Of a stretch of DNA of 64,000 bases, positions 1 through 64,000 are shown piece by piece. How positions within the stretch are numbered: the stretch's first letter is position 1; each line of letters begins with the position of its first letter. Location: contig CAUJIM010000088.1 of the NCBI GenBank assembly GCA_963205335.1, positions 27,669 through 91,668 of the forward strand. Reading direction: 5' to 3'. The position numbers and the translations under genes are program-made. Source of the stretch: Pseudomonadota bacterium. GTDB taxonomy: Bacteria; Pseudomonadota; Gammaproteobacteria; Burkholderiales; Burkholderiaceae_C. The notes beneath the pieces were generated by a model. That model had not been told where the DNA came from. It saw nothing but the letters and a program-made list of their open reading frames with translations, and searched no databases.

Positions 1-837
1 CTCGCTGGCGCTGCCCAGCAGCCCGGCCTTGCGCGCCCGCTCCCAGTAGCGCACGGTGAGATCGATGACGAAATCCTCCTCCCAGCTGATGAAGGCGTCG
101 CGCATCAGGCTGGCGATGTCGTAGGTGATGGGGCCGAAAACCGCGTCCTGGAAATCGAGCACGCCCAGCCTGCCTTCGGGCCCGACCATCAGGTTGCGCA
201 TCATGTAGTCGCGGTGCACGAAGACCTGCGGCGCCGCCAGGTTCTGCGCCACGATGGCGTCGAACGCCCCGGAAAGCGTGGCCTGCTGCGCGGCATCGAG
301 CGCGACGGCGCGGTGGCGCGCCACGTACCAGTCGGGAAACAGCTGCAGCTCGCGGCGCAGCAGCGCCTCGTCGTACGGCGGCAGCACGCCTGCGCGGCTG
401 GCCTTCTGCCAGTCGATCAGGATGTCGACGGCCTGCAGGTACCAGCCGTGCGCGGCCTGCGGGTCGCGCTCGTCGAGCCGCTCGATCGCCGTGCGCGCAC
501 CCAGGTCGGACAGCAGCATGAAGCCCCGCGCCTCGTCCCAGGCGAGGATCTCGGGCACGCGCAGGCCGGCCGCGCGCATCAGCGCCTGCACCGCCACGAA
601 CGGGCGGCAGTCCTCCCGGTCGGGCGGCGCGTCCATGACGACCAGGCTGCGGCCCCGGGCGTCGTCGATGCGCAGGTAGCGGCGGAAGCTCGCGTCGGCG
701 CTCGCCGGGCGCAGGCTGTCGGGCAGCAGCGCATGGGCCTGCGCCTGCGCGGCGAGCCAGGCGTCGAAGGCCGCGCGGCGCGCGGCGTCTGGCCAGGCCA
801 CGCGGCCGGCGGGGGGCGAAGGGGGCGAGGCGCTCAT
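1..837 (-). CDS. amgK: N-acetylmuramate/N-acetylglucosamine anomeric kinase AmgK (partial, 3' end outside window)
   Basis: This frame is open from an ATG at 837 to the window edge, so the C-terminus is missing (about 279 codons are present). It encodes an aminoglycoside-phosphotransferase-fold kinase. The catalytic loop is visible as VHRDYMMRNLMV, followed by the metal-binding segment GVLDFQDAVFGPITYD. AmgK phosphorylates recycled MurNAc/GlcNAc at the anomeric position in the peptidoglycan salvage route that bypasses de novo UDP-MurNAc synthesis, together with MurU, which would lie beyond the left edge. It is divergent from lptD with an 85-bp gap, the same neighbourhood known in Pseudomonas. 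Family-level assignment is firm; the exact substrate is inferred from context. Confidence 0.85.
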   Translation of the reverse strand, partial: MSASPPSPPAGRVAWPDAARRAAFDAWLAAQAQAHALLPDSLRPASADASFRRYLRIDDARGRSLVVMDAPPDREDCRPFVAVQALMRAAGLRVPEILAWDEARGFMLLSDLGARTAIERLDERDPQAAHGWYLQAVDILIDWQKASRAGVLPPYDEALLRRELQLFPDWYVARHRAVALDAAQQATLSGAFDAIVAQNLAAPQVFVHRDYMMRNLMVGPEGRLGVLDFQDAVFGPITYDIASLMRDAFISWEEDFVIDLTVRYWERARKAGLLGSASE

Positions 838-922
838 GGATAATCCCATTGTATTGACCCGCTTCCTCCGCGAGTCGGGCGCGCGGCGGCCGCATCCGGC
901 CGCGCGCCGCCTCCTCGCTCCC

Positions 923-3331
923 ATGAACCAGCCGCCCGTGCGCCTCCGTCCGTCTTCGCCTTCGCGCCTGCCCGCCCTGCTGCCCCGGGCGGCGGCAGGC
1001 CTGGCATGGCTGCTGTGCGCGCAGGGCGCGCTGGCGCAGGCGGCCGACGCGCCGGCGCCGCCGCTGCGCGCCAGCCCCGTCCTGCAGGAGGCGCCGCCGT
1101 CCAGCCAGACGCGCGGCCAGCTGCCCACCTTCGTGAGCGGCGACCGCATCGAAGGCAAGACCGACGCGCGGACCACCATCGAAGGGCACGCCGAGCTGCG
1201 CCGCGGCGACACCGTCATCCGCGCCGACCGCATGGACTACGACGAGCCCGAGGACCGCGCCCGCGCCAGCGGCCAGGTGCGCATCTACCGCGCCGGCAAC
1301 CTCTACGACGGCAGCCTGCTCGACCTCAAGGTCGACGCCTTCTCGGGCTTCTTCACCGACGTGCGCTACCGGCTGCTGCAAAACGCGGCGCACGGCGAGG
1401 CCCGCCAGGTCGACTTCCTCGACCACGACCGCTCGGTCTCGCACGACGCCACCTACACCACCTGCGAGAAGGACAACGAAGAGAGCTGGCGGCCCGACTG
1501 GGTGCTGCGCGCGCGCACGCTGCACGTGGACAAGCAGGAGGACGTCGGCACCGCCGAGAACGCGGTGCTCGAATTCAAGGGCGTGCCCATCCTGGCCGCG
1601 CCGTACATCAGCTTTCCGCTGTCCAACAAGCGCAAGTCGGGGCTGCTGCCGCCGACCATCGGACTGGACAGCATCAGCGGCCTCGAATACGCGCAGCCCT
1701 GGTACTGGAACATCGCGCCCAACCGCGACGCGACGATCACGCCCACCCTGATGACGCGCCGCGGCATCGCGCTGGGCACCGAATTCCGCTACCTCGAGCC
1801 GCGCTACGGCGGCGAGCTGGGCCTGGACTACATGCCGAGCGACGCGCTGCGCCACCGCGACCGCTGGCTCGCCAGCGCCAGGCACCACGCGCAGATCGGC
1901 ACGCCGGCGGGCGACGTGGGGCTCAACCTGAACGTGCGGCGCGCCAGCGACAACGACTACTGGCGCGACTTTCCCCGGCGCGGCGGCGCCAGCAGCAACC
2001 CGCTGGACGTGACGGCCCAGCGCCTGCTGCCCGCCGACGGCTCGCTCAGCTGGGGCTGGGGCAACCACTCGGTGAGCCTGCGCACGCTCAAATGGCAGAC
2101 GCTGCAGGACGTGACGGCGCCCATCACCCCGCCGTACGACCTGCTGCCGCAATGGCACTGGAGCTACACGCCGGCGGCGCTCGCGGGCGGGATCGACCTG
2201 CGCATGGACGGCGACGTCACGCACTTCCAGGCCGACCGCGCCTACTACACCCAACCCAACGCGCAGCGCAGCTACTTCGTGGCGCAGCTGAGCCGCCCCT
2301 GGCTCACCCCCGCGAGCTTCGTCACCCCGCGCCTGCAGCTGCACGCCACGCACTACGCCTTCGACACCCCGCTGACCACCGGCCAGCGCGCCGCCAGCCG
2401 CGTGCTGCCCACCTTCAGCCTCGACAGCGGGCTGGTGTTCGAGCGCGATGCCAGCTATTTCGGCCGCAGCTTCGTGCAGACCCTGGAGCCGCGCGCGTTC
2501 TACACGCTCACGCCGTACCGCGACCAGAGCATGCTGCCGGTGTTCGACACCGCGCCGACGGATTTCAATTTCGCCTCGATCTACACCGAGAACGCCTTCG
2601 GCGGCAACGACCGCATCGCCGACAACAACCTGCTCACATTGGGCGTGACCACGCGGCTGCTCGACCCCGCCACCGGCGCCGAGGCGGTACGCCTCGGGCT
2701 GGCGCAGCGCCTGCGCTTCTCGGACCAGCGGGTCACCATGCCGGGCGTCCCCATGGTCAGCGAGCGCCTGTCGGACGTGCTGCTCGGCGTGGGCATCCAC
2801 TGGACGCCGCAGTGGGGCTTCGACTCCACCATCCAGTACAACCCCAAGACCAGCCAATCGATGCGCACCACCATCGCCGCGCGCTACTCGCCGGGCAAAT
2901 ACCGCACGCTGAGCGCCGCCTACCGCAGGCAGGAGGTGACCGGGCCGATCACCGTGCCCAGCCAGCAGCTGGACCTCGGCTGGCAATGGCCGCTGAGCGA
3001 TCTTCTCGGCGCGCGCCCCGGCGACAGCCGCGACGGGCGCTGGTACAGCGTCGGGCGCCTGAACTACAGCCTGCTCGAGCACAAGCTGGTCGACTCCATC
3101 GTCGGCATGGAGTACCAGAGCTGCTGCTGGATCGGCCGCGTGGTGCTGGAGCGCCTGCAGCGCGGCACCACCGCGGCCAACACGCGCATCCTGTTCCAGC
3201 TCGAACTCAGCGGGCTGTCGCGCCTGTCGCTGGGCAACAACCCGCTGTCCAGCCTGCAGCAGAATGTGCCCGGCTACCAGATCATCGAGAACACCACGCC
3301 GACCCCGAGCCGCTTCACCCGTTACGATTGA
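923..3331 (+). CDS. lptD: LPS-assembly outer membrane protein LptD
   Basis: This 802-aa protein inserts lipopolysaccharide into the outer leaflet of the outer membrane together with LptE. The ATG at 923 is preferred over the ORF-track start because it is followed by a typical signal peptide ending near LAQA. An N-terminal OstA/LptA-like jellyroll (approximately residues 70-200) precedes the large C-terminal beta-barrel. Cysteines are visible in TTCEKDN and in the adjacent pair QSCCWIG near the C-terminus, matching three of the four disulfide cysteines of E. coli LptD. I see no cysteine in the mature N-terminal segment that would match E. coli Cys31. The gene is followed by surA after about 70 bp and is probably co-transcribed with it. 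Confidence 0.93.
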
Positions 3332-3402
3332 TCGATCGCCGCGGCCGCGCCAGCGCGCGCCGGGCCGCTCCTCCCCGCCCTCCCTTTCCACCGCCGCCCG
3401 TC

Positions 3403-4782
3403 ATGACACTCCATGCCTCCCGCGTTCTCCAGCCGGGCCTGCCCTGGCTGCTGGCCCTGCTGCTCTGGCTGCCGCCGCTCTCCGGCGCACAGCCCGCGCC
3501 CGCCCGGTCCGCCCCAGCCGCCCCCGAGCGCGGCGCCCCGGCCGCAGCAGCGCCCGGGCGCGCGGCCGACTACATCGTCGCGGTGGTCAACTCCGACCCC
3601 ATCACCAACAACGAGGTGCGCGAGCGCACCGACCGCGTGCTCGAGCAGAACCGCGACCAGGCCAACGTGCCGCCGCGCGCGCAGCTCATGCGCGACGTGC
3701 TCGAACGCCTGATCATAGAAAAGATCCAGGTGCAGATGGCGCGCGAGAGCGGCATCAAGGTGGACGACTTCGCGGTGGACCAGGCCGAGCTCTCGGTCGC
3801 GCAGCAAAACGGCGTGAGCGTCGAGCAACTGCGCCAGCAGCTCGCGCGCGAAGGCACCACCGTCGAGCGCTTCCGCCGCGAGCTGCGCAACCAGCTGTCG
3901 ATGCTGCGCGTGCGCGAGCGCGAGGTGGATTCGCGCGTCAAGGTGAGCGACCTGGACGTGGACCAGTACCTGGCCGACCTGGAAAAGAACGCGCCGGCGG
4001 CGGCGCGCCAGATCAACCTGGGCCACATCCTGGTGCTGGTGCCCGAGAACGCCAGCGAAGCCACGGTGCAGGAGCGCCGCGCGCGCGCCGACGAAGCGCT
4101 CGCCAAGCTGCGCGCGGGCGCCGAATTCGCCACCGTCGCCCACGAATACTCCGACGCGCCCGAGGGCCGCAACGGCGGCGCTCTGGGCCTGCGCCCGGTC
4201 GACCGCTACCCCGAGCTGTTCGTCAACGCCACGCAGCAGGCGGCGATCGGCAGCCTCGTGGGGCCGCTGCGCTCGCCCGCGGGCTTCCACATCCTCAAGG
4301 TGCTCGAGCGCTCCAGCACCGGCGTGCCCACGATTGCCGTGCAGACCCATGCGCGCCACATCCTGCTGCGCGTGGGCGCCGGCGTGACCGAGGCGCAGGC
4401 GGCGGCGCGCCTGGCGGAGCTGCGCCAGCGCATCGTGAGCGGCCAGGCCAGCTTCGAGACGCTGGCGCGCGAATATTCGCAGGACGCCAGCAGCAAGCAG
4501 GGCGGCGATCTCGGCTGGGCCTTTCCGGGACGCTTCGTGCCCGAATTCGAGCAGGCGCTGAACGCGCTGCGGCCGGGGCAGGTGAGCGAGCCCGTGGTCA
4601 CGCGCTTCGGCGTGCACCTGATCGAGCTCGTCGAGCGCCGCCAGGCACAGCTCACGCAGCGCGAGCAGCGCGACCTGGTGCGCAGCGCGGTGCGCGAGAA
4701 GAAACTCGACGAGGCCTACGCCAACTGGCTGCGCGACGCGCGCGCGCAGGCCTACGTGGAATACCGCGAGGCACCGCAATAG
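3403..4782 (+). CDS. surA: Periplasmic chaperone / peptidyl-prolyl isomerase SurA
   Basis: This 459-aa periplasmic protein escorts unfolded outer-membrane proteins, LptD among them, to the BAM complex. The ATG at 3403 gives a signal peptide (hydrophobic [18 protein letters not shown]) and a Pro/Ala-rich linker, then the SurA_N chaperone domain. Two parvulin domains follow: one around [10 protein letters not shown] with NGGALGL, and one around [10 protein letters not shown] with KQGGDLGW. The length is close to that of other betaproteobacterial SurA proteins. It lies between lptD and rsmA with 5 bp to rsmA; the pdxA gene found between surA and rsmA in E. coli is absent here. Confidence 0.94.
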
Positions 4783-4787
4783 CCGCC

Positions 4788-5576
4788 ATGGCCCACATCC
4801 CGCGCAAGCGCCTTGGCCAGCACTTCCTGCGCGAACCCGCCGTCATCGACGCCATCGTGCGCGCCATCGCGCCACGGCCCGGCCAGGCGATGGTGGAGAT
4901 CGGCCCCGGACTGGCGGCGCTGACGCAGCCGCTGGCCGAGCGCCTGGGGCGGCTCACGGTGATCGAGCTCGACCGCGACCTGGCGGCGCGGCTGCGCCGG
5001 CACGAGCGGCTCGACGTGATCGAATCCGATGTGCTGAAAGTGGATTTCACGCAGCTGGCACAAGCGCTGCAAGCTATCAAGATAAGAGTCGTCGGCAACC
5101 TGCCATACAACATCTCGACGCCGATACTGTTCCACCTGCTGGAGCACGTGCAGGTGGTCGAAGACCAGCACTTCATGCTGCAAAAGGAAGTGGTCGACCG
5201 CATGGTGGCGCCGTGCGACAGCGGCGCCTACGGGCGCCTGTCGGTCATGCTGCAGTGGCGCTACGCGATGGAGGACGTGCTGTTCGTGCCGCCCGAGAGC
5301 TTCGAGCCGCCGCCGCGCGTGGACAGCAGCGTGGTGCGCATGGTGCCGCTGGCGGCGCCCGCCGCCGTCGACGCCGCGCTGCTCTCGCAACTGGTGCAGG
5401 CCGCGTTCAGCCAGCGGCGCAAGCTGCTGCGCCACCCGCTCGCCCCCTGGCTGGCGGCGTGCGGCTACGCCGGCGCGTTCGACCTGCAGCGGCGCGCCCA
5501 GGAGGTGCCGGTGGCCGAGTACGTCGCGCTCGCGCAGGCGCTCAAGCCGCCGCCGCGAGCCAGTAGCCGCTGTTGA
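4788..5576 (+). CDS. rsmA: 16S rRNA (adenine1518/1519-N6)-dimethyltransferase RsmA/KsgA
   Basis: This 262-aa enzyme dimethylates two adjacent adenines in helix 45 of 16S rRNA late in 30S assembly. The N-terminus carries KRLGQHFL, followed by the SAM-binding [11 protein letters not shown], and the catalytic motif NLPYNIS is intact. The ATG at 4788 begins 5 bp after the surA stop, so it probably belongs to the lptD-surA operon. The segment just before NLPYN coincides with a dispersed AGCGCTTG-type repeat (about 5054-5092) that appears to have been absorbed into the reading frame. Confidence 0.95.
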
Positions 5577-5703
5577 AGGGGCTGCTCATGCGCAGCGCCA
5601 GCGGCGAAACGTCGAGCAGCTTGTCGGTGGGCATTTTCTCGCCCGATTCGGCGTCGATCACGACGCCTTCGATGGCCAAGGGCTCGGCCGCACCCGTGTG
5701 CAC
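5542..5703 (-). CDS. Unrecognised small ORF or gene remnant downstream of the barstar gene
   Basis: A 53-codon minus-strand frame, with a possible GTG at 5703, reads [18 protein letters not shown] and ends in GYWLAAAA. Its stop lies inside the 3' end of rsmA on the opposite strand. I do not recognise it. It follows the barstar stop at 5748 closely and could be the last gene of that operon or the 3' relic of a decayed gene. There is no clear ribosome binding site. Low confidence that it is expressed. Confidence 0.25.
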
Positions 5704-5747
5704 GGCCTCGTCCGCCCGTTCCGCAGGGCCAAAGGTGGCGGAACGGG

Positions 5748-6293
5748 CTACAGAAAAGAATAGAAGCAGCGGAACGCGATGCGGCGCTCGCCCCAGTACT
5801 CGGCGGCGTCCCGGAAGATGTCCAGCAGCTGCTCGCGCGCTTCCTTGTCGAACTTGGCGGTGGCCGGAATCTGCTCGAGCACCACGACGAAGCCCGGTTG
5901 CGGCCCGGCCTTGTGCAGCGGATCGGTCATGCAGTCGTAGAGCGCATCGAAGTTCTTGCCGAAGTGCGCCGGGAACAGGAACTGCGCGGCAATCAGGTCG
6001 AGCACGTCCTGCTTGGTCTGCGCGTGCGCCAGGTTGGCATAGAGAAAATGGTGGCCGAGCCGGTGCGCCGTCTCCTGCAGTTCGTGCACGCGAAACGCGC
6101 GGATCGACTGCACGATGTTGGCGCGCACGTTGCGCAGCAGATTCTCATCGTCTTGACGAAGTGGCATTTCCATCTCCGTTGCTCTTTCTTTCAAAAGTCC
6201 ATCAAGGGGGTGGGCCCCGGTCGGCGTGGACCGGAAAGCCTCGGTATCCGTCAGGGAAGCGTCGCGGTCGGCGCCGAAGTCAAGCGTCGTCAT
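5748..6293 (-). CDS. Barstar-family ribonuclease inhibitor
   Basis: This 181-aa protein has a barstar fold in its C-terminal part. The signature GKNFDALYDCMTDPL corresponds to the barstar helix whose acidic residues plug the RNase active site. Barstar itself is about 90 aa, so this member has a long N-terminal extension; an internal start at MEMPLRQ is possible. The ATG at 6293 overlaps the stop of the upstream ribonuclease gene as ATGA, which indicates translational coupling. The expected role is cytoplasmic neutralisation of the partner RNase before export. Confidence 0.85.
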   Translation of the reverse strand: MTTLDFGADRDASLTDTEAFRSTPTGAHPLDGLLKERATEMEMPLRQDDENLLRNVRANIVQSIRAFRVHELQETAHRLGHHFLYANLAHAQTKQDVLDLIAAQFLFPAHFGKNFDALYDCMTDPLHKAGPQPGFVVVLEQIPATAKFDKEAREQLLDIFRDAAEYWGERRIAFRCFYSFL

Positions 6294-6691
6294 GGTTCTA
6301 TCGTCCGGAAGCTGTTGTAGTGGTCGCCCGAGTAGTAGCAGGCGTCGGGCGTGCGCGGCGCGCCGCCGCAGACGATGCGCCGCGCGCCCCGGCCGCGCAC
6401 GCCGGGGGTGCGCACCGTGTATTCACGGTAGTAGCCGCGCTTGCGCACGGGAAGCTGCCGCTCGTAATTGCCAAACACAGAACCATCCTTGTCGTACGGG
6501 AACGGCCCGCCGCCCTGGATCAGCGCGTAGGTGGTGCGCCCGGAGGCCGGCAGTTGCGCAAGGCCGATCGCCGGCTGCCCGGCGTTCTGCACCGGTGACC
6601 GCGCACCGCTGGGCAGTGCCAGCAGGCTTGCTGCGCCCAAGAGACCCGCCGCCACCATTGGGCGCACGCCCATGGCGAATGCTTTCCACAT
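6290..6691 (-). CDS. Secreted guanyl-specific ribonuclease (RNase Sa/barnase superfamily)
   Basis: This 133-aa exported RNase has a signal peptide (MVAAGLLGAASLLALPSGARS) followed by a single ribonuclease N1/T1-type domain. The RNase Sa active-site blocks are visible: GPFPYDKDGSVFGNYE, the catalytic Glu in YYREYTVRTPG, the Arg in GRGARRIVCGG, and the His in YSGDHYNSF. It therefore should cleave RNA after guanosine. The ATG at 6691 is preferred over an upstream GTG because the signal peptide starts there. The stop overlaps the barstar start, giving a toxin/inhibitor operon. Confidence 0.9.
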   Translation of the reverse strand: MWKAFAMGVRPMVAAGLLGAASLLALPSGARSPVQNAGQPAIGLAQLPASGRTTYALIQGGGPFPYDKDGSVFGNYERQLPVRKRGYYREYTVRTPGVRGRGARRIVCGGAPRTPDACYYSGDHYNSFRTIEP

Positions 6692-6738
6692 TGACGACCG
6701 CCCCACGCAAGATTCCCGGTACAGCGGCGCCGCACTAG

Positions 6739-6833
6739 GGTTTACCCGAAATCCAAAGGCGGTAGTTTGACAAAAACGGGGGCAAAACGCAAGCTATTGC
6801 CCAAAAAATGGGCAAAAATATCAGGGTTAACCC
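6739..6833. promoter_or_regulatory. Intergenic region with two GGGTTWACCC palindromes and a hairpin
   Basis: The gap between the RNase gene and maeB (6692-6858) is AT-richer than its surroundings. It contains GGGTTTACCC at 6739-6748 and GGGTTAACCC at 6824-6833. A perfect 7-bp inverted repeat with a 5-nt loop (TTGCCCA/TGGGCAA, 6797-6815) lies just beyond the maeB stop. The hairpin could be a weak terminator for maeB, though no clean U-tract follows. The palindromes resemble operator half-sites, but the cognate protein is unknown. Confidence 0.3.
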
Positions 6834-6858
6834 AAATACCGCCGAACCGGCGGCAGTT

Positions 6859-9180
6859 TTACTGCTGGACGCTGGCGTTGGCGTCGGTGGCGGTGAGCGC
6901 CACCATGTTGACGATGCGCCGCACCGTCGCGCTCGGGGTGAGCACGTGCACCGGCGCGGCCGCGCCCAGCAGGATCGGGCCGATGGCGATGCCGCCGCCC
7001 GCCGCCGTCTTGAGCAGGTTGTAGGCGATGTTGGCGGCGTCGATGTTGGGCATGACCAGCAGGTTGCAGCTCCCGGTCAGCTGCGCGTGCGGCATCAGGG
7101 CGGCGCGCGCCTTGCCGTCCAGCGCCACGTCGCCGTGCATCTCCCCGTCCACCTCGAGCCACGGCGCCTGCGCGCGCAGGAGTTCGAGCACGCGGCGCAT
7201 CTTGACCGCGCTGGGCTGGTTGCTCGAGCCGAAATTCGAGTGCGACAGCAGCGCCGCCTTGGGCTTGATGCCGAAACGCAGGATTTCCTCGGCCGCCATC
7301 ACGGTGATCTCGGCGAGCTGCTCGGCGCTCGGGTCGTAGTTGACGTGCGTGTCCACGATGAAGACCTCGCGCTCGGGCAGCAGCAGCGCGTTCATGCACG
7401 CGTAGGTGTTCGCGCCCGCGCGCCGGCCTATCACCTGGTCGATGTACTGCAGGTGGTGCGCGGTGTGGCCCCAGGTGCCGCAGATCAGGCCGTCGACCTC
7501 GCCCTTGTGCAGCAGCATGGAGCCGATCAGGGTCAGGCGCCTGCGCATCTCGATCTTGGCGATGGGCACGGTGATGCCCTTGCGCTCCGTCAGGCGGTGG
7601 TAGGTCTGCCAGAAGTCGCGGTAGCGGTGGTCGTTCTCGACGTTGACCACGTCGTAGTCCTGCCCCTCCTTGAGGCGCAGGCCGAATTTCTCGATGCGCT
7701 GCGCGATGATGGCCGGGCGGCCGATCAGCGTCGGGCGGGCGATGCGCTCGTCGGCGACGATCTGCGCGGCGCGCAGCACGCGCTCCTCCTCGCCCTCGGA
7801 GAAGGCCACGCGCTTGACCTCGCCCTGGCGCGCGGCCATGAACACCGGCTTCATCATCGTGCCCGAGGCGTAGACGAAGGTCTGCAGGTGGTCGAGGTAG
7901 GCACGCATGTCGGTGATCGGGCGCTGCGCCACGCCGCTGGCCTGCGCCGCCTGCGCCACCGCGGGCGCGATCTTCATCATCAGGCGCGGATCGAACGGCT
8001 TGGGAATCAGGTACTCGGGCCCGAACGAGAGCTGCTCGCCGACATAGGCCGCCGCCACCACCTCGCTCTGCTCGGCCTGCGCCAGCTCAGCGATGGCCTC
8101 AACCGCCGCGACCTCCATCTCGGTGGTGATGGTCGTCGCGCCGCTGTCGAGCGCGCCGCGGAAGATGTAGGGAAAGCACAGGACGTTGTTGACCTGGTTG
8201 GGATAGTCGCTGCGCCCGGTGGCGATGATGGCGTCGCCCCGCACCGCCTGCACCTCCTCGGGCGTGATCTCGGGGTTGGGGTTGGCCAGGGCGAAGATCA
8301 GCGGCCGGGCCGCCATCGCGCGCACCATGTCCTGCTTGAGCACGCCACCGGCCGACAGGCCGAGGAAGATGTCGGCGCCGTCGATAACCTCGCCCAGCGT
8401 GCGCAGCGACGTGTCCTGCGCGAACGCCGCCTTGGCCTCGTCCATCAGCTCGGTGCGCCCCTGGTAGACCACGCCGGCGATGTCGCTCACCCAGATGTGC
8501 TCGCGCGGCAGGCCGAGCTTGACCAGCAGCCCGAGGCAGGCGAGCGCCGCGGCGCCCGCGCCCGAGGCGACCAGCTTGACCTCCTCGATGCGCTTGCCCG
8601 CCACCTTCAGGCCGTTGAGCACCGCCGCGCCGACGACGATGGCAGTGCCGTGCTGATCGTCGTGGAACACCGGGATGCGCAGGCGCTCGCGCAGCTTGCG
8701 CTCGACGTAGAAGCAGTCGGGCGCCTTGATGTCCTCCAGGTTGATGCCGCCGAAGGTGGGTTCGAGCGCGGCGATGATTTCGACCAGCTTGTCGGGGTCT
8801 TTTTCGTCGATCTCGATGTCGAACACGTCGATGCCCGAGAACTTCTTGAACAGCACCCCCTTGCCTTCCATCACCGGCTTGCCGGCGAGCGGCCCGATGT
8901 CGCCCAGGCCCAGCACCGCCGTGCCGTTGGTCACCACGCCCACCAGGTTGCCGCGCGCGGTGTAGCGAAACGCCGCCGCCGGGTCCTTGACGATTTCCTC
9001 GCAGGGCGCGGCCACGCCGGGCGAGTAGGCCAGCGCCAGCTCGTGGCGGCTGGCCAGCTGCTTGGTGGGCAGGATGGAAATCTTGCCCGGCTTCGGGTGT
9101 TCGTGGTATTCGAGCGCGGCGCGGCGCAGCATGGCGCGCTTGTCGGCGGCGCCGGTATCGGGGGCGGAAAGATCAGGCAT
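6859..9180 (-). CDS. maeB: NADP-dependent malic enzyme (MaeB type) with C-terminal phosphotransacetylase-like domain
   Basis: This protein of about 773 aa decarboxylates malate to pyruvate with NADP+. The N-terminal malic enzyme domain contains [17 protein letters not shown] and the NAD(P)-binding region with [11 protein letters not shown] and [10 protein letters not shown]. The C-terminal 330 residues, from about [18 protein letters not shown], form a phosphotransacetylase-like domain, which in this family is regulatory and binds acetyl-CoA. The ATG at 9180 (MPDLSAPD) is chosen over the GTG at 9195. Length fits the two-domain MaeB class. Confidence 0.94.
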
Positions 9181-9207
9181 GGCGGGATTGTCCACTACGG
9201 CGATGGC

Positions 9208-10416
9208 TCAGGCGGAGATGCGGGCGGGCACGCGTTCGCCGGCCGGCTCGCCCGCCAGCAGCGCCGCCTGCAGCTGGTTGCGCCCGCCCGACTTGGCGGC
9301 GTAGAGCGCGCCGTCGGCCGCCTGCAGCAGCGCCTGCGCATCGCGTCCGTGTTCCGGAAACACCGCGAGACCGCACGACATGGTCGCCCGCAGCGGCTCG
9401 CCTTCGTGCGCCACCGCGAGCGTGGCGAACGCCGCGCGCAGCACCTGCGCGCGCTCCCGCGCGGGCTGCAGCGCGGCGTTTTCCAGCACCAGCAGGAACT
9501 CCTCGCCGCCCATGCGGCACGCCATGTCGCCCTCGCGCACGTGCGTCTGCAGCAGCCGCGCCAGCGCCTGCAGCACCGCGTCGCCCGCCGCATGGCCGTG
9601 GGTGTCGTTGACCTGCTTGAAGTGATCGACGTCGATCATCACCAGCGCGAGCGGCGCGCCCAGGCGGGCGCAGCGCGCCAGCGCCCCGGGCAGCGTGTCC
9701 GACAGGTGGCGCCGGTTGTACAGCCCGGTGAGCGGATCGCGCAGGGCCGCCTCGCGCAGCTGCGCCTGCAGCAGGCCGATCTCCTTGAGCTGCTGCCGCG
9801 CCTGGCCCCGGCTCTGGTGCAAGCCCACCGCACGCACGTGGCCGTCGCGCGCGAACGTGACCATGAACGCGGTGAACACCGCCATGCACAGGCCCGTGAC
9901 CAGCAGGCTGGTGTCCGGCTGCCAGCGCAGCGGCCAGAACAGGAACGCGCCCAGCAGCAGGCCCGCCGCCATGACCAGCACCAGGTGCAGCAGGCCGCGC
10001 CGCCCCATGAAGACGACGAGGTTCAGGCAGACCGCCGCGAACAGGATGAAGCTCGGCCACAGCGGGAAGCCCAGCCCGGCGAACCACAGCGCAAAGCAGA
10101 ACCCTTCGAACTGCACGGCGCGCATCTCCGCACGCCGCTGCCGCGCCGGATCGCCCTGGCGCACGGCGTAGCCGTACGCCAGTTGGGGAAATGCCAGGAA
10201 CTGCGCGAGCATCAGCACCCAGGCGACGGCACCCGCGCGCACCTCGTGCAGGTGCACCGCGAAGACCACCGCCAGCGCGGCGAAGAAGATGGTGCGGTTG
10301 CGCCAGTTCATGCGCACCATCCAGTGCACCCGCCCCGGTGCCCGGACGGCCGCACCTGCGTCCCGTGGCGAGGCAGGGGGCTGGTTCAACGGCTTTTCGT
10401 CCGGTTGGCTTCTCAT
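9208..10416 (-). CDS. MASE2-like membrane sensor diguanylate cyclase (GGDEF)
   Basis: This protein of about 402 aa has an N-terminal membrane part with several hydrophobic helices (for example RTIFFAALAVVFAVHL and HLVLVMAAGLLLGAFLFW), resembling a MASE2 sensor. A short linker leads into a GGDEF domain with DPLTGLYNRRHL, DVDHFKQVNDTHGHAAGD and an active-site signature GGEEF, expected to be catalytically competent for c-di-GMP synthesis. The ATG at 10416 (MRSQPDEK) is taken rather than the TTG 11 codons upstream. The ligand sensed is unknown. Confidence 0.88.
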   Translation of the reverse strand: MRSQPDEKPLNQPPASPRDAGAAVRAPGRVHWMVRMNWRNRTIFFAALAVVFAVHLHEVRAGAVAWVLMLAQFLAFPQLAYGYAVRQGDPARQRRAEMRAVQFEGFCFALWFAGLGFPLWPSFILFAAVCLNLVVFMGRRGLLHLVLVMAAGLLLGAFLFWPLRWQPDTSLLVTGLCMAVFTAFMVTFARDGHVRAVGLHQSRGQARQQLKEIGLLQAQLREAALRDPLTGLYNRRHLSDTLPGALARCARLGAPLALVMIDVDHFKQVNDTHGHAAGDAVLQALARLLQTHVREGDMACRMGGEEFLLVLENAALQPARERAQVLRAAFATLAVAHEGEPLRATMSCGLAVFPEHGRDAQALLQAADGALYAAKSGGRNQLQAALLAGEPAGERVPARISA

Positions 10417-10474
10417 GAAAATACGGCATTCCCCCTTGCAGGGAAACAATTGTCAGCTATTCGCCCAATAGCCA

Positions 10475-11839
10475 TCAGGCAGTTTCCACCAGCGCGTCGC
10501 CCAGCGCGCTCACCAGGCGCTCGAGTTCCGCCTCGGTGCTGATGAAGGGCGGCGCGAGCTGGATGCTGTCGCCGCCGTAGCGCACGTAAAAGCCCTTGGC
10601 CCAGCACCGCATCGCGATCTCGTACGGGCGCCGGCCCGGCTCGCCGGGCATCTGCTCGATGGTGAAGCCCGCGGCCAGTCCGTAGTTGCGGATGTCCAGC
10701 ACATGCCTGGCGCCCTTGAGACCGTGCACCGCGTTCTCGAAGAAGGGCGCGAGCGCCTTGACGCGCGCCGGGGCGTCTTCGGCTTCGAGCAGCTGCAGCG
10801 TGGCGTTGCCCGCCGCGCAGGCCACGGGATGGGCCGAATAGGTGTAGCCGTGGGCAAATTCCAGCAGGTACTCGGGGCCGGCCGCGGTCATGAAGGTGTC
10901 GTAGATGGCCTTGCTCGCCACGCAGCCGCCCAGCGGCTGCGCGCCGTTGGTCACCTGCTTGGCGAAGTTCAGGATGTCGGGCGTGACGCCGAACACCTCC
11001 GCGCCACTCCAGCCGCCGGCGCGGCCGAAGCCGGTGATGACCTCGTCGAAGATCAGCAGGATGTCGTGCTGCGTGCAGATCTCGCGCAGCCGCTGCAGGT
11101 AGCCCGCGGGCGGGATCACCACCCCGGCCGAGCCCGAGAAGGGTTCGACGATGACGGCGGCGATGGTGCTCGCGTCGTGCAGCGCGATCACGTCCAGCAG
11201 CCGGTCCGCGAGCGCCTTGCCATCGAGCGGCGGCATGCCGCGGTGAAACGACCCGAGCGGCGGCTGCGTGTGCGGCAGGTGGTCGGCCTCGATCCCCTGG
11301 CCGAAAGCCTTGCGGTTGCCCGCCATGCCGCCGACCGAGATGCCGCCGAAGTTGACGCCGTGGTAGCCCTTCTCGCGGCCGACCAGCCGCGACTTGCCCG
11401 CCTGCCCCCTGGCGCGCCAGTAGGCGCGCGCCATCTTTAGGGACGTATCGGCCGCCTCCGAGCCCGAGCAGGTGAAGAACACGTAGTCCAGCCCTTGGGG
11501 CATGTGCGCCTTGATGCGGTTGGCCAGCTCGAACGACGCCGGGTGGCCGAACTGGAACGCCGGCGCGTAGTCGAGCGTGGCCACCGCCCGGCCCACGGCC
11601 TGCGCGATCTCCTTGCGGCCGTGCCCCAGGCCCGTGGTCCACAGGCCCGAGAGGCCGTCGAAGATCCTGCGGCCGTCGGCGTCGGTGTAGTACGCCCCCT
11701 GGCCACCGACGATCATGCGCGGATGCGCCTTGAAGTCGCGGTTGGCGGAAAACGGCATCCAGTGCGCGTCGAGCCAGGCGGCGTCCAGGCGCGGGGCCGG
11801 AGTCTGGGTCTGAGCGCCATCGATCACGGCGAAATCCAT
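10475..11839 (-). CDS. Class III omega-aminotransferase, beta-alanine:pyruvate transaminase type
   Basis: This 454-aa PLP enzyme transfers the amino group of beta-alanine or other omega-amines to pyruvate. It shows FTCSGSEAADTSLKMARAY, the aspartate segment LIFDEVITGFGRAGGWSG and the PLP lysine in NFAKQVTNG. The ATG at 11839 is supported by a good ribosome binding site (GAGGAGAACGCG before ATG); the longer ORF in the track extends upstream without coding support. It resembles BauA/AptA-class enzymes, but the physiological substrate cannot be decided from sequence. Confidence 0.87.
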   Translation of the reverse strand: MDFAVIDGAQTQTPAPRLDAAWLDAHWMPFSANRDFKAHPRMIVGGQGAYYTDADGRRIFDGLSGLWTTGLGHGRKEIAQAVGRAVATLDYAPAFQFGHPASFELANRIKAHMPQGLDYVFFTCSGSEAADTSLKMARAYWRARGQAGKSRLVGREKGYHGVNFGGISVGGMAGNRKAFGQGIEADHLPHTQPPLGSFHRGMPPLDGKALADRLLDVIALHDASTIAAVIVEPFSGSAGVVIPPAGYLQRLREICTQHDILLIFDEVITGFGRAGGWSGAEVFGVTPDILNFAKQVTNGAQPLGGCVASKAIYDTFMTAAGPEYLLEFAHGYTYSAHPVACAAGNATLQLLEAEDAPARVKALAPFFENAVHGLKGARHVLDIRNYGLAAGFTIEQMPGEPGRRPYEIAMRCWAKGFYVRYGGDSIQLAPPFISTEAELERLVSALGDALVETA

Positions 11840-11969
11840 CGCGTTCTCCTCGGAAGGGGCAATGGGCGCTATTGTGGCCTCGAGTACGCCACGCAGGCCA
11901 GCGGTACCCCCGCGGCCACGCAAGACACCGCAGCCAGGGCAAGCTTTCGCGCGGTGGCATGCTGCGCGC

Positions 11970-12209
11970 ATGACCGGCACATCCAAGGCCATTCCGGCGA
12001 TCGACCTGAACCGTTGCACCGGTTGCGGCTGGTGCGTCGCGGCGTGTCCGCCGCACGTGCTCTCGCTGCACGCGCTGGGCGATGGGCCAGGTGCGATCAA
12101 GCGCTCCGTGCTGGACGACGAAGAGGGCTGCACCGGCTGCGCGCTGTGCGCGGTGCGCTGTCCGTTCGACGCGATCCGCATGGTGCGGCGCGAGCAGTCG
12201 CGTCGCTGA
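11970..12209 (+). CDS. 2[4Fe-4S] ferredoxin-like protein
   Basis: This 79-aa protein has two clusters of four cysteines, CTGCGWCVAACPP and CTGCALCAVRCPF, each typical for one [4Fe-4S] centre. It is probably a small soluble electron carrier. The ATG at 11970 (MTGTSKAIPAIDL) is chosen because the first cluster begins at residue 16. It is divergent from the aminotransferase and convergent with the end of the CRISPR array. No partner oxidoreductase is adjacent. Confidence 0.85.
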   Translation: MTGTSKAIPAIDLNRCTGCGWCVAACPPHVLSLHALGDGPGAIKRSVLDDEEGCTGCALCAVRCPFDAIRMVRREQSRR

Positions 12210-12260
12210 ATTAGCGCTCGCCATCGCCAAAGAAACAGGCAGGGAGTGTCTTTTCTACCG

Positions 12261-12364
12261 TCAATCCACGCCCGCCATTGCTGGCGAGCGATGCGTCGTC
12301 GGTCTTGATGTCGCTCATGGACAGCTTGTTTCAATCCACGCCCGCCATTGCTGGCGAGCGATGC
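12261..12364 (-). CRISPR. Minimal type I-C CRISPR array: two repeats, one spacer
   Basis: A 34-bp sequence (TCAATCCACGCCCGCC... on the plus strand) occurs at 12261-12294 and 12331-12364. The leader-proximal copy extends to 12328, giving a 37-nt repeat that, read on the minus strand, folds as CGCTCGCC/GGCGGGCG and ends with the type I-C handle TGGATTGAAAC. The distal copy has lost its last three bases, as terminal repeats often do. The single spacer is 33 nt (12295-12327). Repeat boundaries rest on only two copies. It lies directly downstream of cas2 and reads in the same direction as the cas genes. Confidence 0.9.
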
Positions 12365-12600
12365 CTTCCTGTGCAATCCATTGCCAGATCGTTGTTTTTT
12401 CCTTCGACTCCGCGAACCGCTCCACAAAACATCCCGCAAAGGAAGCCCCAAGGTGGTCACTCAGAAAAAACTCAATCATCACAATCACTCGGGAAGTGCG
12501 CGAACCTCTCGGGATTCTGGATGTCACTTGGGGTTCGCGGCCACCACCATAGCATGGAGAATGAGTGATCGGCAGCCTCGCTGGGCATAAGGTGCCGCGA
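12365..12600 (-). promoter_or_regulatory. CRISPR leader region between cas2 and the array
   Basis: This 236-bp stretch has no credible gene and is AT-richer than the rest of the window, with runs such as TTGTTTTTTCC and CAGAAAAAACTC. Its position between the cas2 stop and the first repeat marks it as the leader that would carry the array promoter and the integration site. I could not identify a specific promoter. Confidence 0.55.
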
Positions 12601-12891
12601 CTACAGAACCAGTGGCCCTTCAAAGTCCATCGCCTTGAAATGACCATGCTCGATGACTTCAAAGCCGCGCGAACCCGGCACGCGGTAGAGTCGCAGACAA
12701 TCGAGTTCCGGGTCGATGATTGCCAGCAGGCGACGCTCCAGGTCCTCGAATCGCGCCTGGTCGATCTGGCACTCGAACACCGATTTCTGTACTCGCTGGC
12801 CGGTGCCTTCGCATACCTTGGCGACGCGGCGCAGACGGCGTCGGCCCGCGGTGGTTTCGGTATTGACGTCGTAGCACACCAGCACCAGCAT
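12601..12891 (-). CDS. cas2: CRISPR-associated endoribonuclease/integration factor Cas2 (type I-C)
   Basis: This 96-aa protein starts with [11 protein letters not shown], the first beta strand with the conserved Asp of Cas2, and has the usual ferredoxin-like length. [23 protein letters not shown] matches the type I-C subfamily. It would form the Cas1-Cas2 (with Cas4) complex that inserts new spacers. It starts 11 bp after cas1. Confidence 0.94.
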
Positions 12892-12902
12892 CGCAGCACA
12901 TC

Positions 12903-13931
12903 CTACTTGGGCACGAAGGGAACGTAGGGCGCACCGTCCTCGCGCACCGCACGCGCCAGCAAGCGCGCCTGTACCAGCGGCACCAGGCCCAGGGGAACGG
13001 CTTGCGCCAGCAGGGGGTGGGTGATTTCGTCCTTCTTGCGCTCCTGGAAGGCCACGACCACGGCCTTGCGCGCATCGGGCTGCAGCGCCACGCCGCCGCC
13101 TTCGCGCAGATCGAAATCATCGACCTTGACCTGTCCCCGGTTGATGAGGGTGAGCGCCAACCGGTCGGCCCAGGGACGGAATTCCTCCATCAAATCCAGC
13201 GCCAGCGCCGCACGCCCCGGGCGCAAGGCGTGCAAGAAACCTGCTTGCGGATCGAGTCCGGCAGCTTCGAGGGCGCTGCGGCAGTCATTCATCCACATGG
13301 CGTACAAGAAGGACAGCAGGGCGTTGAAACGGTCGCGTGGCGGCCGGCGCGTGCGCCCGTCCATGGCGAAGGCTTCACGCTGCGGTGGGCGCACTAGTAG
13401 GTTCAGGCCGCTGAAATACTGGCGTGCGGCCTCGCCTTCCAGGCCGCGCAGGGCATCGAGGCTGTCCGCACTCGGCAATGTGCGCAGTGTGGCGGCGAGA
13501 TCGTCGGCCAGGCGGGCGAGGACTTTGGTTTCGTTGGCAGACACCGCCTCGCGCGCACCACGCTGCAGGACTTGGCGAGCGTTCTTCACCTTGCCCGCCA
13601 CGCAGGCACGCGCCTGATCGAGAGTGAAGGCCGGATCCGCCAGGCGCTGGAACTGTGCCTGGCGCAGCAGCACGTTGCCACTGACGGCGCCCTCCAGCCG
13701 GGCCTTGAAGCGCCCATTGTCGTCCAGGAGCACCAAGGCAATGCCTTCGTCGGCCAGGCGGTGCATGAGGGGAGCGGACAGGCCCGCATGGCCGAAGCAG
13801 ACTACCGCCGTCAGGTGATGCAGCGGCACGCGCAACCGGGTTTCACGCTCGACCTCAACGCGCAGGGTGTCGTTGTCCAGGCGCAGCCAGGCATCGGGCA
13901 GGGTAACGTAGAGGGTGTTGAGCAATTGCAT
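12903..13931 (-). CDS. cas1: CRISPR integrase Cas1 (type I-C)
   Basis: This 342-aa spacer integrase starts at ATG 13931 ([20 protein letters not shown]), the usual type I-C N-terminus; the track ORF adds 27 upstream codons lying partly in cas4. The nuclease signature [25 protein letters not shown] is intact, with the active-site histidine and acidic residues in place. It is separated by 11 bp from both cas4 and cas2, so the adaptation genes form one unit. Confidence 0.95.
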
Positions 13932-13942
13932 GGCGCGAACGG

Positions 13943-14596
13943 TCAGCGGTCGGGGTCGAACAGTGCCTGCCGGGCCTGGGCCAGCGCACCGTGCGTGGCC
14001 TGGGGCTGGCAACGCTCCTGCAAGGAGCAGCCCTTGCAGCGCCGCGCGGCCTGTTCGCCCTGCAGGGGCGGCGGCAGTTGGCCGCTGGCCAGCATCTGCC
14101 GCACGGCGTTGGCCACTTCGATCACCTGCGCGCGCAAGGCGGGGGTGATGGCCACGACACGGCGGCGGCGTGAGCTGGCGTAGTACAGCGCGCCTTCATG
14201 CACGGCCTTGCCGGTCATGGATTCCAGGCACAGCGCCTGGGCGGCCAGTTGCAAATCGTCGCAGGCGGCGATGTCGGCGGCTTTGTGGCGGCTGCCGTGT
14301 TTGTATTCCACCGGGTAGGGGGTGCCGTCGGACAGGAACTCGACCACGTCGGACTTGCCGATCAGCCCCAGCGCGTCGTGCCACAGCGGCAGGGCGCGCT
14401 CCACACGCACGCCTTTGGCGGTTTCCACGCCGGGGTGATCGACCCTGGCATGCACGGCCTGGCCGCGCAAGGTGTGGATGTTGTCGTCGAATACCTGCTC
14501 CAAGTGGATCAGTCCGCATTGGCGCGGGCAGTAGCACCAGTGCTGCAGGGCCGACAAGGCAATTGGCTCCAATTCGGTTGAATCTGGCATAAGCAC
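13943..14596 (-). CDS. cas4: Cas4 exonuclease (type I-C, RecB-like Fe-S nuclease)
   Basis: This 217-aa protein processes and orients prespacers by PAM recognition before integration. The N-terminal cysteine segment CYCPRQCGLIHLEQ and the C-terminal cluster CKGCSLQERC provide the four [4Fe-4S] ligands, and the RecB-type motif is visible in PVEYKHGSRHK. It is preceded, with an 11-bp gap, by a Bro-N/DinD-like gene rather than directly by cas7. Confidence 0.93.
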   Translation of the reverse strand: MLMPDSTELEPIALSALQHWCYCPRQCGLIHLEQVFDDNIHTLRGQAVHARVDHPGVETAKGVRVERALPLWHDALGLIGKSDVVEFLSDGTPYPVEYKHGSRHKAADIAACDDLQLAAQALCLESMTGKAVHEGALYYASSRRRRVVAITPALRAQVIEVANAVRQMLASGQLPPPLQGEQAARRCKGCSLQERCQPQATHGALAQARQALFDPDR

Positions 14597-14607
14597 TGCG
14601 CAAGGCG

Positions 14608-15489
14608 CTATGGTTTTTTTCGCTTAGGGCGGGCTTGCCGCGCCTTGGGTGCGGCAAGCACCGGGGCATCCGCCTTGGCCTGGGACGGCAGGTAGTTGGC
14701 GCCTGTCACCACCGATTGGCCGGTCTGGTTTTCCAGTTGCTCGCGCGCCTGGCGGGCGATACGGCCGCCGGCCTGGGCTGCGCCCTTGTTCTGCTGCAGG
14801 CCGGTGGCGTCTTGCCGCTCGGCGATCTGGCGCGTGGAGAGTTCGGCCAGCGCCGTGAAGATCAGCTCGGCCTCGCTCATGTGGTCGCGCAGGTTCTGGC
14901 TTTGCAGACCTTTCCTGGCCTTGTGCGCAGCCACCGACAGGCCCGCCCATTCCTGGTGGATGAGGTTGGTGAGGATGGCGTATTCGCGCCCCTGCTGTAC
15001 GCCGTGCTCGCTCCAGTAGTCGGTGAGCTTGTTGCGCGTTTCCTGGCCGGTCATGCGCTGCTGGATCCACTTGTCGCTGCGTCCCAGTTGCCGCCAGCCC
15101 TGGCGCGCGCGATCCAGCGCCTGGGCGGGGTCGGCCAGCTCCTGCATGCGCTCGTAGCCCACCTTGGCCAGCCAGAGCTTGATGGGCTCGGCCTTGGGGC
15201 TGGGGATGGATTGGACCAGGCGCAGCAGCGTGGGAGCGGTGGCGCAGTCGGTCTCGCGCTGCTTGCCATCGGCGGAGGGCAGTTTCAACTGTACGATTTC
15301 AGCGTACGGTTGATTCGAGCCCGCTTCCTGAGTCAGCTTGCGCTTGAGGTCGGACCAATACCGGCGGGCATTGTTGGAGTCCGTCAGGATTTGCACGATG
15401 TCAATGACGGAGAACCACCAAGTGTCCGTCTCCTGGTCGTACACACGGCGGATGGATGCACCGTCGAATTGGGTGGGCAGGATTTTCAT
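14608..15489 (-). CDS. Bro-N / DinD-like protein embedded in the cas operon
   Basis: This 293-aa protein has an N-terminal BRO-like domain (FDGASIRRVYDQETDTWWFSVIDI) of the kind found in phage antirepressors. Its C-terminal half resembles E. coli DNA-damage-inducible DinD, with the order EYAILTN..., ARKGLQSQNLRDHM, then the Q/A-rich IARQAREQLENQTGQ. The extreme C-terminus is strongly basic (APKARQARPKRKKP). It sits between cas7 and cas4 with gaps of 12 and 11 bp, equal to those between the adaptation genes, so it is an integral operon member. It is not part of the canonical I-C set, and its role is unknown; DNA binding is inferred. Confidence 0.8.
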   Translation of the reverse strand: MKILPTQFDGASIRRVYDQETDTWWFSVIDIVQILTDSNNARRYWSDLKRKLTQEAGSNQPYAEIVQLKLPSADGKQRETDCATAPTLLRLVQSIPSPKAEPIKLWLAKVGYERMQELADPAQALDRARQGWRQLGRSDKWIQQRMTGQETRNKLTDYWSEHGVQQGREYAILTNLIHQEWAGLSVAAHKARKGLQSQNLRDHMSEAELIFTALAELSTRQIAERQDATGLQQNKGAAQAGGRIARQAREQLENQTGQSVVTGANYLPSQAKADAPVLAAPKARQARPKRKKP

Positions 15490-15501
15490 GGCCCAGCCCC
15501 G

Positions 15502-16488
15502 TCAGCACATCCGGCGCAACTTGACACCCGGCGCTGCCTCCACCTCGGCGCCCACTGCCAGGCCTTGCCCGTCAAACGTGACGCTGTAGGCATCGAAGCT
15601 GCGCGCCACTTGCCCCGCCTCGCGGGGTGCCGCCTTCAGGCGCTCGAACAAGGCGTGCGCCGGGGCGTTGCCCAGTTCGCTCTCGTGGGCAAAGACGTAG
15701 AGACCGCGCGTGGCCATCTGGCCCCGGGCGGCGCTGCGGTCATGCTCGAACATTTGCGCCAGCGCCTGCCACAGCAGTTGCAGGTCGTCCTGGTCGAAGC
15801 CGGTCTGCTTGGCGAGAAAGGAGGAGACGAAGCCATGCGCCACGTACACCCCGTAGGGCACGGTGTGCTTGCGGCCCATGGTGCGGTTGTCGCCCTGCTG
15901 TTTTTCAGCTTCGGCCTCGGTGGCCACGGCCATGCGGGTGATGGAATGCTCCAGCGCGACGACGGGCTCGACCGAACGCGCAAAGGTCAGTTGCACCGGG
16001 CCGCGCACCTGACCGCAGTTCACGCCCGTGGACATGACGGCGCCAAAGGTGCGCACGTCGAAGAAGTTCTGGCACATCCACTGCCGCGCCAGCGCCACCT
16101 CGTCGGCGCTGCCCTTGCGCTTGTCCTTGCCGGGTTTTTTCTTCTTTGCGTCGTTTGCTGTGTTTTCAGTAGCATCTTCCGCTTGTTCCTCGGGCGCTGC
16201 GGCCAGATTCAATGCCGAATAGGCGCGCTGGTTCTGGTGGTTCAGGATGGCCTTTTCCCGCACGTAGATCTCAAAGCGCTTTTCGCCATCCGCGGGGATG
16301 CGTTCTACCTGCTCTTTCACCAAACCCACGAAGTTGCGCACCTTGCGCTTGAGCGCCACATCGGTCACCAGGCCATGGCCGGTTTCCGCGTCCAGGCGCG
16401 GCATGTTGCCCGCGTCGGGGTCGCCGTTGGGGTTGCCGTCTTGCACGTCGAAAACAAGAACGAAGTCGTAGCGTTGCGTGAGGCTCAT
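15502..16488 (-). CDS. cas7: Cascade backbone protein Cas7 (Csd2, type I-C)
   Basis: This 328-aa protein would polymerise along the crRNA as the backbone of the I-C effector. The start [31 protein letters not shown] is typical of Csd2. A lysine-rich low-complexity insertion ([17 protein letters not shown]) lies near residue 110. Its ATG overlaps the cas8c stop as ATGA, implying coupled translation. Confidence 0.95.
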
Positions 16489-16877
16489 GCCAAATCTCCT
16501 GCGGGGTGGGTATCGGGGGTGTCGTTGGCACCGGGCTTCTTGCTGTAAAAGTCCTGGCGCTGGTGGTAGTAGCCCAGGGCAAAGCGGCCCTGGTCGGGCA
16601 GGGCCAGGTGCGCGGGAAAGTCCGCCACGGGCCCCAGCACCTCGGCCAACAGCTTTTCAAACCACTGCGCACGCCCGGGGTTGAGTTTTTTCAGGTGCGC
16701 GTTCTTCAGCCGCAGCAAGGTGGTGAACACCGCCACCGGGGTGCTGGACGCGGCACCGTAGTAACGATCGCGGATGGTGGCGTTGAGCCCTGGGCTGGCT
16801 TCTTCCTGGGCCTTTTCCAGCACCGCGAAAAGCCGCCCGAGCCGGTAGGCGGCGTGGGTGTTGTCGGGGTCGAGCAT
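16485..16877 (-). CDS. cas11c: Internal in-frame product Cas11c within cas8c
   Basis: Type I-C systems are known to make a separate small subunit, Cas11c, from an internal start near the 3' end of cas8c. Here an in-frame ATG at 16877 ([17 protein letters not shown]) is preceded by a strong Shine-Dalgarno sequence, GAAGGAG, with the AAGGAG core ending 10 nt before the start codon. The product would be 130 aa, the expected size, and mostly helical. The internal start is inferred from the ribosome binding site and family knowledge. Confidence 0.65.
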
Positions 16878-18254
16878 GGGCAGAAACTCCTTCTCTGTGC
16901 TTTGGCGAAAACGGATATGGCGGTTGATGCATGCCTTGATGGCCGCGGCACGCAGGTAATTGACGTTCTGCTCGGCACGGCAGCGGCCCACGGCGGCGTT
17001 GAGCCACAGGCGCGGATAGGGAACGTTCTCGCCGCCCAGCATGGCATCGACGATGGCGCCGCCCAGGTTGGGCGGGATGTTGTCGGCCTTGCCCTGCAGC
17101 GCCACGGCCGTCAGCAGGCGAAACATCGACGGGTATTGCGGATCGTGCGGACCGCGTATCAGCTCCAGGTCATGGAAATGCTGGACGATGCGTCGCCCCA
17201 GATCGCGCAGCGGCAGGCAATGGTGGAAGCGCACGCTGATGCGTGCCGCGTTGGGGGCCAGGCCCAGCACATGAAAGCGTGTCTCGCCCTCGGGGCCGGC
17301 GAGCTTGCCGCTGCGCAGGGCGTCAAACAGCGCGTGAACGGCACGCGTGCCTTGGTCAGGATCGTCCTTGGGTGGATCACCAAAGATGTCGGCCAAGGAC
17401 GTTTCAAAGTCGGATGCCCGCTCGGCCCAGAACACGGTGGAGGCATCGCCCACCTGGATGCGCTGGGGCGAATCCTTGCGCAACAGGTGGTTCAGTGCCG
17501 TGGTGTAGGCGAAGGCCGCAGCGCGGCTGACCGGGGCGTTTTCGCCCTGGCGCTCGGTCTTGCCATACGACTCGAAGGAGCGGGCGTTGAACGAGACAAT
17601 GTTGGCCCCCGAGGTTTGCGCGCCCCATACTCCTTTGATGGTGGCATGCAGGCGTTCCACCGGTGCCTGTTGCCCCGTGACCAGGCACACCGCCTGCGGC
17701 GCATCGTCGTCCGCCGTGGCGTTCAACGCGGCCTGGACCACGGCCGGACGCTGGCACACCAAGTCCAGATCGCCGTGCAGCCGAAAGCTCAGCACGGCAT
17801 TGCTTTCCAGCGCATCATCCCAGGCCGGCTGGCGTTCCAGCTGCGCCACGTCCAGCCGCTGCAGAAAGCGCAGCACGGCTTGCAGGCCGGCGTCCTCCCG
17901 GGCTGCCTCGGGCAGCGCGGCGATGCGGGCGCGAAACGCGGCATGCTGCTCCGCCACGCGTTCGGGCTTGCCCTTGGTGTCCACGCCGAGCACGTATTCG
18001 AGGGTGTCCCACAGCAGGTTGGCCGCCACGCCCGAGGTCTTCTTGACACCCATGGGCACCCGGAAAACCTGGGCCACCTTCTTTTTGCCCCGCAACTCGC
18101 GCGTATCGCGCAGTTGCAGCAGTTCGCCTTCGGCATCGATCTCCAGGATGAACGGAATTTCCTTCTGCTCCAGGCCGAAGGCAGGCAGGCGCTGCGCCGG
18201 GTCGGGGTCGTCGCACTTGCGGCGGTAGTAATCATGAAGGGCTTGCAAGATCAT
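16485..18254 (-). CDS. cas8c: Large Cascade subunit Cas8c (Csd1, type I-C)
   Basis: This 589-aa protein recognises the PAM and starts R-loop formation in the I-C effector. The start [18 protein letters not shown] at ATG 18254 is the family N-terminus and overlaps the cas5 stop as ATGA. Family-typical segments include [35 protein letters not shown]. The C-terminal 130 residues double as Cas11c. It is the middle gene of the tightly coupled cas5-cas8c-cas7 block. Confidence 0.95.
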
Positions 18255-18904
18255 CCGCGTGTCTCCTCGAACGGTGGAACCTGCACCACGCCCTGCTCCA
18301 TCCTGGCGTTGAAGAAGCGCGGCTGCGGGTCGGCGGGGCGGGTGAAGTCCAGGTCGTGCAGCATCCAGCCCAGCTCGCGCGTATCGGGGATGGGCATGGC
18401 GGGCGGCGAGTCGGCCGTCACCAGGCGGAAATCGGCCGCGAACTCGCGGCAGCCCAGGTAGGGCTGGTTCACGCACTGGCCCCTGCTGGCGCGGCGAGCG
18501 AACATTTCGGTGTACTTCACCAAGGGCTCGGCACCGCCCGGCGCGAGCGACAGATCGGCATGGATGCGGTAGGCCACGTCGCGCAAGAAATAACCGGCAC
18601 GCTGCTGGCGTTCGTCCTCGATGGTCAGGCCCAGCGTGCCATGGCCCGCTGCCATGGCCTGCTGCACATTGCGCGTGGACACCACGGCGCTGACTTCGTT
18701 GCGCCGCAGGTTGATGAAGCGAATCGGCCTGAGCACCTCGATGCGCCGTACGCGCCAGCGGATGGCGGGCTTCCACAGCACGGACTCGAACACGGCGCGG
18801 GCGGCCGAGGGCGTCATCACGTCGTAGGAGACGCGCTCCACCTTCATTTCGGGGCGGGTGAAGCAGGCGAAAGGGCCTGCGACTTCAAGGCAAAAGGTGG
18901 TCAT
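18251..18904 (-). CDS. cas5: Cas5 (Cas5d/Cas5c), crRNA-processing Cascade subunit of type I-C
   Basis: This 217-aa protein begins with FCLEVAGPFACFTRPEMKVERVSYDVMTPSAARAVF, characteristic of Cas5d. In type I-C, which lacks Cas6, Cas5d cuts the repeat at the base of its hairpin and stays on the 11-nt 5' handle. The ATG at 18904 follows the stop of the 58-aa ORF by 7 nt and has only a weak ribosome binding site of its own, so translation may depend on that upstream ORF. Confidence 0.94.
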   Translation of the reverse strand: MTTFCLEVAGPFACFTRPEMKVERVSYDVMTPSAARAVFESVLWKPAIRWRVRRIEVLRPIRFINLRRNEVSAVVSTRNVQQAMAAGHGTLGLTIEDERQQRAGYFLRDVAYRIHADLSLAPGGAEPLVKYTEMFARRASRGQCVNQPYLGCREFAADFRLVTADSPPAMPIPDTRELGWMLHDLDFTRPADPQPRFFNARMEQGVVQVPPFEETRG

Positions 18905-18911
18905 TTTTTGC

Positions 18912-19250
<339 letters not shown>

Positions 19251-19252
19251 CT

Positions 19253-21508
19253 TTAGATGACATTCCCCAGGGCATCGAATGGAACACCCCCCAAATACAG
19301 CCCAAGCTTTTCGTCATAGAGCCCACCTACCCCTGCCTGCGCGTACAAGCCAGGCACCACAGTTGTTTTCAGGCTCCCTTCCCCAAGCATCTTGAGGGCA
19401 GCTCTCTCGCGGATGCTGACCGTATAGCGTTGCAGCTTTCGCATAAGCCATCGATCGGGGCCTTTGGTTTCCAAGTACCCCAACAACATGTCCACGTCAT
19501 CCTTGGCTTCGGCATACCGAACAACTACGGTGACATTGGCCTCGTCTTCGACCATGCGAAACGCAGCCGCCGCCGCGCGGAACTGCACCGCCAGCGTGCG
19601 CGGCTCCACCTTGAGCTTGTCCACAATCTTGCAGTCGTCCAGATCCACCGAGTGATAGAACGCCGTGAAATAGCGCTCGAACAAGGCCCGCGCCAACGGG
19701 TCGTGCGCTTGCCCGTGCAAGGTGGAGATGCATGCCTCGGCCCCCTTGCGCAGATGGCCCAGGGGCGGCTGCTCTGGCGGTACGAACACCACCACGCGCC
19801 CCTGGCCGGGCAGGCACCCTTCGCGGTTGCAGCGCCCTGCGGCCTGGGCGATGGAGTCGAGCCCCGCCAGGGCCCGGTAGACGACGGGAAAGTCGATGTC
19901 CACCCCGGCCTCCACCAATTGCGTGCTGACGACGCGCAGCGGCTCCAAATCCCGCCCCTCGCGTTTGGCCTGCAGGCGCTCCTTGATGTGGGCAATGACA
20001 TCCTGGCGGTGCGCGCCACACATCAAGGCCGACAGGTGCAGGGTGCCCTCGGGCATCAGGCGCTGCAGCTCGCGCGCGGCCTTGCGGGTGTTGACGATGG
20101 CCAGCACGCAGTCCTCGGCACTGAGCTGCGCCGCGATGCCGGCCCACGGGGTTGGGGTGGTCCAGTCGGGCGGCAGCTCGACCTGTACGCGCTTGAGGGC
20201 CTCGAACAAGGTGTCTGGGTCATCGATGATCTCGCGCACGTTTTCCAGCCCGCGCAGGCTCTTGCTGGCGTCGAAATATGCAGTGCTGTTCAGCGCGGGC
20301 TGCGTGGCGGTGCACAGCACCACCGTGACGCCGTAGTGCGCCACCAGCAGGTTGAGCACGTCCAGAACCGGCTGCAGGAATGCGGGCGGCAGTTGCTGCG
20401 CCTCGTCCAGCACGATGACGCTGCCGGCGATGCGGTGCAGCTTGCGGCAGCGCGAGGTGCGGGCGGCAAAGAGCGATTCGAAAAGCTGCACATTGGTCGT
20501 GACGATGAGCGGCGCGTCCCAGTTCTCGCAGGCCAGGCGGCTGCGGGCGTTCTCGTCCTCGGGCGCGGATTCGGCCTGGCTGTGGTGCTCGACCAGCACC
20601 TCGTCGCCAAGCGCCGCCAGCGCTGTGCGAAACACATCCGCTGTCTGCTCGATGATGCTGGTGTAGGGGATGGCGTAGATCACGCGCTGCTGGCCGTGGG
20701 CCAGGGCGTGTTCGAGCGCAAAGGCCAGGCTGGAGAGCGTCTTGCCGCCGCCCGTGGGCACGGTCAGCGAGAAAAAACCCGCCGGCAGCGCCGCCTTGGC
20801 GCGGCACTGGCGCAGCACGTCGGCACGCAAGGCGTTGACGGGTGTGACTGCCACGGGCCGCGCCGCCATCCAGCCGTTCAGCGCCGCGTGCATCTGCGCC
20901 AGGGGGGGAAAGCCGCTGCGCCGCGACGGCTTGCCCGTGTCGAAATGCGCTTCGGTGTCGAGAAAGTCCGCATCCACCAGGCAGGAAAACAGCATGCGCA
21001 GCCACAGGGCAAAGCCTTCGCCGCCGCCGGGAATGCCCTGGAGCGTGGGGACGAAGCCACCCGCGCCCAGGATGTCTTCGGGCGGCTGTGCTGCCAGGGC
21101 CTCGGCCAGCTCCTGCTTGCTGTCGGGCGAGGCCAGGCGCGGCGCCAGATCGGTGTCCCAGTCGCCCAGGCCCGCGTGATGCCCCGCTATCAAATAGGCC
21201 AGCACGCGGCCGTAGGGCAGCCTGGGCTGGTCGAGCTGCCGCATGGCCCACAGCGCCCCGGCGGCGGAGTGCGTTTTCTCGCGCCCAGCCACTTTGTGTT
21301 CGATGTGCGCGTCATCGACCTGGCGCACGTAGCGCTGGAAGCCGGGGCGGTATTTGCCCAGGTCGTGCCACAGTCCGGCAAGCGCTGCCCAAGAGGCAGA
21401 GGCTTCCTCACCATCCAGCGCACACGCAAACTGCCTGGCCCGGGCCGCCACGGACTGCAAATGCCGCCTCAGCAAATGACCGCCAGAATGCGCCCAGTAT
21501 TCGGACAT
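19253..21508 (-). CDS. cas3: Cas3 nuclease-helicase (HD + SF2 helicase, type I-C)
   Basis: This 751-aa protein degrades DNA marked by Cascade. The N-terminal HD nuclease domain shows LWHDLGKYRPGFQ, KTHSAAGALWAM and GHHAGLGDWD; the helicase part shows Walker A PTGGGKTLSSL, the DEAD-box variant VLDEAQQLPP and the motif VI region QAAGRCNREG. The ATG at 21508 (MSEYWAHSGGH) follows a GAGGAGAA ribosome binding site, so the track start about 50 codons upstream is rejected. It is separated from the remaining cas genes by a 348-bp gap holding the 58-aa ORF and the crRNA-like unit. Confidence 0.95.
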   Translation of the reverse strand: MSEYWAHSGGHLLRRHLQSVAARARQFACALDGEEASASWAALAGLWHDLGKYRPGFQRYVRQVDDAHIEHKVAGREKTHSAAGALWAMRQLDQPRLPYGRVLAYLIAGHHAGLGDWDTDLAPRLASPDSKQELAEALAAQPPEDILGAGGFVPTLQGIPGGGEGFALWLRMLFSCLVDADFLDTEAHFDTGKPSRRSGFPPLAQMHAALNGWMAARPVAVTPVNALRADVLRQCRAKAALPAGFFSLTVPTGGGKTLSSLAFALEHALAHGQQRVIYAIPYTSIIEQTADVFRTALAALGDEVLVEHHSQAESAPEDENARSRLACENWDAPLIVTTNVQLFESLFAARTSRCRKLHRIAGSVIVLDEAQQLPPAFLQPVLDVLNLLVAHYGVTVVLCTATQPALNSTAYFDASKSLRGLENVREIIDDPDTLFEALKRVQVELPPDWTTPTPWAGIAAQLSAEDCVLAIVNTRKAARELQRLMPEGTLHLSALMCGAHRQDVIAHIKERLQAKREGRDLEPLRVVSTQLVEAGVDIDFPVVYRALAGLDSIAQAAGRCNREGCLPGQGRVVVFVPPEQPPLGHLRKGAEACISTLHGQAHDPLARALFERYFTAFYHSVDLDDCKIVDKLKVEPRTLAVQFRAAAAAFRMVEDEANVTVVVRYAEAKDDVDMLLGYLETKGPDRWLMRKLQRYTVSIRERAALKMLGEGSLKTTVVPGLYAQAGVGGLYDEKLGLYLGGVPFDALGNVI

Positions 21509-21619
21509 GGAAACGTTCTCCTCGAAGGCGACGCCGGCATCTCGCTTGGGTACGCCTTCATACGCGTCACAAGCGTTACCATAGCTGGATAAATCAACAG
21601 TTCCATCAACGTTTACCCC

Positions 21620-23791
21620 ATGTCCGCCCCCGACTGGGCCGCGCAAGCCCTGCAACAGTTCGACGCCGTGGTCGCCGCCACGCCGGGACTGCGCGTGCGC
21701 GAAGGCCAGCGGCGCATGGCCGAGCAGGTGGCGCAGACCTTCGGCCAGGCGCCGCTCGGGCGCGACGGCGGGGAGGGGGACGGTGGCGAGCCCAGGCGCG
21801 CCATCGCGGTGATCGAGGCGGGCACGGGCACGGGCAAGTCGCTGGCCTACGCGGCGCCCGCGATCCGGATGGCGCTGGCGCGCGGCACGCGGGTGCTAAT
21901 CGCCACCGCCACCGTGGCACTGCAGGAGCAGCTGGTGCACAAGGACCTGCCCGCGCTGGCCGCGGCGATGCCAGAGCCGTTCAGCTTCGCGCTGGCCAAG
22001 GGGCGCGCGCGCTACGTCTGCAAGCTCAAGCTCGAACGCCTGGCCGGGGACGACCCCGCCGGGGACGACGCCCTGTTCCCCGACGACCCGGCCGGCACGG
22101 ACGAGACGGCGAGCGCCGAGGCGCGCGGCGCGTTCTACCAGCGCCTGGCGGACGACCTGGCCAGCGGCCGGTGGGACGGCGACCGCGACCAGCTCGCGCT
22201 GCCGCCCGACCCGGCGCTGTGGGCGCCCGTGGCGGCCGTGGCGCACACCTGCACCGGCCGGCACTGCCCGCTGTTCGCCGCCTGCACCTACTACGAACGG
22301 CGCAAGGAGCTCGTCGCCGCGCAGGTCATCGTGGCCAACCACGACCTGCTGCTCTCGTCCATCGGCGCGCGGCTGCTGCCCGAGCTGGACAACTGCCTGC
22401 TCATCATTGACGAGGCGCACCACCTGCCCAAGACGGCGCTGTCGCAGTTCGCCTGCGAGATGGACCTCTCGCGCCTGGCGTGGCTGGCGCAGCTCGCCGG
22501 CCGCGCGCTGCGCGTGGGCGCGCAGGTGCAGGTGGACGACGACGTCGACGTGGCCGCGGGCAGCACCCGCCTGCGCGCCGCGCTACAGGATGCGGAGCGG
22601 CTCATCGTCGACCTGTACGGCGCGCCGCTGCGCGAGGCCGCCGCGCGCGCCCCCGGCCAGGCAGCGAGCCACCGCGCGCGCGTGCCTGCCGGAAGGCTGC
22701 CGCAGCCGCTGACCGACGCGCTCGGCCAGGTGCTGCACCACGCGGGCGATTTCCTGGAGGCGCTGCGCGCGATCGCCAAGGCCTTGCGCGAGCACATCCG
22801 CGAGGAGCCGGGGGAGGCGCGGCGCCTGTCGCAGCTCTATGCGCAGGTGGGCCAGCTCGCGCCGCGCCTGGAGGCGGTGCACGCTACTTCGGCACTACTG
22901 CTGCAGGAGGCGCCCGAGGGCGACGCCCCCGCCGCCAAGTGGTTCACGCTCTCCACCACCGGCGGGGCCGTGGTGGTGCGCGCGCACGCCAGTCCCGTGC
23001 TGCCCGGCGCGGCGCTGGCCGCCCACCTGTGGTCGCGCGTGCGCGGCGCGGTGCTCACCTCGGCCACGCTGGCAAGCTGCGGCAGCTTCGACTTCTTCCT
23101 GCGCGAAGCGGGGCTGGCCGACGATCCCGGCGTCACCACGCTGCAGGTCCCCAGCCCGTTCGACTACGCGTCGCAAGGCACGCTGGTAGCGAGCAGCACG
23201 CAGGCCGCGCCGCGCGAGGTGGCGGCCTTCACGCGCCAGATGATCGAGGCGCTGCTGGCCGACCTGGCCGAGGTGGCGAGCGGCGCGCTGGTGCTCTTCA
23301 CCTCGCGCGAGCAGATGCGGCTGGCCGTGGAGCAACTCCCGCCCGGGCTGCGCGAGCGCGTGCTGGTGCAGGGCCGCCAGCCGCGCCTGGCGCTGCTCGC
23401 ACGCCACCGCGAGCGCGTGGCGCAGGCGCAGCCCTCGATCATCTTCGGCCTGCAGTCGTTCGCCGAGGGCATGGACCTGCCCGGCACGCTGTGCGAATCG
23501 CTCTTCATCACCAAGCTGCCATTCGCCCCGCCCGACGAGCCGGTGGACGAGGCCCGCGCCGAATGGCTGCGCGCCAGCGGCGGCGACCCGTTCATGGACC
23601 TGGTCGTGCCCGCCACCGCGATGCGCCTGGCGCAATGGGTGGGCCGTGCGATCCGCAACGAAGACGACCGCGCCCGCGTGGTCTGCTACGACAAGCGCCT
23701 GCTGCACACCGGCTACGGCCGCCGGCTGCTGCGCGGGCTGCCCGCGTTCACGCTGCAGGAGCGCGCCGCCCTGCCCTCCGAAACCGCATGA
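21620..23791 (+). CDS. dinG: DinG-family ATP-dependent DNA helicase
   Basis: This 723-aa XPD-like superfamily 2 helicase has Walker A EAGTGTGKSLAYAAP and DEAH box IIDEAHHLPK. Four cysteines suited to a [4Fe-4S] cluster lie between them (YVCKLK, HTCTGRHCPLFAACTYY). The C-terminal part shows QSFAEGMDLPG and QWVGRAIRNEDD. DinG unwinds DNA with 5' tails and R-loops, for example at replication-transcription conflicts. It is divergent from cas3 with a 111-bp gap; this is ordinary chromosomal DinG and not the type IV-A CRISPR helicase. Confidence 0.93.
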   Translation: MSAPDWAAQALQQFDAVVAATPGLRVREGQRRMAEQVAQTFGQAPLGRDGGEGDGGEPRRAIAVIEAGTGTGKSLAYAAPAIRMALARGTRVLIATATVALQEQLVHKDLPALAAAMPEPFSFALAKGRARYVCKLKLERLAGDDPAGDDALFPDDPAGTDETASAEARGAFYQRLADDLASGRWDGDRDQLALPPDPALWAPVAAVAHTCTGRHCPLFAACTYYERRKELVAAQVIVANHDLLLSSIGARLLPELDNCLLIIDEAHHLPKTALSQFACEMDLSRLAWLAQLAGRALRVGAQVQVDDDVDVAAGSTRLRAALQDAERLIVDLYGAPLREAAARAPGQAASHRARVPAGRLPQPLTDALGQVLHHAGDFLEALRAIAKALREHIREEPGEARRLSQLYAQVGQLAPRLEAVHATSALLLQEAPEGDAPAAKWFTLSTTGGAVVVRAHASPVLPGAALAAHLWSRVRGAVLTSATLASCGSFDFFLREAGLADDPGVTTLQVPSPFDYASQGTLVASSTQAAPREVAAFTRQMIEALLADLAEVASGALVLFTSREQMRLAVEQLPPGLRERVLVQGRQPRLALLARHRERVAQAQPSIIFGLQSFAEGMDLPGTLCESLFITKLPFAPPDEPVDEARAEWLRASGGDPFMDLVVPATAMRLAQWVGRAIRNEDDRARVVCYDKRLLHTGYGRRLLRGLPAFTLQERAALPSETA

Positions 23792-23945
23792 GGCCGCCAA
23801 GAGGCGCCTCGCAGCCGCCCTGCGCACGGACAGGCGCGGGGGAGACGCTCACCGAGCGGGCGCAGTCCAGGCCGAACTGCATCGGCAACGCTCGCGCCGC
23901 GCGGCACCCGGCAAAGCCCGGGCGCGCTGACCGGCGGGCGGGGCA

Positions 23946-24197
23946 TCAGGCCTTCTTGCGCACCAGGCCGTAGAGCACCAGCAGCACGATCGCGCCCACG
24001 ACGGAAGCGATCCAGCCGGCCGACTCGCCCGCCTGGTACCAGCCCATCGCCTGTCCGGCATAGGTCGCGACGAAGGCGCCGGCGACCCCCAGCACGCAGG
24101 TCATGATCCAGCCCAGCTTGTCGTCTCCGGGCTTGAGCGCACGGGCCAGCAGGCCCACGATGAGACCGACGACCAGGGTACCGAGAATGCTGAGCAT
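23946..24197 (-). CDS. GlsB/YeaQ/YmgE-family small membrane protein (transglycosylase-associated)
   Basis: This 83-aa hydrophobic protein has three predicted spans: LSILGTLVVGLIVGLLAR, a middle glycine-rich segment GWIMTCVLGVAGAFVATY and GWIASVVGAIVLLVLYGLV. The family is often induced by stress and has no assigned biochemical activity. The ATG at 24197 is the first in-frame start matching the family; the longer track ORF extends through the promoter of the divergent lipoprotein gene. The 154 bp between it and dinG hold nothing else recognisable. Confidence 0.8.
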   Translation of the reverse strand: MLSILGTLVVGLIVGLLARALKPGDDKLGWIMTCVLGVAGAFVATYAGQAMGWYQAGESAGWIASVVGAIVLLVLYGLVRKKA

Positions 24198-24312
24198 GAT
24201 GGCAATGACAATTTGGGTTGAAAAACGCGCCGGTGCCGGGCGGCACGCATACACTTCGCGCCGCCCGTCCACGCCACGGACCCGTAGTTGTACACCAAAG
24301 AGCTCTCTCGCC

Positions 24313-25467
24313 ATGCACACCGTCCCGCACAAACGCACCCTGCTGAAACTGGCCGCCGCCGGCGCGCTCGCCCCATGGGCCCTGGCCGCATGCGGCAGAA
24401 AGGAAGAGCCGGCGAGCACTCCGGCGGCTGCCTCCGGCGCGGCGAGTGCCGCCGCCGCACCCCTCAAGGCCGCGTGGATTTACGTCGGCCCGGTGGGCAA
24501 CGCCGGCTGGAGCTTCGCGCACGACCAGGGGCGCAAGGCGGCGCAGGTGGAGTTCGGCGACCGTCTCCAGACCAGCTTTGTCGAGAGCGTGCCCGAGGGG
24601 GCCGATACCGAGCGCGTGCTGCGCGACCTGATCGCGCAGGGCAACACGCTGCTCTTCGGCACCAGCTTCGGCTTCATGGAGGCCATGGTCAAGGTGGCGC
24701 AGGAGTTCCCGCAGGTGCGCTTCGAGCACGCCACCGGCTACAAGACCGGGCCGAACCTGAACGTCTACGACTCGCGCTTCTACCAGGCGACCTACCTCGC
24801 GGGCATCATCGCCGCGCACATGAGCCCGAGCGGCCTGCTCGGCTACGTCGGCTCGGTGCCCATCCCCGAGGTGCTGCGCAACATCGACGCCTACACGCTG
24901 GGCGCGCAGAGCGTGCGGCCCGACGTCAAGACCCGCGTGGTGTGGACCAACAGCTGGTTCGACCCGCCCCGGGAAACCGAGGCAGCCAACGCCCTGCTCA
25001 ACGGCGGCGCCGACGTGCTGCTGCAGAACACCGATTCGCCCGCCGTGATCCAGGCGGTGGAGCAGGCCGGCAAGCTCGCCTTCGGCTGGGACTCGGACAT
25101 GAGCGCCTTCGGCGGCAACGCGCACCTGGGCTCGTGCATCGCCGATTGGTCGCGCTACTACCGCCAGAGCGTGCAGGCCGCGCTCGACGGCAGCTGGAAG
25201 GGCGGCCAGGTGACGCGCTGGGGCGTGCCCGAGGGGCAGAACGACCTGATCAAGCTCTCCGAGCGCATTCCCGCCGAGGTGCGCGCGCAGGTCGAGCAGG
25301 TCAAGGCGCGCATGAAGGACGGCAGCTTCGACGTCTTCACCGGCCCGGTGCTGGACGCGGCGGGCAAGGAGCGACTGGCGGCGGGCACGCGCGCCGACGA
25401 CGCCTGGATGGGCGCGATCGACTTCTTCGTCCAGGGCGTCGAAGGGCAGATACCTGCTACCAGGTAA
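24313..25467 (+). CDS. BMP/PnrA-family substrate-binding lipoprotein
   Basis: This 384-aa lipoprotein has a signal peptide with lipobox LAAC at about residue 27, followed by an Ala-rich linker and a Bmp domain (VGPVGNAGWSFAHDQGRK, LIAQGNTLLFGTSFGFMEA, NTDSPAVIQAVEQ). Members bind purine nucleosides or related ligands for ABC uptake. No permease or ATPase gene is adjacent, so it is an orphan binding protein here. A Rieske oxygenase follows in the same direction after 57 bp, suggesting that the ligand may be its substrate. Confidence 0.85.
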   Translation: MHTVPHKRTLLKLAAAGALAPWALAACGRKEEPASTPAAASGAASAAAAPLKAAWIYVGPVGNAGWSFAHDQGRKAAQVEFGDRLQTSFVESVPEGADTERVLRDLIAQGNTLLFGTSFGFMEAMVKVAQEFPQVRFEHATGYKTGPNLNVYDSRFYQATYLAGIIAAHMSPSGLLGYVGSVPIPEVLRNIDAYTLGAQSVRPDVKTRVVWTNSWFDPPRETEAANALLNGGADVLLQNTDSPAVIQAVEQAGKLAFGWDSDMSAFGGNAHLGSCIADWSRYYRQSVQAALDGSWKGGQVTRWGVPEGQNDLIKLSERIPAEVRAQVEQVKARMKDGSFDVFTGPVLDAAGKERLAAGTRADDAWMGAIDFFVQGVEGQIPATR

Positions 25468-25469
25468 AT

Positions 25470-25521
25470 AGCTTGTGGCGCTTGCTGGACAAGGGCAAAA
25501 GCCGTTTTTTATTGGTAAGAC
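25470..25521 (+). repeat. Dispersed AGCGCTTG-type repeat, intergenic copy
   Basis: AATAGCTTGTGGCGCTTGCT followed by GGACAAGGGCAAAAGCCGTTTTTTATTGG fills the gap between the BMP gene and the Rieske gene. It has the same layout as the copy at 37157-37205 and related copies elsewhere in the window: ATAGCT, three bases, (A/G)GCGCTTG, a variable stretch, CAAG, then a C/G-rich end and a T-run. The Rieske start codon follows within a few bases. Confidence 0.6.
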
Positions 25522-25524
25522 CGC

Positions 25525-26532
25525 ATGACCGCACTGCTCGAACGCACCCTCTGGCATCCGGTGGCCCTGGGCCACGTGGTGGGCAGCCAGCCGCACGCCG
25601 TGACCCTGCTGGGCGAGGAGCTCGTGCTCTGGCGCGACGGCGGCGGCGTCGCGCGCGCCTGGCTCGACCAGTGCCCGCACCGCGGCGCGCGCTTTTCCAT
25701 GGGCCGCGTGCAGGAGGGCGAGATCGAGTGCCCCTACCACGGCTGGCGCTTCGAGGGCGGCGGCCAGTGCACCCACATCCCGGCCACGCCCCGGTTCACG
25801 CCCGGCCCGCGCTACCGCGCGCAGACGTTCGACACGCAGGAGGCCTACGGCATGGTCTGGGCGCGGCTGCAGGCGCCCGAGGGCGACGCCCGGCCGATCC
25901 ACGCGCTACCGCTGTTCGCGGCGGAGGGCGAGGCGCGCCTGCGCAAGACCACCAGCGGCCCCTACGCCGTGCACGCCAGCGCGCCGCGCATCATCGAGAA
26001 CTTCCTCGACATGGCGCACTTCGGCTACGTGCACGAGGGCTGGCTCGGCAGCCGGGCGCACACCGTGATCGAGCCCTACGAGGTCAAGCCCACGCCGTGC
26101 GGCGTGCGCGCCACCGGCTGCTTCGCCTGGCAGCCGCGCTCGTCGATCCACGCGCAGGGCGGCGCGCAGGTCGAATACACCTACGAAGTCACCGCGCCCT
26201 ACATGGCCGTGCTCACCAAGCAGCCCGAGCCCGGCAGCACCGCGATCGAAGGCCTGTGGGAGTCGATCGCGATGTTCGTCTGCCCCGTGTCGGACGAGAC
26301 CAGCGTGGCCTGGACGCGGATGGCGATGAACGATTTCAGCTCGCCCGACGCGCGCCTGATCCACTTCCAGGACACGATCTTCGGCCAGGACCAGCCCATC
26401 CTCGAATCGCAGCGCCCCAAACGCCTGCCGCTCGCGCCCAACGCCGAGATGCACGGGGCGGCGGACCGCATGTCCACCGCCTACCGGCGCTATCTGAAAG
26501 AGAGCGGCATCTCTTTCGGCGTCGTCCTCTGA
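25525..26532 (+). CDS. Rieske [2Fe-2S] non-heme iron aromatic-ring oxygenase subunit
   Basis: This 335-aa protein has the Rieske cluster motifs CPHRG and CPYHGW near residues 50-75 and a catalytic mononuclear-iron segment NFLDMAHFGYVHEGWLG. The layout is that of phthalate- or vanillate-type oxygenases (alpha subunit only). Such enzymes hydroxylate or demethylate aromatic substrates and need a separate reductase, which is not encoded beside it. It runs tail-to-tail into the P450 fusion gene with only 3 bp between stops. The substrate is unknown. Confidence 0.87.
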   Translation: MTALLERTLWHPVALGHVVGSQPHAVTLLGEELVLWRDGGGVARAWLDQCPHRGARFSMGRVQEGEIECPYHGWRFEGGGQCTHIPATPRFTPGPRYRAQTFDTQEAYGMVWARLQAPEGDARPIHALPLFAAEGEARLRKTTSGPYAVHASAPRIIENFLDMAHFGYVHEGWLGSRAHTVIEPYEVKPTPCGVRATGCFAWQPRSSIHAQGGAQVEYTYEVTAPYMAVLTKQPEPGSTAIEGLWESIAMFVCPVSDETSVAWTRMAMNDFSSPDARLIHFQDTIFGQDQPILESQRPKRLPLAPNAEMHGAADRMSTAYRRYLKESGISFGVVL

Positions 26533-26535
26533 ACG

Positions 26536-28896
26536 CTAGAGTGCCAGCACCAGGCTGTCACCGGCCTTCCTGGCGCGCGAGCAGCAGCTCATCATCTTGC
26601 CGCCGGCCTCGCGCTCGGCGCGGGTCAGCACCTTGTCGCGGTGGTCGATGTCGCCGGCGATCACCGGCACCTCGCAGGTGCCGCACAGCCCTTCCTGGCA
26701 GTCGCACTGGATGTCGATGTTGGCGCCGCGCAGCGCGTCCAGCAGCGTCTGGTCGTTGCGCACCTGGATGGTGATGCCCGAATCCCTGAGCTCGGCCTCG
26801 AAACCGTGTTCCTTGCTCGGATCCAGCGCGCCCAGCGTGGTGGAGAAATGCTCGACGTGCAGGCTGTCCTCGGGCCAGTGGCGGCTGGCCTGCTCCAGGC
26901 CGTCGAGCATGCGCTGCGGGCCGCAGGCGTAGATCTGGCCGCCCTCGGGCACCCGGGCGAGCACGGCGGCGTAGTCGGCGCGCGTGCCCTCGTCGCTGAC
27001 GTAGACGTGCAGGTGCCCGCCGTGCCGCGCCTGCAATTCTTTCAGGAGCGCCATGCGCGCCCTGGATCGGCCGCTGTAGTGGATTTCATAGGGTATGTTC
27101 AAGGCCTTGGCGCGGTCGGCCATCGTGGCCACCGGGGTGACGCCGATGCCGCCCGCCACGAGGACCAGGTGCCTGGCGTCCTCGTCGAGCCGGAAGTGGT
27201 TGCGCGGGCCGCGCAGCTGCACCTGCATGCCGGCCTCGAGCCGGTCGTGCACCCAGGCCGAGCCGCCGCGGCTCTGCGGCTCGCGCAGCACGGCGATCTC
27301 GTAGACGCCCTCCTCGTCGGGGTCGCCGCACAGCGAGTACTGGCGCGAGAGGCCGGTGTCGCCGCACTGCAGGTCGACGTGCGCGCCGGGGGTCCAGCGC
27401 GGCAGCTTCTGGCCCGCGAGGGCACGCAGGCGCACGTGCAGCACGCCCTCGGCGAGCGGGGCGACGCGTTCCACCTGCAGCGTGCGGCTGAGCGTTCCGA
27501 GCGACGATTCGCCGATGCGCAGCGGCTGCTGCTGGCGCAGGATGGACGGGTCGCGCCGCTCGGGGTTGAGCGCCGGGTCCCACTCGACCCAGAGGTGCTT
27601 GGGGCCGCGGAACGCCACGTTGGGGATGTACTCGAACGGCTGCTCCACCAGGCGCATGTGCGGCAGGCGCCGGGTCAGCTCTTCCAGGTAGATCTGCAGC
27701 TCCATGCGGGCGATGTTCTTGCCCATGCACTGGTGCGAGCCGTAGCCGAAGGTCAGGTGCTCGCTGGCGTTGTCGCGGCGCACGTCGATCGCGTCCGGGT
27801 CGCTGAAGTGGCGCTCGTCGTGGTTGGCCGAGGCCATCACCACCAGCAGGCGCGAGCCCTGGGGGATGCGCACCCCGCCCACCACCGCGTCCTGCGTGGC
27901 GTAGCGCCGCCAGGCGGCGACCGAGCCGTTGTGGCGCAGGCACTCTTCGACGGCGCCGGGGATCAGGCTGGGGTCGCGGCAGATCTCTTCCCAGACCGGC
28001 CGGTTCTCCAGCATCAGCTTGACGGCGTTGGTGATGCCCAGCGACGTGCTCTCGTGCGCCGCCACGATGATGGCCATCATCATCGAGTGGATGTAGGAGT
28101 CGGTGACGACGTCCGGGTACTCCTTCTGCTTGCGGATGGTGTAGCGCATCCAGCCCGGCCCGTCGGGGGTGGCGCGCATCTTCTCGACGATCTTGCCCGA
28201 GAGCTGCCAGAAGTTGCCCACGCCGTGCGCCACCGCGATCTGCTCCTCGGGCGTGGGGCGGCCCCAGACGTTCACGGTGTGCGCCACCGAGAACTGCCGC
28301 AGCTGCTCCATGTCGCTTTCCTCGACGCCCAGGAAATGCAGGCCCACGGTCAGCGGCGCCTCCCAGAACATCTGGTTGAACAGGTCCGCGCGCCCGGCGT
28401 CGACGAAGCGGTCGACGTACTGGCGCGCCACGCGCCGCACCATGGGCTCGTCCTGCTTCAGGGCCTCCGGCGTGAACGGCTCGATCAGCGCGCGCCGGCG
28501 CGCCATGTGCGCCGGCTCCACCTCGTTGACCATGGTGCGCTGCATGCCGTACTCGTAGCCGGCGAGCACGTCCAGCACCTCCGGCACCACCGGCGTCATG
28601 CGCTCCAGCGCCACGGAGGCGTCGAAGGTCTTGTGGTCGCGGAACACCGCCTTCACGTCGTCGTAGCGCGTCACCACCCAGTAGCCGATCTGCGGGCTGT
28701 AGAACACCGGCTCCTGCGCGCGCGCCCAGCGCAGGTACTCGGGCGGGTTCTGCTGGTAACCGTCGCCGAACGGGTCGAACGCCGCGGCGCCCACGCTGAC
28801 GGGACAGCCCGTGGGGTCCGTCTGGCCGCTGGGCTGCGTGAGCCGGCTGTGGTCCACCGGGCAGCGGCCGGCGGTGGCGGAATCGGGATGGGTCAT
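26536..28896 (-). CDS. Self-sufficient cytochrome P450 (CYP116B type) fused to phthalate-dioxygenase-like reductase
   Basis: This 786-aa protein combines a P450 domain (residues 1 to about 450) with an FMN/NADH reductase and a C-terminal [2Fe-2S] ferredoxin. The heme signature FGYGSHQCMGKNIARMEL is intact, and the I-helix reads AAHESTS. The reductase shows RQYSLCGDP and LVAGGIGVTPV; the ferredoxin cysteines are in CDCQEGLCGTCEV and MSCCS. This domain order defines CYP116B (P450RhF-like) enzymes, which monooxygenate diverse substrates without partner proteins. It follows the Bug receptor gene by 19 bp in one operon. Confidence 0.92.
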   Translation of the reverse strand: MTHPDSATAGRCPVDHSRLTQPSGQTDPTGCPVSVGAAAFDPFGDGYQQNPPEYLRWARAQEPVFYSPQIGYWVVTRYDDVKAVFRDHKTFDASVALERMTPVVPEVLDVLAGYEYGMQRTMVNEVEPAHMARRRALIEPFTPEALKQDEPMVRRVARQYVDRFVDAGRADLFNQMFWEAPLTVGLHFLGVEESDMEQLRQFSVAHTVNVWGRPTPEEQIAVAHGVGNFWQLSGKIVEKMRATPDGPGWMRYTIRKQKEYPDVVTDSYIHSMMMAIIVAAHESTSLGITNAVKLMLENRPVWEEICRDPSLIPGAVEECLRHNGSVAAWRRYATQDAVVGGVRIPQGSRLLVVMASANHDERHFSDPDAIDVRRDNASEHLTFGYGSHQCMGKNIARMELQIYLEELTRRLPHMRLVEQPFEYIPNVAFRGPKHLWVEWDPALNPERRDPSILRQQQPLRIGESSLGTLSRTLQVERVAPLAEGVLHVRLRALAGQKLPRWTPGAHVDLQCGDTGLSRQYSLCGDPDEEGVYEIAVLREPQSRGGSAWVHDRLEAGMQVQLRGPRNHFRLDEDARHLVLVAGGIGVTPVATMADRAKALNIPYEIHYSGRSRARMALLKELQARHGGHLHVYVSDEGTRADYAAVLARVPEGGQIYACGPQRMLDGLEQASRHWPEDSLHVEHFSTTLGALDPSKEHGFEAELRDSGITIQVRNDQTLLDALRGANIDIQCDCQEGLCGTCEVPVIAGDIDHRDKVLTRAEREAGGKMMSCCSRARKAGDSLVLAL

Positions 28897-28915
28897 GGTG
28901 CGCCTCCGGGCGGAA

Positions 28916-29902
28916 TCAGTCGAGCGTGATGTTCAGGTCGCGGATCAGCTTGTGCCAGCGCTGGTTCTCGCTTTCGGTCAGCGCCTTGAGCTCGCCCGGC
29001 GTGCTGCCCACCGGCTCGACGCCGAAGTCGATCAGCTTCTGCCTGACCGAGGGCTCGTTGATGGCTGCGACCACCTGCTTGTTCAGCGCGTCGATGACCT
29101 CGGCCGGCGTCTTCGCGGGCGCCACCATGCTCACCAGGGCGGCGGCCTCGGCCTTGGGCAGGCCGAGTTCGGCGAAGGTGGGCACGTCGGGCAGCTGCGG
29201 CAGGCGCCTGGCGTTGGCGACCGCCAGCGGGCGCACCTTGCCGCCCTTGATGAAGCCCGCGCCGGCGGCCATGTCGACCATCATCGCCGGCACCTGGCCG
29301 CCCGCCACGTCGGCGAGCGACGGGGCGGCGCCCTTGTAGGGCACGTGGGTCATCTTCAGCCCGGCCTCGACCTTGAGCAGTTCCATCGCGAGGTGGTGGG
29401 GGCTGCCGGCGCCGGCCGACGCGAAATTCAGCCCGTCCTTGCTCGCCCTGGCCTCGGCGATGAACTCCTGCGCCGTCTTCGCCTTGGATGCGGGACCAAC
29501 GACGAGGATCATCGGGAAGCGCCCCATGAGGGTGACCGGCGCCAGGTCCCTGGCGGGATCGTAGCTCAGCTTCTTGTACAGCGCGGTGTTGAAGGTCAGC
29601 GTGCCGTTGTCGGCCGAGAGCACCGTGTAGCCATCGGCCGGCGCGCGCGCGGTTTCCGAGGCGCCGATCGCGGTGTTGCCGCCCGGCTTGTTGTCCACGA
29701 CGACGGACTGGTGCGCCTGCTGCGACCACATCTGGCCGATGGTGCGCGCCAGGAAGTCCGAGCCGCCGCCGGCCGGATAGGGCACGATCCAGCGCACGGA
29801 TTTGCCCGGGAACCCGCCCTGGGCGCGACCAGCCAGCGGCAGCCCCGCAGCGCCCAGCAGCCCCGCGCCGAGGGAGGCAAGAGTGAATTGGCGTTTGTTC
29901 AT
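28916..29902 (-). CDS. Bug/TctC-family periplasmic solute-binding receptor
   Basis: This 328-aa receptor has a Tat/Sec-like signal (MNKRQFTLASLGAGLLGAAGLPLAGRAQ) and a Bug domain with VRWIVPYPAGGGSDFLARTIG, VVDNKPGGNTAIGA and HVPYKGAAPSLADVAGGQVPAM. These proteins bind carboxylates or aromatic acids, usually for TTT transporters, whose membrane subunits are not nearby. The ATG at 29902 follows an AAGGACA ribosome binding site. It heads the Bug-P450 operon and is divergent from an iclR gene. Confidence 0.9.
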   Translation of the reverse strand: MNKRQFTLASLGAGLLGAAGLPLAGRAQGGFPGKSVRWIVPYPAGGGSDFLARTIGQMWSQQAHQSVVVDNKPGGNTAIGASETARAPADGYTVLSADNGTLTFNTALYKKLSYDPARDLAPVTLMGRFPMILVVGPASKAKTAQEFIAEARASKDGLNFASAGAGSPHHLAMELLKVEAGLKMTHVPYKGAAPSLADVAGGQVPAMMVDMAAGAGFIKGGKVRPLAVANARRLPQLPDVPTFAELGLPKAEAAALVSMVAPAKTPAEVIDALNKQVVAAINEPSVRQKLIDFGVEPVGSTPGELKALTESENQRWHKLIRDLNITLD

Positions 29903-29954
29903 CGAATGTCCTTGTGGAGGTTGCGCCGGCCTCTGGCAAGATCCGGCTGAAAAT

Positions 29955-30000
29955 ATTGTAATGCAAATACGCAATGCGTAAATTTGACAGGGTTTACCCT
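29955..30000 (-). promoter_or_regulatory. Sigma-70 promoter and palindromic operator of the Bug-P450 operon
   Basis: On the minus strand TTTACG (29982-29977) and TACAAT (29960-29955) are spaced by 16 bp, giving a plausible sigma-70 promoter about 50 bp before the Bug start. Immediately upstream lies the perfect 12-bp palindrome AGGGTTTACCCT (29989-30000), shared by the divergent iclR upstream region. The palindrome is a candidate operator; the protein binding it is not known. Confidence 0.5.
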
Positions 30001-30036
30001 GATGGCCTTCGGTCTGCCTTTTCCACCAGCACTGCC

Positions 30037-30921
30037 ATGCCCAAAAACCAAGCCATTGCCGCAAGCAGCCCCACGGCGCCAGCCAGGGGACACCCCTCGG
30101 CGCTCCCCGGCCACGAACGCCGCCAGCGGGTGCAGGCGGCCGAGACCTGCCTCGCGGTGCTCAAGGCGCTGGCCCGCCTCGGCGGACGCGCCAGCCTGAC
30201 GGTGATCGGCCGGGAAACCAACGAAAGCCCCGCCAAGGTGCACCGCTACCTGGCCAGCCTGATGGCCGAGGGCCTGGTGGTGCAGGACCCGGGCAGCTCC
30301 CAGTACGTGCTGGCGGCCGAGACCATCCACATCGGGCTGGCGGCCATGCGCCAGAGCGACCCGGTGCGCATGGGCGAGTCGGCGCTGCTGCACCTGCGCG
30401 AGCAGTTCGAGGTGGTGTGCTTCATCGCGGTCATGGGCAACCGCGGGCCGACGATCGTGCGCTTCGAGGAGCCCAGCGTGCCGGTCACGGTCAACGCCCG
30501 CGCCGGCTCCGTGCTGTCCGTCCTGTGGTCGGCGACGGGCCGGGTGTTCCTGGCCTACGCCCAGGACGGCGCGCTGGTGACGATGCTGGCGGCGCAGGAG
30601 CTGGAGCAGGCCCCGGCGCAGCGCCGCGCCCAGCTGGACGCCGAGGACCCCCTGGGCGCACTGGTGCGGCAGGTGCGCCGGCACGGCTGCGCCAGCGTCC
30701 ATGGCGCCTACCTGCAGGGGATCGACGCGGTGGCCGCGCCCCTGCTCGACTACACCGGGCACGTCGCGGGCGTGCTGTGCGCGCTGGGCGCGGAGCGGGA
30801 GTTCGATCCGGACCCGCACGGCCCCATCGCCCTGGCGCTGCGCGCCGAGGCCGCGCGCATCAGCACGTCGATGGGCTACCAGCCGCCGGAGCACGCCGCC
30901 GCGCCGCCGCAGGGGGCGTGA
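30037..30921 (+). CDS. IclR-family transcriptional regulator
   Basis: This 294-aa regulator has an N-terminal winged helix ([39 protein letters not shown]) and a C-terminal IclR effector domain. The ATG at 30037 (MPKNQAIA) is preferred over the track start, which runs through the intergenic palindrome. IclR proteins commonly control adjacent divergent catabolic operons, so this one probably regulates the Bug-P450 operon. The effector is unknown. Confidence 0.88.
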
Positions 30922-30969
30922 ACCGGCCCTCGCCCTGCGGGCCGCACCCCGGCCCGGTAAAATCGGCCA

Positions 30970-31075
30970 CCGCCTCCAAGGAGCGTTGCAGCGGGCCGCC
31001 CCGGCCCGTCAGGCTTGGAGACCCCGGCTTTCGCAACGGCGCTCACCTGTTCCAGAACGTGTTTACGCAGGTGAG
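30970..31075 (+). promoter_or_regulatory. S-adenosylhomocysteine (SAH) riboswitch before metH
   Basis: The conserved SAH aptamer pieces are present in order: CCTCCAAGGAGCGTTGCAGC, AGGCTTGGAGA and GCAACGGCGCTCACC. GGAGCG can pair with CGCTC to close the aptamer. An alternative perfect 8-bp pairing joins CTCACCTG (31042-31049) to CAGGTGAG (31068-31075), which contains the metH Shine-Dalgarno. Aptamer closure would therefore free the ribosome binding site, consistent with the known ON-type response to SAH. Confidence 0.87.
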
Positions 31076-31079
31076 TCCG

Positions 31080-33821
<2,742 letters not shown>

Positions 33822-33828
33822 ACAGGCA

Positions 33829-33880
33829 CGTTTTTGCCATCCAGCCCTTGCACATCAAGCGCGAGCAGCTACCAGAAACA
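33829..33880 (-). repeat. Dispersed AGCGCTTG-type repeat, copy after metH
   Basis: Read on the minus strand, GTAGCTGCTCGCGCTTGATG followed by TGCAAGGGCTGGATGGCAAAAACG occupies most of the 70-bp gap between metH and the convergent DUF2007 gene. It matches the family layout seen at 25470 and 37157. Confidence 0.55.
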
Positions 33881-33891
33881 GAGTGACCGGG

Positions 33892-34197
33892 TCAGCGCGG
33901 CATCAGCGCGCCGCAGTTCCAGCACTGCTCGAAGCCGCCCTCGATCCACTCGCCGCACGACGGGCAGTGCCACTGGTGCTGCGGCAGATGCTCCAGTTCG
34001 CGCAGCAGCGCGCGCCCGCGCTCCAGGTGCTCGTCGTAGTCCAGCCAGATCTCCGGCAGGCATTCGCTCGGGGGCAGCTGGCCGGCGGCCGAGCTCAGGT
34101 ACTGGCGCTGCACCGTGGCCGGAATGCCGGCCTCGCACAGCAGGTCGCACCACAGCGTGGCGATCGCGATGTTCGGGGCTCGGGTCAGGCGTCGCAT
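33892..34197 (-). CDS. DUF2007 protein with C-terminal zinc ribbon
   Basis: This 101-aa protein has an N-terminal DUF2007-like alpha/beta fold (IAIATLWCDLLCEAGIPATVQRQYLSS) and a C-terminal zinc ribbon with two CxxC knuckles, CPSCGEWIEGGFEQCWNCG. Proteins of this kind have been called putative signal-transducing proteins, but no function is established. It is convergent with metH. Confidence 0.75.
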   Translation of the reverse strand: MRRLTRAPNIAIATLWCDLLCEAGIPATVQRQYLSSAAGQLPPSECLPEIWLDYDEHLERGRALLRELEHLPQHQWHCPSCGEWIEGGFEQCWNCGALMPR

Positions 34198-34292
34198 GAT
34201 GGGGTGGTGCCGCTTCCATCATAGACACGCCAGACACGCGCATACGCAGTCGCACGTATTGCCCGCACCCCGGCGCTGTGTTCCAATACGCG

Positions 34293-34427
34293 CCTTCAAA
34301 GGGGAGTAGCTCCCCGCCCGCATTCCGGCACGGCCCGGCGGCGGGCGGATGGCACGGTCGTCATCACGAAGCGTTCGCGCGCTTCCGGCCCGCCAGGCGC
34401 GGCGAGCGCTGAGCAAGACCTTTGAGC
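34293..34427 (+). promoter_or_regulatory. yybP-ykoY manganese riboswitch before terC-type gene
   Basis: The conserved elements appear in order: CAAAGGGGAGTAGC (34297-34310), the central GGCACGGTCGTCATCACG, and the closing GCTGAGCAAGACCTTTGAG (34408-34426). CAAAGG pairs with CCTTTG to form P1. This aptamer class senses Mn2+ and is usually found before TerC/MntP/P-type transporter genes, as here. An intrinsic terminator 35 nt downstream is the likely expression platform. Confidence 0.85.
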
Positions 34428-34461
34428 CCCGGGTTTTCCATGCGCGGCTCAAGGTGCCCCT

Positions 34462-34484
34462 GCCTGCGGATGACGCAGGCTTTT
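34462..34484 (+). terminator. Riboswitch-linked intrinsic terminator
   Basis: GCCTGCG-GATGA-CGCAGGC is a perfect 7-bp stem followed by TTTT. It lies between the yybP-ykoY aptamer and the TerC/YjbE start codon and would end transcription unless metal binding remodels the leader. Confidence 0.75.
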
Positions 34485-34560
34485 CCATCGCCCTGCGCCG
34501 CCATGGTTTCTGCTACAAACATCACCGCGCCGCGGTGATCGCCTCAAGGAGACTTGCGCC

Positions 34561-35328
34561 ATGGATTTGGAATTCTTCCTTCACGCCCCTTTCTGGATCG
34601 CGCTCGGACAGCTGATCATCATCGACATCCTGCTCGGCGGCGACAACGCGGTCGTGATCGCCCTGGCGTGCCACAAGCTGCCGCCCGCGCAACGCACCCA
34701 GGGCATCATCTGGGGCACGGTCGGCGCGATCGCGCTGCGCGTGGTGCTGATCATCTTCGCGATGACGCTGCTCACGCTGCCTTTCCTCAAGCTGATCGGC
34801 GCGGTGCTGCTGGTCTGGATCGGCGTGAAGCTCATCGCGCCCGAAGAAGAGGAGCACGGGGAAATCCAGGGCAGCGACAAGCTGCTCGCGGCGATCAAGA
34901 CGGTGATCATCGCCGACCTCGTCATGAGCCTGGACAACGTGATCGCGATCGCCGCCGCAGCCAAGAACGCGGGCGCGTCGCACGAGATCGTGCTGGTGGT
35001 GCTGGGCCTGCTGATCTCGGTGCCGATCATCATCGGCGGCTCGCAGATCGTGATGAAGATCATGGAACGCTTCCCCGTGGTCATCGTGCTGGGCGGCATG
35101 CTGCTGGGCTGGATCGCGGGCGGCATGTTCGTCACCGACCCGGTGTTCACCCATCCGGAGCAGTGGAACTGGATGCCCAAGCTGGGCACGATGGACGCGC
35201 GCGGCCTGGCCGACATGCACGGCGCGGTGTACTACGGCGCGCACGTCGCCGGCGCGCTGCTGGTGCTGGCGCTGGGCAAGTGGCTGGTGGCCCGGCGCGC
35301 GCAGAAGGCATCCACCGCGAGCGCCTGA
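34561..35328 (+). CDS. TerC/YjbE-family integral membrane metal transporter
   Basis: This 255-aa protein has multiple membrane helices and the TerC signature IIDILLGGDNAVVIALACHKLPP with a repeated acidic motif, ADLVMSLDNVIAIA. Several family members export Mn2+, which agrees with the manganese riboswitch upstream. An AAGGAG ribosome binding site precedes the ATG at 34561. Confidence 0.9.
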   Translation: MDLEFFLHAPFWIALGQLIIIDILLGGDNAVVIALACHKLPPAQRTQGIIWGTVGAIALRVVLIIFAMTLLTLPFLKLIGAVLLVWIGVKLIAPEEEEHGEIQGSDKLLAAIKTVIIADLVMSLDNVIAIAAAAKNAGASHEIVLVVLGLLISVPIIIGGSQIVMKIMERFPVVIVLGGMLLGWIAGGMFVTDPVFTHPEQWNWMPKLGTMDARGLADMHGAVYYGAHVAGALLVLALGKWLVARRAQKASTASA

Positions 35329-35356
35329 GCCCGGCCGCCGGTGCTATGCTGGCGCG

Positions 35357-35713
35357 ATGAGAATCTTGCTCAAGTGGGCCCTGCACGCGGTCGCGCTGCT
35401 GTGCGTGGCCTACCTCTACAGCGGCGTCGAGGTGCACAGCTTCGGCGCCGCGCTGGGCGCGGCCTTCGTCATCGGGCTGCTCAACACGCTGCTGCGGCCG
35501 GTGCTGGTGATCCTCACGCTGCCGGTGACCATCGTCACCCTCGGGCTGTTCCTCTTCGTGATCAACGCGCTGATGTTCTGGGCGGCCTCCGGCCTGCTGG
35601 GCACGGCCTTCGAGGTGCGCGGCTTCGGCGCCGCGCTGCTCGGCTCGCTGATCTACTCGCTGCTCGGCCTACTGATCGAGTCTGCGCTCGCGCGTCTGTT
35701 CGCGCAGCAGTGA
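35357..35713 (+). CDS. Phage-holin-family (YvlD-like) small membrane protein
   Basis: This 118-aa protein has four hydrophobic spans (LLKWALHAVALLCVAYLY, FGAALGAAFVIGLLNTLLRP, LVILTLPVTIVTLGLFLFVINALMF and GAALLGSLIYSLLGLL). It belongs to the four-helix membrane family annotated as mycobacteriophage-type holin superfamily, common in chromosomes and unlikely to be a lysis gene here. Its last 45 bp overlap the end of the M48 protease gene on the other strand. Confidence 0.8.
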   Translation: MRILLKWALHAVALLCVAYLYSGVEVHSFGAALGAAFVIGLLNTLLRPVLVILTLPVTIVTLGLFLFVINALMFWAASGLLGTAFEVRGFGAALLGSLIYSLLGLLIESALARLFAQQ

Positions 35714-37216
35714 CTGCACGGCGCGCAGCCGCGTGTCGATGATCGACGCCTCGATGTAGTCGGCGCTGGCGCTGCTGCGCCGCGCCAGGTCCTGCCCCGC
35801 GCGGAAGCGGTCCACCGCCGCCGCGTAGTCGTAGCGCGCCACCTGCGCCTCGGCCTCGGCGCGCACCGCGCGCAGCGGCTGGCCCGCCTGCTGCCAGACC
35901 TGCGCCAGGCGCTGCCAGGCCTCGGCGTCGTGCGGGTGCTCGGCCACCCAGGTCTGCAGCACGCCAGCCATGGGCGCCGCGGCGCCGCCGGCGAGCAGCG
36001 CCTGCGCGCGCAGCAGCATCTCGAGGCGGGCCGCGGTGCTGGCGCCTGCGTCGCCCAGCGCGGCGAGCGCGGCCGGCGCGTTGCCCGCGGCCAGCTCCAG
36101 CTCCACGCCCAGCAGCCGCGCCAGCCGTTCGGCCGGCGCGTCGCCCCGCACGTCGGACTGCAGCAGCGCGAGCACGCGGCGCGCGGCGTCCCACTCCTTG
36201 AGCTGCATGGCCGCGAGCACCGCCTGGGTGCGCGCGGCCACGCGCTCGCGCCGCGGGCGGGCGGCGAAGTGCGCGTCGCCCGCGTCGGCGATCCACTGGC
36301 GCCACGCATCGACGCCCGGGCGCATCAGCACCCGCGCGCGCGCCGCCACCATCGCATGCGCCAGCGGCGCGGCGGGCGCCGGCGGCAGGGCCTGGGGCAG
36401 GCGGCTGTGCATGTCGGCGATGCGCTGGCTGGTCAGCGGGTGGCTGCGCAGATAGGGCCAGCTGCCGTTGTCGTTGATGCGGTTGGCCGCCTGCAGCTTG
36501 TCGAACATGGCGACGAAGCCCTGCGGCGCGAAGCCCGCCGGCTGCATGAGCGAGAAGCCCACCCGGTCGGCCTCGCGCTCCATGTCGCGCGAGAAGTTGA
36601 GCTGGTTCTGCACCGCCAGCGCCTGCCCGCCGACCATCAGCGCCTGCCCGGCGTCGGGGCTGCGGCTGGCGACGATGGCGCCCAGGATCACCGCGCCGAT
36701 CATCAGCGGGGTCTGGCGCTTGTCCTGCGCGATCAGGCGCGCGATGTGTCGCTGCGTGACGTGGCTCAGCTCGTGCGCCAGCACCGAGGCGAGCTGCTCG
36801 GGCGTATCGACCACCGCGAGCAGCCCGAGGTGCAGGCCGAAGAATCCGCCGGGCAGCGCGAAGGCGTTGACGCTGCGGTCGCGCACCAGCAGCACCTTCC
36901 AGGCGAAGCGCTCGTGCATCTCGGGCGAGAGCTCGCCGCGCGCGGCCGCCGCCGTCACGAGGCGCCCGAGCATGTCCTGCACGTACTCCTGCAGCACCGG
37001 GTCGCTGACGTAGTCCGGGTCGCGGTAGAGCTCGCCGACGATGCGCTCGCCGAGCGAGCGCTCGGCCGCCAGCGACAAATCCTCGCCGTCGCCCAGCGCC
37101 GGCAGCGGCTGGGCCAGCGCCGGGGGCGGCACCAGCCACACGAAAACTACCAAAAAAATAGCTATTAGCGCTTGTCCAGCAAGCGAAAACGCCGTTTTTT
37201 CATTGAAAACTCTCAC
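35669..37216 (-). CDS. BepA-like periplasmic M48 metalloprotease with TPR-like C-terminal region
   Basis: This protein of about 515 aa has a signal peptide (ALIAIFLVVFVWLVPPPALAQ) and an M48 protease domain with VLAHELSHVTQRHIA (HExxH) and the third zinc ligand in MEREADRVGF. The C-terminal half is helical and Ala-rich with TPR-like repeats. BepA-type enzymes supervise outer-membrane protein assembly, LptD included. No ATG fits; GTG at 37216, preceded by GGAGAG, is the best start. A dispersed repeat (37157-37205) overlaps the signal-peptide codons. Confidence 0.86.
   Translation of the reverse strand: MRVFNEKTAFSLAGQALIAIFLVVFVWLVPPPALAQPLPALGDGEDLSLAAERSLGERIVGELYRDPDYVSDPVLQEYVQDMLGRLVTAAAARGELSPEMHERFAWKVLLVRDRSVNAFALPGGFFGLHLGLLAVVDTPEQLASVLAHELSHVTQRHIARLIAQDKRQTPLMIGAVILGAIVASRSPDAGQALMVGGQALAVQNQLNFSRDMEREADRVGFSLMQPAGFAPQGFVAMFDKLQAANRINDNGSWPYLRSHPLTSQRIADMHSRLPQALPPAPAAPLAHAMVAARARVLMRPGVDAWRQWIADAGDAHFAARPRRERVAARTQAVLAAMQLKEWDAARRVLALLQSDVRGDAPAERLARLLGVELELAAGNAPAALAALGDAGASTAARLEMLLRAQALLAGGAAAPMAGVLQTWVAEHPHDAEAWQRLAQVWQQAGQPLRAVRAEAEAQVARYDYAAAVDRFRAGQDLARRSSASADYIEASIIDTRLRAVQSLLREQTRERRLDQ
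37157..37205 (+). repeat. Dispersed AGCGCTTG-type repeat within the 5' end of the M48 gene
   Basis: AATAGCTATTAGCGCTTGTC followed by CAGCAAGCGAAAACGCCGTTTTTTCATTGA closely parallels the copy at 25470. On the minus strand it is translated as part of the signal peptide (NEKTAFSLAGQALIAIF), so this repeat has become coding or supplied the start region of the gene. Confidence 0.6.
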
Positions 37217-37289
37217 AAGGCTCTCCGGGCGTGCGCTCGGGCGCACCGCCGTATGATGCCCGGGCCTTGTGAATGTTTCGTAACCCGCC

Positions 37290-37784
37290 ATGACCGCCGA
37301 TACATCTCCCCTCACCCACTTCGACGCCCGGGGCCAGGCGCACATGGTGGACGTCGGCGGCAAGGGCGCCACACACCGCGTCGCCATCGCCACCGGCCGC
37401 ATCGCCATGCAGGACGCCACGCTGGCGCTGATCCGGGACGGCGGCTCCAAAAAGGGCGACGTGCTCGGCGTGGCGCGCATCGCCGGCATCATGGCGAGCA
37501 AGAAAACCAGCGAGCTCATCCCGCTGTGCCACCCGCTCGCGCTCACCCGCGTGGCGGTCGAGTTCGCGCTGCTGGCGCAGCCGAGCGCGGTGCAGTGCAC
37601 CGCGACGGTCGAGACCGTCGGCCCCACCGGCGTCGAGATGGAGGCGCTCACCGCCGTGCAGGTGGCGCTGCTCACGATCTACGACATGTGCAAGGCGGTG
37701 GACCGCGGCATGACGATGGAGGGCGTGCGCCTGCTGGAAAAGCACGGCGGCAAGTCGGGCAGCTTCGTGCGCGGCACGCCTTGA
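37290..37784 (+). CDS. moaC: Cyclic pyranopterin monophosphate synthase MoaC
   Basis: This 164-aa enzyme works with MoaA in the first step of molybdenum cofactor synthesis. Signature segments are [66 protein letters not shown] and the C-terminal [10 protein letters not shown]. The length is normal. It is divergent from the M48 gene; other moa genes are not in view. Confidence 0.95.
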
Positions 37785-37883
37785 CATCACTGCGCGCTGC
37801 GGAACGGGTTCTGCAGTAGAGTGCCAGGCAGTTCCGTGCTGCACTGCGGCGACCGCGCCGCGGGCGGGGCGGGAGGTCTTGCG

Positions 37884-39263
37884 ATGATGCTCTGGCGCTC
37901 ATGCCTGTCCGGTGTGCTGGCGCTGCTGCTGGCGCTGGCCGTCCAGGCGGCCGGGCCGCCGGCCGCGGCGCCGGGACAGCCCGTGGTCGTGCAGCTCACG
38001 GTCGACGGCGCGATCAGCCCGGCCAGCGCCGACTACGTGGTGCGCGGCATCGACGCCGCCCACCGGCGCGGCGCCCAGGCGCTGCTGCTGCAGCTGGACA
38101 CGCCGGGCGGCCTGTCGAGCGCGATGCGCGACATCGTCAAGGCCATCCTCAACTCCCCCGTGCCGGTGATCGGCTACGTCGCGCCGCAGGGCGCGCGCGC
38201 GGCCAGCGCGGGCACCTACATCCTCTACGCCAGCCACGTGGCGGCGATGGCGCCCGCCACCAACGTCGGCGCGGCCACGCCGGTGCCGATCATCGGCGGC
38301 GCCAGTGCGCCGCCGCGGCAGGCCGGGGGCCGGACGGCCGACGCGCCGCCGCCGGCCCAGGACATCGAGATGCGCAAGGCGACCAACGACGCCGTGGCCT
38401 ACATCCGCGCGCTGGCCGAGCGGCGCGGGCGCAACGCCGACTGGGCCGAGCAGGCGGTGCGCGAGGCAGTGAGCCTTTCCGCCGAGCAGGCGCTGAAGCG
38501 CCGCGTGATCGACCTGATCGCCCCCGGCGTGCCGGCCCTGCTGGCCCGCGTCGACGGGCGCAGCGTGCAGACGGCGGCCGGCGAGCGCGTGCTGCACACG
38601 CGCGGCGCGCTGGTGCAGGCCATCGTGCCGGACGCGCGCAGCCGCTTCCTCGGCGTGATCGCCAACCCGTCGGTGGCGCTCATCCTGCTGCTGATGGGGC
38701 TGGGCGGGCTGGTGCTGGAGGGCACCCACCCCGGCGCCATCCTGCCCGGCGTGGTGGGCGCGATCAGCCTGCTGCTGGCGCTCTACGCCTTCCAGCTGCT
38801 GCCGGTGGATTTCGTCGGGCTGGGGCTGGTCCTGCTGGGTGCGGTGCTGATCGTCTCCGAGGCCTTCGTGCCGGCCTACGGCGTGCTCGCCACGGGCGGC
38901 GTGGTGGCGCTGGTGGTCGGCTCGGTGGTGCTGCTGCGCGACGGCCCGGCGGCCTACGGCGTGGCGCTGCCCGTGGCGGCGGGCATCGGCCTGGCCGGCG
39001 CGGGCGCGCTGGCCGGCATCGTCTGGCTGGCGGCACGCTCGCGCCGCCAGCCGGTGGTCAGCGGCAGCGAGGAGCTGATCGGCGCCACCGGCGTGGCGCT
39101 AGCCGATTTCCAGGGGCGCGGACTGGTGCACGTGCACGGCGAGCGCTGGCAGGCGCAGTCGGCCGCGGCGCTGCGCCAGGGCCAGCTGGTCACCGTGACG
39201 GCGCGCCAGGGCCTCGTGCTCCGCGTGCGCGCCGCCGCCCCGGACAAGGAGTCCACGCCATGA
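37884..39263 (+). CDS. NfeD-family ClpP-class membrane serine protease
   Basis: This 459-aa protein has a signal peptide, an SppA/ClpP-like protease domain with [19 protein letters not shown] and the probable nucleophile region [12 protein letters not shown], then several membrane helices and a C-terminal NfeD OB-fold domain. A conserved Lys in [13 protein letters not shown] matches the catalytic Ser-Lys dyad described for archaeal homologues. ATG 37884 is preceded by GGGAGGT. It overlaps the slipin gene as ATGA, the classical nfeD-stomatin operon. Confidence 0.9.
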
Positions 39264-40045
39264 TGCTGCTGTCGCCCTATCCCATCGTCGCCGTGCTCGT
39301 GGTGGCCGCGCTAGCCCTCCTGCTGTCTTCGTTCAAGGTGCTGCGCGAGTACCAGCGCGGCGTGGTGTTCCTGTTCGGACGCTTCCAGGCCGTCAAGGGC
39401 CCGGGCATCATCATCCTGATCCCGGTGATGCAGCAGATGGTGCGCATCGACCTGCGCACCGTGGTGATGGACGTGCCGCCGCAGGACGTGATCTCGCGCG
39501 ACAACGTGCCGGTGAAGGTCAACGCCGTGATCCTGTTTCGCATCATCGACCCCGAGAAGGCCGTGATCCAGGTGGAGGACGCGCGCGAGGCCACCAGCCA
39601 GCTGGCGCAGACCACGCTGCGCTCGGTGCTCGGCCAGCACGAGCTCGACGAGATGCTGAGCGAGCGCGACAAGCTCAACCACGACATCCAGATGATCCTG
39701 GACCAGCACACCGACGCCTGGGGCATCAAGGTCTCCAACGTCGAGATCAAGCAGGTGGACCTGGACGAGGGCATGATCCGCGCGATCGCCCGGCAGGCCG
39801 AGGCCGAGCGCCAGCGCCGCGCCAAGGTCATCAACGCCGAAGGCGAGCAGCAGGCGGCGCAAAAACTCATGGAAGCGGCGCAGACGCTGATGCAGCAGCC
39901 CCAGTCGATCCAGCTGCGCTACCTGCAGACGCTGGTGGAGATCGCCGGCGACAAGAGCAGCACCATCGCCTTCCCGCTGCCCATGGACCTGATCGAGCCG
40001 CTGCTGGCCCGGGCACGCCAGCGCGACACGGGCGGCGCGGCCTGA
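39260..40045 (+). CDS. Slipin (stomatin/prohibitin-family membrane protein)
   Basis: This 261-aa SPFH protein has one N-terminal membrane helix ([18 protein letters not shown]) and the PHB domain ([30 protein letters not shown]), followed by a helical oligomerisation region with [20 protein letters not shown]. Slipins form membrane scaffolds and are the partner or substrate of NfeD proteases. Translation is coupled to nfeD; AAGGAG lies just upstream. Confidence 0.92.
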
Positions 40046-40187
40046 CCCGCGCACCATGTCTGACGCAGATCAAACCAGCGTGCGAACGCCATTGAACCGC
40101 GCCGCGCCGGCCCCATCCATCGACCATGCACCGCGAGGTGCCCACCCCGGCGCCCGGCGCGGGCGCCCACCGCGAGGACCATGGACC

Positions 40188-40763
40188 ATGAAACGCACCG
40201 CCTGCCTCCTCATCGCCGCCGCCACGCTGGGCTGCGGCCTCGCCCGGGCCGAGCCGGCCAGCTACCGGGTCGACGACGACCACACCTACGTCACCTTCGC
40301 CATCGACCACAACGGCGCCTCGGTCAACCGCGGGCGCTTCGACGCGGTCGATGGCAGCGTGCGCTTCGACCCCGCCGCCAGAACCGGGCAGTTCGACATC
40401 ACCGTGCAGGTGGACAGCCTCTACAGCGGCTCCAGGGGGTTCGATGCGCACCTGAAGACCGCCGACCTGTTCGACGCCGCCCGCTACCCCACCCTGCGCT
40501 TCGTCTCCGACCGCATGGTGTTCGACGGCGAGCGGCTGGTCGAGGTGCCGGGCCGGCTCACCCTGCTGGGCCAGACCCACCCGGTGACGCTCAAGGCCAA
40601 CCAGTTCAGGTGCTACCCCAACCCGCGCGCCAAGACCGAGGCCTGCGGCGGCGACTTCGAGGCGGTGATCGACCGCACCCGGTGGGGCATGAACTACCTG
40701 GTGGACGTGGGCATGCCGAGGAACGTGCGCATCACGGCGACGATCGAGGCGCTGCGGCAGTGA
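40188..40763 (+). CDS. YceI-family periplasmic lipid-binding protein
   Basis: This 191-aa exported protein has a signal peptide (CLLIAAATLGCGLARAEP) and a YceI lipocalin-like beta-barrel: YRVDDDHTYVTFAIDHNG, LKTADLFDAARYPTLRFVS and RTRWGMNYLVDVGMP. Homologues bind polyprenyl chains. The ATG at 40188 is chosen because the track start adds 44 low-quality codons before the signal peptide. Confidence 0.88.
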   Translation: MKRTACLLIAAATLGCGLARAEPASYRVDDDHTYVTFAIDHNGASVNRGRFDAVDGSVRFDPAARTGQFDITVQVDSLYSGSRGFDAHLKTADLFDAARYPTLRFVSDRMVFDGERLVEVPGRLTLLGQTHPVTLKANQFRCYPNPRAKTEACGGDFEAVIDRTRWGMNYLVDVGMPRNVRITATIEALRQ

Positions 40764-40830
40764 ACCCGGCGCCGCCGCGGCGACAATCGCACCGCCCCGT
40801 TCCCGTGCGCCCCGCGGCGCCTTTTCCGCC

Positions 40831-41535
40831 ATGCGCCACAGCAGCCACCTCGAATCGCACCGCCTGCACAAGGCCGGCTGGCTGCGCGCCGCCGTGCTGG
40901 GCGCCAACGACGGCCTGATCTCCACCGCCGGCCTGGTGGTCGGCATGGCAGCGGCCGGCGCCGAGCTGCGCACGCTGCTGCTGACGGCGGCGGCCGGGCT
41001 CACGGCGGGCGCGTTCTCGATGGCGGCGGGCGAGTACGTGTCGGTCAGCTCGCAGGCCGACGTCGAGCGGGCCGACCGCGCCACCGAGGCGCGCGAACTG
41101 GCCGAGCGGCCCGACTTCGAGCTGCAGGAGCTGACCGAAATCTACCGCCGGCGCGGCCTGCGGCCGGAGCTGGCGGCGCAGGTGGCGCGCGAGCTGACGG
41201 ACCACGACCCGCTGGACACGCACCTGCGCGACGAGCTCGGCATCACCGGGCACAACGAGGCGCGGCCGCTGCAGGCGGCGCTGGCCTCGGCCGGCTCGTT
41301 CGTGGCCGGGGCGCTGGTGCCGATCGTCATCGTGCTGCTGTACCGGGGGCCGAGCCTGACGGCGCTGCTGATCGGCGTCACGCTGCTGATGCTGGCCGCG
41401 CTGGGGGCGCTGGCCGCCCGGCTGGGCGGCGCGCCGGCCCTGCGCGGCGCGGTGCGGGTGCTGTTCTGGGGCGCGCTGGCGATGGCCGCCTCGGCGCTGA
41501 TCGGCCAGCTGTTCGGGACCGCGCCGCCGGCTTGA
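40831..41535 (+). CDS. VIT1/CCC1-family transporter
   Basis: This 234-aa protein starts with HKAGWLRAAVLGANDGLISTAGLVVGM, the family signature, followed by GAFSMAAGEYVSVSSQADVERAD and a charged cytosolic metal-binding region (ELQELTEIYRRRGL). Three further helices end the protein. Relatives move Fe2+ or Mn2+ out of the cytoplasm, so it may complement the manganese-controlled TerC-type transporter nearby; the substrate is not proven. Confidence 0.88.
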   Translation: MRHSSHLESHRLHKAGWLRAAVLGANDGLISTAGLVVGMAAAGAELRTLLLTAAAGLTAGAFSMAAGEYVSVSSQADVERADRATEARELAERPDFELQELTEIYRRRGLRPELAAQVARELTDHDPLDTHLRDELGITGHNEARPLQAALASAGSFVAGALVPIVIVLLYRGPSLTALLIGVTLLMLAALGALAARLGGAPALRGAVRVLFWGALAMAASALIGQLFGTAPPA

Positions 41536-41541
41536 GGCCGA

Positions 41542-43200
41542 TTACTCCGGCAGCGCGCGCGCCAGGATCTCGTCCACGTCGATCCCGCGCACGTCGATCG
41601 CGCCCGGCACGCGGCCGCCCATGGCCGCCTCGCCCAGGCGGGTGGCGATGAAGGCATCGGCGACGAAGTCCGGCGCGTGCTGGCGCAGCAGGCAGCCCTG
41701 CGCCAGCAGCACCAGCTGCTGCACCAGCACCCGGCCGAGCGCTTCGAGCTGTTCGGGCGGCGTGGCCAGCAGCGTGGCGATGGATTGCAGCAGCGCCGCC
41801 AGCCGCGGCTCGCCCCGCGCGACCGGCGCCAGCTCCTGCAGCAGCGCGCGCGCCGCCTCGGGCTCGCGCGAGAGGGCGCGCAGCACGTCCAGGCACATCA
41901 CGTTGCCCGAGCCCTCCCAGATCGAGTTGACCGGCGCCTCCAGGAACAGCCGCCCGACGATGCCGTCGAGGATGTAGCCGTTGCCGCCCAGCACCTCCAT
42001 GGTCTCGCCAGTGAGCTCGACGCCGCGCTTGCAGACCCAGAACTTGGCGGCCGGCGTCATCACGCGCTTCCAGGCGCGCTCGGCGGGGGTGTCGTCGCGC
42101 TCGTAGGCGCGCGCCAGGCGCATCAGGAGCACGAGGGCGGCCTCACTCTCCAGCGCCATGTCGGCCAGCACCGCGCGCATCAGGGGCTGCTCGGCCAGCG
42201 CCTTGCCGAAGGCCCGGCGCTCGCGCGCGTAGCTGATGGCCTGCACCAGCGCCTGGCGCAGGATCGCGGCGCTGCCGACGACGCAGTTCAGGCGCGTGAA
42301 GGTGGCCATCTCGATGATGGTGCGTATGCCCTTGCCCTCCTCGCCCATCAGGACGCCCCAGGCGTCCTGGAACTCCACCTCGCTGCTGGAGTTGCTGCGG
42401 TTGCCCACCTTGTCCTTCAGGCGCTGGATGTGCACCGCGTTCTTCGTGCCGTCCGGGCGCCAGCGCGGCACGTAGAAGCAGGCGAACGGCCCGCCCTCGC
42501 CCACGCGCGCCACCACCAGGTGGGCGTCGCACATCGGCGCCGAGAAGAACCACTTGTGACCGCGCAGCAGGTACTCCATGCCGCGCCCGCCCTCGCCGGC
42601 CGGCGTGGCCACCGTGGTGTTGGCGCGCACGTCCGAGCCGCCCTGCTTCTCAGTCATGCCCATGCCGATCCAGACGCTGTCCTTGCGCGCCACCGGCAGG
42701 TCGCGCGGGTCGTAGGCGTTGCTGTAGAGCTTGTCGCCCAGCTGCCGCCACAGCGCCTCCTCGCGCTGCAGCAGCGGGATGCAGGCCTGCGTCATCGTCG
42801 CCGGGCACAGCGTGCCCTGCTCGATCTGGCCATGCAGGTAGAAACCGGCCGCCCACGCAGTCCAGCGGCCCGCGCGGCGCTCCTTGAAAGTGAGCGAAAC
42901 CAGCCCCTCGCGGCGGTACATCGCCATCAGCTCGTGCCAGCTCGGATGGAACTCCACCTGATCGATGCGCCGCCCGCGCGTGTCGAAGGCGTGCAGCTCG
43001 GGCGTGTGGCGGTTGGCCTGCGCGGCCAGCTCGTAGCTCGCCTCCTGCCCGAGCTGCTGCGCGTAGCGCGACAGCTGCGGCACGGCCCACTCGGCGCCGT
43101 CGCGCGCCAGCGCCTCGCGCAGCGCCGGGTCGGTGGCGAGCAGGTCGTAGTCGCTGCGTTCGCCGATCTGGTTGAAGATGTCGTGGGTCTGCCAGCTCAT
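41542..43200 (-). CDS. AidB-like acyl-CoA dehydrogenase
   Basis: This 552-aa flavoprotein matches the large AidB subgroup: WIGMGMTEKQGGSDVRANTT, YLLRGHKWFFSAPMCDAHLV, SSSEVEFQDAWGVLMGEEGKG, and the C-terminal VLGGNGYILDGIVGRLFLEAPVNSIWEGSGN. AidB in E. coli belongs to the adaptive response to alkylation; others are isovaleryl-CoA dehydrogenase-like. The ATG at 43200 overlaps the stop of the upstream symporter gene as ATGA. Confidence 0.9.
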   Translation of the reverse strand: MSWQTHDIFNQIGERSDYDLLATDPALREALARDGAEWAVPQLSRYAQQLGQEASYELAAQANRHTPELHAFDTRGRRIDQVEFHPSWHELMAMYRREGLVSLTFKERRAGRWTAWAAGFYLHGQIEQGTLCPATMTQACIPLLQREEALWRQLGDKLYSNAYDPRDLPVARKDSVWIGMGMTEKQGGSDVRANTTVATPAGEGGRGMEYLLRGHKWFFSAPMCDAHLVVARVGEGGPFACFYVPRWRPDGTKNAVHIQRLKDKVGNRSNSSSEVEFQDAWGVLMGEEGKGIRTIIEMATFTRLNCVVGSAAILRQALVQAISYARERRAFGKALAEQPLMRAVLADMALESEAALVLLMRLARAYERDDTPAERAWKRVMTPAAKFWVCKRGVELTGETMEVLGGNGYILDGIVGRLFLEAPVNSIWEGSGNVMCLDVLRALSREPEAARALLQELAPVARGEPRLAALLQSIATLLATPPEQLEALGRVLVQQLVLLAQGCLLRQHAPDFVADAFIATRLGEAAMGGRVPGAIDVRGIDVDEILARALPE

Positions 43201-44231
43201 GGTGTGCCTCCGTCGCGAACGCCGCCGCTTCCCGTGGGAGCCTGCCCGGGCGCCAAAGTTTCGGGCCCGCCGCCGCGGTGCTGGAAGCGCCGCGCCAGCG
43301 CCGCGCAGGTCATCAATTGCACCTGGTGGTAGACCATCAGGGGCAGCAGCAAGGCCCCCATGGTGCCACCGGCGAACAGCACCTGGGCGATGGGCACACC
43401 GGTGGCCAGGCTTTTCTGCGAGGCGCCGAAGAGCGCGGCGATGCGGTCGGGCATGTCGAAGCCCAGCCGGCCCGTGGCCCAGTGGCACGCCAGCAGCAGC
43501 AGCGCCAGCAGCGCGCTGCAGCACAGCACCAGCAGCAGCAGGCGCGCCGGCGGCAGCTGCTGCCAGATGCCATCGACCACCGCCTTGCTGAACGCGGTGT
43601 AGATCACGAAGTAGATCGACGACTGGTCGACGTGCCTGAGCAGCGCGCGGTGCCGGTCCACCCAGGCGCCGAGCCAGCGCCGCGCCACCTGCCCCAGGAC
43701 GAAGGGCAGCAGCAGCTGCACCAGCACGCGCGCCAGCGCCTGGCCGAAGTCGATGCCCGCGACGGCCGAGCCGAGCAGCAGCAGCACCAGCGCCGGCGTG
43801 ACGAACACCCCCAGCAGGCTGGACGCCGCCGCGCCGCAGACCGCCGCCGAGACGTTGCCGCGCGCCATCGAGGTGAGCGCGATGGCCGACTGCACCGTGG
43901 ACGGCAGCACGCACAGGTAGAGCACGCCGCGGTAGAGCTCCACGCCCAGCAGCGGCAACAGCAGCGGCCGCGCGGCCCAGCCCAGCAGCGGAAACGCGAC
44001 GAAGGTGACCGCCAGCACGAAGCCGTGCAGGCGCCAGTGCGCCAGGCCCTGCAGCACCGCCGCGAGCGACTGCTTGGCGCCGTGCAGGAAGAACAGCAGC
44101 GCGATCGCCGCGTTGGTGAGCCACATGGCCCAGCGCGCCGCCTCGCCGTGCACCGGCAGCCAGCTCGCCGCCAGCACCAGCGCGAGCAGCGTGAGCACGA
44201 AGGGGTCGGGAAGCCAGGCGGGACGCGGCAT
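43197..44231 (-). CDS. Bile acid:sodium symporter family (YfeH-like) transporter
   Basis: This 344-aa membrane protein has about ten helices and the SBF-like motifs LPSTVQSAIALTSMARGNVSAAVCGA and FGASQKSLATGVPIAQVLF. It resembles YfeH-type transporters whose natural substrates are not firmly known. The ATG at 44231 (MPRPAWLPDPFVLTLLAL) is taken because the upstream extension is not hydrophobic. It forms a coupled two-gene unit with the AidB-like gene. Confidence 0.85.
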   Translation of the reverse strand: MPRPAWLPDPFVLTLLALVLAASWLPVHGEAARWAMWLTNAAIALLFFLHGAKQSLAAVLQGLAHWRLHGFVLAVTFVAFPLLGWAARPLLLPLLGVELYRGVLYLCVLPSTVQSAIALTSMARGNVSAAVCGAAASSLLGVFVTPALVLLLLGSAVAGIDFGQALARVLVQLLLPFVLGQVARRWLGAWVDRHRALLRHVDQSSIYFVIYTAFSKAVVDGIWQQLPPARLLLLVLCCSALLALLLLACHWATGRLGFDMPDRIAALFGASQKSLATGVPIAQVLFAGGTMGALLLPLMVYHQVQLMTCAALARRFQHRGGGPETLAPGQAPTGSGGVRDGGTP

Positions 44232-44386
44232 GGGCCACAGGTTAAGGCAATGCGGCCCCGCCAGGGCCGCACTGCGCCGCGATTCATGGAATACTGTGGC
44301 CGCGGCGGGCTTGAACTGCCGGGATTCGTTGCCACCTGCAGTGCAGGTTTCACGCACATCGGCGCCGCTGGCGACAGGAGGACCCC

Positions 44387-44674
44387 ATGCACATGCTCTA
44401 CGACTCGGATTCGTTCGTCGTCGTCCACATGCTGCCGCAGCCCGCGTCGGGCGAAGACGGCCCGTCCGCGGAGCCGGCGCCCCAGCTGCTGCGCCACGGC
44501 TTCGAGATCGTGGACAAGCGCTCGGGCAAGGAGGTTTACCTCGACGGCTCCTGGGCCGAGCTGTTCCAGCAGCAGATCATCGCCTGGCAGCGCGAGACGC
44601 CGACGCAGGAAGAAGTGGAAACCGCGCTCGACCGCTACGCCGGCCTGGCCCAGAACCCGGTGGTCCTGCACTGA
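44387..44674 (+). CDS. DUF3567 protein
   Basis: This 95-aa acidic protein matches the betaproteobacterial DUF3567 family: an N-terminal MLYDSDSFVVVHM, GFEIVDKRSGKEVYLDGSWAELFQ and the C-terminal LAQNPVVLH. The function is unknown and no catalytic motif is visible. A CAGGAGGACCCC ribosome binding site precedes the ATG. Confidence 0.8.
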   Translation: MHMLYDSDSFVVVHMLPQPASGEDGPSAEPAPQLLRHGFEIVDKRSGKEVYLDGSWAELFQQQIIAWQRETPTQEEVETALDRYAGLAQNPVVLH

Positions 44675-44840
44675 TCAGGAACGATTTCACCCTCCAGCGC
44701 TTTCTGGAGGCGCGCCAGCGGCTCTCTCTTTAATAGCTTATCAGTTTTTCATGGTGCGCCGCACCACCCGCGACGCATGAAACTGGCGTGCCCCAGGCCA
44801 GGGCCACCGCTCAAGGGCCGCCCCGCAGCGCTGGTGGCGT

Positions 44841-44873
44841 CCCCCTTCCCACGCACAGCGTGAGAGAAGGGGG
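44841..44873. repeat. Hairpin-forming dispersed repeat between DUF3567 gene and nnrS
   Basis: CCCCCTTC...CACGC-ACA-GCGTG...GAAGGGGG forms a long stem and is followed by AAGACGCGAAGCGGCTCAGG. I associate this kind of segment with repeats scattered in Comamonadaceae chromosomes, from memory only. It lies between convergent genes in a 229-bp gap and may serve as a bidirectional terminator. Confidence 0.5.
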
Positions 44874-44903
44874 AAGACGCGAAGCGGCTCAGGGGGTTGC
44901 GCT

Positions 44904-46193
44904 TCATCCCGGATGGCCGTCGATGCGCAGGCGGCCGTACCAGCCGCCCATGCGCAGGCCCCAGAGCAGCACGATCAGCCCCCAGAGCAGCGCCGCCAGC
45001 GCCAGCAGGCCGCCAGAGACGCCCAGCGGCAGGGCCGCCACCACGCGCAGCACCGTCGTCGCCTGCAGCAGCAGGAACAGGCTCCAGACCAGCGGCCCGG
45101 CCACCAGCGGCCGCCCGCTGTGGCCGCACGAGACGCGCGTGACCATGGCCAGGATCAGCGACCCCAGGCACCCCATGGTGAACGCATGCAGCGCCGCCAG
45201 GTGCCAGACCGGCGCGCCGCTGGCCGCGCCCCACCACTGCGTCACGCCGCTGATCAGGTAGGCCAGGCCGAGCCACATGAAGCCGATATGCAGCATCGCC
45301 AGCAGCGGGATCCTGAGCGCCGGGATCAGGCCCCAGCGCACCACCAGCCACAGCAGCGCGCAGCCCACCGCGAGCTCGACCGCGCCGCGCGCCCAGAGCC
45401 CCGCCCGGGCCAGCTCCGGCGGCCACGCCACCATGCCGAGCCAGACGAACACCGCCTGCGCCGCCACGCTGCCGACCAGCAGGGCCAGCACCCACCAGGG
45501 GCGCCAGGCCTCCACGCCCTTGAGCACGCCGTGCGTGAAGAACGGGATCATGCGGTGCGCCACCACCATGAACACCACCGCGATGAAGCCCCACAGCCCG
45601 GTGTGCACCCAGGCCAGCGCCAGGTCGTAGCGGCCCAGCAGGGTGCTGATGCCGACCGCCGCCACGCTGACGCTGCCGACCAGGAAGGCCGCGCGCACCG
45701 TCTTGCCGTGCACCCGGTCGGGCGCGCGGCTGGCGCGCACCAGGCCGGCGTACAGCCAGGCCATCCAGCTCAGGCCGCCCCAGGCGACGGCCAGACCCGC
45801 CAGGCCCAGCGCCTGCCCGAACAGCCCGCCGAGCAGCCAGAGCAGCCAGCCCGCGGCCTGCAGCAGCAAGGGCGTCTGGATCGCCGACACCGGCAGCGGC
45901 TCCACGTTGAGCCAGCGCGGCCCGGCGGTGAACAGGAAACCGGCGAAGAACAGCGGGATGAAGCCGAAGCTCATCAGCGCCCCGTGCGTCAGCATGGCGG
46001 GCGTACCCATGGGCAAGCCGAGCGCGCCCGTGGCCCGGTCGAGCTGCACCAGCGCCCACCACAGGCTGGCGGCGATCAGCAGCACGACGGCGAGCAGAAA
46101 GCCCAGCCGGTGCGGCGCCAGCAGCACGTAGCGCGCGCGCCAGGCGGTGTCGGGGGCCGCGGACTGCGCGGATAGGTCGGGGCCGGCACTCAT
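44904..46193 (-). CDS. nnrS: NnrS-family heme-copper membrane protein
   Basis: This 429-aa protein has about twelve transmembrane helices and NnrS signatures: LTHGALMSFGFIPLFFAGFLFTAG, VVFMVVAHRMIPFFTHGVL, and HLAALHAFTMGCLGSLILAMVTRVSCGHSGRPL. NnrS is linked to nitric oxide or nitrosative stress tolerance in denitrifiers. No other denitrification gene is in the window. It is followed upstream by a 158-bp gap before nrdJ with nothing recognisable. Confidence 0.92.
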   Translation of the reverse strand: MSAGPDLSAQSAAPDTAWRARYVLLAPHRLGFLLAVVLLIAASLWWALVQLDRATGALGLPMGTPAMLTHGALMSFGFIPLFFAGFLFTAGPRWLNVEPLPVSAIQTPLLLQAAGWLLWLLGGLFGQALGLAGLAVAWGGLSWMAWLYAGLVRASRAPDRVHGKTVRAAFLVGSVSVAAVGISTLLGRYDLALAWVHTGLWGFIAVVFMVVAHRMIPFFTHGVLKGVEAWRPWWVLALLVGSVAAQAVFVWLGMVAWPPELARAGLWARGAVELAVGCALLWLVVRWGLIPALRIPLLAMLHIGFMWLGLAYLISGVTQWWGAASGAPVWHLAALHAFTMGCLGSLILAMVTRVSCGHSGRPLVAGPLVWSLFLLLQATTVLRVVAALPLGVSGGLLALAALLWGLIVLLWGLRMGGWYGRLRIDGHPG

Positions 46194-46351
46194 CGCGCGG
46201 CCTCCAGGATCGAAGTGGATGTCATGGGCAAAGGCGCGGGCCCGGCGCCTCGCGCCCGGCCCGATTCAAAAACCGAAGAGGCCCGACGATAGCCGCTGCC
46301 CGATCGCCCCATGGCAATCAGGGACTCAGGGCACGGCCGAAAGCCGGCCAT

Positions 46352-49300
46352 TCAGCCGCAGCTGCCCAGCGCCCCGCACTGCGTGCAGTAGTCGCAGCCG
46401 TCCTTGCGGATCACCGCGTGCGCGCCGCACTCCCAGCACTTCTTGCCGGCCATCGCGGGCGGCAGGCCGCGCGGCGCCTCCTCGGGCGCTTCCAGCGGCA
46501 GCTCCTGCTGCTGCGGCGCGGCCACGCGCCGCGCCAGGATGCTCTGCACCGCGTAGGCCAGCGCCGCCACCTCCGAGTCGTGCCACAGCGGCACCAGGGT
46601 GCCGTCGGGCTTGGCGTAGCTGCCCAGGCGCACCGGGCCGCGGTCCCAGGCCACCTTGCGCATGTCCGACAGCGCCCGCTCCAGGAAGCCGCCGCGCGCC
46701 GCGAGCGACAGCAGCCGCATGCTCGAGGTGATCCACTGCTGCGACTCGCTGCTCTGGCCCACCGGCATGAAGAACTCGATCGCCCGGTCGACCGTGCCGC
46801 CGTGGCCATCGGGCACCGGCAGGAAGGAGACGATGAGGTACAGGCGCTTGTGCCCCTCCTGCGTCCAGTACTCGACCTTCTCGGCCACCGCCGCGAGCCC
46901 GCCATTGGGACGGCTTTCGATCACCGTGCGCATCGGATCGACCGGCGCGGGCGGCGGCTCCGGCGCCTGGGCCGGCGCCTCGGCCCTGGCCTCTTCCTTG
47001 GCCGGCGCCTCCAGCACCGCGCCCAGGATGCTGTTGGGCCGGTAGGTCGCCAGCCCCTTGAGCCCCGAGTGCCAGGCCTGCAGGTACAGGCCCTTGAAGT
47101 CGTCGTAGGGGTAGTCGGCCGGGATGTTGACGGTCTTGGAGATCGCGGTGTCGATGAACGGCTGCACCGCCTCCATCATCGCGACGTGGTCGCTGGCCGA
47201 CATCTCCAGCGCGCTGACGAAGTACTCGGGCAGCCGCTCGACGTTGCCGCCCAGCGTGCGGTACAGGCGCCAGGCGTAGTCCTCGACCACGTACTCGCTC
47301 ATCGTGCCGTCGCCCTCGCGCTTCTTGCGCGTGTAGGTCCAGGAGAACGGCGGCTCGATGCCGTTGGAGGCGTTGTCGGCGAACGCCAGGCTCACCGTGC
47401 CCGTGGGCGCGATCGACAGCAGGTGGCTGTTGCGTATGCCGTGCGTGCGGATGGCCTGCTGCAGGTCCTGCGGCAGGCGGCTGGCGAAGGTGCCCTGGGC
47501 CAGGTAGCCGTCGGCGTCGAACTTGGGGAAGCGCCCCTTCTCCTGGGCCAGCTCGACCGACGCGCGGTAGGCCGCGTCGCGCATGCACTCGGCGATGCGC
47601 ACCGCCATGTCGCGCCCTTCCTGCCGGTCGTAGCGCAGGCCCAGCATCGCCAGCGTGTTGCCCATGCCGGTGAAACCCACGCCGATGCGCCGCTTGGCCG
47701 CCGCCTCGGCGCGCTGCTGCTCCAGCGGCCAGAAGGTCACGTCCAGCACGTTGTCGAGCGCGCGCACCTGCGTCGCCACCACCTGGGAGAAGCGCTCGAA
47801 ATCGAAGCCCGCCTCGCCCGCGAAGCCGAAGGGGTTGCGCACGAAGCGCGTGAGGATGATGGGACCGAGGTCGCAGCAGCCGTAGGACGGCAATGGCTGT
47901 TCGCCGCAGTTGTGCGCATGCAGGCCATTGGCGTCGAAGGCATGGCAGTCGGCGACGGTGACGTCATAGACCATCTCATCGCCATCGTCGTGCAGCGCGG
48001 CCACCGTGGCGGTGAAGCGCTCGCGGTGCAGGGCGCGCCGATAGCCGGCCAAGGCCTGCGCCAAGCACTCGGCCTTCTCGTCATCCGCAAAGCCGATGCG
48101 ATCGGCATACCAGCCGATGTTGTCGCCGCTGATGATCAGTTCATGCTGTGCGCGAGTGGCGTACTCGCGCTGGCTGCCATGGTCATCGGGCAAGCTGCGC
48201 ACCTGCGCCGGGCGCCGGTTTTCATGGATCGTGCTGACAATGCCCATGCGCAGCAGCATGCGCTGCGCAGACTGCAAGACGCCAAGATCGCTCTGCGCCA
48301 AACGCAGGCTGACGCCCTTGTCCTGCGTGTCTTGCACACTGCCATCGGCATCGAACAGGCCACGCAGCACGCCTACGCCGAAATCGGACGAAGCGCGCTC
48401 CATCCGCGGCGTGATCGTCTCGTGCCCCACCTCCATGCCCATCCCGAAGGCCAGGTCGCGCAGCGCGACGCTTGCCATGCGCGCCTCGCCTCGTCCCGCG
48501 ATGGGGCGCTGGAAACCGCGGAAATCGGCACGGTGGCGCAAGGTGGCCGCGGCCGCCTCGGCCGCGCGCACGATGCCCGCAGCCCCAGTCGCGGCATAAG
48601 CCGCCCCCGCATCAGTGCCCACAGCGCGCAGTTCGGGCGCCCAGACGCTAAGCACAGCCTTGTCGGCCCTGAGCGCGCCATCACCCAGCAAAAGCCCGAG
48701 CAGATACCCCTCGGCTTCGGTGCCCTCGCCTGCCCATCCCTGCAAGACACGGTGGTTGCCGAGCAGTACCTCATCGCCCGGTTGCAGCCGTGCGGCGGGT
48801 ACCCACGCCGTCTCCAGCGTGTAGCGCGTCTTGCGCGCCACCCGTCGTACGCGGTGATCGGCCGTGAGCCTGAGCGTGTAGCCCTCGCGCGTTTGCAGGC
48901 GCAACACCGGCTTGCGGCCCGTCTCGAAGAAGCCCTGGCTTTCGGTGGGGTAGACGCGACCTTCGACAACCGCGCCGAACGGCTTGCCGATCAGGTCCGC
49001 GACCTGCGCCGCGCCGTTTTCCGTCATGACCCACGTATCGGCGGTCACGCACGGGTTGGTCGCATCGATGCGCTCGGTGTAGCGCAGGTTGTTGTCGGTG
49101 TTGATGTGGTCCAGGAACAGGATGCCCGGCTCGGCGAAGTCGTAGGCCGACTGCATGATGGTGTCCCAGAGCACGCGCGCGCGCACGGTCTTGTAGACCC
49201 ACTTGCCGTCGGGGCGGCGGTGCGCGCCGTTGCGCTGGCACTCCAGGCTGGGCTCGGCCCGGTGCACCAGCTCCCATGGGCCGTCCTGCTCGACGGCGCT

Positions 49301-49939
49301 CATGAAGGCGTCGGGCACGCCGACCGAGACGTTGAAGTTGTTCCAGCGCCCTGGCGTGCGCTTGGCGGTGATGAAGTCGAGCACGTCCGGGTGGTCGATG
49401 CGCAGCACGCCCATCTGCGCGCCGCGGCGCGCGCCCGCGCTCTCGACCGTCGAGCACGACTGGTCGAACACGTTGATGTAGCTGCACGGGCCCGAAGCCA
49501 TCGAGTGCGTGCCCTTGACCAGCGCCCCGCGCGGGCGGATGCGCGAGAAGTCGTAGCCCACGCCGCCGCCGCGGCGCATGGTCTCGGCGGCCTCGCGCAG
49601 CGCTTCGTAGATGCCGGGAAAGCCCTCGTCGTCCACGCCCTGGATGCAGTCGCCCACCGGCTGCACGAAGCAGTTGATCAGCGTCGCCTGGATGTCGGTG
49701 CCCGCGGCGCTCATGATGCGCCCGGCGCCGATCGCGCCGGCGCGCAGATTCTCCAGGAAGCGCGCCTGCATGGCCTCGCGCAGCCCGGGTTGCTCGACCG
49801 ACGCGAGCGCCCGCGCCACGCGCGCATACAGCTCATCCACCTCGCGCTCGCCATCCTTGAAGTACTTCTCCTGCAGCACGTCCTGGCTGATGTCCTGCAC
49901 GGACAGGCTGGGGGCGAGATCGGTGGATTCACGGTGCAT
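46352..49939 (-). CDS. nrdJ: Adenosylcobalamin-dependent (class II) ribonucleotide reductase NrdJ, with intein
   Basis: This 1195-aa precursor yields a roughly 814-aa class II ribonucleotide reductase after removal of a 381-aa intein. Extein signatures include GGGVGYDFSRIRPRG, SCSTVESAGARRGAQMG and the active-site NPC|GEQPLPSYGCC, which the intein splits. The C-terminal part has SIAPTGTVSLAFADNASNGIEP and a cysteine-rich zinc-ribbon tail, CWECGAHAVIRKDGCDYCTQCGALG. The ATG at 49939 (MHRESTDLAP) is used rather than the start 41 codons upstream. Function: B12-dependent dNTP synthesis independent of oxygen. Confidence 0.94.
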   Translation of the reverse strand: MHRESTDLAPSLSVQDISQDVLQEKYFKDGEREVDELYARVARALASVEQPGLREAMQARFLENLRAGAIGAGRIMSAAGTDIQATLINCFVQPVGDCIQGVDDEGFPGIYEALREAAETMRRGGGVGYDFSRIRPRGALVKGTHSMASGPCSYINVFDQSCSTVESAGARRGAQMGVLRIDHPDVLDFITAKRTPGRWNNFNVSVGVPDAFMSAVEQDGPWELVHRAEPSLECQRNGAHRRPDGKWVYKTVRARVLWDTIMQSAYDFAEPGILFLDHINTDNNLRYTERIDATNPCVTADTWVMTENGAAQVADLIGKPFGAVVEGRVYPTESQGFFETGRKPVLRLQTREGYTLRLTADHRVRRVARKTRYTLETAWVPAARLQPGDEVLLGNHRVLQGWAGEGTEAEGYLLGLLLGDGALRADKAVLSVWAPELRAVGTDAGAAYAATGAAGIVRAAEAAAATLRHRADFRGFQRPIAGRGEARMASVALRDLAFGMGMEVGHETITPRMERASSDFGVGVLRGLFDADGSVQDTQDKGVSLRLAQSDLGVLQSAQRMLLRMGIVSTIHENRRPAQVRSLPDDHGSQREYATRAQHELIISGDNIGWYADRIGFADDEKAECLAQALAGYRRALHRERFTATVAALHDDGDEMVYDVTVADCHAFDANGLHAHNCGEQPLPSYGCCDLGPIILTRFVRNPFGFAGEAGFDFERFSQVVATQVRALDNVLDVTFWPLEQQRAEAAAKRRIGVGFTGMGNTLAMLGLRYDRQEGRDMAVRIAECMRDAAYRASVELAQEKGRFPKFDADGYLAQGTFASRLPQDLQQAIRTHGIRNSHLLSIAPTGTVSLAFADNASNGIEPPFSWTYTRKKREGDGTMSEYVVEDYAWRLYRTLGGNVERLPEYFVSALEMSASDHVAMMEAVQPFIDTAISKTVNIPADYPYDDFKGLYLQAWHSGLKGLATYRPNSILGAVLEAPAKEEARAEAPAQAPEPPPAPVDPMRTVIESRPNGGLAAVAEKVEYWTQEGHKRLYLIVSFLPVPDGHGGTVDRAIEFFMPVGQSSESQQWITSSMRLLSLAARGGFLERALSDMRKVAWDRGPVRLGSYAKPDGTLVPLWHDSEVAALAYAVQSILARRVAAPQQQELPLEAPEEAPRGLPPAMAGKKCWECGAHAVIRKDGCDYCTQCGALGSCG
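47909..49051 (-). other. Intein with LAGLIDADG homing endonuclease domain inside NrdJ
   Basis: The inserted 381-aa segment starts with Cys in CVTADTWVMTENGAAQ (splicing block A) and ends VADCHAFDANGLHAHN with the penultimate His and terminal Asn, followed by extein Cys+1 (CGEQ). Two LAGLIDADG-type motifs are visible, LLGLLLGDGAL and VLRGLFDADGSV, so it probably encodes a homing endonuclease. The insertion point is the highly conserved NPC active-site region, a known ribonucleotide reductase intein site. The frame is intact, so splicing should be functional. Confidence 0.93.
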
Positions 49940-50053
49940 GGCGAGGGGCTCCAGACAAGAGGAAAGCGGCGGGAAATGAAATCGTGGGGGCGTACTCGGG
50001 AGAGCCGCGACCGGTTCGAGCGTATCGACCCAACTGATGATACATACAGTTTT

Positions 50054-50092
50054 TTGCGTCACGCTGTTGCGTCACGTTCTTGCGTCGCGCGC
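50054..50092 (-). repeat. Three 13-bp direct repeats upstream of nrdJ
   Basis: TTGCGTCACG begins at 50054 and 50067, and a variant TTGCGTCGCG at 50080, giving an exact 13-bp period. The array lies about 115 bp before the nrdJ start, in the divergent gap shared with the ChaN-like gene. It could be a protein-binding cluster; it does not match the NrdR box I know. Confidence 0.5.
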
Positions 50093-50225
50093 CCACGCCA
50101 TTTTGACACTTCGGCGGGCCGATCCACCATTCTTCAGTCCCGTCCGGCACCACTGTCCATTCCTGTAGCATGGGTTCGGCCTGGCGACACGGTCGGCGAG
50201 GCACCGCACCCGACGGAGGACAGTC

Positions 50226-51080
50226 TTGAAGCCATTCTTTTTCGGCATCGCCGCCCGACGGACCGGGCGCTGGCTCGCGCCGCTGCTCGCCGCGCTGGGC
50301 CTGGCGGCATGCACCGCACCGCTCGCACCCGAAGGCGCCGGCGCCGCCTGGCACGCCCAGCTGCAGCGCTGGCAGGGCACGCCGCTGCTGCTGCTGGGCG
50401 AACAGCACGACGCCCCCGAGCACCAGCAGTGGGAGCAGGAGACGGTGCGCTGGCTCGCCGGGCGCGGACAGCTCGCGGCGCTGGTCGTCGAGATGGCCGA
50501 GGCCGGGCACGACACCGCCGGCCTGCCGCGCGGCGCGAGCCCGGAGCAGGTGCGGCAGGCCCTGCAGTGGCAGGCCGCCGGCTGGCCCTGGGACGCCTAC
50601 GGCCCCGTCGTCATGGCGGCGGTGCGCGCCGGCGTGCCGGTGGCCGGCGGCAACCTGCCGCACGCGCGCCTGCGCAGCGCGATGGCCGACACCGGCCTGG
50701 ACGCGCACCTGCCGCCCGAACCGCTGGCGCGCCAGCACGAGGCGCTGCGCCAAGGCCACTGCGGCCTGCTGCCCGAGCGCCAGATCGCGCCCATGACCCG
50801 CGCGCAGCTGGCGCGCGACCGCCAGCTCGCGCAGACCGCGCGCGACGCCCTGCGGCCCGGCCGGACGGTGCTGCTCGTCGCCGGCCTGGGCCACGTGCAG
50901 CGCAGCCTCGCGGTACCCACGTGGCTGCCCCAGGGTCTGGAATACAAAGTGGCAATAGCGCAGGCTGGTCAAGCGCAGTCAGCTATCGATACGGAAGCAG
51001 ACTACATCCACCAGACCGCCCCGATCCAGGAGCGCGACCACTGCGCCGAACTGCGCCAGCGCATGACGGTGCCCCATTGA
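50226..51080 (+). CDS. ChaN-family (Tiki-like) lipoprotein
   Basis: This 284-aa lipoprotein has a lipobox in LAACTAP near residue 29 and a ChaN domain with LLLGEQHDAPEHQQWEQETVRWL, LAALVVEMAEAGHD and VLLVAGLGHVQRSLAVP. ChaN-type proteins bind heme and are iron-responsive in other species; here no iron regulator site was seen. Codons near residues 240-258 coincide with a dispersed AGCGCTTG-type repeat. Confidence 0.8.
   Translation: MKPFFFGIAARRTGRWLAPLLAALGLAACTAPLAPEGAGAAWHAQLQRWQGTPLLLLGEQHDAPEHQQWEQETVRWLAGRGQLAALVVEMAEAGHDTAGLPRGASPEQVRQALQWQAAGWPWDAYGPVVMAAVRAGVPVAGGNLPHARLRSAMADTGLDAHLPPEPLARQHEALRQGHCGLLPERQIAPMTRAQLARDRQLAQTARDALRPGRTVLLVAGLGHVQRSLAVPTWLPQGLEYKVAIAQAGQAQSAIDTEADYIHQTAPIQERDHCAELRQRMTVPH
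50945..50993 (-). repeat. Dispersed AGCGCTTG-type repeat inside the ChaN-like gene
   Basis: On the minus strand ATAGCTGACTGCGCTTGACC followed by AGCCTGCGCTATTGCCACTTTGTATT shows the family layout. On the coding strand it is translated as YKVAIAQAGQAQSAID, indicating an in-frame insertion near the C-terminus. Confidence 0.45.
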
Positions 51081-51185
51081 TACGGGTTTGCAATCAACAA
51101 GGGAACAAGGCGCGAAGCCGCAGACGGTACACGTCGTACCGCAAGGCGAAGCAACGCAGTGATCTTTTTGATTGCGAAGCCGTAT
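51080..51185. repeat. 106-bp structured inverted-repeat element
   Basis: The 200-bp gap after the ChaN-like gene holds an element with 18-bp imperfect terminal inverted repeats (ATACGGGTTTGCAATCAA and TTGATTGCGAAGCCGTAT). It encloses a second perfect hairpin (CGGTAC-ACGTC-GTACCG) and GCGAAGC-type segments. The structure resembles a REP- or MITE-like non-coding element. I see no transposase gene. Confidence 0.6.
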
Positions 51186-51282
51186 GAGCCGGCAGCCACC
51201 GCTGCTTTCCCCAAGGGCATGACCATGCACCGAGGATGTCCTTAAACTGGCCCACCCTTCGACCTCCTCCGCACCAGAGACC

Positions 51283-52245
51283 ATGCACCGCCGCCACCTG
51301 CTCGCCGCCGCGCTCGCCGCCACCGCCCTCCACCCGGCACGGGCGCAGGACTTCCCCCACAAACCCGTGCATATCGTGGTGCCCAATGCCCCCGGCGGCG
51401 CGGCCGACATCACGGCCCGCACCGTCGGCGAGCACATGGCGCGCACCCTGGGCCAGCCCGTCGTGGTGGACAACAAGCCCGGCGCGGGCGGCGTGGTCGC
51501 CGGCCGGGCGGTGGCCGGCGCCGCGCCCGACGGCAGCACGCTGCTACTGATCTCCAGCGGCACGGCGGTGAGCCAGGCGCTGTTCAAGACCCTGCCCTAC
51601 GACACGCTGGCGGCCTTCGTGCCGGTGGCCCCGCTGGCCACCTTCGACCTGGTCATCGTGGCGCGCCAGGGCGGCGCCTTCGCCACGCTGCAAGACCTGG
51701 TCGCCTTCGCCCGCAGCCACCCCGGCGAGGTCAACCTGGGCACGCCCAACATCGGCACCACCCAGCACCTGGCGGCCGAATGGTTCAAGGGCGCCGCCGG
51801 GCTCAAGCTGCAGGTGGTGCCGTTCCGCAGCACGCCCGAGGTGGTCAACGCCCTCCGGGGCGGGCAGATCCACGCCGGGCTGGACATCCTGAGCCCCCTG
51901 CTGCCGCAGATCGAGGGCGGCGCACTGCGGGCGCTGGCCGTCACCGGCGCGCGCCGCTCGCGCATCCTGCCCCAGGTGCCGACCGCGCAGGAGGCCGGCG
52001 TGAAAGATCTGGACGCCGCCTCGTGGAACGGCCTGGCCGCGCCCGCGGGCACGCCGCAGCCGGTGATCGCGCGACTCAACCAAGCGGTCAACGCCGCGCT
52101 CGCCGACGCGCAGGTGCGCGAACGGCTGCGGGCGCTCAACCTCGACCCGCACCCCGGCACGCCGCAGCAGGCGGGCGCCATGCTCGCGGGCGACATCGCG
52201 CGCTGGAACAAGGTGATCGACGCGGCGGGCATCGCGCGGCAGTGA
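51283..52245 (+). CDS. Bug/TctC-family periplasmic solute-binding receptor
   Basis: This 320-aa receptor has a signal peptide (HLLAAALAATALHPARAQ) and a Bug domain: VHIVVPNAPGGAADITARTVGEHMA, VVDNKPGAGGVVAGRAVAG and VNALRGGQIHAGLDILSPLLP. It would bind a carboxylate-type ligand in the periplasm. It is a second, divergent member besides the one at 28916 and stands alone without transporter genes. Confidence 0.88.
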   Translation: MHRRHLLAAALAATALHPARAQDFPHKPVHIVVPNAPGGAADITARTVGEHMARTLGQPVVVDNKPGAGGVVAGRAVAGAAPDGSTLLLISSGTAVSQALFKTLPYDTLAAFVPVAPLATFDLVIVARQGGAFATLQDLVAFARSHPGEVNLGTPNIGTTQHLAAEWFKGAAGLKLQVVPFRSTPEVVNALRGGQIHAGLDILSPLLPQIEGGALRALAVTGARRSRILPQVPTAQEAGVKDLDAASWNGLAAPAGTPQPVIARLNQAVNAALADAQVRERLRALNLDPHPGTPQQAGAMLAGDIARWNKVIDAAGIARQ

Positions 52246-52280
52246 CCGCCGGCCCGGCCACCGTAGGAACCGGCGATGGG

Positions 52281-53099
52281 TCAAAAGCCATCGACAGGCG
52301 CGAACCCCACCATGTTCATTTCGGCGTCCAGCAGTGCCACCCACTCCCGGGTCTTGCTGCTGGTCAGCGGCAGGTAGCTCAAGTCCTTCACGCGGTGCCC
52401 GCTGGCCTGGGCCGCTTCGCCCAGGGCTTGCACTTGGTCGGGGTGCAGTTCGATCAATCGGACCAACGGCCTGGCCTTCTCGCGCATGGCATCGCGCGCA
52501 TCGGCCCACGGAAGCCACCGGTCCGGCAGCATCGCCGGCGACACGCCTTCCAAACCCAGTTCCACGCCACGCAAAATTTCCGCGCCGCTCTTGGCGCGGC
52601 GGGTGCCCACGCGCAAAACCCCGGCCCATGGCAGTCGCTGCAATCCGGGTGGCGCCTCGGGCAAGGCATCCGCCTGCACCTCGTTGGCAGTGGCGACGAC
52701 CAGCCGATCCACCTCGAAGGCCAGCACGGCAGGCCGCGCCAACCACACACTGTACATGCCATAAACCAGTGCAAGAAGCTGGATCGCACCGATGAGCGAA
52801 AAGTCCAGCCAGCGCTCGCGCCGCGACTTGCTCGGACTGGACAGGATCAGCGTCAGCAAAGGGCCGCAGACCACGTCCACCGCCAAGACCAACAGAAAGA
52901 TCGGTCCGACCTGCAGCATCTGCCGAAACGGGGCGGGGTACCACAAGCCGAACACCACCACTGCGGACAACAGCGCCACCGTCAGCGACACCACCAGATG
53001 CGCGGCCGCACAGCGGCTGGCAAATCGAAATCTGTGTTGCACAAGCATCGCCTGATGATGCAGCAACGCCAAGTTGCGAAACTGCTCCAGCATTGACAT
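52281..53099 (-). CDS. TfpX/TfpZ-like type IV pilin accessory protein
   Basis: This protein of about 272 aa has three hydrophobic helices in its N-terminal part (LVVSLTVALLSAVVVFGLWYP, FLLVLAVDVVCGPLLTLIL, LIGAIQLLALVYGMYSVW) and a periplasmic C-terminal domain. TfpZ-type proteins are encoded next to pilin genes and assist specific pilins before assembly. It follows pilA by about 50 bp, with a terminator hairpin between. The start is either 53099 or 53093; no clear ribosome binding site is seen. Confidence 0.72.
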   Translation of the reverse strand: MSMLEQFRNLALLHHQAMLVQHRFRFASRCAAAHLVVSLTVALLSAVVVFGLWYPAPFRQMLQVGPIFLLVLAVDVVCGPLLTLILSSPSKSRRERWLDFSLIGAIQLLALVYGMYSVWLARPAVLAFEVDRLVVATANEVQADALPEAPPGLQRLPWAGVLRVGTRRAKSGAEILRGVELGLEGVSPAMLPDRWLPWADARDAMREKARPLVRLIELHPDQVQALGEAAQASGHRVKDLSYLPLTSSKTREWVALLDAEMNMVGFAPVDGF

Positions 53100-53101
53100 T
53101 G

Positions 53102-53125
53102 AAAAAGGGGCCGAGGCCCCTTTTT
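53102..53125 (-). terminator. Terminator/attenuator between pilA and the TfpZ-like gene
   Basis: AAAAAGGGGC-CGAG-GCCCCTTTTT is a perfect bidirectional intrinsic terminator immediately downstream of pilA. Partial read-through would give low expression of the TfpZ-like gene relative to pilin. Confidence 0.85.
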
Positions 53126-53148
53126 GCATGTCAAAGAAAACCGTCAGA

Positions 53149-53676
53149 TCAACGGCACTCCGCCGGAGCGTATTTGGCCAAAAGCGTGCCGAGCGGGCGG
53201 CTGCCAAGATTACGATTGGTGGCGGCCGTCGCGGTGGCAGAAGTGCATGCCCAGTCAATGGCGCCCTGCGATGCAGCCGTCGGCGCAACATTAGCAACGT
53301 TCGGCGTCATGACAATGGTCTGGTTATTGATGGCCGTCGGAATACCATTACCCGAGGTCGCAGCCACGGAAACGGTGATGCTCCACGGAGTCGCAGTCCC
53401 CACGACAATGTTCGCCACGTACTTGGATTGTTTCTCGGCAAGAGGTTTCGAGTTGTACGCGGTAGCAGCCGCCGTCAATCCAGCGGTGCTGTCCGTCTGA
53501 AAGGCCTCGCTCATCATCGCTTTCACGGCAGAGCCCGCTATCACGGCTTCACTGATTTTCGAACGCACCGTGTAATCCTGATACGCCGGCAGCGCCACGG
53601 CAGCCAAAATACCGATGATCGCCACAACGATCATCAGTTCGATCAGGGTGAAGCCCTGTTGCAGTTGACGTTTCAT
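53149..53676 (-). CDS. pilA: Major type IV pilin (PilA)
   Basis: This 175-aa prepilin has a short leader MKRQLQQG cut before [36 protein letters not shown], the class IVa N-terminal helix. The C-terminal D-region has the expected cysteine pair (DWACTS...PAECR). The ATG at 53676 follows a GGAGGAAG ribosome binding site. A perfect sigma-54 promoter lies upstream. It pairs functionally with pilU at the right edge. Confidence 0.94.
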
Positions 53677-53709
53677 AATATCTTCCTCCGGGGAATAGTG
53701 GAATAGACC

Positions 53710-53730
53710 CCCGCAGAGGAATCCTGCGGG
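53710..53730 (-). other. 5'-UTR hairpin of pilA
   Basis: CCCGCAG-AGGAATC-CTGCGGG is a perfect 7-bp stem between the sigma-54 promoter and the pilA ribosome binding site. It may stabilise the abundant pilin mRNA; no other role is evident. Confidence 0.45.
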
Positions 53731-53743
53731 TTGGCAATACCAA

Positions 53744-53760
53744 AGCAACTCGCGTGCCAG
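53744..53760 (-). promoter_or_regulatory. Sigma-54 promoter of pilA
   Basis: On the minus strand CTGGCACGCGAGTTGCT matches the sigma-54 consensus (YTGGCACG-N4-TTGCW) exactly, with GG at -24 and GC at -12. It is about 70 bp before the pilA start. Sigma-54 with the PilS/PilR two-component system drives pilA in many proteobacteria. Confidence 0.85.
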
Positions 53761-53928
53761 GTGCGCCAAGCGGCCTTGGGTACGAAAATCCCCGCTGCAA
53801 AGGCCTGCACAGCATGCCATTGCCGTCCCTCGCGTGTCCAGGCTGACATTTTTGTCGCACACACTTGAATGTGATTGGTCACCACCACCCTGTTCGACAA
53901 GTGTCCGGGTGGGCGACAATCCGGCGCC

Positions 53929-55050
53929 ATGAGCGCCTTCGCCCCCCTCGCCAACGACCGTTTCCTGCGCGCCTGCTGGCGCCAGGCCACCGACACCACG
54001 CCCGTGTGGCTGATGCGCCAGGCCGGGCGCTACCTGAGCGAGTACCGTGCCACGCGGGCCAGGGCGGGCAGTTTCATGGGCCTGGCGACCAACGTGGACT
54101 ACGCCACCGAGGTGACGCTGCAGCCGGTCGAGCGCTACCCGCTCGACGCGGCGATCCTGTTTTCCGACATCCTCACCGTGCCCGACGCGATGGGGCTGGG
54201 CCTGTCGTTCGCCGAGGGCGAGGGGCCGCGCTTCGCCAGCGTGGTGCGCGACGAGGCGGCGGTGGCGCGGCTCGCGGTGCCCGACATGGACCGGCTGCGC
54301 TACGTGTTCGACGCGGTGACCAGCATCCGCCGGGCCCTGAACGGCCGGGTGCCGCTGATCGGCTTCTCGGGCAGCCCCTGGACGCTGGCGTGCTACATGG
54401 TCGAGGGCGGCGGCACGCAGGACTACCGCCACGTCAAGACCCTGATGTACGCCCGGCCGGACCTGATGCACCGCATCCTCGTGGTGAACGCGGCGGCGGT
54501 GGCGGCCTACCTGAATGCGCAGATCGCCGCCGGCGCGCAGGCGGTGATGCTGTTCGACAGCTGGGGCGGGGTGCTGGCCGACGGCGCCTTCCAGGCCTTC
54601 AGCCTGGCGTACACGCGGCAGGTGCTGGCGCAGCTGCGGCGCAACGCGCCGGACGGCACGCCGGTGCCGCGCATCGTCTTCACCAAGGGCGGCGGGCTGT
54701 GGCTGGACGACATGCGCACGCTCGACTGCGAGGTGCTGGGGCTGGACTGGACGGTGAACCTGGGCCGCGCGCGCGCGCTGGTGGGCGGCGGCGCGAGCGG
54801 GCCGGGCAAGGCGCTGCAGGGCAACATCGACCCCAACGTGCTGTTCGCGCCCCCCGAGGTGATCGACGCGCAGGTGCGCGCGGTGCTGGAGAGCTTCGGG
54901 CCGCCGCACACCGACCCCGCGACCCGCGGCGCGACGCACATCTTCAACCTGGGCCACGGCATCAGCCAGCACACGCCGCCGGAGCACGTGTCGGTGCTGG
55001 TGGAGGCGGTGCACCGCCACGGGCGGCGCCTGCGCGGCGCCGCGCTCTGA
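53929..55050 (+). CDS. hemE: Uroporphyrinogen decarboxylase HemE
   Basis: This 373-aa enzyme converts uroporphyrinogen III to coproporphyrinogen III in heme synthesis. Signatures are [21 protein letters not shown], the [14 protein letters not shown] segment, [18 protein letters not shown] and HIFNLGHGI. The ATG at 53929 ([19 protein letters not shown]) is the natural start; the track adds 18 codons. It is followed by priA, as in related genomes. Confidence 0.95.
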
Positions 55051-55103
55051 CCCCCGGCACCCGGGCGTCCGCCCGGCGCGGCGAAGCGGCCGGGCCGGCC
55101 CTC

Positions 55104-55134
55104 TTGACAACGCGAGCGGGAACACTTATGCACA
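55104..55134 (+). promoter_or_regulatory. Sigma-70 promoter overlapped by a DnaA-box-like sequence, upstream of priA
   Basis: TTGACA (55104-55109) and TATGCA (55127-55132) are 17 bp apart, a good sigma-70 match. TTATGCACA (55126-55134), one base from the strict DnaA box TTATCCACA, covers the -10 element. The distance to priA is about 200-300 bp. Confidence 0.45.
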
Positions 55135-55313
55135 ACAAAACCATAGCGACGCGGGCCGAGGCCGGCGGCCCGCGCGCGTACGGCGATGGCGGGGCTGCGC
55201 GTGTACCTCATTGATTCGACACGGTTTTTTTCGACTGCCCATTTTGCGGGCAATGCGCTCCGGGCCAACGGCTGCGCGGTCCGGCGCGGTTTGAGCCCAA
55301 GATACCCACAAAG

Positions 55314-55322
55314 TTATCCACA
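55314..55322 (+). promoter_or_regulatory. Perfect DnaA box upstream of priA
   Basis: TTATCCACA at 55314-55322 is the strict DnaA consensus, located about 90 bp before the proposed priA start and about 180 bp after the DnaA-like site on the promoter. It may be bound by DnaA to tune expression. Confidence 0.55.
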
Positions 55323-55409
55323 GACGGCGTGGATGACTGGAAAAACCTTCTCGCGTCAACCACTTGCGCACGATTCCGCGCTGTTTTCTTCATAGGCGGC
55401 GGCAAGACC

Positions 55410-57533
55410 TTGTCCGATCAGTCGATTGTTCTTCACGTCGCGGTCCAGGCGCCGGCCCACAGCCAGATCGGCGACCTGCTGAGCTATGCGCACGACGCGC
55501 CGCTGCCTCCGGGCACGCTGGTGCGCGTGCCGCTGGGCCCGCGCGAGGTGCCGGGCATCGTCTGGGACGGCGCGCCGGCGCACGCGCCCGCCGGCGGCCC
55601 GTTGCGCGCCGTCGGCGCGGTGCTCGGCGGCCTCCCGCCGCTGGACGCGCCCTGGCGCCGCCTGGTGGCGTTCGCCGCGCGCTACTACCAGCGCGGCCTG
55701 GGCGAGGTGGCGTTGGCGGCGCTGCCGCCCGCGCTGCGCGAGCTCACGCCCGAGCAGCTCGCGCGGCGGCTGCGCAGGCGCGCGGCGGCCCCGGCGCTTC
55801 CCCCACGCCCCGAGGAAGCAGGCGAAGGCGAGGGTGTCACTTCGATTCCAATAGCGCTCAGCGCTGAACAGACAAGCGCTGGAGCACAAATCAATGCCCA
55901 AACCGGCCCCTTTCTGCTGTTCGGCAGCACCGGCAGCGGCAAGACCGAGGTCTACCTGCACGCGGTGCAACAGGCGCTGGCGCGCGACGAGCGCGCGCAG
56001 GCGCTGGTGCTGGTGCCCGAGATCAACCTCACGCCGCAGCTGCAGGCGCGCTTTCGCGAGCGCTTCGCGCCGCTGTACGGCGACGCCGCCATCGTCAGCC
56101 TGCACAGCGGCATGACGCCGCCGCAGCGCCTCGCAAGCTGGCTGGCGGCGCACGCCGGGCAGGCGCGCATCGTGCTGGGCACGCGCATGGCCATCTTCGC
56201 CAGCCTGCCGCACCTGGCGCTGATCGTCGTCGACGAGGAGCACGACGCCAGCTACAAGCAGCAGGAGGGCGCGCGCTACTCGGCGCGCGACCTGGCCGTC
56301 TGGCGCGGGCGCGACGCGGGTGCCAAGGTGATCCTGGGCAGCGCCACGCCCTCGCTCGAGAGCTGGCACGCCAGCAGCCCCGGGGTGGGCCGCTACCGGC
56401 GCCTGGCGATGCCCAGCCGCATCGGCGCCGCCGAGCTGCCGCGCCTGCGCCTGGTGGACATGGCGCAGCAGCCGCGCCGCGCGGTGTTCGCGCCGCCGCT
56501 CGTGGCCGCGATCACCGAGCGCGTGGAGCGCGGCGAGCAGTGCCTGGTGCTGCTCAACCGCCGCGGCTTCGCCCCCGTGCTGCACTGCCACGCCTGCGGC
56601 TGGAAGAGCGACTGCCCGCACTGCAGCGCCACGCAGGTGTTCCACAAGGTGGACCGCACGCTGCGCTGCCACCACTGCGGCGCGGCCGGCAGCGTGCCGC
56701 GCGCCTGCCCCGCCTGCGGCAACCCCGACATCGTGCCGGCGGGCCGCGGCACCGAGCAGCTCGAAGAGCAGCTCGCGGCGCTGCTGCGCAACGTGATCAC
56801 GCCCGAGCGCCGCGCCGCGCGCGTGGCCCGCATCGACGCCGACACCACGCGCGCCAAGGGGGCGCTGGCGGCGCAGCTGGCCCAGGTGCACGCCGGCGAG
56901 GTGGACGTGCTCGTGGGCACGCAGATGGTGGCCAAGGGGCACGACTTCCGGCGCATGACGCTGGTGGCGGCGGTGCAGCCCGACAGCGCCCTGTTCAGCA
57001 GCGACTTCCGCGCGCCCGAGCGCCTGTTCGCCCTCCTGATGCAGGCCGGCGGGCGGGCCGGGCGCGACGCGCGCTACATGGCGGCGCACCAGTCCGCGCC
57101 GGAGCTCTGGGTGCAGACCTGGCACCCGGAGCACCCGCTGTTCGCCGCGCTGCGCGCGCACGACTACCCCGCGTTCGCCGCGCGGCAGCTGGCCGAGCGC
57201 GAGGCCGCCGCCATGCCGCCCTTCAGCCACCAGGCGCTGCTGCGCGCCGACGCGCGCACGCAGGAGGCGGCGCAGGCCTTTCTGCAGGCCGCGGGCCAGG
57301 CGGCGCGCGAGGCCGCGCTGCCGGGGCTGGCGCAGGTCTTCCTCTACCCGCCGGTGCCGCTCACGGTACAGCGCGTGGCCAACGTGGAGCGCGCGCAGAT
57401 GCTGCTGGAGAGCGCCAGCCGCGCCGCGCTGCAGGCCGTGCTGGCGGCATGGCAGCCGCTGCTGCACGCCGAGCGCAGCCGCCACAAGGGCCTGGTGCGC
57501 TGGCTGGTGGACGTGGACCCGCAGGCGATTTAG
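55410..57533 (+). CDS. priA: Primosomal helicase PriA
   Basis: This protein of about 707 aa restarts stalled replication forks. The helicase core has FGSTGSGKTEVYLHAV (Walker A) and VVDEEHDASYKQQEG (DEEH), and eight zinc-binding cysteines start at CHACGWKSDCPHC and end at CPACGNPD. The N-terminal DNA-binding domain starts around VAVQAPAHSQIGDLLSY. The start is uncertain: TTG at 55410 gives a normal N-terminus, whereas the track GTG at 55329 adds 27 unrelated residues. A dispersed repeat (about 55850-55900) encodes a linker before the Walker motif. Confidence 0.9.
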   Translation: MSDQSIVLHVAVQAPAHSQIGDLLSYAHDAPLPPGTLVRVPLGPREVPGIVWDGAPAHAPAGGPLRAVGAVLGGLPPLDAPWRRLVAFAARYYQRGLGEVALAALPPALRELTPEQLARRLRRRAAAPALPPRPEEAGEGEGVTSIPIALSAEQTSAGAQINAQTGPFLLFGSTGSGKTEVYLHAVQQALARDERAQALVLVPEINLTPQLQARFRERFAPLYGDAAIVSLHSGMTPPQRLASWLAAHAGQARIVLGTRMAIFASLPHLALIVVDEEHDASYKQQEGARYSARDLAVWRGRDAGAKVILGSATPSLESWHASSPGVGRYRRLAMPSRIGAAELPRLRLVDMAQQPRRAVFAPPLVAAITERVERGEQCLVLLNRRGFAPVLHCHACGWKSDCPHCSATQVFHKVDRTLRCHHCGAAGSVPRACPACGNPDIVPAGRGTEQLEEQLAALLRNVITPERRAARVARIDADTTRAKGALAAQLAQVHAGEVDVLVGTQMVAKGHDFRRMTLVAAVQPDSALFSSDFRAPERLFALLMQAGGRAGRDARYMAAHQSAPELWVQTWHPEHPLFAALRAHDYPAFAARQLAEREAAAMPPFSHQALLRADARTQEAAQAFLQAAGQAAREAALPGLAQVFLYPPVPLTVQRVANVERAQMLLESASRAALQAVLAAWQPLLHAERSRHKGLVRWLVDVDPQAI
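55852..55900 (+). repeat. Dispersed AGCGCTTG-type repeat inside priA
   Basis: AATAGCGCTCAGCGCTGAAC followed by AGACAAGCGCTGGAGCACAAATCAATG carries the family layout and encodes IALSAEQTSAGAQINAQ just before the PriA helicase Walker motif. It looks like an in-frame insertion in a tolerant linker. Confidence 0.5.
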
Positions 57534-57552
57534 CGGTCCGACCTGCCGGCGA

Positions 57553-58503
57553 TCAAGCCAGCCAGGCCACCGCCGCCGAGAAGCTGAAGAACGCCAGCGC
57601 GGTGGACACCAGGATGATGCGCGCCACGCGCCCGCCATGCGCGCCGAAGCGCTCGACCAGCATCGCCACGTTGCTCGCGCTGGGCAGCGCCGCGACCAGG
57701 ACCAGCACCGTCAGCGTGAAGGGCGAGAGCGGCAGGCCGAGCCACAGCGCCACCCACCCCGCGCCCCAGACCAGCGCCGGGTGCACCAGCAGCTTGGCCA
57801 GCGCCAGCGGCACGTAGTCGCGCGGCGCCACCGCCTCGTGCCGGTCGAGCTGCGAGCGCGCGAGCATCGCGCCGATGGTGAACAGCGCCACCGGCGAGGC
57901 GGCGTCGGCCAGCATCGCCACCGTGCGGTCCACCGGCCCCCAGAGCCGCCAGCCCCAGGCCGAGGCCATGCCGCCGAGCACGATGGAGAGCGGCATCGGG
58001 TTGGCCGCCATGCCGCGCAGCGCCTGGCGCAGCGCCACGCCCACGCCCCGGGCGCCGCCGGCGTCCAGGCGCGAGAGCGCGACGCACAGCGACGAGGTCA
58101 GGCACATGTCGATCGCGATGGTCAGGATCACCGTGCCCGCGCTGTGCTCGCCCAGCAGCGCCACCAGCAGCGGCACGCCCATGAAGCCGGAGTTGGGGAA
58201 GACGGCGACCAGCGCGCCGAACGCGGCGTCGTTCCAGCCCCAGCGCGCCCGGGTGAGCGCGATGCTCGCGCCCACCAGCACCAGCGCGCAGAAGAAGTAC
58301 ACGCCGGCCGCCACCGGATCGAGCAACTGCGCCAGGGCCGTGGCGGCGCCGAAGCGGTAGAGCAGGCACGGCAGCGCGAAGTACAGCACGAAGGTGTTGA
58401 GGCCGCCGATGGCCGCCAGCGGCACCACGCCCGCGCGCGTCGCCAGGTAGCCGCAGAGCACGAGCGCGAAGAACGGGAAGGTGGCGGCAAGGACGGAGAG
58501 CAC
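57553..58503 (-). CDS. AEC-family (auxin efflux carrier-like) transporter
   Basis: This 316-aa protein has about ten transmembrane helices with the family pattern FFALVLCGYLATRAGVVPLAAIGGLNTFVLYFALPCLLY, NSGFMGVPLLVALLG and ALPSASNVAMLVERFG. Bacterial members may move malate or other dicarboxylates; the substrate here is unknown. The start is GTG at 58503. It ends 19 bp from the priA stop, convergent. Confidence 0.87.
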   Translation of the reverse strand: MLSVLAATFPFFALVLCGYLATRAGVVPLAAIGGLNTFVLYFALPCLLYRFGAATALAQLLDPVAAGVYFFCALVLVGASIALTRARWGWNDAAFGALVAVFPNSGFMGVPLLVALLGEHSAGTVILTIAIDMCLTSSLCVALSRLDAGGARGVGVALRQALRGMAANPMPLSIVLGGMASAWGWRLWGPVDRTVAMLADAASPVALFTIGAMLARSQLDRHEAVAPRDYVPLALAKLLVHPALVWGAGWVALWLGLPLSPFTLTVLVLVAALPSASNVAMLVERFGAHGGRVARIILVSTALAFFSFSAAVAWLA

Positions 58504-58550
58504 GGGGCGCGATTGTCGCAGCCGTATGATCGGTGGTTTTCGCGTCGCGC

Positions 58551-60599
<2,049 letters not shown>

Positions 60600-60631
60600 C
60601 CGCGCCGCCACGCTCCCCACTGGTGCCATCC

Positions 60632-61768
60632 ATGTCCCGCATCTCCACGCTCCTGCTTTCCCGCCTGGCGCTGCCGCTGCTGCTCGCGCCGGCCTGGCCG
60701 GGCCCGGCGCACGCCACGGGCCCCGCCACCGGCTGGCAGGCCTGCGCCGCCCTCGCCGGCGACGACGCGGCACGCCTGGCCTGCTTCGACCAATGGGCAC
60801 GGCACCAGAGCGGCGCACCCGCGGACGGCAGGGACGAGGCGACCGCCCCGCCGGCCGCGGCAGCCGCCGCGCCCGTACTCGCCGATTTGCCCGCGCCCAC
60901 CAGCGACGGCTGCCGCGACGGCCCCTACACCACGCTCTCGCGCTTCTGGGAGCTGGAGGCGGGCAGCGACTGCGGCACGCTGCGCTTTCGCGGCTACCGG
61001 CCCCTGACCGTGTCGATCGTGGACGCCAACACCGTCAACCGCCAGCCGACGTCGGACAACCCGCTCAACGTGGCCGGCACCCCCGTGGCCTACAAGCGCA
61101 CCGAGATGCGGGTGCAGCTGTCGGTGCGCACCAAGCTCGCCAGGGGGCTGCTCACCACGGGCGAGATGTCCGCGCGCGACTCGCTCTGGGCCGGCTACAC
61201 CCAGCAGTCGTACTGGCAGTTGTTCTCGCCCGGCATCTCGCGGCCGTTTCGCAACACCGACCACGAGCCGGAGCTAGTCTACGTCTACCCGACCACCGCC
61301 GACCTGCCCTGGGGCTGGCGCCTGCGCTACAGCGGCATCGGCCTGGTGCACCAATCCAACGGCCAGAGCCTGCCGCTGTCGCGCAGCTGGAACCGCGTCT
61401 ACCTGATGACGGGGCTCGAGCGCGGCGACGACTGGCGGCTCACGGCGCGCGTGTGGCAGCGCATCCACGAGAACGCCGCGAGCGACGACAACCCGCACAT
61501 CAGCGACTACATCGGCCGCTCCGAGCTGATGCTGGCGTGGAACGCCAACGCCGACAACACGCTGGCGCTGACCCTGCGCCACGCACTGCGCTCGCCGGCG
61601 CGCGGCTCCCTGCGGCTGGAGTGGACGCACCGCCTGGGCAGCGGCCTGGCCAGCCGCTCCAACCTGCGCCTGCACACCGCGCTGTTTTCCGGCTACGGCG
61701 ACAGCCTGATCGACTACAACCGGCGGCGTACGGTATTCAGCCTGGGGCTGACGCTGCTCGATTTTTGA
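60632..61768 (+). CDS. pldA: Outer membrane phospholipase A
   Basis: This 378-aa protein has a signal peptide and a C-terminal 12-strand barrel of the OMPLA family. The catalytic segment GIGLVHQSNGQSLPLSRSWNRVYL contains the expected His, Ser and Asn, and the barrel ends in an aromatic-terminal strand (FSLGLTLLDF). It hydrolyses phospholipids misplaced in the outer leaflet, complementing the LPS assembly role of LptD. Between the signal and the barrel is a Pro/Ala-rich stretch. Confidence 0.9.
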   Translation: MSRISTLLLSRLALPLLLAPAWPGPAHATGPATGWQACAALAGDDAARLACFDQWARHQSGAPADGRDEATAPPAAAAAAPVLADLPAPTSDGCRDGPYTTLSRFWELEAGSDCGTLRFRGYRPLTVSIVDANTVNRQPTSDNPLNVAGTPVAYKRTEMRVQLSVRTKLARGLLTTGEMSARDSLWAGYTQQSYWQLFSPGISRPFRNTDHEPELVYVYPTTADLPWGWRLRYSGIGLVHQSNGQSLPLSRSWNRVYLMTGLERGDDWRLTARVWQRIHENAASDDNPHISDYIGRSELMLAWNANADNTLALTLRHALRSPARGSLRLEWTHRLGSGLASRSNLRLHTALFSGYGDSLIDYNRRRTVFSLGLTLLDF

Positions 61769-61884
61769 CGGTCCGGCTCCGCCGGATGCAGTTTGCAACG
61801 CCAGCGACAGACCGACTCAGTATGATCGGAACGGCGCGCGGCATTGCGCGAAACACACCCACCGAATCCAGGAGATCCGCTCTC

Positions 61885-62490
61885 ATGACCACCCGCTTCT
61901 CACTCCCCTTGCACGCCGTGCTCGCCGCCCTGGCGCTGGCCGGCAGCCTGAGCGCCTGCGCGCCGCTGCTGGTCGGTGGCGGCGTGGTGGCGGGCGCCAT
62001 GGTGGCCACCGATCCGCGCACCACCGGCGCGCAGGTCGAGGACCAGGGCATAGAGTTGCGCGCCGCGAGCAGCATCCGGGACGCGCTGGGCGATCGCGTG
62101 CACGTGAACGTCACGAGCTACAACCGCCAGGTGCTGCTCACGGGCGAAGTGCCCACCGCCGCCGACAGCCAAAAGGTCGAGCAGCTCGTCAAGGGCCTGG
62201 ACAACGTGCGCTCGGTGGTCAACGCGCTGGGCGTGATGCCCAATTCCACGCTCTCCGAGCGCTCCAGCGATACCTACATCACCGGCAAGGTGCGCGCCAA
62301 GCTGGTCGACCTCAACGACCTGGTGGCGACCAACGCATTCAAGGTGGTCACCGAGCGCGGCGAGGTCTTCATGCTGGGGCGCGTGACGCAGCACCAGGCC
62401 GACGTGCTCACCGATGCGGCGCGCAGCATCGACGGCGTGCGCAAGATCGTGCGGGTGTTCGAGATCGTCCCCGCGCCCGCGGCCCGCTGA
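61885..62490 (+). CDS. BON-domain outer membrane lipoprotein (YraP/DolP-like)
   Basis: This 201-aa lipoprotein has a lipobox in LSACAPL and two BON domains: ASSIRDALGDRVHVNVTSYNRQVLLTGEVP and the second with DTYITGKVRAKLVDLNDLVATNAFKVVTERGEVFMLGRV. DolP in E. coli maintains outer membrane integrity and BAM function. The ATG at 61885 follows AGGAGA. It is downstream of pldA with a 116-bp gap. Confidence 0.88.
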   Translation: MTTRFSLPLHAVLAALALAGSLSACAPLLVGGGVVAGAMVATDPRTTGAQVEDQGIELRAASSIRDALGDRVHVNVTSYNRQVLLTGEVPTAADSQKVEQLVKGLDNVRSVVNALGVMPNSTLSERSSDTYITGKVRAKLVDLNDLVATNAFKVVTERGEVFMLGRVTQHQADVLTDAARSIDGVRKIVRVFEIVPAPAAR

Positions 62491-62504
62491 AGCTCACCGC
62501 ACCG

Positions 62505-63446
62505 TCAGGCCTTGCGCGGCGGCACCAGCCGGGTGATGAGGCTGGAGGTGTCCCAGCGCCGGCCGCCGCTGCGCTGCACCTCGGCGTAGAACTGGTCGAC
62601 GAGCGCGGTCACGGGCAGCAGCGCGCCATTGCGCTTGGCTTCGTCGAGCACCAGGCCCAGGTCCTTGCGCATCCAGTCCACGGCGAAGCCGAAGTCGAAG
62701 CGCCCCAGGGCCATAGTCTTGCCACGGTTGTCCATCTGCCAGCTCTGCGCCGCGCCCTTGCCGATCACGTCGAGCACCAGCGGCATGTCCAGGCCCGCCT
62801 GCAGGCCGAACGCGATGGCTTCGGACAGCCCCTGCACCATGCCCGCGATGCAGGTCTGGTTGACCATCTTGGCGAGCTGCCCGGCGCCGCTGTCGCCGAT
62901 GCGGGTGCAGGCGCGCGCGTAGGCCATGGCGACGGGCCGCATGGCGTCGAAGGCCGCCTGGTCGCCGCCGCACATCACCGTCAGCACGCCTTTCTGCGCC
63001 CCCGCCTGGCCACCGGAGACGGGCGCATCGACGAACTGCAGGCCCAGCGCGCGCGCGCCGGCGCAGAGCTCGCGCGCCACCGCGGCCGACGCGGTCGTGT
63101 GGTCGACGAAGACCGCCCCCGGCTGCATGCCGGCCAGCGCGCCCTCGTCGCCCAGTACCACCGAGCGCAGGTCGTCGTCGTTGCCGACGCAGCAGAACAC
63201 CAGTTCCGCGCCCTGCGCGGCCTCGCGCGGCGTTTCCGCACGTTTTACAGTGCCAGCGCCCTTGAATTCAGCGCACCATGCTTCTGATTTGGAAGCAGTC
63301 CGGTTGTACACCGTGACCGCGTGCCCCGCCTTGAGCAAGTGCCCCGCCATGGGATGGCCCATGACGCCCAGTCCCAGGAACGCCACCCGGCGCGGCGCGG
63401 TGCGCTCATAGTCGCGCGGCTCGATGCTGCTGCTCGTCATATCCAT
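62505..63446 (-). CDS. 3-hydroxyisobutyrate dehydrogenase-family NAD(P)-dependent oxidoreductase
   Basis: This 313-aa protein has the dinucleotide-binding start VAFLGLGVMGHPMAGHLLKAGHAVTVYNRT, the DAPVSGGQAGAQKG substrate motif and the catalytic Lys in QLAKMVNQTC. Members reduce or oxidise beta-hydroxyacids such as 3-hydroxyisobutyrate, tartronate semialdehyde or glyoxylate; the substrate is undetermined. A segment near residue 55-72 (TASKSEAWCAEFKGAGTVKR) coincides with a dispersed repeat (about 63236-63298). Confidence 0.88.
   Translation of the reverse strand: MDMTSSSIEPRDYERTAPRRVAFLGLGVMGHPMAGHLLKAGHAVTVYNRTASKSEAWCAEFKGAGTVKRAETPREAAQGAELVFCCVGNDDDLRSVVLGDEGALAGMQPGAVFVDHTTASAAVARELCAGARALGLQFVDAPVSGGQAGAQKGVLTVMCGGDQAAFDAMRPVAMAYARACTRIGDSGAGQLAKMVNQTCIAGMVQGLSEAIAFGLQAGLDMPLVLDVIGKGAAQSWQMDNRGKTMALGRFDFGFAVDWMRKDLGLVLDEAKRNGALLPVTALVDQFYAEVQRSGGRRWDTSSLITRLVPPRKA
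63236..63298 (-). repeat. Dispersed AGCGCTTG-type repeat inside the dehydrogenase gene
   Basis: On the coding strand CAAATCAGAAGCATGGTGCG followed by CTGAATTCAAGGGCGCTGGCACTGTAAAACG is a diverged family copy and lowers the local GC content. It supplies residues between two secondary-structure elements of the Rossmann domain. Confidence 0.4.
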
Positions 63447-63453
63447 CCTGTCG

Positions 63454-64000
63454 TCACACGATCGCGAAATTTTCCGTTCCGGCCGCCAGGTCGGTGTTCT
63501 TGGCGCGCTGGCTGGAGAGCTTGATCTGCAGCCGCAGATCGTTGATCGAATCGGCGTTGCGCAGCGCGTCCTCGTAGGTCACGAGGCCGGCCTCGTAGAG
63601 GTCGAACAATGCCTGGTCAAAGGTCTGCATGCCGAGGTTGCGGCTCTTCTTCATGATTTCCTTGATCTCGGCCACCTCGCCCTTGAAGATGAAGTCGGCG
63701 ATCAGGGGCGAGTTGAGCATCACCTCGACCGCCGCGATCCGCCCCTTGCCATCCTGCTTGGGCAGCAGGCGCTGCGACACCATGGCCTTGAGGTTGAGCG
63801 AAAGGTCCATCAGCAGCTGCGCGCGCCGCTCCTCGGGGAAGAAGTTGATGATGCGGTCGAGCGCCTGGTTGGCGCTGTTGGCGTGCAGCGTGGCCAGGCA
63901 CAGGTGGCCGGTCTCGGCGAAGGCCACGGCGTGTTCCATGGTCTGGCGGTCGCGGATCTCGCCCATCAGGATGACGTCGGGCGCCTGGCGCAGCGAGTTC
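63454..64000 (-). CDS. pilU: Type IV pilus retraction ATPase PilU (partial, 5' part outside window)
   Basis: The C-terminal 181 residues of a PilT/PilU ATPase: the Walker B region MGEIRDRQTMEHAVAFAETGHLCLATLHANSANQALDRI and the conserved RLLPKQDGKGRIAAVEVML. The tail SQRAKNTDLAAGTENFAIV and family position favour PilU over PilT. The frame continues past 64000 without a start. With pilA in the same window, it indicates retractile type IVa pili. Confidence 0.88.
   Translation of the reverse strand, partial: NSLRQAPDVILMGEIRDRQTMEHAVAFAETGHLCLATLHANSANQALDRIINFFPEERRAQLLMDLSLNLKAMVSQRLLPKQDGKGRIAAVEVMLNSPLIADFIFKGEVAEIKEIMKKSRNLGMQTFDQALFDLYEAGLVTYEDALRNADSINDLRLQIKLSSQRAKNTDLAAGTENFAIV

Follow-up and report, generated by a model that had tools for sequence, protein, structure and literature searches.

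A Bro-N gene within a type I-C cas operon, a distant relative of the SOS gene dinD, and its family in other DNA-cutting defence loci

The gene between cas7 and cas4 of a complete type I-C operon, hereafter BRO, belongs to a family that also occurs in restriction-modification and other defence loci and as stand-alone genes. Many of the stand-alone copies are preceded by a LexA box, whereas no such box was found upstream of the copies embedded in cas and hsd operons. Our preferred but tentative reading, for which we hold something short of even confidence, is that BRO is a DinD-type SOS gene that was captured by nuclease-based defence operons, where its probable targets are the DNA ends or RecA filaments to which the operon's own nuclease gives rise.

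The window, i.e., the whole 64,000-nucleotide stretch that was analyzed, holds the operon in the order cas3-cas5-cas8c-cas7-BRO-cas4-cas1-cas2, and the seven genes other than BRO are genuine I-C cas genes (Table 1). The position originally predicted for BRO is borne out by the sequence: it lies on the same strand as its neighbors, with gaps of 12 bp (cas7-BRO) and 11 bp (BRO-cas4, cas4-cas1, and cas1-cas2, each). The complete operon adjoins a CRISPR array of just two repeats and one spacer. On the other side, cas3 is divergent from a dinG-type helicase gene, and the LexA-like box between the two is present in one close relative (the closest) and absent from three other dinG-adjacent loci. Since it is absent from these three, the box is read as probably being the operator of dinG itself; an effect on the cas operon is possible, and LexA control of that operon is not claimed. 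In relatives, the dinG site carries stand-alone BRO genes, i.e., the chromosomal site of the window's cas operon is occupied in L031, L049, L149, and L155 by a stand-alone BRO gene with its own LexA box beside dinG (the gene is broken in L155). Exchange at this site may run in either direction. Elsewhere in the window, an ORF on the minus strand (46352-50062) looks by eye like a B12-type ribonucleotide reductase with an intein, and a LexA-like box with one mismatch lies near its start (50034-50049).

Table 1. Features of the window around the type I-C operon
Feature	Position	Strand	Remarks
Minimal I-C-type array	12261..12364	.	two 34-nt repeats, one 36-nt spacer
cas2	12601..12891	-	
cas1c	12903..13931	-	
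cas4	13943..14596	-	GTG start, 11 bp after BRO
BRO	14608..15489	-	Bro-N, aa 15-109; DinD-type helical C-terminal domain, ~aa 130-252; basic tail; PADLOC PDC-S13, PHROG 15286
cas7c (csd2)	15502..16488	-	last effector gene; effector modules swapped at the cas7/BRO boundary in relatives
cas8c (csd1)	16485..18254	-	
cas5c	18251..18904	-	
cas3	19253..21508	-	longest ORF reaches 21655; ATG at 21508 fits homologues
LexA-like box	21585..21600	.	CTGGATAAATCAACAG, with 1 mismatch; lies 77 bp ahead of the cas3 ATG, between dinG and cas3 (intergenic region of 111 bp)
dinG-type helicase gene	21620..23791	+	divergent from cas3

BRO starts with ATG, is present in a single copy in the genome, and encodes a protein of 293 aa. 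Its N-terminal part matches Pfam Bro-N (PF02498, 1.8e-10), while the PADLOC profile PDC-S13 (aa 7-274, 8.5e-117) and PHROG 15286 (4.4e-84) both match over the full length; neither of the latter two has an assigned function. The basic C-terminal tail noted in the original prediction is real, with eight K/R and one D/E among the last 30 residues, and the tails of 101 relatives have a similar composition (29% K/R and 2% D/E). Neither a catalytic motif nor a toxin domain could be recognized in the protein. The AlphaFold model (mean pLDDT 65, pTM 0.43) is good for the Bro-N domain only, with no confident model of the C-terminal domain, and a fold search of the PDB with it gave no significant match. 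The top-ranked structure, that of the DNA-binding damage protein DdrC of Deinococcus (7qvb), has a nonsignificant E of 0.15 and no sequence relation shown, and is a lead only; the resemblance to the Mbp1 DNA-binding domain is likewise weak and nonsignificant.

A relation to Escherichia coli DinD had been predicted, and it is real in the C-terminal domain, where BLASTP gives 28% identity over 141 aa (E=2e-8) and where the two proteins have the motif KGL..(L)xDHM..EL in common. E. coli DinD also carries Bro-N at its N-terminus (PF02498, 1.5e-7), and the N-terminal match between the two goes no further than this broad family. The NCBIfam DinD model hits aa 132-252 of BRO (2.6e-5) with 23.7 bits and misses its equivalog cut-off of 242, and the profile-profile comparison by hhalign is weak (probability 3.5%, E=0.012, with thin alignments). 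On these matches BRO is a distant relative of DinD and is not filed as DinD itself. The two proteins resemble each other in length, in the Bro-N N-terminus, and in a related helical C-terminal domain; they differ in that the identity is confined to the C-terminal 141 aa, far under the equivalog cut-off, and in that BRO of the window, unlike dinD, is embedded in a defence operon and lacks a LexA box of its own. Three papers cite DinD as inhibiting postsynaptic RecA filaments (PMC4457935, with reference to Uranga et al. 2011; PMC10602874; PMC4129442).

The LexA boxes strengthen this connection. The 150 bp upstream of the BRO copies were searched for CTGT-N8-ACAG with at most one mismatch, with shuffled sequences as controls. 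Of the 45 stand-alone copies, 18 have such a box, against a mean of 2.2 and a maximum of 6 in the shuffles; the best-matching box of each copy lies between -39 and -92, and 11 are perfect. In contrast, none was found upstream of the 36 cas copies, the window gene included, or the 17 hsd copies (Fisher 8e-8 for stand-alone vs embedded), a comparison in which the stand-alone group mixes contexts and taxa and near relatives share boxes. The lexA and recA promoters of seven family genomes carry the same box, one-mismatch variants included, and many of the 27 stand-alone or other-context copies without this box type come from taxa outside this motif check. E. coli dinD has a perfect LexA box at -61, a distance similar to that in the stand-alone BRO relatives. 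The damage link that had been proposed for the gene thereby becomes concrete, and the damage/RecA direction gains evidence. Together with the C-terminal match to DinD, the boxes mark the BRO family as DinD-like SOS genes that are without LexA control inside cas and hsd operons.

The family extends well beyond CRISPR-Cas. About 17 relatives lie beside hsdM and hsdR, for which Pfam confirms HsdM (N6_Mtase/HsdM_N) and an EcoEI-type HsdR. Further relatives adjoin Mrr nucleases, BrxD together with a DEAD helicase (BREX-like), or a PLD protein, and many stand alone. The stand-alone copies are under strong purifying selection (median dN/dS 0.055 for stand-alone pairs; the values for the cas and hsd copies are 0.099 and 0.087), and they occur in several genomes that are 90-100% complete and without any Cas1 (G009, G400, G090, and G270). 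A role specific to CRISPR, or to adaptation, is therefore not supported, given the relatives at type I restriction-modification, Mrr, and BREX-like loci and the stand-alone copies that purifying selection maintains in Cas1-less genomes. A suicide toxin restrained by Cas proteins is unlikely as well, given the intact stand-alone genes in genomes without cas1. To see the stand-alone copies as mere leftovers of deleted cas operons is right only in part, since the conserved ones have their own LexA boxes. Leftover pieces of cas genes accompany stand-alone BRO in L012, L063, and L086. In a survey of 401 genomes, 5 of 12 BRO copies that have no cas operon next to them are broken, as against none of 12 embedded ones (p=0.04), so that loss of the operon does at times relax selection on BRO. 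Either the stand-alone copies regained their boxes, or it was from such copies that the cas operons captured theirs; the quick tree described below does not fix the direction.

These contexts also bear on the possibility that BRO is an autonomous single-gene anti-phage system that senses or attacks phage alone and is merely embedded, gaining from joint expression and transfer. We regard this alternative as rather unlikely. BRO relatives are embedded in cas, hsd, Mrr, and BrxD loci, as expected for PDC-S13, and PDCs are defined by guilt-by-embedding (PMC12988326). The full-length PDC-S13 match thus speaks for an autonomous system, as do the low dN/dS of stand-alone copies, Cas1-less genomes included, and the acceptance of toxin-antitoxin pairs in the same slot (see below). 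However, PDCs are described as unvalidated (PMC12988326), the protein has no recognized catalytic motif or toxin domain, and LexA control of the stand-alone copies suggests a response to damage first. Like BRO, PDC-S13 and PHROG 15286 are matched over the full length and found embedded in defence loci, but their definition carries no mechanism. In the literature searched, SOS control, the I-C slot, and cas4-cas1 co-inheritance were not found described for PDC-S13; nothing relevant was found on PDC-S13 or on DinD with CRISPR, nor any experiment on the BRO family. Phages and plasmids yielded distant BRO relatives only (<60%).

Within CRISPR-Cas, BRO belongs to one lineage of type I-C. A scan of 84,980 species genomes found more than 560 BRO relatives, and cas genes were mapped around the best 80 of these and around whole-genome hits. 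In this set, about 36 distinct I-C loci, nearly all from Comamonadaceae, have BRO placed after the effector genes and before cas4-cas1-cas2, so that a gene restricted to this strain is rejected. Among the 401 family genomes, which were also surveyed for Cas1/BRO adjacency, BRO is beside cas1 in 11 of the 14 whose Cas1 is at least 82% identical to that of the window and in 0 of the 44 with a more distant Cas1. This adjacency exceeds chance, and the two counts argue that BRO is tied to one lineage and is no core I-C gene. BRO is missing from three complete I-C operons whose Cas1 is of the same group as the window's. With the family common outside CRISPR, BRO does not qualify as a dedicated I-C cas gene either. 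The survey of I-C loci called for by the original prediction thus finds the gene repeatedly at the cas7/cas4 site. The related claim that BRO is not a random insertion is supported by its fixation at this junction over many Comamonadaceae genera and by its co-inheritance with Cas4 and Cas1.

In a quick tree of 105 rows, the cas-embedded copies of Comamonadaceae form one 57-row clade (SH-aLRT 80), with stand-alone copies nested within it. The copies of L067, arranged as cas4-BRO-cas1, and of L064, next to a Cas1f gene, group apart on a supported branch of their own, so that cas loci acquired the family on at least two occasions. In L064 (8986-10852), BRO comes immediately after a type I-F cas1, and the two precede a separate I-C operon. 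Between cas7 and cas4, L067 (8444-9364) has a RhuM-family gene; like BRO, this is an extra gene placed at the cas7/cas4 junction, although it belongs to another protein family and is split there into two ORFs. In L027 and L033, a divergent I-C-like effector module with the unusual order cas5-cas8-cas7-cas3 lies upstream of BRO; NCBIfam models gave no match to its Cas5 or Cas8, and the module of L027 follows an ORF resembling a WYL-type regulator.

BRO is inherited with the adaptation side of the operon. In several loci the effector genes are 25-35% identical to those of the window, yet BRO, cas4, and cas1 are 70-90% identical. Pairwise BRO distances correlate with those of Cas4 (rho 0.57) and Cas1 (0.61) but not with those of Cas7 (0.02), Cas8 (-0.02), or Cas5 (0.11), which indicates that effector modules are exchanged at the cas7/BRO boundary. 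The correlation with Cas3 (0.38 overall and 0.70 among 20 loci with close effectors) is left unexplained by this picture. Co-inheritance fits a tie to adaptation, and also fits mere linkage on the cas4 side of the boundary. A dedicated accessory of Cas4-Cas1-Cas2, e.g., one that holds or protects prespacer ends, would account for the place beside cas4, for inheritance with Cas4 and Cas1 over effector exchanges, for the independent cas4-BRO-cas1 and cas1f-BRO arrangements, and for the breakage seen among copies without a neighboring cas operon and not among embedded ones. It is nevertheless improbable: close relatives reside in restriction-modification and other defence loci, stand-alone copies are conserved without any cas1, some I-C operons do without BRO, and the co-inheritance also follows from the recombination boundary. 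Quite improbable, too, is a transcriptional regulator acting on the defence operon through Bro-N. Bro-N proteins are DNA binders by annotation, and the faint resemblance to Mbp1 points the same way, but BRO is the fifth gene of the operon and not promoter-proximal, and the sole upstream motif that was tested and found, the LexA box, is absent from the embedded copies.

The slot that BRO occupies also receives other genes. Genes in the GC-rich junction gaps were called by frame composition and homology checks, and the cas7/cas4 and cas4/cas1 junctions of this I-C group hold Pfam-checked HicBA, RelE/HTH, HigBA, ParE/antitoxin, and PIN/FitA (VapBC-like) pairs, often antisense. Such pairs were seen in L007 (11414 region), L022, L024, L030, L010, L033, L021, and L003, and further in L157, L159, L193, L196, L198, L200-L202, L205, L207, L208, L176, and L178. 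When counted by hand with duplicate genomes removed, complete pairs occur in 13 of the 24 loci that lack BRO and in 8 of the 36 that have it (p=0.014); BRO partly replaces toxin-antitoxin pairs here. The junctions are thus an insertion hotspot, and as the cassettes fill the slot with similarly short gaps, the equal spacing and common strand that had been taken as a sign of function weigh less. A lone HicB without HicA, as if the toxin had been replaced by BRO, lies between cas7 and BRO in L010, L016, and L032; it precedes BRO in these three loci only, and no partner gene is fixed beside BRO. Hence BRO resembles the pairs in its junctions and in its kind of cassette insertion and differs from them as a single gene of another fold that is kept without a partner. 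That BRO is a passenger or addiction-like cargo functionally unlinked to the operon, as the pairs at the same junctions might imply, is the least probable reading, given the missing antitoxin, the intact stand-alone copies that argue against Cas-restrained toxicity, and the repeated presence in nuclease loci with low dN/dS.

We therefore return to the reading of BRO as a captured DinD-type gene. Cas3, HsdR, and Mrr, which represent the clearest of the host operons, all cleave DNA, so that a role in limiting repair or SOS at the cut is the simplest function that these contexts have in common. In this model, the Bro-N domain and the basic tail would hold the protein on DNA, and the targets of the DinD-type helical domain would be DNA ends or recombination intermediates, its simplest mode of action being to destabilize RecA filaments. 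Being produced together with Cas3 (or HsdR), BRO would be on hand at the time of cutting, with no wait for SOS induction, and need not contact Cas proteins. As a result, the cut invader would be less able to undergo RecA-dependent repair and to escape or, alternatively, the host genome would suffer less from SOS and recombination damage.

How invader DNA stays unrepaired after cleavage by CRISPR or restriction systems, and how cells escape SOS and recombination trouble caused by their own nucleases, are open questions. The presence of BRO-family genes in DNA-cutting defence operons suggests that bacteria pair such defences with a handler of broken DNA. A broader form of this idea, which we consider possible but on balance doubtful, is that a LexA-controlled DinD-like handler was captured more than once by nuclease operons, trading SOS control for co-expression with the nuclease, and constitutes a general "cut and block repair" module of CRISPR-Cas and type I restriction. 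The data reveal the cas7/cas4/cas1 junctions of this I-C group as a hotspot common to BRO and toxin-antitoxin pairs, and they give PDC-S13, an unvalidated defence candidate, a concrete functional lead (SOS/DinD). Moreover, a damage gene that is without LexA control wherever it sits inside a cas or hsd operon makes the question of repair after cleavage testable.
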